33,965 bases of DNA from a virus: IMG/VR virus record IMGVR_UViG_3300028196_001335, positions 1-33,965 of that record; one strand, given 5' to 3'. The notes below the pieces were generated by a model. That model was not told the origin of the DNA and did not search any database. It saw only the letters and a list, made by a program, of their open reading frames with translations. Positions 1-33,965 of the stretch are shown piece after piece; position 1 is the stretch's first letter, and each line of letters begins with the position of its first letter. A program made the translations under genes and the position numbers.

Positions 1-2
1 CG

Positions 3-626
3 GAAAGATTTATAAATGCGGCATTACAAGCATTACATCGCTTGGTAACATCTAAAGGCAAAAAGCAGAGTGTAGGCGGATATGCATTTGATATTGCACG
101 TGCATTTGATAGTATTAATGCTAGACAATTGGAAGACTTATATCATGAAAAGTATGGAGTTACTGAAAGTGTCAACGAAGCAATAGAAATGAAAATTAGC
201 GATTTGACTATCAGTGATGCTGGTATGGCAATCGCACAATCGGTAGGTGGTGGAAGTAGAACAGATGCTCCGTTGGCAGTTACAAAACTCCCATCAGGCT
301 ATGTATATCTTGTAAATGGGTATCATAGATTGGTAGATGCTATGCAGGCTGGCAAAGATACTGTATCAGTAGAATATGTTCCATATGAAAAAGTAGAAAT
401 ACTTTGGAAACAAGAACGTGAACAAGATATCAAATACGGTAAACAGTTTAACGAAAACTTTGCTGACGGTAAAGTAAAAGGCAAAAGTAGACCAGGCAGA
501 GTAAAAAAGTCAGGTGCAAGTTGTAACGGTAGTGTAACAGAACTACGAGCTAAAGCTAAAAAAGCCAGCGGTGAAAAAGCAAAAATGTATCACTGGTGTG
601 CTAATATGAAAGCTGGCAAAAAATAA
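3..626 (+). CDS. partial conserved phage protein, ParB-like segment
   Basis: The reading frame is open to the left window edge, so the true start lies outside and the TTG at 42 is not needed as a start. About 207 residues are visible. The middle holds a stretch ending in the motif NGYHRLVDAM, which resembles the phosphate-binding motif of ParB/sulfiredoxin-like domains (a weak similarity by eye). The C-terminal part is Lys-rich, with GRVKKSGASCNGSV and YHWCANMKAGKK. I recognise this tail as a module recurring in marine T4-like phage proteins of unknown role. It lies upstream of genes that look virion-associated, so a structural or co-packaged role is possible. No enzyme activity is assigned. 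Confidence 0.75.
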   Translation, partial: ERFINAALQALHRLVTSKGKKQSVGGYAFDIARAFDSINARQLEDLYHEKYGVTESVNEAIEMKISDLTISDAGMAIAQSVGGGSRTDAPLAVTKLPSGYVYLVNGYHRLVDAMQAGKDTVSVEYVPYEKVEILWKQEREQDIKYGKQFNENFADGKVKGKSRPGRVKKSGASCNGSVTELRAKAKKASGEKAKMYHWCANMKAGKK

Positions 627-646
627 TATAATATATAGGAGGCCTT

Positions 647-1051
647 ATGGCTTATTCAGACAAAGTGTTAGACCATTACGAGAATCCACGTAATGTAGGC
701 AAGTTTGATCCAAACGAAGATGGAGTAGGTACCGGAATGGTAGGTGCGCCAGCATGTGGCGATGTCATGCGTTTACAAATTAAGGTAAATAGTGATGGTA
801 TCATAGAGGATGCAAAATTTAAAACATACGGATGTGGCAGTGCTATTGCCAGTTCAAGTATGGTAACAACAATGTTAAAAGGAAGAACATTAGATCAAGC
901 AAAGGAAATCAAAAATACGCAAATAGTAAAAGAACTAGCATTGCCGCCAGTTAAGATACATTGTAGTGTACTGGCTGAAGACGCAATTAAAGCCGCAATT
1001 AACGATTACACTGGTAAGCAACACATAAACGCAAAGCCAGTACAGATTTAG
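647..1051 (+). CDS. iscU: Fe-S cluster assembly scaffold IscU
   Basis: A 134-residue protein of full IscU length. IscU builds [2Fe-2S] clusters from sulfur delivered by IscS and passes them to client proteins through HscA/HscB. The three cluster cysteines are at 37 (PACGD), 63 (YGCGSA) and 106 (KIHCSV). Asp39 and His105 are conserved, and the HscA recognition motif LPPVK is at 99-103. These positions equal those of bacterial IscU, so it should be functional. A strong ribosome site (aggagg) precedes the ATG. No iscS, hscA or iscA lies nearby, so it would have to work with host partners. It was probably acquired from a proteobacterial host. One possible client is the radical-SAM QueE encoded in this window (inference). 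Confidence 0.96.
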   Translation: MAYSDKVLDHYENPRNVGKFDPNEDGVGTGMVGAPACGDVMRLQIKVNSDGIIEDAKFKTYGCGSAIASSSMVTTMLKGRTLDQAKEIKNTQIVKELALPPVKIHCSVLAEDAIKAAINDYTGKQHINAKPVQI

Positions 1052-1076
1052 TAGTATAGCCAATGGAGGTTAATCC

Positions 1077-1301
1077 ATGAAAAAATCTATTTCAAAAGAA
1101 GACCTGGAGGACACAGAAGGTCCAATGAACAGTGTCGCAAAAGACGATGCATTAGCATATGTAGGAGCACCAAACGTAAAACATTTAAGTCAACTTGAAC
1201 CACATGTTGAGCGGGAAGTCCGAGCTAAAAAAGCAAAAATTAAAAGAAGCACAACAAAACATGAACGTGCTATTGGCAAAGCCGTATCAAAATTAATATA
1301 A
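1077..1301 (+). CDS. small basic hypothetical protein
   Basis: A 74-residue protein preceded by a clear ribosome site (ggaggt). The N-terminal half is acidic (KEDLEDTEG); the C-terminal half is Lys/Arg-rich (REVRAKKAKIKRSTTKHER) and probably helical. No recognised domain, signal peptide or membrane segment. It lies between iscU and a run of virion-associated-looking genes. The basic tail could bind nucleic acid, but function is unknown. Confidence 0.7.
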   Translation: MKKSISKEDLEDTEGPMNSVAKDDALAYVGAPNVKHLSQLEPHVEREVRAKKAKIKRSTTKHERAIGKAVSKLI

Positions 1302-1304
1302 ACC

Positions 1305-1312
1305 GATAAATA
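1305..1312 (+). promoter_or_regulatory. T4-late-promoter-like box GATAAATA
   Basis: GATAAATA differs at one base from the T4 late promoter consensus TATAAATA. The surrounding 13-mer ACCGATAAATAAC (1302-1314) recurs exactly upstream of the endolysin at 4696-4708. Here the box lies only 5 nt before an ATG, so a transcript started from it would not carry an ordinary leader for that gene. It could serve the next gene at 1488, or be chance. Confidence 0.3.
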
Positions 1313-1317
1313 ACATT

Positions 1318-1491
1318 ATGAAAGTACATGACATTATAAAAGAAACAGTTTCAGGTTCATTTGCCTCAAGTATGGGAAATGGAAATGGTTTTGCGAACGG
1401 TGGTCCAGGCACAATAAGTCGCCAGGGTAAAGTTAAGAAAAAAACCAAAGAAACAGCAAGTAAACTAATCAAAAGGGTTCCGTCAGAATGA
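1318..1491 (+). CDS. small Gly/Lys-rich protein with CTS-like N-terminus
   Basis: A 57-residue ORF that fills the gap between two accepted genes and overlaps the next start by the tetranucleotide ATGA, a hallmark of coupled translation. It begins MKVHDIIKE, which resembles the T4 capsid-targeting peptide (MKTYQEFIAE) with an (I/L)xE site at its end. The middle is Gly/Asn-rich (GNGNGFANGGPG) and the end basic. No Shine-Dalgarno sequence is evident before its ATG. Possibly a co-packaged head protein; inference from the N-terminus and neighbours only. Confidence 0.65.
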   Translation: MKVHDIIKETVSGSFASSMGNGNGFANGGPGTISRQGKVKKKTKETASKLIKRVPSE

Positions 1492-2585
1492 AAATATCTC
1501 AAATAAACGAAGCTGATAACGTTGATCTAAAGGACCTTGAAGGTTACGATCAGCAGACTGCATCAGTTGCGGCAGACATTAAAGCAAAGTATCCAAATGC
1601 ACCAGATGCATTAAGTGCTGTGCTTGGATTTATTGCCGATATTAGAGATGCCAGTAAAAAAGATGATGAAGAACATGACCAAGAACTTGCAGCTAAGAAA
1701 AAACGTGTTGATGGCTTAGAGCAACGTGTCTACGATCTGGAACAAGAAGACACATCTAATAGGAAAAAAACAATGGAAAATCAAATTAATGAAGGCGTAC
1801 TTGATGACGCTGATGAAGATGGTTGGATGGCAAAAAGCCAATTATACAAATTAGCAAAATATGCTATCTCACTACACAGTATGATTAGTGACACTGACAA
1901 CTTAGAGCCCTGGGTACAAGCAAAAATTACTCGTGCATCTGAAGATATGAGCAGTGTTAAACATTACTTGGAGTATGAAGCAGTTAATCCACATGGTGAA
2001 CAACCTAATGATGAAACAATGCCATCTATTGCAGCCACAGTACCATCAGGCGATGTTGAAGAAGGTTATGAAGTTATGCCGTCTATTGATAGAGACAAAT
2101 ACCAAGAGCGTCCAGGCTTAGAGGGTCCTTTCCAAACCCGTAGTGGTAAAGTAGTTTATTATGATCCAAAAGAAGGTAGTTACTATGACCCAACATCAGA
2201 CATGTATATTAGTTATGATGATTGGCGTAAATTAGATAGTAAAACTATGCATTCAACTGATGTTAAAATGGAAGCACATGAACGTCCATACATTTGTTTC
2301 CACGCTAAAAAAGGCAAGCATGAATGTCATGCTGATTCATCATATGGTGCAGCTAAGAAAGCGGCTGCACATTGGAAACTAAAATCAACTGCTGGTATTA
2401 CACCAAAGTTGGCAGATGTAGACCACGTTGCAGAAGGCAAATCACCACATAAAAAAGGTACTGCAAAGTATAAAAAGCACATGGCAGCAATGCATGCCGA
2501 AGGTGTTGAAGAAACAAAAGATGCTATTGAAAAACAAGCAATAGATTTCTTTACAAGCATTAAAAGTAAGATCGGGAGCAAATAA
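1488..2585 (+). CDS. multi-module virion-associated protein, CTS-like N-terminus
   Basis: 365 residues starting MKISQINEADN, another short peptide ending in an (I/L)xE site. A coiled-coil segment follows (about residues 55-100, KKRVDGLEQRVYDLEQE). Then comes MENQINEG, which looks like a second copy of the leader, followed by a module with EDGWMAKSQLYKLAKYA and ITRASEDMSSVKHYLEY. Further on are a Tyr-rich segment (KVVYYDPKEGSYYDP) and a His/Lys-rich module (RPYICFHAKKGKHECHA). I recognise these as mix-and-match modules in marine T4-like phage proteins of unknown function. The internal leader suggests a fusion of two ancestral genes. Probably a head or internal protein; no enzymatic motif is recognised. 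Confidence 0.8.
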   Translation: MKISQINEADNVDLKDLEGYDQQTASVAADIKAKYPNAPDALSAVLGFIADIRDASKKDDEEHDQELAAKKKRVDGLEQRVYDLEQEDTSNRKKTMENQINEGVLDDADEDGWMAKSQLYKLAKYAISLHSMISDTDNLEPWVQAKITRASEDMSSVKHYLEYEAVNPHGEQPNDETMPSIAATVPSGDVEEGYEVMPSIDRDKYQERPGLEGPFQTRSGKVVYYDPKEGSYYDPTSDMYISYDDWRKLDSKTMHSTDVKMEAHERPYICFHAKKGKHECHADSSYGAAKKAAAHWKLKSTAGITPKLADVDHVAEGKSPHKKGTAKYKKHMAAMHAEGVEETKDAIEKQAIDFFTSIKSKIGSK

Positions 2586-3254
2586 ATGAGATTACACCAA
2601 TTAGACGAACATGCAAGCCGACTTAGTGACGCACCTGAAGTTAATGTAACAGAAGCAGGCGGATATTATACACAACCCGTGTATGATATGATTGAAAAAC
2701 ATGGTTATGAAAAAGTAATGGCTGAACTACTATCAAAATTAGATGCTGATGTAATTCAGGACTTTATACGCCGTGCAGATTTAGATGAATCACTTAGTGA
2801 AGTATCAACTTCTGATGATTACGCTAATGTATATTATGATTACAAAGAAGATTTTTATATGATTGAAGTGTTTAAAGACGGCAAAAAAGTAGCAGAAGAT
2901 AATGATTACTTTGGTGCAATGGCACAAGGTAACCCACTTAAAGATAAGTTCTTAGAACTTGTTAATAAAGCCGGTTTAGAACCAGAAGGCCTTCGATTAG
3001 TATCAACAGGCGGCGATGAACCTGATGAAACAGGCGTATTTAAAAATGGTAAATTTAACTGGGACAAAAATAGTAAAGTAACTGAATCAAAAATGATGAC
3101 TGAAGCACAGTTTGACGAAGCGGCAGGTGAAAAAGATGCTTGCTATCGTAAAGTTAAATCACGTTACAAAGTATGGCCAAGTGCATATGCAAGTGGTGCG
3201 TTAACAAAGTGTCGTAAAGTTGGTGCTGCTAACTGGGGCAACAGTAAGAAGTAA
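2586..3254 (+). CDS. virion-associated-looking protein, CTS-like N-terminus
   Basis: 222 residues; the ATG follows the previous stop directly. It begins MRLHQLDEHAS, matching the leader pattern of its neighbours (short basic start, then (I/L)xE). The C-terminal module contains EKDACYRKVKSRYKVWPSAY and ALTKCRKVGAANWGN, a Cys/Trp module I recognise as common in cyanophage and other marine T4-like phage proteins. The middle is acidic and without a recognised fold. Likely a co-packaged or structural protein; function unknown. Confidence 0.8.
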   Translation: MRLHQLDEHASRLSDAPEVNVTEAGGYYTQPVYDMIEKHGYEKVMAELLSKLDADVIQDFIRRADLDESLSEVSTSDDYANVYYDYKEDFYMIEVFKDGKKVAEDNDYFGAMAQGNPLKDKFLELVNKAGLEPEGLRLVSTGGDEPDETGVFKNGKFNWDKNSKVTESKMMTEAQFDEAAGEKDACYRKVKSRYKVWPSAYASGALTKCRKVGAANWGNSKK

Positions 3255-3255
3255 T

Positions 3256-4035
3256 ATGCTTATAGAACAAATCATAACAGAAATGCCAGCAATGACATTA
3301 CATGGTCCAGATGGTTTTGGACTTACACAATACAGTGGCGACGAGTACGCACTGGTAGGCGGCTTTAGAGACGGTGCAAGTAATGCTGGTGAGTTAAGAT
3401 TAAAATATCAAATATACAGTCATGCTCTTATTGATGCTAACAATGGCGACTTTGCTAAAGGTGAAATTGGTTATTGCGTTGTAAGAGTAGCAAGTGATGA
3501 TGGACCTGATCAAGGCGAAATACTGGGCTTGATTGACATCGAACTAAAACCAAAGTATAGAAAAAGTGGACATGGACAAAAGATTGTACGTGACATTGTT
3601 GATACAACAAAGTCAGGCAACTTAGACATACACGACATTCAGAAAAAAGCCAAGAAGTTTTGGGATAAAATGGGTGTTGAGTATGATAAAGATCGCCCAG
3701 GCGCTAAGAACGCCGTTCTTAGAAAACAAACTGAACAGATTGAAGAAGATTTACGTGCTTGGTTTGGCAAAGGTAAAAAAGGTGGTGCTGGAGGTGGCGG
3801 TTGGGACCGTTATAACAGCAAAGGCGAGCGAATTGGTAAATGCGGTGACAGCAAGCCAGGTGAAGGCAAGCCTAAATGTCTAAGTAAAAGTGCAGCTGCA
3901 AAGCTACGCAATGCAGACAAAAATAAAGATGGAAAGAAAGACGGCAAGAAAGGCATAGCTAATGCCGTCAAGCGTAAAAAAGCAAAAGACCCTAATCGTG
4001 ATAGACGTGGTAAAGCTAAAAACGTCAAGAACTAA
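3256..4035 (+). CDS. GNAT-like acetyltransferase fused to basic phage C-terminal module
   Basis: I choose the ATG at 3256, just after the previous stop, rather than a GTG 36 nt upstream. The protein of 259 residues then starts MLIEQIITEMPAM, the fourth leader of this type in a row. Residues about 75-150 look like a GNAT fold: a beta strand LGLIDIELKPKYR followed by the acetyl-CoA loop-like GHGQKIVRDI and a helix with FWDKMGV. The C-terminal third is very basic, with WFGKGKKGG and RKKAKDPNRDRRGK, a module known from marine phage proteins. If packaged, it could be an ejected acetyltransferase acting early on host proteins (inference). The GNAT call is by eye. Confidence 0.7.
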   Translation: MLIEQIITEMPAMTLHGPDGFGLTQYSGDEYALVGGFRDGASNAGELRLKYQIYSHALIDANNGDFAKGEIGYCVVRVASDDGPDQGEILGLIDIELKPKYRKSGHGQKIVRDIVDTTKSGNLDIHDIQKKAKKFWDKMGVEYDKDRPGAKNAVLRKQTEQIEEDLRAWFGKGKKGGAGGGGWDRYNSKGERIGKCGDSKPGEGKPKCLSKSAAAKLRNADKNKDGKKDGKKGIANAVKRKKAKDPNRDRRGKAKNVKN

Positions 4036-4049
4036 TTTAGGAGATTAAT

Positions 4050-4703
4050 ATGGATGATTATAAAGTCTGGCAGGATATTCCTGCCTTTCGTAGTCTTTAC
4101 AACAAGTTAGATTTAAGTCTACGTTTAGGATATACAGCAGGCCCAGCAGGATGCCCAGTACCAAAGAGTGGTACGTATATAGTACGTCCTATAATAAATT
4201 TAAGTGGTATGGGTGCCACAGCATATTCACAATACATTAAAGCAGATGAAGACCACGATGTTCCTCCGGGATATTTTTGGTGCGAACGGTTTACAGGCAA
4301 TCATGTAAGTGTTAATTACAGTTGGCGCAAGGCTGAAATGTATGCGATTAATGCTATACAAGGCTGGAACAGTCCTAGTGAATTGTATAGATTTAGTAGT
4401 TGGAAGTTGCTTGACAAAATACCAAAGTTTGCACAAGTTGATTCTTTGCCGAATTGGATAGATATGACAATGGCTGCTCATCATGTAAACATTGAGTTTG
4501 TGGGCGGACATATTATTGAGATGCATGGCAGACATGGTACGGACTTACCCAAGGGTGCAAAAGAAATTGTACCAGTTTGGGCTGACACCGAGCAGGATCA
4601 ACACATGATGTATAATGAGATGTTGGAATGGACGTTTAAACCAAACTATGAAGATGCTGACGGAACACTACAAAACCCACGCCTTGGCTTCTATTACCGA
4701 TAA
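4050..4703 (+). CDS. conserved T4-like phage protein of unknown function
   Basis: 217 residues behind a good ribosome site (aggaga). It carries YIVRPIINLSGMGATAY near residue 45, a Tyr/Trp-rich middle (PPGYFWCERFTG) and HVNIEFVGGHIIEMHGRHG near 150. The order of an RP-N motif and a late E-h-N-like strand faintly recalls ATP-grasp enzymes, but I see no complete ATP-grasp signature and do not assign it. It resembles a protein conserved in marine T4-like phages. It sits just upstream of the endolysin. Confidence 0.7.
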   Translation: MDDYKVWQDIPAFRSLYNKLDLSLRLGYTAGPAGCPVPKSGTYIVRPIINLSGMGATAYSQYIKADEDHDVPPGYFWCERFTGNHVSVNYSWRKAEMYAINAIQGWNSPSELYRFSSWKLLDKIPKFAQVDSLPNWIDMTMAAHHVNIEFVGGHIIEMHGRHGTDLPKGAKEIVPVWADTEQDQHMMYNEMLEWTFKPNYEDADGTLQNPRLGFYYR

Positions 4704-4706
4704 ATA
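4699..4706 (+). promoter_or_regulatory. T4-late-promoter-like box upstream of endolysin
   Basis: GATAAATA overlaps the end of the preceding gene and lies 29 nt before the endolysin ATG. This is a usual distance for a T4-type late promoter whose transcript starts about a dozen bases downstream. One base differs from TATAAATA. Its 13-bp context repeats at 1302-1314. Lysis genes are late genes in T4, which fits. Confidence 0.45.
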
Positions 4707-4735
4707 ACTACATACATAACAGAGAGGTAATCATT

Positions 4736-5575
4736 ATGAGTTTTGTATTCGACTTCAATGCAGACCAGGTCAGAGAGTTATTAAGCGGAAACTCTGAAAC
4801 CGATGAATGGTTTGAAGCAATGGAAGAGATCCTTCCATTTTATGATATTAATACAGTAGAGCGTGTGGCAGGATTTATTGCACAGTGCGCTCATGAAAGC
4901 AACAACTTTCGAGTTCTACAGGAAAATTTAAACTATAGTAGCAAAGCATTAGATGCTATTTTTGGAAAGTATTTTGTAAGAGCTGGACGTAATGCAAAAG
5001 AATATCACAGACAGCCAGAAAAAATTGCCAACGTTATCTATGCTTCACGTATGGACAACGGCGACACTGATAGCGGTGATGGCTGGAGGTTCCGAGGCAG
5101 AGGTGTTATCCAACTTACTGGTAGACACAACTACACAAAGTTTGGTAATAGCCTAAGTATCAGTGCTGAACAAGCAATTAAGTATGTAAAGACCAAAAAG
5201 GGTGCATTGGAAAGTGCATGTTGGTTCTGGGATACAAACAAGATTAACCGATACGCTGACAAGCAAGACATCACTGGTATGACTAAACGTATTAACGGTG
5301 GCACTATTGGACTAGCAGATCGCAAAAAACATTATAAACATGCACTAGAAGTGTTAGGTGGACATTGGGAACCAGCCGCAGTTGTACACAGTACAGTACG
5401 CAAAGGCAGTAAAGGCGAAACTGTTAAAGCAGTACAAAAGGCACTGGGTGCCAAAGCTGACGGAGACTTTGGTCCAGGCACAGAAGCGGCAGTTATTGCA
5501 TGGCAACGCAGTCGTGGACTGGTACCAGATGGTATTGTTGGCCCAAGTACACTAAAGGCCATGGGGATAACCTAA
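4736..5575 (+). CDS. endolysin: GH19 domain plus peptidoglycan-binding domain
   Basis: 279 residues. Residues about 5-205 form a GH19 chitinase/lysozyme-type domain that cleaves glycan bonds in peptidoglycan at lysis. The likely catalytic Glu54 is in AHES, and GWRFRGRGVIQLTGRHNY is the typical GH19 substrate-cleft motif. The C-terminal 55 residues form a PG_binding_1 domain (VKAVQKALG, DGDFGPGTEAAV, DGIVGPSTLKAMG). No signal peptide is present, so a holin is expected. The ribosome site agagagg precedes the ATG, and small membrane-protein genes follow directly. Confidence 0.93.
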   Translation: MSFVFDFNADQVRELLSGNSETDEWFEAMEEILPFYDINTVERVAGFIAQCAHESNNFRVLQENLNYSSKALDAIFGKYFVRAGRNAKEYHRQPEKIANVIYASRMDNGDTDSGDGWRFRGRGVIQLTGRHNYTKFGNSLSISAEQAIKYVKTKKGALESACWFWDTNKINRYADKQDITGMTKRINGGTIGLADRKKHYKHALEVLGGHWEPAAVVHSTVRKGSKGETVKAVQKALGAKADGDFGPGTEAAVIAWQRSRGLVPDGIVGPSTLKAMGIT

Positions 5576-5712
5576 TGAGCTGTAAAAATTGTGGACACCC
5601 ATCACACTGTGGGGGTCCATTACACAGGGACGAAACTGATTATGATGGTAGATTATACACCATAAAAGTTTGTTATAATTGCAATTGTAAAAATTGCTCA
5701 AAGGAGAAGTAA
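5575..5712 (+). CDS. small Cys-rich putative zinc-binding protein
   Basis: 45 residues, starting at the ATG that shares one base with the endolysin stop (TAATG). CKNCGHPSHCGG at the N-terminus and CYNCNCKNC near the C-terminus make paired Cys knuckles typical of a small zinc ribbon. No further domain. Function unknown; two other tiny Cys-rich proteins occur in this window (20045-20200 and 22087-22245). Confidence 0.75.
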   Translation: MSCKNCGHPSHCGGPLHRDETDYDGRLYTIKVCYNCNCKNCSKEK

Positions 5713-5713
5713 T

Positions 5714-5995
5714 GTGTGGGAAATGATTGAGAACATGGCGACAGATAGATTGTGGATTTATACTGCATTAGCTGGATCGTTAATTGGATTAGCATTTAGT
5801 ACATATTTTCAAAGTACACGATTAGGACTATGGCTATATGCTAAGTTTGATTTGACAGTAGACTTTTTAGTCAAACGTTGGGGTTGGACTTGGTTAGAGC
5901 AACCCGAGGATGCATGGCGCAAAAAATATCCACACGTTACAAGAAAGATCGATGAACTTGAAAAGCGTATAAAACATCTTGAAGGGAAAAGATAA
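5714..5995 (+). CDS. small membrane protein with C-terminal coiled coil
   Basis: 93 residues. The GTG start at 5714 is chosen because the ribosome site aaggaga lies about 7 nt upstream; the ATG at 5712 leads to an immediate stop. Residues about 12-32 are a hydrophobic membrane segment (IYTALAGSLIGLAFSTYF), with a possible second weaker one after it. The end is a charged helix (KIDELEKRIKHLE). Its position directly after the endolysin makes it a holin or lysis-accessory candidate, but nothing specific proves this. Confidence 0.75.
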   Translation: MWEMIENMATDRLWIYTALAGSLIGLAFSTYFQSTRLGLWLYAKFDLTVDFLVKRWGWTWLEQPEDAWRKKYPHVTRKIDELEKRIKHLEGKR

Positions 5996-6198
5996 TGGCA
6001 GATAAACAAGACAACACAGGCAAAATGGAAGTAGCCGTACGTGTATTGGGCAATGAATTAATTGCACTAAAGATGGTGGTTGATGACTTTAAGATTAAAT
6101 GGTTAATCTATGGAGTTGTAACTATTGTTGCACTAGGATGGGCCGCAAGTAGTTTTGGTCCAGCATTGTTTGACATGGTCGGCGACAATGTTCAGTAA
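5995..6198 (+). CDS. small single-pass membrane protein
   Basis: 67 residues, with the start codon overlapping the previous stop by one base. The N-terminal part is charged and helical; one membrane segment covers about residues 37-56 (LIYGVVTIVALGWAASSFG); the tail is short. The layout (cytoplasmic helix, then one membrane span) resembles phage holin-family or XhlA-like proteins. It is translationally coupled to genes next to the endolysin. Holin function is an inference from context. Confidence 0.75.
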   Translation: MADKQDNTGKMEVAVRVLGNELIALKMVVDDFKIKWLIYGVVTIVALGWAASSFGPALFDMVGDNVQ

Positions 6199-6382
6199 GC
6201 AGTGCAAGTTACATTTAGAAAGTGTTGATCAAACTGGATTACAGCACATGGCAACAGCGTTAAAGACAGCAGTTAAATTACAACTAGTAGTGCCTGCTCT
6301 AATAATACATAGTGTAGCACCCAGGTGCTTTACTAACACAGCAACTAATGTTTTAAAAGACATTTTGGAGAAACGAAAATGA
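6188..6382 (+). CDS. small protein with DUF6356-like pattern
   Basis: 64 residues from the ATG at 6188, overlapping the previous gene by 11 nt. It begins MFSKQCKLHLESV and has a hydrophobic stretch LQLVVPALIIHSVAPRCF. The order (Lys-His-Leu-Glu, an aromatic/His segment, then a membrane-like helix ending H-x-x-x-P-x-x-F) recalls the DUF6356 family of small unknown proteins. That link is from memory and tentative. It is embedded in the membrane-protein run downstream of the endolysin. Confidence 0.6.
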   Translation: MFSKQCKLHLESVDQTGLQHMATALKTAVKLQLVVPALIIHSVAPRCFTNTATNVLKDILEKRK

Positions 6383-6858
6383 ACACTAAATTTAGTATAG
6401 GTGTTGTCGTTGCAATTGTACTACAAGTGAGTGCATTTGTATGGTGGACAGCACAACAAGCGCAAACAATCAGTCAACTTGAAAGTGAGATGGCAGAACT
6501 TACAGCAAGGACCGAAGTTGAGAAAGAAGTTACATTGATTAATGATGTTGCACAACTTAAAAAAGATATTCAGGAACTCAACGATAAAACACTTGCAGCA
6601 GTACTAGAAACAAACCAACGTATTGATGGGTTAGGCGTACATGTGGACAGTCAAGATACTCGCATCAATGATACATTTGCAACACAAATGGAAGAGTTTC
6701 AAACAACAGTACAAAATAGTTTCAATGTAGTTGAAAGTTGGATTGATGAATTAGACCAACACGTGAAAGAGATCTACTTACACATTGATGTGTCACATCA
6801 AGGATTAGATAAAAAATTAAGTGATAGAATTAAAGATCACAACCATCAGGGAGAATAA
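6379..6858 (+). CDS. membrane-anchored coiled-coil protein (possible i-spanin)
   Basis: 159 residues, overlapping the previous gene by 4 nt (ATGA). An N-terminal signal anchor covers about residues 5-24 (FSIGVVVAIVLQVSAFVWW). The rest is predicted coiled coil with repeated LESEMAELTAR- and LKKDIQELNDK-like heptads, and lies outside the inner membrane in the usual topology. This is the architecture of an inner-membrane spanin such as T4 PseT.3 or lambda Rz. No lipoprotein (o-spanin) partner was found nested or adjacent. Function inferred from architecture and position. Confidence 0.75.
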   Translation: MNTKFSIGVVVAIVLQVSAFVWWTAQQAQTISQLESEMAELTARTEVEKEVTLINDVAQLKKDIQELNDKTLAAVLETNQRIDGLGVHVDSQDTRINDTFATQMEEFQTTVQNSFNVVESWIDELDQHVKEIYLHIDVSHQGLDKKLSDRIKDHNHQGE

Positions 6859-6860
6859 TA

Positions 6861-7022
6861 ATGAAGAATTGGATTAAAGATAGATTGGACGAGCGTACAT
6901 CATGGGATGGAGCCGCTCTTGTAGCAGTGGGTGTTATTGTATTAATTGCAGGACCTTTTGCTAAGTTAGCCGCATATGCAGCAATTGCATATGGTGCTTG
7001 GACTATATGGAAATCAGAATAA
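6861..7022 (+). CDS. small membrane protein
   Basis: A 53-residue ORF. It starts MKNWIKDRLDERTSWDG and continues with two adjacent hydrophobic segments (ALVAVGVIVLIAGPF and AAYAAIAYGAWTIW). A ribosome site (gggagaat) lies in the end of the preceding gene. Two short spans with a charged amphipathic N-terminus would fit a small holin, but similar small proteins of unknown role are common in marine phages. It closes the membrane-protein run; a promoter follows immediately. Confidence 0.7.
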   Translation: MKNWIKDRLDERTSWDGAALVAVGVIVLIAGPFAKLAAYAAIAYGAWTIWKSE

Positions 7023-7027
7023 ACAGT

Positions 7028-7056
7028 TGACATACGGTGAATTTCACTGTATAGTA
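7028..7056 (+). promoter_or_regulatory. sigma70-type promoter
   Basis: TTGACA (7028-7033), a 17-bp spacer and TATAGT (7051-7056) lie in the intergenic space, 37 nt before the dsbA-like gene. An imperfect inverted repeat, ACGGTGAA-T-TTCACTGT (7035-7051), fills the spacer and could be an operator. Expected to drive the dsbA-like gene and the DNA polymerase operon. Confidence 0.7.
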
Positions 7057-7092
7057 GTATTATTATTAACAACAACTGGAGTATGACTCAAC

Positions 7093-7347
7093 ATGACTAC
7101 ATTTACATCTGATGATGTTAACAAGCTAAAACAGCTTGTAAACGAAGGCATTCAAGTAAAAGGCGAAATGGAAGCACTACGTGAAGGCCTTAAAGATACA
7201 GTTACAGCAATTGCTGAAGAACTAGACATTAAACCTGCGGTGCTTAACAAAGCAATTAGTATTGCATACAAAGCCGAATTTAGTAGAGCAAAAGATGATT
7301 TTGATGAACTAGAATCAATTTTGGAAACAGTTGGCAGAACACTTTGA
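7093..7347 (+). CDS. dsbA: DsbA-like dsDNA-binding late-transcription protein
   Basis: 84 residues. It matches the small T4 DsbA double-stranded DNA-binding protein in length (89 in T4) and in pattern: an N-terminal helix with LKQLVNEGIQVKGEM, then DTVTAIAEELDIKPAVLNKAI and a closing AKDDFDELESIL helix. In T4 this protein binds near late promoters and aids late transcription. It follows a clear promoter and precedes two membrane proteins and the polymerase. The assignment rests on pattern recognition; the identity is diffuse because the protein is short. Confidence 0.7.
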   Translation: MTTFTSDDVNKLKQLVNEGIQVKGEMEALREGLKDTVTAIAEELDIKPAVLNKAISIAYKAEFSRAKDDFDELESILETVGRTL

Positions 7348-7625
7348 ACAAAGTAATTGACTTCTGGCGGCACAGTTGGGAAACAGACAAGACAGCATTT
7401 TATTATGAACTAGTCAGTTTTGTTTTTACTGTGGCCGCCAGTTTAACACTGGCACTGAGTGCAGATGCTCCGGATATGCGAATCGTATATCCAGGCTTCT
7501 TCATAGGCAGTGTCACTGCAATCATAGCATATAAAAGACGTATGTTAGCATGGCCTTTGGTATTGACAATCTACTTTGCATTTGTTAATATTATAGGGTT
7601 CGGAAAGGCGATGGGATATTGGTAG
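7344..7625 (+). CDS. small multi-span membrane protein
   Basis: 93 residues from a TTG codon that overlaps the previous stop (TTGA). After WRHSWETDKTAFYYEL there are three hydrophobic segments: SFVFTVAASLTLALS, YPGFFIGSVTAIIAY and WPLVLTIYFAFVNIIGFG. No catalytic motif. It is coupled to a second membrane protein that overlaps its end, so the two probably form one complex. A small transporter is possible; the substrate is unknown. Confidence 0.75.
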   Translation: MNKVIDFWRHSWETDKTAFYYELVSFVFTVAASLTLALSADAPDMRIVYPGFFIGSVTAIIAYKRRMLAWPLVLTIYFAFVNIIGFGKAMGYW

Positions 7626-7879
7626 ATTATTACGCACTACACTGGAGTGATATTTTTGGTAATATGGGAGTACTATTGTTAGTAACCACTTACCTCTTAT
7701 TACAAACAGATAGAATCAACGCAAAAGGCTTTTGGTATAGCTTTAATAATGCAATGGTAGCAATATTGTTGTTTGTTAATCTATATTACAAACCTGTACT
7801 TGCCAATATTACCCTTGAGATATTTTGGTTAGGTATTAGCATATATGGACTTTACAAATGGTATAAGGCAAAACATTAA
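7619..7879 (+). CDS. small membrane protein, CBU_0592-like
   Basis: 86 residues starting at TTG 7619, overlapping the previous gene by 7 nt. Three hydrophobic stretches: MGVLLLVTTYLLLQ, MVAILLFVNLYY and LEIFWLGISIYGLY. The pattern (GxxLLLxxYxLL, then a middle helix with N, then W/L-rich IxGLY end) resembles the CBU_0592 family of small putative transporters, by eye. Its end overlaps the polymerase ATG by one base, so all three genes are co-translated. Confidence 0.7.
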   Translation: MVDYYALHWSDIFGNMGVLLLVTTYLLLQTDRINAKGFWYSFNNAMVAILLFVNLYYKPVLANITLEIFWLGISIYGLYKWYKAKH

Positions 7880-10521
7880 TGAGTTACGTAGACGGCATCA
7901 TTGATAGAGACAAAGATATAATTAATATTGTTGAGCGTGTTGGAGGTAAGCGTGTTTATAAACAGCTACCAGCACGTTATGTTTTTTATTATCCTGACGC
8001 AAAGGGTAAATTTAAAAGCATATGGAACGAACCATTAAGCCGCATTGCGTGTACTAATGGCAAAACCTTTGCAAGAGAGAAGAAGCTATATTCGCACAAA
8101 CAACTTTTTGAAAGCGATATGAATCCTGTGTTCCGCTGTTTGGCAGAAAACTATCTGAAAGCAGATGCACCGGAACTAAACATTGCATTTTTTGATATTG
8201 AGGTTGACTTTAACAAGGACATGGGCTTTGCGCCTCCAGAAGATCCTTTTAATCCAGTGACTGCAATTGCAGTACACCTTAGTTGGCTAAATCGTACAAT
8301 ATGTTTAGCAGTTGCACCCAAGACACTGGATCAAGAAACAGCACAAGCAATTTGTGAAAAGTTTCCAGACACCATGTTAATGAATAATGAAAAGGAACTA
8401 CTTAATACGTTTCTTGATCTTATTGATGACGCAGATGTAATAACTGGTTGGAACAGCGAAGGCTTTGATATTCCATACATTGTAAATCGTGTTAAGCGTC
8501 AGTTGGGTAAAGAACACACTAGACGTTTTTGTTTGTGGGACAAATATCCCAAAAGACGTGAGTATCTCAGCTATGGTAAAACACAAGAAACATTTGATAC
8601 AGTAGGGCGTGTACACTTGGACATGTTGCAACTGTATCGCAAGTATACATATCATGAAATGCACAGCTACAGTTTGGATGCTATTGCAGAGTATGAACTA
8701 GGCGAAACAAAGATTGAATATGAAGGCACACTGGATCAGTTGTACAACAATGACTTTGAAAAGTTTATTGGATACAACAGACAAGACGTTGACTTGCTGG
8801 TCAAACTGGAAAAGAAACTACAGTTTATTGACTTGGCAAACGTACTAGCACATGAAAACACAGTGCTTCTACAAACAACAATGGGTGCGGTTGCACAAAC
8901 AGATCAGGCGATTATTAATGCGGCACATGCACGTGGTATGCAGGTTCCAGACAAACGTAGTCATGAAGGCAATACACAGGCTGCAGGTGCATATGTTGCA
9001 ACTCCAGTAAAGGGTATGCATGAATGGCTAGCAAGTATGGATTTAAACAGTCTATATCCTAGTATTTTACGTGCAGGTAATATGAGTACGGAAACTATTG
9101 TTGGACAAGTGCGCCATGTGTTTACACGTGAAATGTTGGCTGACTTTAAAACTGTATCAGAGGCATGGGAGGGCAAGTTTGCTTGTCCAGAATACGAACT
9201 TGTTATGGACAAGGATCGTGAAACTATACTACATTTGGATTTTGAGGATGGAACAACACTGGATGCAACTGGTGCTGAAATATATGACTTGATATTCCTA
9301 AGTGGACAACCGTGGATCTTTAGTGCAAATGGTACTATATTCCATCATAACACCAAAGGTGTTATCCCTGGCTTACTGGAACAGTGGTACGCAGAACGTA
9401 AGATACTACAAAAGAATGCCAAAGAGCAACAAGGCGTAGATGCTGATAAGTTTGCGTTTTGGGATAAACGACAGTTGGTTAAGAAGATTAACTTGAACAG
9501 TTTGTATGGTGCGTTGCTAAATCCTGGATGTAGATTCTTTGATCAAAGACTGGGACAATCAACAACACTAACAGGCAGATGTATTGCCAGACACATGGCG
9601 GCAGAAGTTAATCGTGTTATTGAAGGTACTTATGATTACACTGGTAAAAGTATTATATATGGTGATACTGATTCCGTATACTTTAGTGCATATCCTATTT
9701 TAAAGCCACAGATTGACAGTGGAGAACTTGAATGGACAAAAGACAAAGTAACTGAATATTATGAAGCAGTATGTGAAGCGGCAAACGAAACGTTTCCAGG
9801 ATACATGAACCAAGCACACAATTGTCCAAGTGAATTTGGTAGTATTATTGCCGCCGCTAGAGAAATTGTAGGTGTTGCTGGTATCTTTATTAAAAAGAAA
9901 CGTTATGCTATCCTAGTGTATGATAACGAAGGTTATCGTGAAGATACTGATGGCAAACCAGGCAAAGTAAAAGCAATGGGCTTGGACTTGAAGCGTAGTG
10001 ATACGCCCAAGTTTATGCAAGAGTTTTTACATGAGCTACTGGTTATGGTGCTTACTGGTGTTGAAGAACAACCAGTACTCACACGTATCAAAGAGTTCAG
10101 AAAGCCGTTTCGTGAGAAACCTGGTTGGGAGAAAGGTACTCCCAAACGTGTTAACAACTTAACTAATCATACTGCAAAGTATGATAAAACTGGCAAGTGT
10201 GGTATTGGACATGCACTGGCCGCAATTAATTACAATAGGCTTCGCAAAATGAATAGTGATGCTTATAGTATGGAGATTACAGATGGTATGAAAACTATTG
10301 TCTGTAAGTTGAAAAGCAATCCGTTAAACATGACAAGTGTTGGTATACCCACAGATGAAAAGCGTATACCAGACTGGTTTAAGGAATTGCCTTTTGATGA
10401 CGATGCAATGGAGACTGCAATAATTACTAAAAAGATTGAAAACCTTTTGGGTGTGCTGAAGTGGGACTTAAAGAGTGCTCATGACAACAATACCTTTGGT
10501 GATTTATTTGATTTTGGATAG
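7879..10521 (+). CDS. 43: DNA polymerase, family B (T4 gp43-like)
   Basis: 880 residues, close to the 898 of T4 gp43. The replicative polymerase with 3'-5' proofreading. Exonuclease motifs: FFDIEVDF (Asp106/Glu108), TGWNSEGFDIPY and YNRQDVDLL (Asp303). Polymerase motifs: MDLNSLYPSI (Asp388), KKINLNSLYGA (535-545) and YGDTDSVYF with catalytic Asp596/Asp598. The last residues, NNTFGDLFDFG, resemble the clamp-binding tail of T4 gp43 (SLDFLFG), consistent with the gp45-like clamp encoded downstream. The start overlaps the upstream stop by one base. No intein or frameshift was seen. Confidence 0.97.
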   Translation: MSYVDGIIDRDKDIINIVERVGGKRVYKQLPARYVFYYPDAKGKFKSIWNEPLSRIACTNGKTFAREKKLYSHKQLFESDMNPVFRCLAENYLKADAPELNIAFFDIEVDFNKDMGFAPPEDPFNPVTAIAVHLSWLNRTICLAVAPKTLDQETAQAICEKFPDTMLMNNEKELLNTFLDLIDDADVITGWNSEGFDIPYIVNRVKRQLGKEHTRRFCLWDKYPKRREYLSYGKTQETFDTVGRVHLDMLQLYRKYTYHEMHSYSLDAIAEYELGETKIEYEGTLDQLYNNDFEKFIGYNRQDVDLLVKLEKKLQFIDLANVLAHENTVLLQTTMGAVAQTDQAIINAAHARGMQVPDKRSHEGNTQAAGAYVATPVKGMHEWLASMDLNSLYPSILRAGNMSTETIVGQVRHVFTREMLADFKTVSEAWEGKFACPEYELVMDKDRETILHLDFEDGTTLDATGAEIYDLIFLSGQPWIFSANGTIFHHNTKGVIPGLLEQWYAERKILQKNAKEQQGVDADKFAFWDKRQLVKKINLNSLYGALLNPGCRFFDQRLGQSTTLTGRCIARHMAAEVNRVIEGTYDYTGKSIIYGDTDSVYFSAYPILKPQIDSGELEWTKDKVTEYYEAVCEAANETFPGYMNQAHNCPSEFGSIIAAAREIVGVAGIFIKKKRYAILVYDNEGYREDTDGKPGKVKAMGLDLKRSDTPKFMQEFLHELLVMVLTGVEEQPVLTRIKEFRKPFREKPGWEKGTPKRVNNLTNHTAKYDKTGKCGIGHALAAINYNRLRKMNSDAYSMEITDGMKTIVCKLKSNPLNMTSVGIPTDEKRIPDWFKELPFDDDAMETAIITKKIENLLGVLKWDLKSAHDNNTFGDLFDFG

Positions 10522-10529
10522 GGGGAAAT

Positions 10530-10733
10530 ATGAGTAAAATGACTGCAGAAAAAGCACAACGACATGTAGATAGCTTGTACCAAAAGAAAAAAGAGCTTGA
10601 CACACGCATAGAAGTTTGTTATGCTGAAAGGGTTAATGATGAAATTATTAACAATATGAAACAGAACAAAGTCAAGCTAAACGATGAAATTGTAAAATAC
10701 AAACGTATGATAACAACCAATACACAGGAGTAA
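10530..10733 (+). CDS. short coiled-coil protein, DUF465/YdcH-like
   Basis: 67 residues, all predicted helix, with a hairpin-like pattern: HVDSLYQKKKELDTRIE, then a turn, then MKQNKVKLNDEIVKYKRMI. The second half matches the DUF465 (YdcH/SlyX-like) end motif of the form LKKEKLxLKDEI. A ribosome site (agggggaa) precedes the ATG. It lies just after the polymerase in the replication operon; role unknown. Confidence 0.7.
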   Translation: MSKMTAEKAQRHVDSLYQKKKELDTRIEVCYAERVNDEIINNMKQNKVKLNDEIVKYKRMITTNTQE

Positions 10734-10737
10734 GATT

Positions 10738-10938
10738 ATGGTTAAAAAGATCCGCCTTATCGAAGATGAGGTATCTGATGAACAAATGGATGCAAATGAT
10801 ATCCAGAAGCAGTTTTTAGAACTTGCTAAAAGCATGGACTGGAAGCTATGGGAATTATTGCAAACAATGCAACGCCTTGAAAAAGGTTTAACAATTGTAG
10901 ATGAATCTGAGAAGACTGATGCAAAAACTGAAAAGTAA
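10738..10938 (+). CDS. small acidic hypothetical protein
   Basis: 66 residues, with a ribosome site (caggag) in the preceding gene's end. It is helical and charged, with KQFLELAKSMDWKLWELLQTM in the middle and an acidic/Lys tail. It resembles small proteins placed next to DNA polymerase or clamp genes in cyanophages, without known function. Its last 20 nt overlap the following T-fold gene. Confidence 0.7.
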   Translation: MVKKIRLIEDEVSDEQMDANDIQKQFLELAKSMDWKLWELLQTMQRLEKGLTIVDESEKTDAKTEK

Positions 10939-11302
10939 AATTTGGGTTACTTTCCGCAAGGAGGGTGTACACTTATATCCAGCGGCGTTGGATGACCCTA
11001 AATTAGCAACCGGCGGTTGGGACGATGTATCGTTCCTTGGAGTTCCACACCGTCATATATTCCACTTTAAGGTGGAGATTGAAGTATTCCATGACGATAG
11101 GGATATTGAATTTATCCAGTTTAAACGCTGGATGGAACGTCTTTATGACGTAGAAGAAGTTTTGTCACTAAATCATAAATCATGTGAAATGATTGCTGAA
11201 GATTTGGCAGAACAAATTAACAATCGTTATCCAGGCCGTGATATGACCATCACAGTTTCAGAGGATGGCGAGAATGGTGCAACTCTAGAATTTAAAGGGT
11301 AA
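10919..11302 (+). CDS. T-fold protein resembling 6-carboxytetrahydropterin synthase (QueD/PTPS-like)
   Basis: 127 residues from the ATG at 10919, the last start before the conserved region. The pattern follows the QueD/PTPS T-fold: a first His (18, EGVHLY), the zinc-type pair His44-x-His46 (VPHRHIFHFKVEI), a strand-helix segment DRDIEFIQFKRWM, then LNHKSCEMIAEDLAEQI and a final strand with SEDGENGA carrying Glu. QueD makes 6-carboxytetrahydropterin, the second step to preQ0 after FolE. The catalytic Cys expected between the first His and the HxH pair is absent, so activity is uncertain. A conserved cyanophage family of unknown role is the alternative. Neighbouring folE, queE and dpdA-like genes support a pathway link. 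Confidence 0.6.
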   Translation: MQKLKSKIWVTFRKEGVHLYPAALDDPKLATGGWDDVSFLGVPHRHIFHFKVEIEVFHDDRDIEFIQFKRWMERLYDVEEVLSLNHKSCEMIAEDLAEQINNRYPGRDMTITVSEDGENGATLEFKG

Positions 11303-11308
11303 GTAGTT

Positions 11309-11605
11309 ATGGCACGAAATAACTTCGTAAATATCAACGATGTCAAATTTGACTTGTTGAAGATCATCGAGCCATGGGACGGCGTTCTGTCACAAGAACA
11401 AAGTGGTCCTGTGTATCATCTTTTTAACGCATATCTTGGAGACCTACGTAGGTTTGGCAAGATAAAAGAGTATCAGATTACTAGTACTAATCGAAATACT
11501 GCAATTACCTACGACATTGCTGTTAAATTTAGTATTGATCGTAGTCCTAAGAAACTAAAAATCCATGTCGGTACATTCCAGTATCCATGGACCGCTACAG
11601 CGTAG
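11309..11605 (+). CDS. conserved T4-like phage hypothetical protein
   Basis: 98 residues. An N-terminal segment with FDLLKIIEPWDGVLSQEQ is followed by YHLFNAYLGDLRRFGKI and an alternating beta pattern (ITYDIAVKFSIDRSPKKLKI, then HVGTF). A similar small protein is conserved in cyanophages; no function is known to me. It is the last gene before a terminator and so ends the polymerase transcription unit. Confidence 0.75.
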   Translation: MARNNFVNINDVKFDLLKIIEPWDGVLSQEQSGPVYHLFNAYLGDLRRFGKIKEYQITSTNRNTAITYDIAVKFSIDRSPKKLKIHVGTFQYPWTATA

Positions 11606-11612
11606 CAACTTG

Positions 11613-11649
11613 GAAAACGGTCAATAAATGGCCGTTTTCTATCTTTTTT
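11613..11649 (+). terminator. rho-independent terminator
   Basis: GAAAACGGTC (11613-11622) pairs with GGCCGTTTTC (11630-11639), with one G-U pair and a 7-nt loop, followed by TATCTTTTTT. It lies 8 nt after the stop of the preceding gene and directly before a strong promoter, so it separates the polymerase operon from the clamp operon. Confidence 0.85.
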
Positions 11650-11650
11650 C

Positions 11651-11678
11651 TTGACATGGTCTAAATATCATGTATAAT
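11651..11678 (+). promoter_or_regulatory. sigma70-type promoter of the clamp gene
   Basis: TTGACA (11651-11656), a 16-bp spacer and TATAAT (11673-11678), both consensus hexamers. The ribosome site AAGGAGA follows at about 11694. The spacer and -10 region GGTCTAAATA..CATGTAT are nearly repeated in the queE promoter at 22424-22452. Likely a strong early promoter for clamp and dpdA-like genes. Confidence 0.85.
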
Positions 11679-11707
11679 AATATTAATACACTAAAGGAGA
11701 AGTCTAT

Positions 11708-12451
11708 ATGAAAGACGTTATTGCAGATGTGGTAAAACACACAGCAGGATTAGGTTTTATTGAAAACGTAAAGGTTACTGGTACAGATAGTGAAACAACA
11801 CTAGATGCAATGGACAGTGATCGCACAGTGATCCTTAAAGCAAAATTACACAATGTACAGCCTGATTTTATTGGCGAGTTTGGATTGGGCAACTTAGGTT
11901 TTCTAAGTGGCGTAAGCAAACTGCCTAACTATGCAGGCGAAGATGCAACTGTAGAAGTTGTAAAACGTGAACGAAATGGTGTGCAAGCACCGGATCATTT
12001 ATTGTTTAAAGATAGCACAAACAATACTGACCGCTATCGCTTTATGAGCAAAGAAATTATTGACCAAACACTACAAACTGTAAAGTTTAAAGGTGTGGAC
12101 TGGGATGTAACATTTGAGCCCACTAAAGCAAAAGTAAGTGAACTACAACAAGTAGCAGGCATTTACGGAGGCATTGAGCCAAACTTTACTGTTAAAACTG
12201 AAGAAGGCAATCTTATTGTCACAGTTGGTGCAGCAGATGGTAGTTACACTGGTAAGCGTACATTTGCACAAAATGTAAATGGTGAGATTACTGAAGGCTA
12301 TGCATGGCCACTAGCACAAGTATTAGCAATCCTAAAACTAGGAATGAGTGGTGCGTGTGTAATGCAAATTAGTAAGCGTGGTGCATTGCAGATCAGTGTA
12401 GACAGTGGTATGGCAAAATATGATTATATCCTTCCTGCACTCACAGTATAG
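11708..12451 (+). CDS. 45: DNA polymerase sliding clamp (gp45-like)
   Basis: 247 residues, against 228 for T4 gp45, the trimeric ring that holds gp43 on DNA and, in T4, also activates late transcription. Clamp-like alternating strands are visible in two similar halves: DRTVILKAKLHNVQPDF with LGNLGFLSGVSKLPNY in the first, and VTVGAADGSYTGKRTF with YAWPLAQVLAILKL in the second. It ends with a strand-rich ISKRGALQISVDSG segment. It has its own strong promoter and ribosome site. The clamp loader genes are not in the window. Confidence 0.85.
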   Translation: MKDVIADVVKHTAGLGFIENVKVTGTDSETTLDAMDSDRTVILKAKLHNVQPDFIGEFGLGNLGFLSGVSKLPNYAGEDATVEVVKRERNGVQAPDHLLFKDSTNNTDRYRFMSKEIIDQTLQTVKFKGVDWDVTFEPTKAKVSELQQVAGIYGGIEPNFTVKTEEGNLIVTVGAADGSYTGKRTFAQNVNGEITEGYAWPLAQVLAILKLGMSGACVMQISKRGALQISVDSGMAKYDYILPALTV

Positions 12452-12460
12452 GGATTGGGT

Positions 12461-13966
12461 ATGACAGCTACTAAAGTAAACTTAACAGAAAGTAACAAAG
12501 ACTATGCAGTATTCCTGCCTAGTATTAGTACATTCTATAATAACTATGTTGCTAAACAACGACTGAATCCTAATGCGGTTCCTGCTGATCGTATTCCAGC
12601 AGGGTTTGAGCAAGGTATTGAGGGGTGTAACTTCCTCAATCCTGATGCTTACTACAACTATAAGTGGGGGCTTTACTCAGCAGGACATGCTCAACTTAAT
12701 TTAGATAAAGCCAATGATGCAGATGCTATGGTACAAGGTCGAGATCGCAACAAGAGCTTTATGCTTTGCGATAGTGGCGGGTTCCAGATCATTAAAGGCG
12801 TTATCCAGTGTGATTGGGCTAACTTTAAAACTGATGACAGTTTACGTCACAAGATCTTAAACTGGTTGGAACACACAGGCGATTATAGTATGATCCTGGA
12901 TATTCCAACACTGGCGGCAGATCCTACATTTAGTGGACGTACTGGTATTACAAGTTTTAATCAGTGTTTGGAGTTTACAGACTTTAATGTAAACTGGTTT
13001 AAGAAGAATCGCAAGTATCAAACAAAATACTTAAATGTTATGCAGGGCCGTAATTGGGCTGAAGCAGAACACTGGTATGAAACTATGAAGCACCATGATT
13101 TGGAAGGCTTTGCGTTTGGTGGTAGTGCCAAGAACGATATTAATATTGTATTGCGTACACTTATTAAGATGCGTGATGATCAGCAACTAGAGCGTGGCAA
13201 ACGTGATGTGCTACACTACTTGGGTATTGGTAGATTGGAATGGGCAACAGCCTATACAGCAATCCAACGTGCATTGCGTGAGCATGTAAACGAAGATGTT
13301 CAAGTAATGTTTGACTGTGCATCGCCTTTCTTGGCAACAGCAAATGGTACTATGTATACACAACACGTACACAAAAGCGATCGCTTTGGTTATGTGATGG
13401 ATAAAGCAATGGACAACAAACGTTTGGCTGGTAGTAAGATTCCATTCCCATATGGTAGCCCAATTGGCGAACGTATGAACTTGGGAGACATTTGTCACTA
13501 TGCACCTGGTATGTTGAATAAAATTGGCAAAGAAGGTAAAACAAGTTGGGATAGTTTCAGCTACTTCTTGCTAATGTCACACAATGTGTATAGTCATATT
13601 GAAAGTGTGCAACGTGCGAACTCATTAACTGATATGGTAAGTGCTACAGTAGATACAAACTACAAGCACTGGCGCAAACTTAAATCCAGTAGTAAAGAAG
13701 AACAGTTTAGTCCGTATGTTCCACGTAACATTATATACATGTCACAGTTTATTGATCAACTATTCCGTAGTGAAACACCAATGCAGATGTTGGATGAAGC
13801 TGGCCCAATGCTTGCTAACTTTAACGGACAAAAGAGTCTAAGTTCTAGTACAGACAGTTTTAACGGATTGTTTGAAGTAGAAGATCAATACTTGGGCGAA
13901 TCAGATGAACTTACTCCTGAGCAAGAAGAAGCTGCAGGAGAATTTTTAGAAACTTTGGAGGTTTAA
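12461..13966 (+). CDS. dpdA: DpdA-like 7-deazaguanine transglycosylase (TGT paralogue)
   Basis: 501 residues from the ATG at 12461 (a TTG lies 6 nt upstream). DpdA enzymes swap guanine in DNA for a 7-deazaguanine such as preQ0. It is a TIM-barrel TGT relative: LCDSGGFQIIKG carries Asp104, LNVMQGRNW and GFAFGGSA follow, HYLGIGRL comes next, and MFDCASPF carries Asp285. Asp104 and Asp285 match the positions of Asp102 and the nucleophile Asp280 of tRNA-guanine transglycosylase. The TGT zinc cysteines are not evident, as expected of DpdA. The acidic tail after about residue 470 is probably disordered. It directly follows the clamp gene and shares a window with folE, queE and a YhhQ-like importer, which supports DNA rather than tRNA modification. 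Confidence 0.9.
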   Translation: MTATKVNLTESNKDYAVFLPSISTFYNNYVAKQRLNPNAVPADRIPAGFEQGIEGCNFLNPDAYYNYKWGLYSAGHAQLNLDKANDADAMVQGRDRNKSFMLCDSGGFQIIKGVIQCDWANFKTDDSLRHKILNWLEHTGDYSMILDIPTLAADPTFSGRTGITSFNQCLEFTDFNVNWFKKNRKYQTKYLNVMQGRNWAEAEHWYETMKHHDLEGFAFGGSAKNDINIVLRTLIKMRDDQQLERGKRDVLHYLGIGRLEWATAYTAIQRALREHVNEDVQVMFDCASPFLATANGTMYTQHVHKSDRFGYVMDKAMDNKRLAGSKIPFPYGSPIGERMNLGDICHYAPGMLNKIGKEGKTSWDSFSYFLLMSHNVYSHIESVQRANSLTDMVSATVDTNYKHWRKLKSSSKEEQFSPYVPRNIIYMSQFIDQLFRSETPMQMLDEAGPMLANFNGQKSLSSSTDSFNGLFEVEDQYLGESDELTPEQEEAAGEFLETLEV

Positions 13967-14125
13967 ATGACTAAACTTGATAGACTTATGGTGCTGATGG
14001 AAGAAATTGCACTACTAGAAAGCAAATTTCAACCAACAGCTACAGGACATTTACGCACTACTGTAAACGTATTGCGTGAACGAGTAGATGAACTAAAAGC
14101 AGATCTAGAAAAGACTGCCGCATGA
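13967..14125 (+). CDS. small coiled-coil protein
   Basis: A 52-residue ORF that begins at the base after the dpdA-like stop and overlaps the next start by 4 nt (ATGA). It is wholly helical and charged, with LMVLMEEIALLESKF and VNVLRERVDELKADLEK heptads. Two ribosome-like signals (ttggagg) precede its ATG. It could be a small partner of the DpdA-like enzyme. Function unknown. Confidence 0.7.
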   Translation: MTKLDRLMVLMEEIALLESKFQPTATGHLRTTVNVLRERVDELKADLEKTAA

Positions 14126-14883
14126 ATCGTATTGTACTAGTTACTGGTGGGTTTGATCCCATACATAGCGGACATATTGCATATCTCGAATCCGCAAAGC
14201 GGCTTGGGGATATGTTGATTGTTGGTATTAATAGTGATGCCTGGCTCGAACGAAAGAAGGGCCAGGCTTTCATGCCATTTGAGGAACGACAAAAAATTGT
14301 GGAAAGCCTAGGTTGTGTGGACAGTGTTTTGGCGTTTAATGACGATGATGGCAGTGCATGTGATGCAATTCAACAAGTGCTTGATATGTACAGTTACAGT
14401 GACGTGATCTTTGCCAATGGCGGAGATCGTACAGCAGATGAAATTCCCGAAATGCGGATCAAAGATGAAAATCTTATCTTTGAGTTCGGAGTTGGAGGAG
14501 AAGATAAAAAGAATAGCAGTAGTTGGATCCTTAAAAAATGGAATCAGCCTACAACACAACGTGCTTGGGGTACTTACACAGTACTGGATCGCAATACTGA
14601 ATGGCAAGTTAAAGAGCTTGCATTTGATGTTGACAAGGCACTTAGTGATCAAAGACATCTAATTAGAAGTGAACACTGGCATGTGGTGCAAGGAAGTATA
14701 CGTATGGACTTGGAGTTTGCTAACGGAGATAAGGAAAGTAAAACTTATCAGTCAGGAGACAGCATTGATATTCCAGTACACACGTGGCATAAAGCACACA
14801 ATGTAGGCGATGTTACTGCAAAAGTAATTGAGGTTTGGATGGGATCTGAACTCAGTGAAGAAGATATTGAAAGAAGAGATTAA
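14122..14883 (+). CDS. nucleotidyltransferase-cupin fusion (HldE/RfaE-type domain plus ManC-type cupin)
   Basis: 253 residues with two domains. Residues 1-135 are a cytidylyl/adenylyltransferase: GGFDPIHSGH with the HxGH motif at 15-18, RKKGQAFMPFEER and NGGDRTADEIPE, as in the nucleotidyltransferase half of HldE. Residues about 140-250 are a cupin like the C-terminal domain of ManC or type II phosphomannose isomerase: RAWGTYTVLDRN, RSEHWHVVQG, GDSIDIPVHTWHKAHN, VIEVWMG. Together they suggest activation and isomerisation of a sugar phosphate. Its overlap with a HAD phosphatase gene downstream fits a sugar-nucleotide route. The exact substrate cannot be read. Confidence 0.85.
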   Translation: MNRIVLVTGGFDPIHSGHIAYLESAKRLGDMLIVGINSDAWLERKKGQAFMPFEERQKIVESLGCVDSVLAFNDDDGSACDAIQQVLDMYSYSDVIFANGGDRTADEIPEMRIKDENLIFEFGVGGEDKKNSSSWILKKWNQPTTQRAWGTYTVLDRNTEWQVKELAFDVDKALSDQRHLIRSEHWHVVQGSIRMDLEFANGDKESKTYQSGDSIDIPVHTWHKAHNVGDVTAKVIEVWMGSELSEEDIERRD

Positions 14884-15221
14884 TGAAGTATGTTATTGAT
14901 ATTGATGGTACTATTTGTCACGAAGTTATTATCCCTGATAGTGGCGGTAAAAAAGACTATGCAAACCACATTCCTATCCCACAAAGAATTATTAGGGTAA
15001 ATCAGTTATTTAATGATGGGCATACAATTAAGTACATGACTGCTCGAGGTTGTGTAAGTGGTATTGACTATTATGACTTGACTAAAGAACAACTCATTAA
15101 GTGGGGATGTAAATTTCACGAACTAAGTGTTGGCGAAAAAGAAAACTACGACATTTGGATTGACGATAAAGCATTTTGGAGTGAGAACTTCTTCCGTCAG
15201 ACGGGAGAGAGTTATGAGTGA
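14883..15221 (+). CDS. HAD-family phosphatase
   Basis: 112 residues; the start overlaps the upstream stop by one base. HAD motif I is YVIDIDGTIC (nucleophile Asp6, acid Asp8), motif II is KYMTARG (Thr), and the distal acidic motif is WIDDKAFW. There is no large cap domain, so it belongs to the small capsule-biosynthesis-type HAD proteins that act on sugar phosphates or protein substrates. It is placed between the nucleotidyltransferase-cupin and aldolase genes, which supports a sugar phosphate substrate (inference). Confidence 0.85.
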   Translation: MKYVIDIDGTICHEVIIPDSGGKKDYANHIPIPQRIIRVNQLFNDGHTIKYMTARGCVSGIDYYDLTKEQLIKWGCKFHELSVGEKENYDIWIDDKAFWSENFFRQTGESYE

Positions 15222-16023
15222 TCCGAGATTTATTGCAGCAATGGATCACAGTGGTGGTTCAACAGGTGGTGTACTAGAACGTTATGGACGTGAGTATACA
15301 GAAGATAACAAAATGGATCGTGTACACGAAATGCGTATGCGTATGGTTAACTCACCAGACTTCAACGATGAAAACATTTGGGCGGCAATCCTCTACCAAG
15401 ACACAGTCGCCCGTGGCATGGTTAACGTCTTGGATGAAAAAGGTATTGACACGTTCCTAAAGATTGACAGCGGCTGTGATGAGGACGGAACACTCAAACA
15501 GTTTCCAGTAAAGCAGATGTTGGAGTGGGCTACAAACGGTATTGGTCCTAAAATTTACGGCACTAAGATGCGTAGCATTGTTAAAGGTGTAAGCATGGTA
15601 CATCCTGTACTCAAACAACAGTTTACACTTGCTCGTACTATTTGGGACTACGGTCTTGTGCCAATCATTGAGCCCGAAGTACCTATCGACAATCCTATTA
15701 AAGCTAAAGTTGAATCAGCTCTTATGTTTCATTTACAAGAGTTCTTGGACGAGTTTCCAGGTAAATGTATTCTTAAACTAACACCGCCAGAAGTACCCAA
15801 CTTGTATCACAATCTCACAGTGTTTCCTAATGTAGAACGTGTTGTGTTCCTAAGTGGCGGATATACTACAGCAGAAGCATGTCGTAGGCTCGGACTTAAT
15901 GACGATGTAACTGCTAGTTTTTCAAGAGCATTGAGTGAAGGCTTAACTTATAGCTTGACAGATGCAGAGTTTGATGCTAAAATAAAGAATAATATTAAAC
16001 AAATTACTGAGGCTAGTTCATGA
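15214..16023 (+). CDS. fda: fructose-bisphosphate aldolase, class I (S. aureus Fda type)
   Basis: 269 residues from ATG 15214, with ribosome site gggagaga. It follows the staphylococcal class I aldolase along its whole length: FIAAMDHSGGSTGGVLERYG at the start, FGTKMRS-type IYGTKMRSI, the GLVPIIEPEV strand, LKLTPPEVPNLY with the expected Schiff-base lysine region, and VVFLSGGYTTAEA then ASFSRAL near the end. It cleaves or makes fructose 1,6-bisphosphate without metal. It overlaps genes on both sides. In this context it may redirect host sugar phosphates to precursor or energy supply, or feed the sugar-nucleotide genes beside it. Confidence 0.93.
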   Translation: MSDPRFIAAMDHSGGSTGGVLERYGREYTEDNKMDRVHEMRMRMVNSPDFNDENIWAAILYQDTVARGMVNVLDEKGIDTFLKIDSGCDEDGTLKQFPVKQMLEWATNGIGPKIYGTKMRSIVKGVSMVHPVLKQQFTLARTIWDYGLVPIIEPEVPIDNPIKAKVESALMFHLQEFLDEFPGKCILKLTPPEVPNLYHNLTVFPNVERVVFLSGGYTTAEACRRLGLNDDVTASFSRALSEGLTYSLTDAEFDAKIKNNIKQITEASS

Positions 16024-17081
16024 ATACAATTTGGATTATTCCAATCGAACCTATTGATCAACGTTATACTAAACAATGGTATGACAACATTCCACTGACA
16101 TTAAAAGCAACCATTGCAGTGCGTGGACTTGACTACTTTGTGCAGACTATTGACGGAGAAGACTTTAAACCAGATGTGAGAACTGATGGTGCCTTTCTTG
16201 ACTTTGGTGCAACAAACGTATATAAAGCAACACAGGCGGCAGAAGTAAGTCGCATGTTTAGCAATGGTAAAGTTAAAGCTGGCGATAAATTTTTAGTAAC
16301 AGATGCTTGGAACTTTATTATTACACCCATCAAATACATGAGCGACTTGCTGGATATACCAGTTGAGATACACAGTATTTGGCATGCAGGTGCATATGAT
16401 CCTACAGATATACTTGGCTACAAAATGAGTAAGCCCTGGCCCTCACATGTTGAGAAGAGCTGGTATTACAGTAGTGATTACAATTATTATGCAACAAACT
16501 TCCACAAGGATATGTTTTTGCGTAACTTAGACATCCCACTAGAAGACCAAACAAGAGCAATACGTAGCGGACAGCCACATGAACTCATTGTTAAACATCT
16601 AGTAAAATATCAGAATACACCTAAAAAGCGGAGCGTTATGTGGCCGCACAGGTGGAATGATGATAAACAACCAGAGATTGCTTTAGCGTTAGCACAGGAC
16701 TTTGACATGATCATTACACAAAAAATGAATCTTGACAAACAAGCGTACTATGCTACAATGGGAGAAAGTAGAGCAATATTTAGTTGTGCTTTGCATGAAA
16801 ATCTAGGCATTAGTGTTATGGAAGCAGTACTTACTGGAGCCGTACCTATTGTACCAGATCGTGCTAGTTATAGTGAAATGTATTTGCCAGTATTTAAATA
16901 TCCAACTGAATGGACATCTAGTATTGACCAATACAAAAAACATAAAGAAGATTTGGTTGCATTTATATCTGACAGAATGGATAATGCAGACAAATACACG
17001 GAGCAATTAAAACAGCAACAAGATATCTTAATCAAAGATTATTTAAATTGTGATGTAATGATTGAAAATATATTAAAATAA
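16020..17081 (+). CDS. GT-B glycosyltransferase
   Basis: 353 residues, 4-nt overlap with the aldolase gene. The C-terminal half has a GT4-like donor site: FSCALHENLGISVMEAV contains an EX7E motif (Glu260 and Glu268), followed by TGAVPIVPDRASYSEMY. The N-terminal half has a DxW-like VTDAWNF and aromatic segments typical of an acceptor domain. No signal peptide or membrane span. The acceptor could be DNA carrying a modified base, or a phage or host glycan. The setting between dpdA-like and folE genes makes a DNA acceptor worth testing, but this is inference. Confidence 0.8.
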   Translation: MNTIWIIPIEPIDQRYTKQWYDNIPLTLKATIAVRGLDYFVQTIDGEDFKPDVRTDGAFLDFGATNVYKATQAAEVSRMFSNGKVKAGDKFLVTDAWNFIITPIKYMSDLLDIPVEIHSIWHAGAYDPTDILGYKMSKPWPSHVEKSWYYSSDYNYYATNFHKDMFLRNLDIPLEDQTRAIRSGQPHELIVKHLVKYQNTPKKRSVMWPHRWNDDKQPEIALALAQDFDMIITQKMNLDKQAYYATMGESRAIFSCALHENLGISVMEAVLTGAVPIVPDRASYSEMYLPVFKYPTEWTSSIDQYKKHKEDLVAFISDRMDNADKYTEQLKQQQDILIKDYLNCDVMIENILK

Positions 17082-17095
17082 GGAACATAGTATAA

Positions 17096-17782
17096 ATGAA
17101 GACTTCCGGATTAATTAAACAACGCCTTGAAGATAAAGGCATGAGATACTGGGCTGGTGATAATATCAGTGAAGTATTAGAAGAAGGTGACAAACAGCGG
17201 TTAATTGACGAACTTACAACTAAGTTTGAAGATGTACTTGACGGTTTAGTTATCGATCGTAACACAGATCCCAATAGTATGGATACTGGCAGACGTTTAG
17301 CAAAGATGTATATCAAAGAGCTAATGGCTGGACGTTACGATCCAATTCCAAGTGCCACAGCATTTCCTAATCAAGGCGATGACGGTTACAAAGGTATGTT
17401 GGTTGTGCGTAGTGAACTTAAAAGTGTTTGCTCACATCATCATCAGCCAGTAACTGGTATTGCGTATATAGGTATTATTGCGGCAGAGAAATTGATCGGG
17501 CTAAGTAAGTACACTCGTATAGCACAGTGGTGCGCTAGACGTGGTACACTGCAAGAAGAACTTGCAAACGATATTGCTCGTGAAATAATGAACGCAACAG
17601 GCAGTAAGAATGTTGGCGTTTATATCCAAGCAACACATGGCTGTTGCGAAAACAGAGGCATCATGGCTCATAGTAGTTTAACACAAACAACTGTATTGGA
17701 AGGCAGCTTCCATAATGATCCAGGATGTAAACAAGAGTTCTTTGACAACATTAAGTTGCAACAAGAATTCGCACCACGTTAA
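17096..17782 (+). CDS. folE: GTP cyclohydrolase I
   Basis: 228 residues, the usual FolE length. It converts GTP to dihydroneopterin triphosphate, the first step to both folates and 7-deazaguanines. Zinc ligands appear as Cys112 and His115 in SVCSHHHQP and a Cys at 183 or 184 in HGCCENRG. The active-site region PVTGIAYIGII, then KLIGLSKYTRI and RRGTLQEELANDI, is typical. In a window with queE, a dpdA-like gene and a YhhQ-like transporter, the role is most likely preQ0 synthesis. DHFR and ThyA are also encoded, so a folate contribution is possible. Confidence 0.95.
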   Translation: MKTSGLIKQRLEDKGMRYWAGDNISEVLEEGDKQRLIDELTTKFEDVLDGLVIDRNTDPNSMDTGRRLAKMYIKELMAGRYDPIPSATAFPNQGDDGYKGMLVVRSELKSVCSHHHQPVTGIAYIGIIAAEKLIGLSKYTRIAQWCARRGTLQEELANDIAREIMNATGSKNVGVYIQATHGCCENRGIMAHSSLTQTTVLEGSFHNDPGCKQEFFDNIKLQQEFAPR

Positions 17783-17804
17783 TTAAAAACATAAGGAGGA
17801 ACCG

Positions 17805-18416
17805 ATGTTCTCAAGATTATTTAAAGATGTAGATCGTTCAATGTTAATGAAACTTGTACTACTACACGTTGCGGTGATTACAGTTAGTAATGCACTTGTG
17901 GCGATTCCAGTGGAAATCGCAGGTATTAAACTTACCTGGGCAGCTTTCACTTTCCCATTAGTTGTATTAGCAACTGACTTAACGGTACGAATGTTAGGTA
18001 AAAGCATTGCACGTTCAACAATTGTAGCGGCTTATCCGTTGGCAATTATTGGCAGTATTGCAGTTGTAATGCTAGAAGGCGCACCACAGAGTGTAGCTAT
18101 GCGTATTGGACTAGCTAGTGCTACGGCATATGCTATTGGTACTATGCTTGATGTATATGTATTTCAATATTTACGTGAGAATTGGCGTCAGTGGTGGATT
18201 GCACCGGCTGTGTCAACGGTTGCGGCAAACGTTATCGACACATACACATTCTTCTGGGTAGCATTCAATAACTCAGCAGACGAGTATATGGCGGCTAACT
18301 GGATGGAAATTGCAGGATCACAAGTTGTGATTAAAATTGCAGTAGGCTTAATTATCTTCTTACCAGCATATGGTGTATTACTACGCTATATCAATGGTAA
18401 GTTATCCAATGATTAA
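17805..18416 (+). CDS. yhhQ: queuosine-precursor transporter, YhhQ family
   Basis: 203 residues with about six membrane spans. It follows E. coli YhhQ closely: LLHVAVITVSNALVAIPVEI, TWAAFTFPLVVLATDLTVRM with the conserved TDLT, YAIGTMLDVYVF, then APAVSTVAANVIDTYTFFW and a late NWMEIAG. YhhQ imports preQ0 and preQ1 through the inner membrane. The ribosome site aaggagg is strong. It closes the operon that begins at the clamp promoter. The phage may therefore both make and scavenge 7-deazaguanine bases. Confidence 0.93.
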   Translation: MFSRLFKDVDRSMLMKLVLLHVAVITVSNALVAIPVEIAGIKLTWAAFTFPLVVLATDLTVRMLGKSIARSTIVAAYPLAIIGSIAVVMLEGAPQSVAMRIGLASATAYAIGTMLDVYVFQYLRENWRQWWIAPAVSTVAANVIDTYTFFWVAFNNSADEYMAANWMEIAGSQVVIKIAVGLIIFLPAYGVLLRYINGKLSND

Positions 18417-18434
18417 CCATTACTAAACAACCAC

Positions 18435-18479
18435 GGCGGCGAGTGCATCAGTACTCGCCGTCATGCTCTTAATAAGAGC
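18435..18479 (+). terminator. tandem hairpins, possible terminator
   Basis: A 12-bp stem with two G-U pairs and a 4-nt loop (18435-18462, core CGGCGAGT/ACTCGCCG) is followed by a second 6-bp stem GCTCTT/AAGAGC (18465-18479). No T-tract follows, so intrinsic termination may be weak; it could instead protect the 3' end. It lies between yhhQ and a promoter. Confidence 0.5.
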
Positions 18480-18508
18480 TTGACAATCAATATTACACGT
18501 GCTAATAT
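18480..18508 (+). promoter_or_regulatory. sigma70-type promoter
   Basis: TTGACA (18480-18485), 17-bp spacer, TAATAT (18503-18508). It lies 38 nt upstream of the phosphoribosyltransferase gene. A perfect palindrome covers the -10 element (next entry), suggesting control by a repressor. Confidence 0.7.
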
Positions 18509-18515
18509 ATTAGCA
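18500..18515. repeat. 16-bp perfect palindrome over the -10 box (operator candidate)
   Basis: TGCTAATA|TATTAGCA is a perfect dyad with no spacer, centred in the promoter of the phosphoribosyltransferase operon. A dimeric repressor bound here would cover the -10 hexamer. No regulator gene is recognised nearby. AT-rich palindromes can also arise by chance. Confidence 0.45.
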
Positions 18516-18546
18516 TAGATAAAATTAGCAGTAGAGAACCCAACAA

Positions 18547-19056
18547 ATGGATACACCTAAAAAATATTATAATTGGGGAGATGTAGAAAGAGCAGCTCAA
18601 TCAATTATTATGCAAATGTACAAAGACGAATGGCGACCAGATTATATTGTGGGACTTACACGTGGTGGATTACCACTGGCAGTCCTAATTAGTCACATGG
18701 CAAGTATTCGTATGGAAACACTTAAAGTAAAATTAAGAGACCTAGACGATAATGAAGATGGTTGCGAAAGTAACTGTTGGATGGCAGAAGATGCATTTGG
18801 TTACAATAAAGAACCAATGAATATTCTTATTGTAGACGACATTAATGATACTGGCGCCACATTTGACTGGATTACCAGAGACTGGCCTGCAGGATGTTTG
18901 CCTCAGGATCCTAAATGGGATAATGTATTTGGTAAAAATGTTCGATTTGCTGCGATGACAGAAAATCTTAGCAGTAACTTTGAACTAGTGAAATACCATT
19001 GGGACGAAGTTAACAAAGCAGAAGAGGACGTATGGTTAGTATACCCATACGAATAA
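18547..19056 (+). CDS. phosphoribosyltransferase (PRTase type I)
   Basis: 169 residues. The PRPP-binding loop is ILIVDDINDTGATF with Asp97/Asp98 and the Thr102-Gly103-Ala104-Thr105 phosphate contact, and an earlier PDYIVGLTRGGLPLAV strand-loop matches the PPi loop of xanthine/hypoxanthine PRTases. It converts a base (or works in the reverse direction) with PRPP; substrate not readable, though purine is likely. First gene after its own promoter. A second, smaller PRTase lies at 23463-23870. Confidence 0.88.
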   Translation: MDTPKKYYNWGDVERAAQSIIMQMYKDEWRPDYIVGLTRGGLPLAVLISHMASIRMETLKVKLRDLDDNEDGCESNCWMAEDAFGYNKEPMNILIVDDINDTGATFDWITRDWPAGCLPQDPKWDNVFGKNVRFAAMTENLSSNFELVKYHWDEVNKAEEDVWLVYPYE

Positions 19057-19059
19057 AAA

Positions 19060-19299
19060 ATGGCTGACATTCTTAAATTTGAGGCACGTGAAAAAGTATA
19101 TCAACTTAGTTTTACCACTCCACCACAAATACGAATGAAAAAACAAAAGGGTTGTGATATTGCACTTGAGCTATCAAAAGACCCAAATGATCAATTAGGA
19201 TACGGAACTGCTTGGGTTCCAGCAAAAACAAGAACACAAGCAAGACGTAAGCTAATGGATCTACTTAATGCAAACACAATAAAGTTCATGGAGAATTAA
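19060..19299 (+). CDS. small hypothetical protein
   Basis: 79 residues, ATG 3 nt after the previous stop. Basic and probably alpha/beta, with LSFTTPPQIRMKKQKG and AKTRTQARRKLMDLLNAN. No domain recognised. It is sandwiched between the phosphoribosyltransferase and a highly acidic protein in one tight unit. Confidence 0.7.
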   Translation: MADILKFEAREKVYQLSFTTPPQIRMKKQKGCDIALELSKDPNDQLGYGTAWVPAKTRTQARRKLMDLLNANTIKFMEN

Positions 19300-20055
19300 A
19301 TGAGTAAATTTTTATACAGAGTTGATGGCGGTCGTTATGGCGGCGAATTAGCAATTGGTAAAGTAACAGCGGAATTTGTACGCTACTGGCAAGATAAAGA
19401 TCAGGATGATTTAGTATCCCACATTGTTGGTATGGATTGGGAAGATAGTGAAGATGTTGATCCCAATAGTCCAGCCCCGTATGAAGATATGGATTACTGG
19501 AATAACTGGTATGAATGTGATGACTATGAACACGAAAATGGTTACTATGCTGACTGTAAATTTAGTGTACATGATGTTTCAGGCAATGACCCAGAAAGTG
19601 AAGAAGCGCAGGAATGGGACGAAGATGCTATTGATGTAGAACCTACATACTTAATGAGTAGAGAATGTTATGCAGATAAAGAAGAGCCAGAAGACTTAGA
19701 AGGCTATACTCCTGTATTGTGTTTCCACAGTGGTGAGAAAGGCGGCTTTGGACAATGGTTTATTGAAACAGACGAACCGTTTGATCCTAAAAAATTAGCA
19801 TTCACACAAGTAGAAACAGATTTATGTGAACTGGTTGATGGCATGTACTATGATAAACAACATTTGGAAACTGTTTATGATCACATGGACTCAACTGGCA
19901 AAGGCTACTATGCATATGTGGGTTGGCTCAAAGACGAATGGTGGGATTCACAAGACAAGTATACTGAAGAAAACTGGAAAGATATATGGGCCGACTATGA
20001 TGATAATTTGGAATGGGAAGCAAAGCAAGAAGTAGAAAACGACATTGCAGATTAA
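19300..20055 (+). CDS. highly acidic hypothetical protein
   Basis: 251 residues. By hand count about 69 Asp/Glu against about 18 Lys/Arg, so a strongly negative protein. The start FLYRVDGGRYGGELAIGKV looks folded (beta-rich). A long acidic aromatic region follows (WEDSEDVD, YEDMDYWNNWYECDDYEHEN), and LCFHSGEKGGFGQWFIETDE appears mid-protein. No enzyme motif. Acidic phage proteins sometimes mimic DNA and block restriction or other host nucleases, but nothing here proves that; related proteins of unknown role occur in cyanophages. Confidence 0.8.
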   Translation: MSKFLYRVDGGRYGGELAIGKVTAEFVRYWQDKDQDDLVSHIVGMDWEDSEDVDPNSPAPYEDMDYWNNWYECDDYEHENGYYADCKFSVHDVSGNDPESEEAQEWDEDAIDVEPTYLMSRECYADKEEPEDLEGYTPVLCFHSGEKGGFGQWFIETDEPFDPKKLAFTQVETDLCELVDGMYYDKQHLETVYDHMDSTGKGYYAYVGWLKDEWWDSQDKYTEENWKDIWADYDDNLEWEAKQEVENDIAD

Positions 20056-20200
20056 TGGGTGTTGTAAAAATCCAGAATCCGCACATCATACAGAAATTGT
20101 AACTGTGCAAAAACACACATTTGAAGTGCTTATAGCATACTGTAAACATTGTGGTAGTCTTAAAAGTACTTCAAATGTCAAACAAATAAAAGGTAAATAA
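20045..20200 (+). CDS. small Cys-rich putative zinc-binding protein
   Basis: A 51-residue frame from TTG 20045, overlapping the upstream gene end; an ATT at 20051 is an alternative start. It contains NGCCKNPESAHH and, after a beta-like segment, AYCKHCGSLKS, giving CC...CxxC pairs of a zinc ribbon. It fills what would otherwise be a 149-nt gap. No ribosome site is evident and no ATG exists in frame, so the start is uncertain. Confidence 0.5.
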   Translation: MQINGCCKNPESAHHTEIVTVQKHTFEVLIAYCKHCGSLKSTSNVKQIKGK

Positions 20201-20204
20201 TATT

Positions 20205-20378
20205 ATGCATTATCAGGTTATATACACACCAAGAGTGATGGACGAAATAGTCGTTGCATCATTTCCAACATATAAAGAAGCTGACAAACATTTAGCTAAA
20301 ATCAAAGCTCGTTCCAGTAAAGCATATGCACACCATTACATCCGAATGCATGATGCCGAGGTGCAGGAAGTTGAGTAA
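20205..20378 (+). CDS. small hypothetical protein
   Basis: 57 residues from ATG 20205, preceded by aaaggta. It has a beta-alpha pattern (YQVIYTPRVMDEIVVASF, then YKEADKHLAKIKARS) and an acidic end (HDAEVQEVE). Such a fold-sized domain of alternating strand and helix is seen in many small phage proteins. It is close-packed with neighbours on both sides. Function unknown. Confidence 0.65.
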   Translation: MHYQVIYTPRVMDEIVVASFPTYKEADKHLAKIKARSSKAYAHHYIRMHDAEVQEVE

Positions 20379-20628
20379 TAAAGCAGAACAAAAACTAATA
20401 CTAATCACCGACTTTATTGAACAGAAGCTACGCAAAGAACAAGAACTTGAATTTTATATAAAAGAACTTAATGAACTCAATCGTAAAATTGGATTCTTAC
20501 GTGCTGAAGTTGATTTAACAAACACTATCATTGACATGATAAAACGAGAACAAGTTTATGATGTTGAAGAAAATATGATAGAAAACAATAGTGATAAACT
20601 CATAGGACCAGCGAGAGATGCAAAGTAG
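20371..20628 (+). CDS. helical hypothetical protein (coiled coil)
   Basis: 85 residues if the TTG at 20371 is the start, giving MSNKAEQKLILITDFIEQ. This matches the typical start of related cyanophage proteins as I recall them. In-frame ATGs at 20326 and 20350 would add residues but overlap the upstream gene more. Predicted long helices with LRKEQELEFYIKELNELNRK and RAEVDLTNTIIDMIKREQ. Function unknown. Confidence 0.6.
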   Translation: MSNKAEQKLILITDFIEQKLRKEQELEFYIKELNELNRKIGFLRAEVDLTNTIIDMIKREQVYDVEENMIENNSDKLIGPARDAK

Positions 20629-21121
20629 AGTAGAAAAGTTTAAAACAACACTGGATAACTTTTTTAAATGGGTCAAAGTAACAGAGCTAGTTGAACTTGA
20701 AGACATTGATGTTAGTGAAGATCCAGTAAGGCCTGAACTTGACGTAGAGTGGCGCACAAGTTATGGACGTAAAATATACGGTCTAAAATACGAAGACGAG
20801 ATTGAGGGTATAATTTGTATTGCATACACTAATGATGTACCTTCAAGTGTTAAAGAGCTAGACTTAATGAGTCAGAACGCACACTTTAAAAAGGATGCTG
20901 ACACAGCAATTGCCTATACAGTATGGAGTCGTAAACGTGGTGCTGGCAAAGAGATTATAGGTAAGGTTGGCGAAATGATGCGGCAAAATCCAGACATATC
21001 AAAACTAGTAACACTGTCACCTTTGACACCAATGGCTACACATTTTCATATACGTAATGGTGCCAAGCAAATTGGCATCAACAACACTACACAAAATTTT
21101 GAATACAAGGTATCAGAATGA
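20618..21121 (+). CDS. GNAT-fold protein with malonyl-CoA-decarboxylase-like end
   Basis: 167 residues, 11-nt overlap with the gene before and 4-nt with the gene after. The C-terminal half reads as a GNAT domain: AYTVWSRKRGAGKEIIGKV resembles the acetyl-CoA loop and helix. SKLVTLSPLTPMATHFHIRNGAKQIG then resembles the end of malonyl-CoA decarboxylase, whose catalytic domain is also GNAT-fold (VTLSP and FHxRNGA). Size excludes a full MCD. Probably an acyl-CoA-using transferase of unknown target. Confidence 0.6.
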   Translation: MQSRVEKFKTTLDNFFKWVKVTELVELEDIDVSEDPVRPELDVEWRTSYGRKIYGLKYEDEIEGIICIAYTNDVPSSVKELDLMSQNAHFKKDADTAIAYTVWSRKRGAGKEIIGKVGEMMRQNPDISKLVTLSPLTPMATHFHIRNGAKQIGINNTTQNFEYKVSE

Positions 21122-21522
21122 TTGTAGGATTTACTGCATCAGCGTTTGATTTATTACATGCAGGACATGTACAAATGTTGCGTGAAGCCAAAGAGCAGTG
21201 CGACTATCTTATGGTTGGACTACAAACTGATCCAACATTAGATAGAACTGATAAGAATCCTCCTGTGCAAACTATTGTGGAAAGATATACTCAGCTTAAA
21301 GGTATTGAGTATGTGGACGAAATTATACCATATGGTACTGAGCAAGATCTAGAAGATATCTTGACAATGTACCATATACATGTTAGAATAATTGGAGAAG
21401 AATATAGAGATGGCGAGTTTACTGGCAAGGATATATGCAACAGACTTGGAATAGATATATACTTCAATAAACGTAATCATAGATTTAGCACAAGCGATCT
21501 AAGAAAAAGGGTATGTGATTAA
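21118..21522 (+). CDS. glycerol-3-phosphate cytidylyltransferase-like nucleotidyltransferase
   Basis: 134 residues, the TagD size. GFTASAFDLLHAGHVQML carries the HxGH nucleotide-binding motif, and the closing RNHRFSTSDLRKRV is the RxxxSTS(x)LR motif with which this family contacts the triphosphate. It transfers CMP from CTP to an alcohol phosphate such as glycerol 3-phosphate. It overlaps the GNAT-fold gene by 4 nt. Not obviously linked to deazaguanine; teichoic- or lipid-like headgroup activation is possible. Similar genes occur in other marine phages. Confidence 0.85.
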   Translation: MIVGFTASAFDLLHAGHVQMLREAKEQCDYLMVGLQTDPTLDRTDKNPPVQTIVERYTQLKGIEYVDEIIPYGTEQDLEDILTMYHIHVRIIGEEYRDGEFTGKDICNRLGIDIYFNKRNHRFSTSDLRKRVCD

Positions 21523-21953
21523 TGTATAGGGTAACGGCTTGGTTCAAAGACCGTAAAGTATCACAAGAGTTTCATGACGTTAACGATGCAATAGAGTATC
21601 GTGATGATGTTGATGCTCACTATCCTACAAAGGTAATATTTAGAAAGGTAATATCAATGAGAGAATGGGTATATAATTGTTGGAACGTAGTAATGGATCA
21701 TGAAAAGAATCCACTGAGTAGTATTCCAGACTTCAGCACACGACATATGATCATGCAGGTACTAGCATGGATGTGGTGTATTGTATTTGCTATCATCGTA
21801 GGTAGCATGTGGGCAGGAATTTTTAGTATGATGCTACACGCACTACTATTAGCCGCAATTGCAGTAACAGTAGCAACATTCGAAACAGCAAAACGTAAGC
21901 CGCAAGTTTTCGGCGGATATAATGGGCGTGGTGCTGGCGGAGAACACGAATGA
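21522..21953 (+). CDS. two-span membrane protein with N-terminal soluble segment
   Basis: 143 residues, 1-nt overlap upstream. Residues 1-45 form a small alpha/beta segment (RVTAWFKDRKVSQEFHDVND). A second internal Met begins MREWVYNCWNVVMDHEKNP and leads to two spans (VLAWMWCIVFAIIVGSMWAG and HALLLAAIAVTVATFETA), ending GGYNGRGAGGEHE. I recall the second part alone in cyanophages, so this may be a fusion or carry an internal start at 21657. Function unknown. Confidence 0.75.
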   Translation: MYRVTAWFKDRKVSQEFHDVNDAIEYRDDVDAHYPTKVIFRKVISMREWVYNCWNVVMDHEKNPLSSIPDFSTRHMIMQVLAWMWCIVFAIIVGSMWAGIFSMMLHALLLAAIAVTVATFETAKRKPQVFGGYNGRGAGGEHE

Positions 21954-22090
21954 GCAATCCAAACGAAGCAGGTGACAACAAAGGTGCTATACTAGCATTT
22001 TTAATTATTGCATTTATAATGATTGGTACGCCTGTTATTATAGGAACTACAATGGGTTGGTTTAACCTATTTGGTATACTAGGTCTATGA
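21950..22090 (+). CDS. tiny single-span membrane protein
   Basis: 46 residues, with ATGA overlap at its start and a 4-nt overlap at its end. A polar N-terminus (SNPNEAGDNKG) is followed by a hydrophobic segment AILAFLIIAFIMIGTPVII and a Gly/Phe-rich tail. Coupling to both neighbours supports translation. Function unknown. Confidence 0.65.
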   Translation: MSNPNEAGDNKGAILAFLIIAFIMIGTPVIIGTTMGWFNLFGILGL

Positions 22091-22245
22091 GCAAAAAGAC
22101 GTGCGATGCGTTTTTCTGCACTAAACAAACGCCAACAAAGTATCGTTACTGCTATGATTGTGCCAAAAGCAAAGGCCTAATTGGCGGTACGAATTGGTTT
22201 GGTTGGATTGTATTGTTTATAATTTTATTAGGAATATTTGGATGA
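22087..22245 (+). CDS. small zinc-ribbon membrane protein
   Basis: 52 residues, overlapping both neighbours by 4 nt. CDAFFCTKQ and YCYDCAKSKG provide two CxxC-like pairs, followed by a C-terminal membrane segment (WFGWIVLFIILLGIFG). A small cytoplasmic zinc knuckle anchored to the membrane is the likely layout. No function known. Confidence 0.65.
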   Translation: MSKKTCDAFFCTKQTPTKYRYCYDCAKSKGLIGGTNWFGWIVLFIILLGIFG

Positions 22246-22427
22246 AATATACACAAACAGGAGAAAACAGTTGGACACTGGAAGTACAGGAAAACGGTAA
22301 GACCAAAGAACTGTTTTTAGAGTTTCCACCCGATGCACTCAATCAAGTTGGTTGGGACATTGGCGACACATTAATTTGGGAAGAACTTGATCATGGTGCA
22401 TGGAGTGTACGAAAGAAAACTGATTGA
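22242..22427 (+). CDS. small AbrB-like conserved protein
   Basis: 61 residues starting at ATG 22242 (4-nt overlap with the previous gene). It has ELFLEFPPDALNQVGWDIGD and LIWEELDHGAWSVRKK, a swapped-hairpin-like pattern (strand, PPxxLxxxGWxxGDxL, strand) resembling AbrB/MazE-type domains. Such proteins occur in cyanophages without assigned role; it could bind DNA. Last gene before the queE promoter. Confidence 0.65.
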   Translation: MKYTQTGENSWTLEVQENGKTKELFLEFPPDALNQVGWDIGDTLIWEELDHGAWSVRKKTD

Positions 22428-22452
22428 CTTTTGGTCTAAATACATGTATTAT
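22424..22452 (+). promoter_or_regulatory. sigma70-type promoter of queE
   Basis: TTGACT (22424-22429), 17-bp spacer, TATTAT (22447-22452), 30 nt upstream of the queE ATG. The spacer and -10 share GGTCTAAATA and CATGTAT with the clamp promoter at 11651-11678, suggesting the two are regulated alike. The -35 overlaps the upstream gene's stop. Confidence 0.7.
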
Positions 22453-22481
22453 AAAGCAAATATAGAAGTAAAGGTAAGTTA

Positions 22482-23375
22482 ATGAAACTAAGATATAGCG
22501 AAGCATTTTATAGTGTGCAAGGTGAGGGTAAATTTGTAGGAGTACCAAGTGTGTTCTTGCGTACTTTTGGTTGTAACTTCCGCTGTATGAATTTTGGCAC
22601 AGATGAAAAAAGAGATCGTTGGCAACAACATGCTGATGGACAACGTTACAACGCAGAAGTAAAAGCGTTACTGGATGCCGGCGTACATGAAACAACTGAA
22701 AAGTTTGAAGACTTGCCTATTATACACACAGGATGTGATACATATGCAAGCATTTATCCAGAGTTTAAAGACTTTAATCGACTCGCAGAAGTTGAAGAAG
22801 TGGTTGAACACTTATTAAGTTTACTGCCAGAAGGCAAGTGGACAATGGACAATGGTCAGGACGTACATTTGATCCTGACTGGAGGCGAACCTTTGTTAGC
22901 GTGGCAACGGTTATACGTCGAACTATTTGAACACCCACGTATGCAGGATCTAAAAAATGTCACAATCGAAACCAACACTACACAGCATCTACACGATGAC
23001 TTTTTCGACTATCTTAACAGCAACGACAGAATTACAGTCACTTTTAGTTGCTCACCAAAACTATCCGTTTCGGGCGAGTCTTGGGATGATGCTATCAAGC
23101 CTGATGTTGCTTATTGTTATTCCCTTGTTGATGGTAGTGACGTTTACTTTAAGTTCGTTGTTGCTACTCAAAGTGATTTTGATGAAGTTACTAGGGCTGT
23201 TCAGCAATACAGGGATGCCGGGTTGGAATGTCCAGTCTATCTTATGCCGTTGGGCGGACGTAGTGAAGAGTATACCCTCAATGTTAAAGAAGTCGCAGAA
23301 GCCTGCATGGAACGAGGATGGAGATTTACTCCAAGACTCCACATCAGCTTATTCGGAAATGCCTGGGGAACTTAA
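22482..23375 (+). CDS. queE: 7-carboxy-7-deazaguanine synthase, phage type
   Basis: 297 residues, a radical-SAM enzyme converting 6-carboxytetrahydropterin to 7-carboxy-7-deazaguanine. The start EAFYSVQGEGKFVGVPSVF is the QueE signature. The [4Fe-4S] ligands are Cys31 and Cys35 (FGCNFRC) and most likely Cys85 (HTGCDTYAS). The spacing CX3C-X49-C replaces the usual CX3CX2C through an insertion of about 47 residues. LILTGGEPLLAW is the SAM-binding GGE motif, and ETNTTQ and RLHISLFGNAWG follow. I recall a similar insertion in marine phage QueE proteins. It has its own promoter, related to that of the clamp. Confidence 0.92.
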   Translation: MKLRYSEAFYSVQGEGKFVGVPSVFLRTFGCNFRCMNFGTDEKRDRWQQHADGQRYNAEVKALLDAGVHETTEKFEDLPIIHTGCDTYASIYPEFKDFNRLAEVEEVVEHLLSLLPEGKWTMDNGQDVHLILTGGEPLLAWQRLYVELFEHPRMQDLKNVTIETNTTQHLHDDFFDYLNSNDRITVTFSCSPKLSVSGESWDDAIKPDVAYCYSLVDGSDVYFKFVVATQSDFDEVTRAVQQYRDAGLECPVYLMPLGGRSEEYTLNVKEVAEACMERGWRFTPRLHISLFGNAWGT

Positions 23376-23448
23376 AGAGAACGAGAAATTGCGTAAAGCA
23401 ATGCAGGCACCAATTGATCAAGATAAAATCCGCAAAGCCGGATGGTAA
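23359..23448 (+). CDS. possible very small protein
   Basis: A 29-residue frame starting at ATG 23359 inside the end of queE, reading MPGELKENEKLRKAMQAP and ending in DKIRKAGW. Charged and helical. It would occupy the otherwise empty stretch before the next gene. Ribosome signal is weak. Its frame extends upstream as a long open frame within queE. Low confidence. Confidence 0.35.
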   Translation: MPGELKENEKLRKAMQAPIDQDKIRKAGW

Positions 23449-23462
23449 GGAAAAGTTAAAAT

Positions 23463-23870
23463 ATGCCGTATTATACAAATGCAGATTTATTTGAAGTTGG
23501 AGACTTTACAAGTCACGCAGGAAATAAACTAGCATGGAAGATTGAGTGCGATGCTATACGCCCAGAGTGGTGGGACGGATTAGCACGTATGATTATGGAT
23601 TACCAAACAGAACCTTTTAGTAAGGTAGTTGGTATTCCACGTGGCGGAATGGCATTAGCACACGCTATGAAAAAATATGTAACACCAGGCGATCATCCTT
23701 GGATGGTTGTGGATGATGTATATACTACAGGTACAAGTTTTAGGGAATTCTGTACAGACAATCAAACAATGTTTGCATACAAGTGGTGTGCGTTTGCACG
23801 TAAGCCTATTGCTTATGAAGAGCCACATGACGTAAGAGCATTGTTTACTATGCCCCCGGAGGTAAAATGA
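23463..23870 (+). CDS. small phosphoribosyltransferase
   Basis: 135 residues. KVVGIPRGGMALAHAM is the PPi-loop region and MVVDDVYTTGTSF the PRPP loop, with Asp84/Asp85 and Thr88-Thr89-Gly90-Thr91. It is shorter than standard purine PRTases, lacking part of the hood. Target base unknown. It is separate from the PRTase at 18547 and differs in sequence; the phage thus encodes two. Start codon preceded by aaggaaa. Confidence 0.82.
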   Translation: MPYYTNADLFEVGDFTSHAGNKLAWKIECDAIRPEWWDGLARMIMDYQTEPFSKVVGIPRGGMALAHAMKKYVTPGDHPWMVVDDVYTTGTSFREFCTDNQTMFAYKWCAFARKPIAYEEPHDVRALFTMPPEVK

Positions 23871-24157
23871 AATTTATAAAAAAACAATTTGCTAAACTAA
23901 GACTCAAAGATCAAAAACTTGAGAAAGAATTGGCAAACATTGACGATGAACCTTGGGTCAAAGTTATCAATGTTTCAATGACTGATCCCAAAGATCCAAG
24001 TACTGGATTCTTTGAACTAGACTGGAACGATCAATTTGTTCAAAGTTTATATGATGCAGGATACAGTGGTCGCAATGGCGAAGAAGTAGTAGATCAATGG
24101 TTTAATGATTTATGTCGTGGAGTTATAAGCGATGAGTTCTCACAAGAAAACGAATAA
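23867..24157 (+). CDS. conserved hypothetical protein
   Basis: 96 residues, 4-nt overlap upstream, with ribosome site ggagg in the previous gene. A basic N-terminal helix (KKQFAKLRLKDQKLEKEL) is followed by a conserved-looking DDEPWVKVINVSM and then FFELDWNDQFVQSLYDAGY. Similar proteins occur in cyanophages; role unknown. Part of the unit that leads to the 5' nuclease. Confidence 0.7.
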   Translation: MKFIKKQFAKLRLKDQKLEKELANIDDEPWVKVINVSMTDPKDPSTGFFELDWNDQFVQSLYDAGYSGRNGEEVVDQWFNDLCRGVISDEFSQENE

Positions 24158-24368
24158 AGATTTGTGGAGTATAAGCCATAGTTATAAACTGACACCACAA
24201 AGTCAGAAATATTTCTATGAATACGAGCAGAATTCATTTGACAAACTTGCCCATCATGCTGTACAATTAGAGATGGAACTGCTTGATGACATCGACATTT
24301 GGGTCGATTTAATGGATGGACAATATCCTGAAGCTATGCAATTAATAAACGAGATAAGGAACAAATGA
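24132..24368 (+). CDS. small acidic hypothetical protein
   Basis: 78 residues, overlapping the gene before by 26 nt and the nuclease gene after by 4 nt. Aromatic and acidic, with KYFYEYEQNSFDKLAHHAV and MELLDDIDIWVDLMDG. No domain recognised. Coupling with the nuclease suggests joint expression but not a shared function. Confidence 0.65.
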   Translation: MSSHKKTNKDLWSISHSYKLTPQSQKYFYEYEQNSFDKLAHHAVQLEMELLDDIDIWVDLMDGQYPEAMQLINEIRNK

Positions 24369-25348
24369 CTTATATACTAGTAGATACCGCAAATATGTTT
24401 TTTCGAGCCCGCCATGTTGTACGTAGCGGCGATAATGATATTAAAATTGGTATGGCATATCACATTATGTTTAGTGCCATTAACAAAGCATGGCGTGACT
24501 TTGGTGGTACCCATGTAGTATTTTGTTTAGAAGGTCGCAGCTGGCGCAAGGATCATTATATTCCATACAAAGCAAATCGTGCTGTTGCACGTGCCGCGGC
24601 GACAGAGCAAGAGCAAGAAGAAGATCGTATGTTCTGGGAAGCGTTTGATGACTTTAAAGACTTTATTGATCAGAAGACTAACTGCACAGTATTACAACAT
24701 CAACAGTGTGAAGCAGATGACTTTATTGCCCGTTGGATACAGAATCATCCTGATGATGAACATGTTATTATTAGTAGTGACAGCGACTTTTATCAGTTAT
24801 TGAGTGAAAAAGTCACACAATATAATGGCATTAGTAACCAGCATATTAAGATTGATGGTATTGTAAACGACAAAGGTAAGCCTGTTATAGACAAGAAAAC
24901 TAAAGAGCAGAAGCAAATTGGTGATCCTGAATACTTGTTGTTTGAGAAATGTGTACGTGGCGATACTAGCGATAACATCTTTAGTGCGTACCCTGGTGTG
25001 CGTAAAAAAGGCACCAAGAACAAGATTGGTATACAGGAAGCATTTGCAGACAAAGAGTCCAAAGGGTTTAACTGGAATAACTTTATGCTACAACGTTGGA
25101 CAGATCATGAGGGTGTAGAACATCGTGTACTGGAAGACTATCAGCGTAATCGTGAATTGATTGACTTAACAGCACAACCGCAACCTATTAAAGATGCACT
25201 GGATGAAGTTATTACAACACAAGTTAACAAGACTCCAACTGGACAAGTTGGTATTAAGTTTATGAAGTTTTGTGGAAAGTATGATTTACAGAAGATCAGT
25301 GAGCATCCAACTGACCATGCAACTTACTTGAATGCAGGCTATGCGTAA
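24365..25348 (+). CDS. rnh: 5'-3' exonuclease / RNase H (FEN family, T4 Rnh-like)
   Basis: 327 residues, near T4 RNase H (305). It removes RNA primers and flaps during lagging-strand synthesis. PIN-like metal-site motifs: YILVDTANMFFRARH at the start, VVFCLEGRSWRKDHYIPYKANR (helical arch region), CEADDFIARW, VIISSDSDFYQL, and CVRGDTSDNIFSAYPGVRKKG, the helix-hairpin-helix-like DNA-binding region. All acidic ligands look intact. Overlaps the gene on each side. Confidence 0.93.
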   Translation: MTYILVDTANMFFRARHVVRSGDNDIKIGMAYHIMFSAINKAWRDFGGTHVVFCLEGRSWRKDHYIPYKANRAVARAAATEQEQEEDRMFWEAFDDFKDFIDQKTNCTVLQHQQCEADDFIARWIQNHPDDEHVIISSDSDFYQLLSEKVTQYNGISNQHIKIDGIVNDKGKPVIDKKTKEQKQIGDPEYLLFEKCVRGDTSDNIFSAYPGVRKKGTKNKIGIQEAFADKESKGFNWNNFMLQRWTDHEGVEHRVLEDYQRNRELIDLTAQPQPIKDALDEVITTQVNKTPTGQVGIKFMKFCGKYDLQKISEHPTDHATYLNAGYA

Positions 25349-25844
25349 CTTTACAGCTAAAAATATTATTAAAGACAAGTTCTGGATTGTTGAGCTTAAC
25401 GGAACCAATGTTGGTACAGTAAAGTTTAATGATTCAACTTATATCTATTTTAATAATGACACCAAAGAAACCATAGTTTATACTGAACAAGAGTTTGAAA
25501 ATCAGTTTAAAACAGTAAATAGTACTACAACGAAAAGTGTCTTTACAGATGTATACGGATATACTACCAACTGTGAAGAGGTATTCAACGTAAGGACTGA
25601 GGAAAACACACCTGTTTATACAAAAACAAGTACAAGTAGCAATTATTTTGCGGCAGGTTATTATGCAATTTATTTTCCATCTATCAAATGGAGTTCGGCA
25701 CACTGCCCACGATTAAAAACTTTAAAATCGTATCCTTTTATTGGTCCTTTTAAGACAGAAGAAGATGTCAATTTGGCAATGAAAAGGAAACGATATGAAG
25801 AAACTACTAATAGCAATAGCAGTAATACTACTATTACCCAATAG
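25341..25844 (+). CDS. conserved hypothetical protein
   Basis: 167 residues; ATG 25341 is taken because it has a purine-rich site close upstream and small overlap; an ATG 9 nt upstream is possible. It is beta-rich with FWIVELNGTNVGTVKFND, a Tyr/Phe-rich SSNYFAAGYYAIYFPSIKW, and CPRLKTLKSYPFIGPFKTEED. Resembles a marine phage family without known role. A 50-nt overlap with the next gene is unusually long here. Confidence 0.7.
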   Translation: MRNFTAKNIIKDKFWIVELNGTNVGTVKFNDSTYIYFNNDTKETIVYTEQEFENQFKTVNSTTTKSVFTDVYGYTTNCEEVFNVRTEENTPVYTKTSTSSNYFAAGYYAIYFPSIKWSSAHCPRLKTLKSYPFIGPFKTEEDVNLAMKRKRYEETTNSNSSNTTITQ

Positions 25845-26154
25845 TTTATTTGCACAGGAACCACCAAAATCAATACCTCTACCAATTATGATACAGTGTG
25901 GTCCAACTGATTTTACAATCAAACTACTGAAAGACAAATACAAAGAACATCCAATAGCACTGGGCGAAGGTCAGGTAATTACACCAGACGGAGATCCAGT
26001 ACGAGGACAAATGTTGTTTTGGTATGGTGAAGAAAACAAAACTTTTAGTGTAACTATCTCATTTGGTAAAAATGATTTTATGTCATGTCTTATCATGAAT
26101 GGCAATAATGTTAATGTGTTCTACAATCCAAATGCAGGTAAGGATCCCATGTAA
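25795..26154 (+). CDS. exported protein with signal peptide
   Basis: 119 residues. N-terminal signal peptide: KK, hydrophobic core LLIAIAVILLLP, and a probable signal peptidase I site after NSLFA (residue 20). The mature part includes IMIQCGPTDFTIKLL and EGQVITPDGDPVRGQMLFW, with two Cys that could form a disulfide in the periplasm. Similar short secreted proteins are seen in marine phages; possible periplasmic or superinfection-related role is speculative. Confidence 0.75.
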   Translation: MKKLLIAIAVILLLPNSLFAQEPPKSIPLPIMIQCGPTDFTIKLLKDKYKEHPIALGEGQVITPDGDPVRGQMLFWYGEENKTFSVTISFGKNDFMSCLIMNGNNVNVFYNPNAGKDPM

Positions 26155-26165
26155 TCTCATGTAAA

Positions 26166-26201
26166 CTACGTTGTTAATATAAATACATATAGACAACGTA
26201 G
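26166..26201 (+). promoter_or_regulatory. TATAAATA late-promoter box inside a 9-bp inverted repeat
   Basis: CTACGTTGT (26166-26174) and ACAACGTAG (26193-26201) are perfect inverted repeats. They enclose TATAAATA (26178-26185), the exact T4 late promoter core. The right arm runs directly into the ribosome site (taggaga) of the gene at 26210. The dyad could be a DNA operator, or a hairpin limiting ribosome access if transcribed from upstream. Confidence 0.5.
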
Positions 26202-26209
26202 GAGATCAC

Positions 26210-26512
26210 ATGGCTAGACCAAAACCAACAATTATTCTAGAACACACTGACAGCAAGACTTATCGCAGTGAGCAAATTTTACATGCAGATGCAATTTATG
26301 CAGTGTTTTATCAGGATTCACCCATTAACTTACGGAGCCTTAACAGTTTAGTAAATTATCCTGGACCAAAGTACAAAAAGGTCAGCTTTAGCAATAGCGG
26401 GCATGCATTTAACTTAGCAGAACGTATGAACAAAATGTTCAAATGCAAAGACTTTACTGTAGTGAAACTAACTCAGGGCGAAGTAATTGACGAAGACGAC
26501 ATCGATCCATGA
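26210..26512 (+). CDS. conserved T4-like phage hypothetical protein
   Basis: 100 residues, ribosome site taggaga. It begins ARPKPTIILEHTDSKTY and has beta-strand-rich AIYAVFYQDSPINLRSLN, then GPKYKKVSFSNSGHAFNLAE and an acidic end. It resembles a conserved cyanophage family of unknown role. The only gene in this stretch with an exact TATAAATA box upstream, so it may be expressed late. Confidence 0.72.
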   Translation: MARPKPTIILEHTDSKTYRSEQILHADAIYAVFYQDSPINLRSLNSLVNYPGPKYKKVSFSNSGHAFNLAERMNKMFKCKDFTVVKLTQGEVIDEDDIDP

Positions 26513-26834
26513 TCAAATAGTAACCTACTTAACAGACAAGTACGGCAAGAATGTTGACATGCGTCCACGTGACTTGTTTTATAATACCACTGGTAAAGGA
26601 CTACGCCTTACCAGACTTGGATATGAACTGTTAAAAAACGAATTCGACTGTTATCCACATCCAATCGAAAAAGAAATCAAAGTTAAAGTAAAACATATCC
26701 TTGCATTAGACGCAGAAATGCAATGGCCATATTATCTATCCAGTAAACAAATTGTATTATTCAGCGAGGATGACAGTGTCATTATGAAGCTCGTTGGAGG
26801 ATATGAAAACTGGATTGCCAGCGTCTCCAGTTAA
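26487..26834 (+). CDS. conserved T4-like phage hypothetical protein
   Basis: 115 residues from TTG 26487; no in-frame ATG precedes the conserved region, so a TTG start overlapping the upstream gene by 26 nt is chosen. KNVDMRPRDLFYNTTGKGLR and WPYYLSSKQIVLFSEDD match a pattern I recognise in cyanophage proteins of unknown function. Probably alpha/beta. Confidence 0.65.
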   Translation: MTKTTSIHDQIVTYLTDKYGKNVDMRPRDLFYNTTGKGLRLTRLGYELLKNEFDCYPHPIEKEIKVKVKHILALDAEMQWPYYLSSKQIVLFSEDDSVIMKLVGGYENWIASVSS

Positions 26835-26851
26835 AAAATTTAAAAAACCAC

Positions 26852-26880
26852 TTGACATTCCACCGTGTAACCACTATACT
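26852..26880 (+). promoter_or_regulatory. sigma70-type promoter
   Basis: TTGACA (26852-26857), 17-bp spacer, TATACT (26875-26880), 29 nt before a small membrane-protein gene with ribosome site caggagg. Located in the 75-nt gap after a stop codon. Likely starts the unit leading to the MoxR ATPase. Confidence 0.75.
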
Positions 26881-26909
26881 GTATAAGTAAAGCACAGGAG
26901 GATTGCCTA

Positions 26910-27092
26910 ATGATGGAAATATGGTTACTAGCTACAGCATTGATTTTTACAATTGTTGGATACGGCATGGGAAAACGCACAGGTCTCGAACTTGGTGTTG
27001 ACGGTACGTTATCAATGTTGGAAAAAGGACGCTATATCAAACTTACTACTCAATCCGATGGTGAAATAGTTATTGAAAAATCTGGAGAGTAG
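26910..27092 (+). CDS. small N-terminally anchored protein
   Basis: 60 residues; ATG ATG pair, first used. Residues about 4-20 are hydrophobic (IWLLATALIFTIVGYGM), followed by a soluble segment GTLSMLEKGRYIKLTTQSDG. It resembles small single-span proteins found in marine T4-like phages. First gene of a promoter-led unit. Function unknown. Confidence 0.7.
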   Translation: MMEIWLLATALIFTIVGYGMGKRTGLELGVDGTLSMLEKGRYIKLTTQSDGEIVIEKSGE

Positions 27093-27094
27093 TA

Positions 27095-27316
27095 ATGGTA
27101 AATTTTAAGTTAGAAGAACTAAGTCAAGAATTTGTACGTGGCCGTAAAAAAGTAGCTGACCCACAGACTATTGCAACGGCAACCAAATGGTATCGCTCAT
27201 TTACAGGTGGGCGTGGCAATGTAGGCACAGATGAAATTCTAGAACTTTATAAAATGTTAGAAAAAAGTGAAGAATTAAAGCAAAAAGTAGTTGACAAGCA
27301 AGACGTCTTACTGTAA
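27095..27316 (+). CDS. small hypothetical protein
   Basis: 73 residues, ATG 2 nt after the previous stop. Helical, with FVRGRKKVADPQTIATATKW, a Gly-rich turn GGRGNVGTDE and LELYKMLEKSEELKQKVV. No domain recognised. Its end overlaps the promoter of the ATPase gene. Confidence 0.68.
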   Translation: MVNFKLEELSQEFVRGRKKVADPQTIATATKWYRSFTGGRGNVGTDEILELYKMLEKSEELKQKVVDKQDVLL

Positions 27317-27319
27317 ACT
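27291..27319 (+). promoter_or_regulatory. probable promoter of the MoxR-type gene
   Basis: TTGACA (27291-27296), 17-bp spacer, TAAACT (27314-27319), preceded by TG one base earlier. The -10 matches consensus at four of six positions. It is followed by aaaggag and the ATG at 27353. Overlaps the end of the upstream gene. Confidence 0.5.
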
Positions 27320-27352
27320 ACAAGTATAAGTTAAACAAAAGGAGCCCATATC

Positions 27353-28459
27353 ATGGCAATGACAGAAACACAAAGTCGCACAGTACGTTTAAGTGAAGCC
27401 CGCAAGTATGTTAAGCATCATGCTAAAAAGAAACGTCCTATGATGATTTGGGGTCCTCCAGGAATTGGTAAATCGGATCTGATTGCCGGCGTTTGTAATG
27501 AATATGCAAACAGTCTGCTTATTGATGTACGTTTGCCGCTTTGGGAACCTACAGATATCAAAGGTATTCCATACTACAGTGCAAATGACAACACTATGAA
27601 ATGGGCGCCGCCCACAGAACTTCCTAGTGAAGAACTTGCCGCACAATATGATACTATCTTTTTGTTCTTGGACGAGCTTAATGGTGGAGCACCTGCTGTA
27701 CAAGCGGCTGCATATCAGCTTATCCTTAACCGCAAGGTTGGTACATACAAACTGCCAGACAATGTTGTAATTGTTGCCGCAGGTAACCGTGAGACTGACA
27801 AGGGTGTTACATATCGTATGCCCAAGCCACTTGCTAACCGTTTTGTACACTATGAAATCCGTGTTGACTTTGAAGATTGGTTGACTTGGGCTACTAACAA
27901 TGACATCAGTCCTGATGTTGTGGGTTACTTAACGTTTGCAAAGTCAGACTTGTATAACTTTGATCCATCCAGCAATGAGCGTTCGTTTGCTACACCACGT
28001 AGTTGGGCGTTTGTTAGTGAATTGTTGGACGATGTTGAAGACTTTACTGACGAAGAAATTACTGACATGGTGTCAGGTGCAATTGGCGAAGGTACTGCGC
28101 TCAAGTTTAAAGCACACCGTGCTGTTGCCAGCAAGTTGCCTAACCCAACATTGATCCTTACTGGCGAAGTTACTACGCTAAAAACAAAAGAGATCAGCGC
28201 AATGTACTCACTAAGCACTAGTATGGCATATGAGCTTAAAGCAGTGTATGACCAAATTGGACGTGATGTTACCAAAGAAGAATTTGATGGCATGCTGGAC
28301 AATGTACTGGGCTTTATGATGAAAAACTTTGATCCAGAGATGATCATTATGGCAACCCGCCTTGTGTTTGTACAGTATGGTGTTACCGCCAACTTGCGTA
28401 AAATGAGTAACTGGCCTGAGTTTATGAAAAACTATGGTCACTTAATCAAAGAAGCCTAA
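27353..28459 (+). CDS. MoxR-type AAA+ ATPase
   Basis: 368 residues. Walker A GPPGIGKS (34-41), Walker B IFLFLDELN (102-109), sensor-like VVIVAAGNRETD and arginine-finger region PLANRFVHYEI, then MoxR-like ATPRSWAFVSELL in the lid. MoxR ATPases act as chaperones or metal-insertion machines together with a VWA-domain protein; one lies two genes downstream (28895-30142), a classic pair. Ribosome site aaggag. Client unknown. Such pairs also occur in cyanophages. Confidence 0.9.
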   Translation: MAMTETQSRTVRLSEARKYVKHHAKKKRPMMIWGPPGIGKSDLIAGVCNEYANSLLIDVRLPLWEPTDIKGIPYYSANDNTMKWAPPTELPSEELAAQYDTIFLFLDELNGGAPAVQAAAYQLILNRKVGTYKLPDNVVIVAAGNRETDKGVTYRMPKPLANRFVHYEIRVDFEDWLTWATNNDISPDVVGYLTFAKSDLYNFDPSSNERSFATPRSWAFVSELLDDVEDFTDEEITDMVSGAIGEGTALKFKAHRAVASKLPNPTLILTGEVTTLKTKEISAMYSLSTSMAYELKAVYDQIGRDVTKEEFDGMLDNVLGFMMKNFDPEMIIMATRLVFVQYGVTANLRKMSNWPEFMKNYGHLIKEA

Positions 28460-28478
28460 TTTCAAAAGATAAGGTAAT

Positions 28479-28499
28479 AGGGCCAGAGATGGCCCTTTA
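28479..28499 (+). terminator. hairpin terminator after the MoxR-type gene
   Basis: AGGGCCA (28479-28485), GAGA tetraloop, TGGCCCT (28490-28496), then TTATTATATT. A stable 7-bp GC-rich stem with a weak T-rich tail. Probably terminates or reduces transcription into the next gene; its flank still carries the next gene's ribosome site. Confidence 0.6.
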
Positions 28500-28520
28500 T
28501 TATATTGTAGTGGAGGATAT

Positions 28521-28838
28521 ATGGCAGAACCATTAATTAACATTAAAAGTAGTATTAGGCAAAGTATTAACAACCGTCTGTATACCAGTAGGTTGTGTTT
28601 TGAGTATTTGGGTACTCCCAATCCCAAAAGTCATCATATTAAGCAGTGGAAAAATACCTGGGAGACTAAGTATAGTGTAGTTATTAATAGTAGAACGAAA
28701 GCTCGTCAGACGCTCAAAACAGCTGATATACCCACCTTACTGTATGATATGCGTTACTTGGAGGATGGCACTAAGGTAGCTGTTTTCTTTAGAGATGAAG
28801 ACTTAGTTTTATTTAAATTAATGTATGATAACACTTGA
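28521..28838 (+). CDS. small hypothetical protein
   Basis: 105 residues, ribosome site ggagg. Basic first half (SIRQSINNRLYTSRLCFEY, HHIKQWKNTWETKYSVVINS), then AVFFRDEDLVLFKLMYD at the end, an alternating strand pattern. No known domain. It is located between the MoxR-type ATPase and its VWA partner and ends just before a promoter. Confidence 0.7.
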   Translation: MAEPLINIKSSIRQSINNRLYTSRLCFEYLGTPNPKSHHIKQWKNTWETKYSVVINSRTKARQTLKTADIPTLLYDMRYLEDGTKVAVFFRDEDLVLFKLMYDNT

Positions 28839-28862
28839 CATTAACATCAAATAGTATATAAT
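28835..28862 (+). promoter_or_regulatory. sigma70-type promoter of the VWA gene
   Basis: TTGACA (28835-28840), 16-bp spacer, TATAAT (28857-28862), both consensus. The -35 overlaps the upstream stop codon. The VWA gene starts 32 nt after the -10 element. Confidence 0.8.
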
Positions 28863-28894
28863 GATACATGTAATAACAGAAAAGGTTGCAAGTA

Positions 28895-30142
28895 ATGTCT
28901 ACATTCACTACTACTAGTAAAGAAGCAGAAAACAAACTTATTCAAGCTCGTGTACGCATGCTTATGCGGCATCCGTTCTTTGGACAACTTGCACTTCGTT
29001 TAAAGCTAGTACAAGCAGATGATTGGTGTCCCACAGCCGCGGTTGATGGGCGTAACTTCTTTTATAATAGTGAATTTGTAAACTCGCTTGATCCAGATGA
29101 GGTGGTGTTTTTAGTAGGACATGAACTTGGGCATTGTATCTTTGAACACTTTTTACGTCGTGAAGAACGCCAACCAAAGTTATGGAATATGGCAGGCGAC
29201 TATGTTATTAACTATATTCTAAAACGTGAGCGTATTGGCGCCGTTATTACCAAAGTACAAATACTGTTGGATAACAAGTATGCAGACTGGACAACAGAAG
29301 ATGTGTATGATGACATTTTAAAAAGCGGTGCCGCTCCTAAAGAAACACTGGATGTACATTTGGATCTTGGTGGAGAAGGACAAGACGGTAAAAATGGTCA
29401 AGGTCCTGGCGATAAAGACGGCAAAGGCAAAGGTAAGCCTAGCCCACTAAGCAGTGAAGAGCGCAAGAAGCTACAGGATGAGCTTAAAGAAGCAATGATC
29501 CAAGCCTCACAAGGCGCAGGTGCTGGTAATGTACCGGCTGAAATACAACGTATGATTAATACACTTACTGAGCCTAAAATGAACTGGCGTCAGTTTATAC
29601 GTACTAGCATTGAAAGTAATATCAAGAATGACTTTACATTCCAACGTCCTAACCGCAAAGGCTGGCACACAGGTGCAATACTTCCAGGTATGGAACGTGA
29701 CCAAATGATTGACATTGCACTTGGTATTGATACAAGTGGTAGTATTGACCAGAGTATGCTTACAGACTTTGTGAGTGAAGTTGCTGGTATTATGGATCAG
29801 TTTAGTGAATACCGTATACGCATTTGGCAGTTTGATACCAATGTATACAGTTTTGATGAGTTTACACATGATGACGGTCGCGATATGCGAGAGTATGAAA
29901 TTACTGGTGGAGGCGGTACTGAGTTTACTGTCAACTGGCAATTTATGAAAGATCAAGGCATCGAGCCTGATCAGTTTATTATGTTTACAGATGGTATGCC
30001 CTGGGGTAGTTGGGGCGATCCAGAATATTGTGATACGATGTTTTTAATTCACACTCGATTTAGTGGGCGTGATATTGAGGCACCGTTTGGTACAACCGTT
30101 CAGTATGAACAAGCGACTAGCCAAATGAAAAGGGCCGCTTAG
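28895..30142 (+). CDS. VWA-domain protein with metallopeptidase-like N-terminus
   Basis: 415 residues from ATG 28895 (a TTG lies 9 nt upstream). N-terminal part has FLVGHELGHCIFEH, an HExxH zinc motif at 76-80 with a further His85, as in the DUF2201-type putative metallopeptidases. A Gly/Lys/Asp linker (about 150-190, GEGQDGKNGQGPGDKDGKGK) follows. The C-terminal VWA domain has the MIDAS start GIDTSGSID (Asp279, Ser281, Ser283) and a later FTDGMPW. Works with the MoxR-type ATPase, probably as adaptor or protease-like effector. Whether the zinc site is active is unknown. Confidence 0.88.
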   Translation: MSTFTTTSKEAENKLIQARVRMLMRHPFFGQLALRLKLVQADDWCPTAAVDGRNFFYNSEFVNSLDPDEVVFLVGHELGHCIFEHFLRREERQPKLWNMAGDYVINYILKRERIGAVITKVQILLDNKYADWTTEDVYDDILKSGAAPKETLDVHLDLGGEGQDGKNGQGPGDKDGKGKGKPSPLSSEERKKLQDELKEAMIQASQGAGAGNVPAEIQRMINTLTEPKMNWRQFIRTSIESNIKNDFTFQRPNRKGWHTGAILPGMERDQMIDIALGIDTSGSIDQSMLTDFVSEVAGIMDQFSEYRIRIWQFDTNVYSFDEFTHDDGRDMREYEITGGGGTEFTVNWQFMKDQGIEPDQFIMFTDGMPWGSWGDPEYCDTMFLIHTRFSGRDIEAPFGTTVQYEQATSQMKRAA

Positions 30143-30429
30143 TGTACTGGTATCATAATATGAATCTTAGCGACAGTGATATAGAACTGTTAGCTAGAAC
30201 TGAAACAATAGAACTTATGATGAAGAATCGTATTACTGTTGATTTTGGTGAACTGAATAGTCCTAGTTTTGACGATCTAGGACTTGAAAACACAGTTGAC
30301 CTTTACTATATAAAAGTATTGGGAGATAGTGTTATGCAATTCTGGTTCAAAGATAGCAGAGATGTCCTTGAATTAGAACAAGCATTGCATGAATATAAGA
30401 TTAAAGCACCAGTTAATAGTGCTAAATAG
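30142..30429 (+). CDS. small hypothetical protein
   Basis: 95 residues from GTG 30142, overlapping the upstream stop by one base. Acidic, alpha/beta: MNLSDSDIELLARTETIELM, then LYYIKVLGDSVMQFWFKDSR and a helix LELEQALHEYKI. Unknown function. Translationally coupled with the VWA gene. Confidence 0.68.
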   Translation: MYWYHNMNLSDSDIELLARTETIELMMKNRITVDFGELNSPSFDDLGLENTVDLYYIKVLGDSVMQFWFKDSRDVLELEQALHEYKIKAPVNSAK

Positions 30430-30463
30430 AAGTATACTTTAAACAACTATAGGAGATAAAGTT

Positions 30464-30715
30464 ATGAGCGAAGAAACTCAAGCACCAGAAGCATCTGCAG
30501 ATGCAGGTGAAAACGAAGCACAGGCACCTAGCCTTAGTGTAAATGATTTGGCCGCAGTGGCACAAATTATTGATTTGGCAGTACAACGTGGCGCATTTAA
30601 AGCCGCAGAAGCTGGCCAAGTAGGTCAAGTATTTGACAAAGTAGCGGCATTTGTACAGTCTGTACAAGCAGCACAAAAAGACGCTGCACCAGCAGAAGAA
30701 GCACCTGCTAGCTAA
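30464..30715 (+). CDS. small conserved acidic phage protein
   Basis: 83 residues with a good ribosome site (aggaga). The ends are disordered and Glu/Ala/Pro-rich (TQAPEASADAGENEA, APAEEAPAS). The core LSVNDLAAVAQIIDLAVQRG and AAEAGQVGQVFDKVAAFVQ is a helical module I recognise as widely conserved in cyanophage-like T4-type phages, without assigned role. A CTAAATA sequence at 30422-30428 lies upstream and might be promoter-related. Confidence 0.75.
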   Translation: MSEETQAPEASADAGENEAQAPSLSVNDLAAVAQIIDLAVQRGAFKAAEAGQVGQVFDKVAAFVQSVQAAQKDAAPAEEAPAS

Positions 30716-30738
30716 AATAGCAGAAAAGGAGAACTATT

Positions 30739-31377
30739 ATGCTAAAACATGTAGGACAAGTAATTAACACAGGGAGACGTTGCGTAGTCGTATTTCGCCA
30801 TATCTATAGCGAAACTGGCGCAGTAACTGATCCACATAGTTGTCTTGTTGTTGAGACTGACAGTCTACCGGATTTAATCCACCAGGATGTCATGCGTATT
30901 GTTGAGGGCAACCCAGCACAACATACAGGCAACTTATATGAGGTATTCACACGTGAACGTTTAAGTGACGGATCACCTGCACTAAATTGGATGCATCAAA
31001 ATCAAAGATTACGTAAATATCCAACTGACAATATTATGTTAACACCAGATGCAAATACGTCACTAAGATTGGATAAACTTAATCGTATTATCGAAATGCA
31101 AGATGCTGGCTTAAGCCAAGCTGAAATCGATAATGCAATGGTAGATGACACTGACGGGCCAGCCCGTAAGCAAACTACTGCAAGTACAACACCAACAGCC
31201 CCCAATCAAGGTCAGGCCGATGGTGTATTGGATGATGGCGCAATTGCAAAATCATTACTTGAGCAAGCAAAAACCTTTCAAGCAGAAGCTGATAGGTTAA
31301 CCGGCGAGGCTTATGACATGGATCCAAGTCTTAAGCCAAAGCGAGGAAGGCCCAAAAAGGAAGCAGTAGCTAACTAA
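30739..31377 (+). CDS. conserved T4-like phage protein with AT-hook-like tail
   Basis: 212 residues, ribosome site aaaggag. The N-terminal half (RRCVVVFRHIYSETGA, CLVVETDSLPDLIHQDVMRI, LYEVFTRERLSDGSPALNW) matches a conserved cyanophage family. A helical and low-complexity part follows (TTASTTPTAPNQ), and the end is KPKRGRPKKE, an AT-hook-like RGRP motif that binds the minor groove of AT-rich DNA. A DNA-associated role is likely but not specified. Confidence 0.75.
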   Translation: MLKHVGQVINTGRRCVVVFRHIYSETGAVTDPHSCLVVETDSLPDLIHQDVMRIVEGNPAQHTGNLYEVFTRERLSDGSPALNWMHQNQRLRKYPTDNIMLTPDANTSLRLDKLNRIIEMQDAGLSQAEIDNAMVDDTDGPARKQTTASTTPTAPNQGQADGVLDDGAIAKSLLEQAKTFQAEADRLTGEAYDMDPSLKPKRGRPKKEAVAN

Positions 31378-31676
31378 TGGCAATATTTCGTCGTGACAGA
31401 AGTTTTAGCAAAATAGTGAATGAAGTGGACGTGGAGAGTATCCCCGTCCACTTTATTAAAAGGCTAAAACTATACCTTACTGATAGTACAATTGTTACTA
31501 TCGAAAAAGACGACCTGCAAAAAGTCGATAGTATTGAAGAACTACTAATACAATGTAATTTTGTACACCAGGTAATGGATATGAGTATTGAACTTGATTA
31601 TGATGGCATAGAAGAAGATGTCACTGATCAAGTTACAAAACTTCTTAACTATAAAGAGCCTGACGATGACAGTTAA
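31377..31676 (+). CDS. conserved T4-like phage hypothetical protein
   Basis: 99 residues, 1-nt overlap upstream. A basic start (AIFRRDRSFSKIVNEVD) leads to VESIPVHFIKRLKLYLTDST and IVTIEKDDLQKVDSIEELL, and an acidic end. Recognised as conserved next to the preceding gene in marine T4-like phages. Function unknown. Its last 11 nt overlap the DHFR gene. Confidence 0.72.
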   Translation: MAIFRRDRSFSKIVNEVDVESIPVHFIKRLKLYLTDSTIVTIEKDDLQKVDSIEELLIQCNFVHQVMDMSIELDYDGIEEDVTDQVTKLLNYKEPDDDS

Positions 31677-32139
31677 GGCAATATTAGCATGTGATGCTGA
31701 TTGGGGCATAGGAAAAGACGGCAACTTACCGTGGCCACACAACCCTGCTGACCTAAAATGGTTCAAACAATCAACATTAAATCACACTGTAGTAATGGGC
31801 AAGGCAACATGGGATAGTTTACCCGTCAAGCCGTTGCCCAATCGTGTCAATGTTGTTGTTTCCAGTTCTGATATACTTGCTAAGGTTGATGTATTATCAA
31901 TCACTGACTTACGCCGCCGTCTATCATCGATGGATACTGAACAAGATGTATGGATTATTGGTGGTGCAAGATTAATTGAAGGCATGATGGATTATATTGA
32001 TGAATTTCATCTAAGTCAAATCAATGGCACATATAATTGTGACACATTTTTGCCCAGTACCGTAATCCAAGAATTATACACACTAACATCCAGTCAGTTT
32101 CATGAAGATGTTTATGTTGATATATGGAGTAAACGTTGA
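31666..32139 (+). CDS. frd: dihydrofolate reductase
   Basis: 157 residues from ATG 31666, the start just before the first conserved strand. KAILACDADWGIGKDGNLPW is the DHFR N-terminal motif; DLKWFKQSTLNHTVVMGKATW carries the folate helix and the NADPH-contact MGxxTW; WIIGGARLIEGMMDYIDEFHL is the GG NADPH loop. It regenerates tetrahydrofolate, which the ThyA encoded downstream consumes. In T4 frd and td are also adjacent in function and position; here two small genes intervene. Confidence 0.95.
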   Translation: MTVKAILACDADWGIGKDGNLPWPHNPADLKWFKQSTLNHTVVMGKATWDSLPVKPLPNRVNVVVSSSDILAKVDVLSITDLRRRLSSMDTEQDVWIIGGARLIEGMMDYIDEFHLSQINGTYNCDTFLPSTVIQELYTLTSSQFHEDVYVDIWSKR

Positions 32140-32561
32140 AGATACTAATATTTGGATTGCCAGGTAGTGGAAAAACTACACTGGCTAAACCTTTTGCAGA
32201 ACTAATTGGCGGCGTGCATTTAAATGCTGACGCAGTTAGAACACAATACAACGACTGGGACTTTAGTCTTGAAGGTCGAAACAGACAAGCATCTAGAATG
32301 AAATACTTGGCAGATGGTGTAGTTATGGCAGGTAAAATTGCCGTTGCTGATTTTATTTGTCCAACTCCCCTCACACGATTAGAGTTCAATCCTGACTATA
32401 CAGTGTGGATGGACACCATTTCTCGAGGCGAATATGAAGACACAAATGACATGTTTGAGACGCCTGAACATGTTGATTATCATATTGAGAAATGGTTTAA
32501 TGATGCACATCAACAACTGATGCCAGTAGTGCAGCGTTGGATGGAAATTAAAAATGTTTGA
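32136..32561 (+). CDS. P-loop kinase, adenylylsulfate-kinase-like
   Basis: 141 residues from a TTG overlapping the DHFR stop (TTGA). Walker A GLPGSGKT (7-14), then HLNADAVRTQYNDWDFSLEG, GRNRQASRMKYLADG, the pattern of APS kinase (LDxDxxR, DxxFSxxxR), and a distal VWMDTI. APS kinase phosphorylates adenylyl sulfate to PAPS, but the family also includes other small-molecule kinases, and the usual C-terminal part is shortened. It overlaps a nucleotidylyltransferase gene by 8 nt, so the two may act on one substrate. Confidence 0.75.
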   Translation: MKILIFGLPGSGKTTLAKPFAELIGGVHLNADAVRTQYNDWDFSLEGRNRQASRMKYLADGVVMAGKIAVADFICPTPLTRLEFNPDYTVWMDTISRGEYEDTNDMFETPEHVDYHIEKWFNDAHQQLMPVVQRWMEIKNV

Positions 32562-32967
32562 TTGGAAGAAACCCACAGCACAAATGCTGGGTAGATGGCA
32601 ACCTTGGCATCATGGTCATACTGAACTATTTAAACGTGCATTAGCAGAAACTGGACAAGTATGTATTATGATACGTGATGTTGGTGGTATTGTAGGCGAA
32701 GATGCAGGTGCAGGTCGTACAGTAAAACAAGATGATAATCCATTTAGCTATCGTGTTGTGAGAAAAAATATAGAGGACGGACTAACTAAGCATGGATTTA
32801 CATGTGGAGTTGAATATGAAATCGTGTCTGTTCCTAACATTGTTGATATTAGTTATGGTAGAGGTGTAGGGTACACGTTTACAGAACATGACTTAGGCAA
32901 AGAGGTGCATGATATTAGTGCAACAAAGATAAGAAAAGAAATGAGACTAAAGGGTGAGCTTAAATAG
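32554..32967 (+). CDS. HxGH nucleotidylyltransferase
   Basis: 137 residues. GRWQPWHHGHTELFKRAL carries the HHGH motif, KHGF- and VSVPNIVDISYGRGVGYTF lie in the middle, and ISATKIRKEMR is the ISxTxxR triphosphate motif. It resembles NMN or phosphopantetheine adenylyltransferases and TagD-like enzymes. The substrate cannot be read from sequence. Third nucleotidyltransferase of this fold in the window. Its pairing with the upstream kinase hints at a two-step activation. Confidence 0.82.
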   Translation: MFDWKKPTAQMLGRWQPWHHGHTELFKRALAETGQVCIMIRDVGGIVGEDAGAGRTVKQDDNPFSYRVVRKNIEDGLTKHGFTCGVEYEIVSVPNIVDISYGRGVGYTFTEHDLGKEVHDISATKIRKEMRLKGELK

Positions 32968-33136
32968 AACATTACAAGATGGTACTATAGTACCTGCTAT
33001 AGACATGGCAGTAGAACTTAAAGTAGTTACAAAATGTCCAACTAAATGGCGCCTAATAGACGAAGAAACAGGAGTTGAATACCGTGGACAACTGCCACAA
33101 GATGGCGGTCTACACTGGCAAAGGATAGAAAAATAA
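32954..33136 (+). CDS. small hypothetical protein
   Basis: 60 residues from GTG 32954 (ribosome-like aaaggg upstream), with 14-nt overlap of the preceding gene and one base with thyA. Beta-rich: LQDGTIVPAIDMAVELKVV, KWRLIDEETGVEYRG. No domain recognised; tight coupling to thyA. Confidence 0.65.
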   Translation: MSLNRTLQDGTIVPAIDMAVELKVVTKCPTKWRLIDEETGVEYRGQLPQDGGLHWQRIEK

Positions 33137-33965
33137 TGTATCAATATTTAGAAGCAATACAATGTATTATGGACGACGGCCAAGATGTTAGTGACCGTAC
33201 CGGAGTTGGTACTCGTACTATCTTTGGATATCAGATGCGATTTAACCTAATGGAATCGTTTCCAGCCGTAACAACCAAAAAACTTGCTTGGAAAAGCGTA
33301 GTGGGAGAGTTGTTGTGGTTCTTGGAAGGCTCAACATCAGACTCTAGATTGGCAGAAATTACGCATGGCGATAAAACAAAGAATACAATCTGGACAGCCA
33401 ATGCCAACAAACAAGGCAAGGCATTAGGATACACAGACGGAGAACTTGGACCAGTGTACGGCAGTCAGTGGAGGAATTTTAATGGAGATGGTGTTGATCA
33501 AATTAAAACAATCATTCACCAGATTAAAAATGATCCAGACAGCAGACGTATTATATTAAGTGCTTGGAATCCAAGTCAGATTGACATAATGACATTACCG
33601 CCCTGTCATACTATGTGTCAGTTTAGAGTAATAAACGGCTCATTAAGCTGTCAGCTGTATCAGAGAAGCGCAGACATGTTCTTGGGCGTGCCTTTTAACA
33701 TTGCAAGCTACAGTTTATTAACACACATGATGGCACAAATATGTAACTTACGAGTGGGAGAATTTATATGGACTGGCGGCGACTGTCATATCTATCAGAA
33801 CCACTTTGACCAAGTAACACAACAACTTGAGCGATCGCCAACCAGAAAACATCCAATGTTAGTGATGCCATCGTTCGACAACCTGGAACAATTACTAAGT
33901 ACAAAGACTGAAGACTATAAATTAATGGGTTACAATCCAATGGATACTATCAAGGCTCCAATGGC
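33136..33965 (+). CDS. thyA: thymidylate synthase ThyA (runs to the window edge)
   Basis: The frame is open to the end of the window; about 276 residues are visible, and the last ones (GYNPMDTIKAPMA) match the usual ThyA C-terminus, so only a few residues are missing. It methylates dUMP to dTMP with methylene-tetrahydrofolate. Motifs: DRTGVGTRTIFGYQMRF (phosphate-binding Arg), ELLWFLEGS, the catalytic Cys157 in LPPCHTMCQF, QLYQRSADMFLGVPFNIASY and HIYQNH. ThyA and the DHFR encoded nearby complete the folate cycle. Start shares one base with the previous stop. Confidence 0.97.
   Translation, partial: MYQYLEAIQCIMDDGQDVSDRTGVGTRTIFGYQMRFNLMESFPAVTTKKLAWKSVVGELLWFLEGSTSDSRLAEITHGDKTKNTIWTANANKQGKALGYTDGELGPVYGSQWRNFNGDGVDQIKTIIHQIKNDPDSRRIILSAWNPSQIDIMTLPPCHTMCQFRVINGSLSCQLYQRSADMFLGVPFNIASYSLLTHMMAQICNLRVGEFIWTGGDCHIYQNHFDQVTQQLERSPTRKHPMLVMPSFDNLEQLLSTKTEDYKLMGYNPMDTIKAPM

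What the first reader, a model, noticed from the sequence alone, without database searches (positions are those of the whole stretch)
26166..26201. Late promoter box flanked by a perfect inverted repeat next to a ribosome site
An exact TATAAATA sits between 9-bp arms CTACGTTGT/ACAACGTAG; the right arm touches the ribosome site. A read-through RNA could fold and hide the ribosome site, while an RNA started at the late promoter would lack the left arm and be translated. This would make translation depend on which promoter is used, as in some T4 genes.
Basis: partly seen in the sequence, partly recalled or inferred. Interest (0 to 1): 0.5.

Follow-up and report, generated by a model that had tools for sequence, protein, structure and literature searches.

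The report
Late-promoter hairpin hiding a ribosome site
A large virus of bacteria appears to keep one of its genes silent early in infection by folding the early messenger RNA over the gene's start signal, while a promoter placed inside the fold later makes a shorter, readable message; many related viruses keep such a fold although its letters differ.

Summary
At 26147-26213 a read-through RNA is predicted to fold into a two-part hairpin covering the ribosome site (AGGAG) and the AUG of a 100-aa orphan gene (X, 26210-26512). The window's only TATAAATA lies inside it. An RNA started by the T4 rule near 26191 lacks the left side; the cost of opening the start region falls from 22-24 to 1.5-3 kcal/mol. 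Among relatives of X, 175 of 180 distinct leaders have a late-type box. In 34 of 68 leader clusters the cost falls by at least 6 kcal/mol (43 of 68 counting shorter read-through RNAs); 20 of 68 representatives show little or none. Arm letters differ while pairing is kept: 11 of 14 pairs change on both sides in a 14-sequence alignment. Two geometries occur: arm upstream of the box, or between box and +1. Other late-box genes seldom show it (6 of 93, against 43 of 75 X leaders). gp55-like sigma genes were found in 11 of 20 related records. This is the T4 e/49/I-TevI trick, hence a new member of a known kind, on an uncharacterised gene near the MoxR-vWA pair of jumbo phages. No transcript start was measured.

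The parts
26178..26185 (+). Late-promoter box TATAAATA (T4 gp55 type)
   Evidence: exact match, only one in window; TAAATA 14-65 nt upstream of start in 175 of 180 distinct X leaders; boxes of this type precede structural genes of PA5oct
26166..26174 (+). Left arm CTACGTTGT of the hairpin; lies 5' of the predicted late start
   Evidence: covariation
26193..26201 (+). Right arm ACAACGTAG; its last two bases are the first two of the ribosome site
   Evidence: covariation
26200..26204 (+). Ribosome site AGGAG of gene X
   Evidence: sequence
26147..26158 (+). 5' side of the outer stem; overlaps the stop codon of the upstream ORF (26152-26154)
   Evidence: MFE structure; kept in L002, absent in L003
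26202..26213 (+). 3' side of the outer stem; covers GAG of the ribosome site and the AUG
   Evidence: MFE structure
26191..26191 (+). Predicted late +1 (6th base after the box, T4 rule from memory; not measured)
   Evidence: inference; for the window the result is the same with +1 at the 4th to 8th base
26210..26512 (+). Gene X, 100-aa conserved orphan protein
25795..26154 (+). Upstream ORF (119 aa), same strand; expected to carry read-through RNA
   Evidence: the nearest + strand terminator-like site upstream in the scan is 25235-25251, inside the exonuclease ORF
26487..26834 (+). Downstream ORF Y overlapping the end of X (phrog_15638, unknown function; TTG start from the mechanical ORF list)
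27353..28459 (+). MoxR-type AAA ATPase
   Evidence: phrog_1297 ATPase, E 1.6e-94; MoxR name by comparison with the pair described in PMC7824862
28886..30142 (+). Metallopeptidase-vWA partner protein
   Evidence: PF13203 and PF09967; PMC7824862

Best explanation
A promoter-choice switch on translation. Early and middle transcripts that read into gene X from upstream carry the whole leader, fold, and bury the ribosome site and AUG, so X is not made. Once the phage late sigma factor (gp55 type) works, RNA starts a few bases after TATAAATA; this RNA lacks the left arm, leaves the ribosome site open and is translated. Shown here: the box, the arms, the predicted fold, its conservation by compensating change, and gp55-like genes in relatives. 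Inferred: that read-through RNA exists, that the late start is at about 26191, and that the fold blocks ribosomes in the cell.
For: Window: opening energy of the start region 22.3 (read-through) against 1.5 kcal/mol (late), with shuffled upstream DNA 6.6 +/- 2.2 and 0 of 100 shuffles as high; 23.6 against 3.1 with other flank lengths. Family: in 34 of 68 leader clusters the median share of chimeras with foreign 5' parts that reach the native value is 6% or less (about 4 clusters expected), and in 57 of 68 it is 50% or less. A 14-sequence alignment keeps 83.1% of cells paired against 69.2% shuffled and at most 51.3% slid; 11 of 14 pairs change on both sides against 7.1 shuffled; covariation 0.548 against 0.295 shuffled and at most 0.283 slid. 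In the second geometry the energy falls from 10.7 (RNA from the box) to 3.3 (RNA from the 6th base after it), mean of the 56 leaders of cluster 13. Over 68 cluster representatives the left side pairs with the start region more than in chimeras mainly at -33 to -11 and -4 to -1 relative to late +1, and less than in chimeras further upstream. X leaders with a drop of 6 or more: 43 of 75; other late-box genes: 6 of 93. T4 genes known for this behave alike: e 14.2, I-TevII 13.4, 49 12.7, 26 12.5, segB 12.5, I-TevI 9.0. gp55-family hits in 11 of 20 records; 7 of the 9 misses are records of 108 kb or less. None of 39 hairpin leaders has a strong terminator within 250 nt upstream of the box against 4 of 20 without hairpin (exploratory).
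Against: No transcript data. 20 of 68 cluster representatives show a drop below 4 kcal/mol, including the isolates SCTP-2, Phosso and PA5oct; PA5oct has a 7-bp helix over its ribosome site but its drop is only 1.6 to 4.6 depending on the RNA length used. L003, a near relative of the window, has one broken pair and no outer stem. In cluster 13 several leaders (L036, L042, L056, L068, L080) are more open in full read-through form than with shuffled upstream DNA: 95 to 100 of 100 shuffles reach or exceed them. One measure goes the other way: further standard pair types 15 against 17.5 shuffled (496 of 500 shuffles as high); the number of pairs changed on both sides (2) is no more than shuffles give (265 of 500). 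My metric misses two T4 genes named as positives in the reviews, soc (1.6) and I-TevIII (-1.2), and gives 6 to 8 to T4 53, 51, 24 and alt. gp33 (PF16805) was found in 0 of 20 records; that search rang nowhere, so it shows nothing. Clusters are not independent in descent.
Confidence: 0.8

Rival explanations
1. The inverted repeat is a DNA operator: a dimeric protein, perhaps X itself, binds it and blocks the late promoter, as I-TevI does on its own promoter.
For: Perfect DNA inverted repeat round the late box; I-TevI autorepression over a late promoter is reviewed in PMC2988022 (passages).
Against: The arms differ in sequence from cluster to cluster and lie either upstream of the box or between box and +1; G-U pairs occur at several positions; the excess pairing on the 3' side is strongest just before the AUG and spans the ribosome-site region. 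A DNA operator predicts conserved letters.
Confidence: 0.07
2. The hairpin is a binding site for an RNA-binding translational repressor (RegA, gp32 or gp43 style), not a promoter-choice switch.
For: T4 has such repressors (PMC3014915, passages).
Against: No common loop: the loop holds the promoter box in one geometry and the ribosome-site region in the other. The late RNA would lack the site, so a repressor could act only on read-through RNA.
Confidence: 0.05
3. Chance: an AT-rich leader happens to fold.
For: 5 perfect 9-bp inverted repeats in the window against 3.8 in shuffles.
Against: 4 of 2000 local shuffles place such arms round the box; compensating changes across relatives; 34 of 68 clusters beat chimeras.
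Confidence: 0.03
4. Transcription terminator or RNase processing site at the operon joint.
For: Stem-loop between two genes.
Against: No T tract after the stem; not among the terminator-like sites of the scan; in relatives the 3' arm of the best helix, sought only in the start region, reaches the ribosome site or AUG.
Confidence: 0.03

Closest known systems
T4 gene e (lysozyme) leader
   Same: Late promoter in the DNA coding for the 5' strand of an RBS-sequestering stem; long early RNA silent, late RNA translated (PMC3014915, passages read). Same behaviour in my metric, drop 14.2.
   Different: X has no sign of being a lysis gene in the family and fold searches made here; different phage group; arms unrelated.
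T4 gene 49 and I-TevI leaders
   Same: Left arm begins in or just after the late box, so the late start trims it: the geometry of clusters 13 and 20 here (drops 12.7 and 9.0).
   Different: The window itself uses the other geometry, with the arm upstream of the box.
T4 I-TevII and segB, Aeh1 mobE
   Same: RBS hairpin with a late promoter (PMC2988022, passages read); drops in my metric: I-TevII 13.4, segB 12.5; mobE was not scored here.
   Different: Those are homing endonucleases; X is a conserved gene without a known domain.

Membership tests
T4-type late-promoter/RBS-hairpin switch | gp55-type late box (TATAAATA) directly upstream of the gene | tested here: met
   175 of 180 distinct relatives; PA5oct box use
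T4-type late-promoter/RBS-hairpin switch | Read-through RNA folds over ribosome site and/or AUG | tested here: met
   prediction; compensating changes
T4-type late-promoter/RBS-hairpin switch | Late RNA lacks the 5' strand of the fold | tested here: inconclusive
   met if +1 follows the T4 spacing; +1 not measured
T4-type late-promoter/RBS-hairpin switch | Early or middle RNA really reads through the gene | not testable with these tools
   upstream ORF on the same strand, no strong terminator within 250 nt; no RNA data
T4-type late-promoter/RBS-hairpin switch | Phage encodes a gp55-type late sigma factor | tested here: met
   in relatives: 11 of 20 records; the window record itself, a fragment, has no hit
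T4-type late-promoter/RBS-hairpin switch | Translation measured low from long RNA and high from late RNA | not testable with these tools
   needs a reporter
Autorepressor operator over a late promoter (I-TevI style) | Conserved DNA letters in the operator | tested here: not met
   arm letters change between clusters with pairing kept

The most novel reading that the evidence does not exclude
The function of the leader, not its sequence, is conserved across a large clade of jumbo and T4-like phages: the hairpin has been rebuilt many times with different arms and in two geometries round a fixed late box. Where it is missing, some phages put a terminator upstream instead. That would mean strong selection against early synthesis of X, which would make X an unrecognised late factor (virion assembly with the MoxR-vWA pair, or a protein harmful to early replication).
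Probability: 0.5. Interest if true: 0.6.

Novelty: new member of a known kind. Interest (0 to 1): 0.5.

Why it matters
The T4 logic is documented for a handful of genes. Here one orphan gene shows it in about half of 68 leader clusters, with many different arms, so the rule can be tested by comparison, and it marks X as a gene whose timing matters. It also suggests a sequence signature for finding time-restricted genes in uncultured jumbo phages.

Tried and rejected
Function of X: no Pfam match over the cut-off, no PHROG match at 1e-3, best PDB sequence match E 0.2, no PDB fold match with E at or below 0.001 and two uncharacterised viral proteins by fold. X as a homologue of T4 DsbA, suggested by its place near RNase H, was rejected (hhalign probability 0.3, E 0.21). 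Rfam: 4 weak matches in 25500-27500, none over its gathering score and none at the hairpin. The gp33 search is uninformative. Near DNA match of 24000-29000 in the phage collection: none.

Limits of the counts. The shuffle control (76 distinct leaders; 25 with 5 or fewer of 100 shuffles as high) keeps the box-to-start stretch fixed and therefore cannot see the second geometry; it was followed by chimeras. In one search the PA5oct X gene (L090) was counted among 'other' genes; its drop there is 4.6, so the counts at 6 are unchanged. One search used at most 3 leaders per cluster (99 of 175; 54 of these 99 have a drop of 6 or more); the five leaders without a box at 14-65 nt were left out. The 180 leaders are what remained of 309 records with a mapped start after dropping repeats and leaders under 70 nt. 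The alignment for holds 14 leaders that I chose as alignable; that for holds the 56 leaders of cluster 13. Clusters were made by shared 6-mers, not by a tree. A repeated CGTA-type element 20-23 nt before the box start and about 11 nt after it (61 of 175 leaders have at least one copy) may be a middle promoter; left open.

Literature: the T4 logic is in print (PMC3014915, PMC2988022; passages read). I saw no description of it for this gene or clade in the listings of searches, which cover open-licence PMC papers only; the PA5oct transcriptome paper, which I recall exists, was not seen.

Full report
WHAT IS THERE. The window is a 33,965-base virus record of a T4-like phage: DNA polymerase at 7879-10521 and an ATPase (named MoxR-type by comparison with PMC7824862) at 27353-28459, a 5'-3' exonuclease at 24365-25348 and a metallopeptidase-vWA protein at 28886-30142. 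The predicted fold of read-through RNA is larger: a 10-bp stem (26166-26175 with 26192-26201), a 4-bp inner stem that uses part of the box, and an outer 11-bp stem with one 1x1 mismatch that covers GAG of the ribosome site and the AUG. Arms like these round the box came up in 4 of 2000 local shuffles, although a 9-bp inverted repeat somewhere in the window is not unusual.

THE GENE. Thirty columns are invariant in 68 aligned proteins, from the window and IMG/VR. A structure model (mean pLDDT 85.8) has no PDB match at E 0.001. In PA5oct and Phosso an annotated ATPase follows X after four genes and one gene; in Atu_ph07 the next annotated gene is ASV44729.1; in SCTP-2 the following genes are annotated only as hypothetical. 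PMC7824862 (passages read) names ASV44729.1 as MoxR and ASV44728.2 as its vWA partner, finds the pair in group 2.2 jumbo phages and proposes a role in virion assembly.

THE BOX IS A LATE PROMOTER. Relatives of X have TAAATA 14-65 nt upstream of the start in 175 of 180 distinct leaders; of the other five, three have it closer to the start, one has it further upstream and one has none in 90 nt. In 250 of 287 kb of PA5oct, 37 of 98 boxes of the [GTA]ATAAATA type lie upstream of an ORF with a ribosome site; they point to 35 distinct starts, of which 19 are genes annotated as structural, tail, neck, sheath or baseplate proteins by my count, and one is X. A gp55-family sigma factor is found in 11 of 20 records tested; of the nine misses two are records over 140 kb and seven are 108 kb or less and probably fragments. 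The cyanophage review gives NATAAATA as the late promoter sequence of S-PM2 (PMC2984593, passages read).

THE FOLD IS KEPT WHILE ITS LETTERS CHANGE. In an alignment of 14 leaders chosen for alignability, 83.1% of cells pair, against 69.2% when 3' letters are shuffled and 32.8-51.3% when the partner is slid; 11 of 14 pairs have changes on both sides (7.1 shuffled); the covariation score is 0.548 against 0.295; the number of further pair types is not raised (15 against 17.5). Part of this rests on one deep split (7 and 7 sequences). In 56 leaders of cluster 13, 94.8% of cells pair against 92.8% shuffled, with 14 cells changed on both sides against 5.2, but only 2 pairs changed on both sides, no more than shuffles give; that set varies little and is weaker evidence. 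Between clusters the best helices have different letters, for example CUACGUUGUU/GACAACGUAG, UCUCCGUAU/AUACGGAGA, AUAAUUUUCCU/AGGAGAAUUAU and UAUGUUUAAUCU/AGAUUAAACAUA; that search looked only for helices between DNA upstream of the late start and the start region.

THE LATE START REMOVES THE FOLD. I measured the free energy needed to open -16 to +3 in read-through RNA and in RNA from the predicted late start. Window: 22.3 and 1.5 kcal/mol. Mean over 68 clusters: 9.3 and 3.0. Replacing the 5' part by that of X leaders from other clusters gives a mean of 5.5 where native gives 9.5 (99 leaders). 34 of 68 clusters reach a median chimera share at or below 0.06 (about 4 expected), and 34 of 68 show a median drop of 6 or more; 43 of 68 if shorter read-through forms count. 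There are two geometries. In the window, RNA beginning five bases before the box is already largely open (4.7 against 3.1). In clusters 13 and 20 the left arm lies between box and +1, so RNA from the box is closed (10.7 and 9.6) and RNA from the 6th base open (3.3 and 4.2). T4 genes 49 and I-TevI have this second geometry (my reading of the leaders).

SPECIFICITY AND CONTROLS. Among late-box genes of the window, L002-L085 and the PA5oct pieces, a drop of 6 or more occurs in 43 of 75 X leaders and 6 of 93 others (Mann-Whitney p 7.6e-13, sequences not independent). Among the others, a tail-fibre-like gene (L061, Mtd_N domain) and a PA5oct gene of unknown function (start 135020) have full hairpins of the same kind. 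Of 39 T4 genes looked at, 20 had a box and were scored; known cases score high except soc and I-TevIII, and 53, 51, 24 and alt score 6 to 8. Of 39 cluster representatives with the hairpin none has a strong terminator within 250 nt upstream of the box; of 20 without, 4 have, PA5oct among them (Fisher p 0.011, exploratory, one test after seeing PA5oct).

AGAINST. There is no transcript or protein timing. 20 of 68 cluster representatives show a drop below 4 kcal/mol. L003 breaks one pair. In part of cluster 13 the upstream DNA makes the full read-through RNA more open than shuffled DNA does, so there the silent RNA may be one that starts just upstream of the box (51 of 56 leaders are at least 4 kcal/mol more closed from five bases before the box than from the late start); a repeated CGTA-type element 20-23 nt before the box could be its promoter. 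The T4 spacing of +1 is recalled, not measured here.

CONCLUSION. The finding is very probably a real regulatory leader. The most likely mechanism is the T4 one, read-through RNA silent and late RNA translated. What I did not find described is its conservation by function on an uncharacterised gene across a large phage group.

Noticed in passing
L030, L034, L041, L045, L048, L073 (box 16 nt before the start); L136, L138, L142 (box closer still): The late box lies so close to the start codon that late mRNA would have a leader of only a few bases or none, with no ribosome site visible in the L030 type; translation of leaderless late mRNA is possible.
   Followed up: partly
L061 from 6910; similar leaders in L042, L047, L052, L060, L065, L068, L069, L080: A tail-fibre-like gene with an Mtd_N domain (tested for L061 and L042 only) has a late box; in L061 it has a full hairpin over the ribosome site (drop 14.2), weaker in the similar leaders (1.7 to 4.9).
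   Followed up: partly
L088 35020 (PA5oct 135020): A PA5oct gene of unknown function has GTCTCCGT/ACGGAGAC arms round its late box, the right arm covering the ribosome site.
   Followed up: no
X leaders, 20-23 nt before the box start and about 11 nt after it; also L010 9670, L012 9111, L019 9423, L023 9038: A repeated element of the form CGTA..TAA(T/C), which reads GTATATAAT before another small gene in the four loci named, may be a middle-promoter -10 box.
   Followed up: partly
PA5oct 78710 and 78780: Two divergent late boxes form an inverted repeat between a structural gene and a hypothetical gene.
   Followed up: no
window 26852-26880 and 27291-27319: Two good sigma-70-like promoters (TTGACA-17-TATACT before the 60-aa ORF at 26910, TTGACA-17-TAAACT just before the ATPase), suggesting that the genes after X and Y have early promoters of their own.
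   Followed up: no
window 4736: A second late-like box (GATAAATA) stands before a 279-aa ORF, without a strong hairpin (drop 2.2).
   Followed up: no
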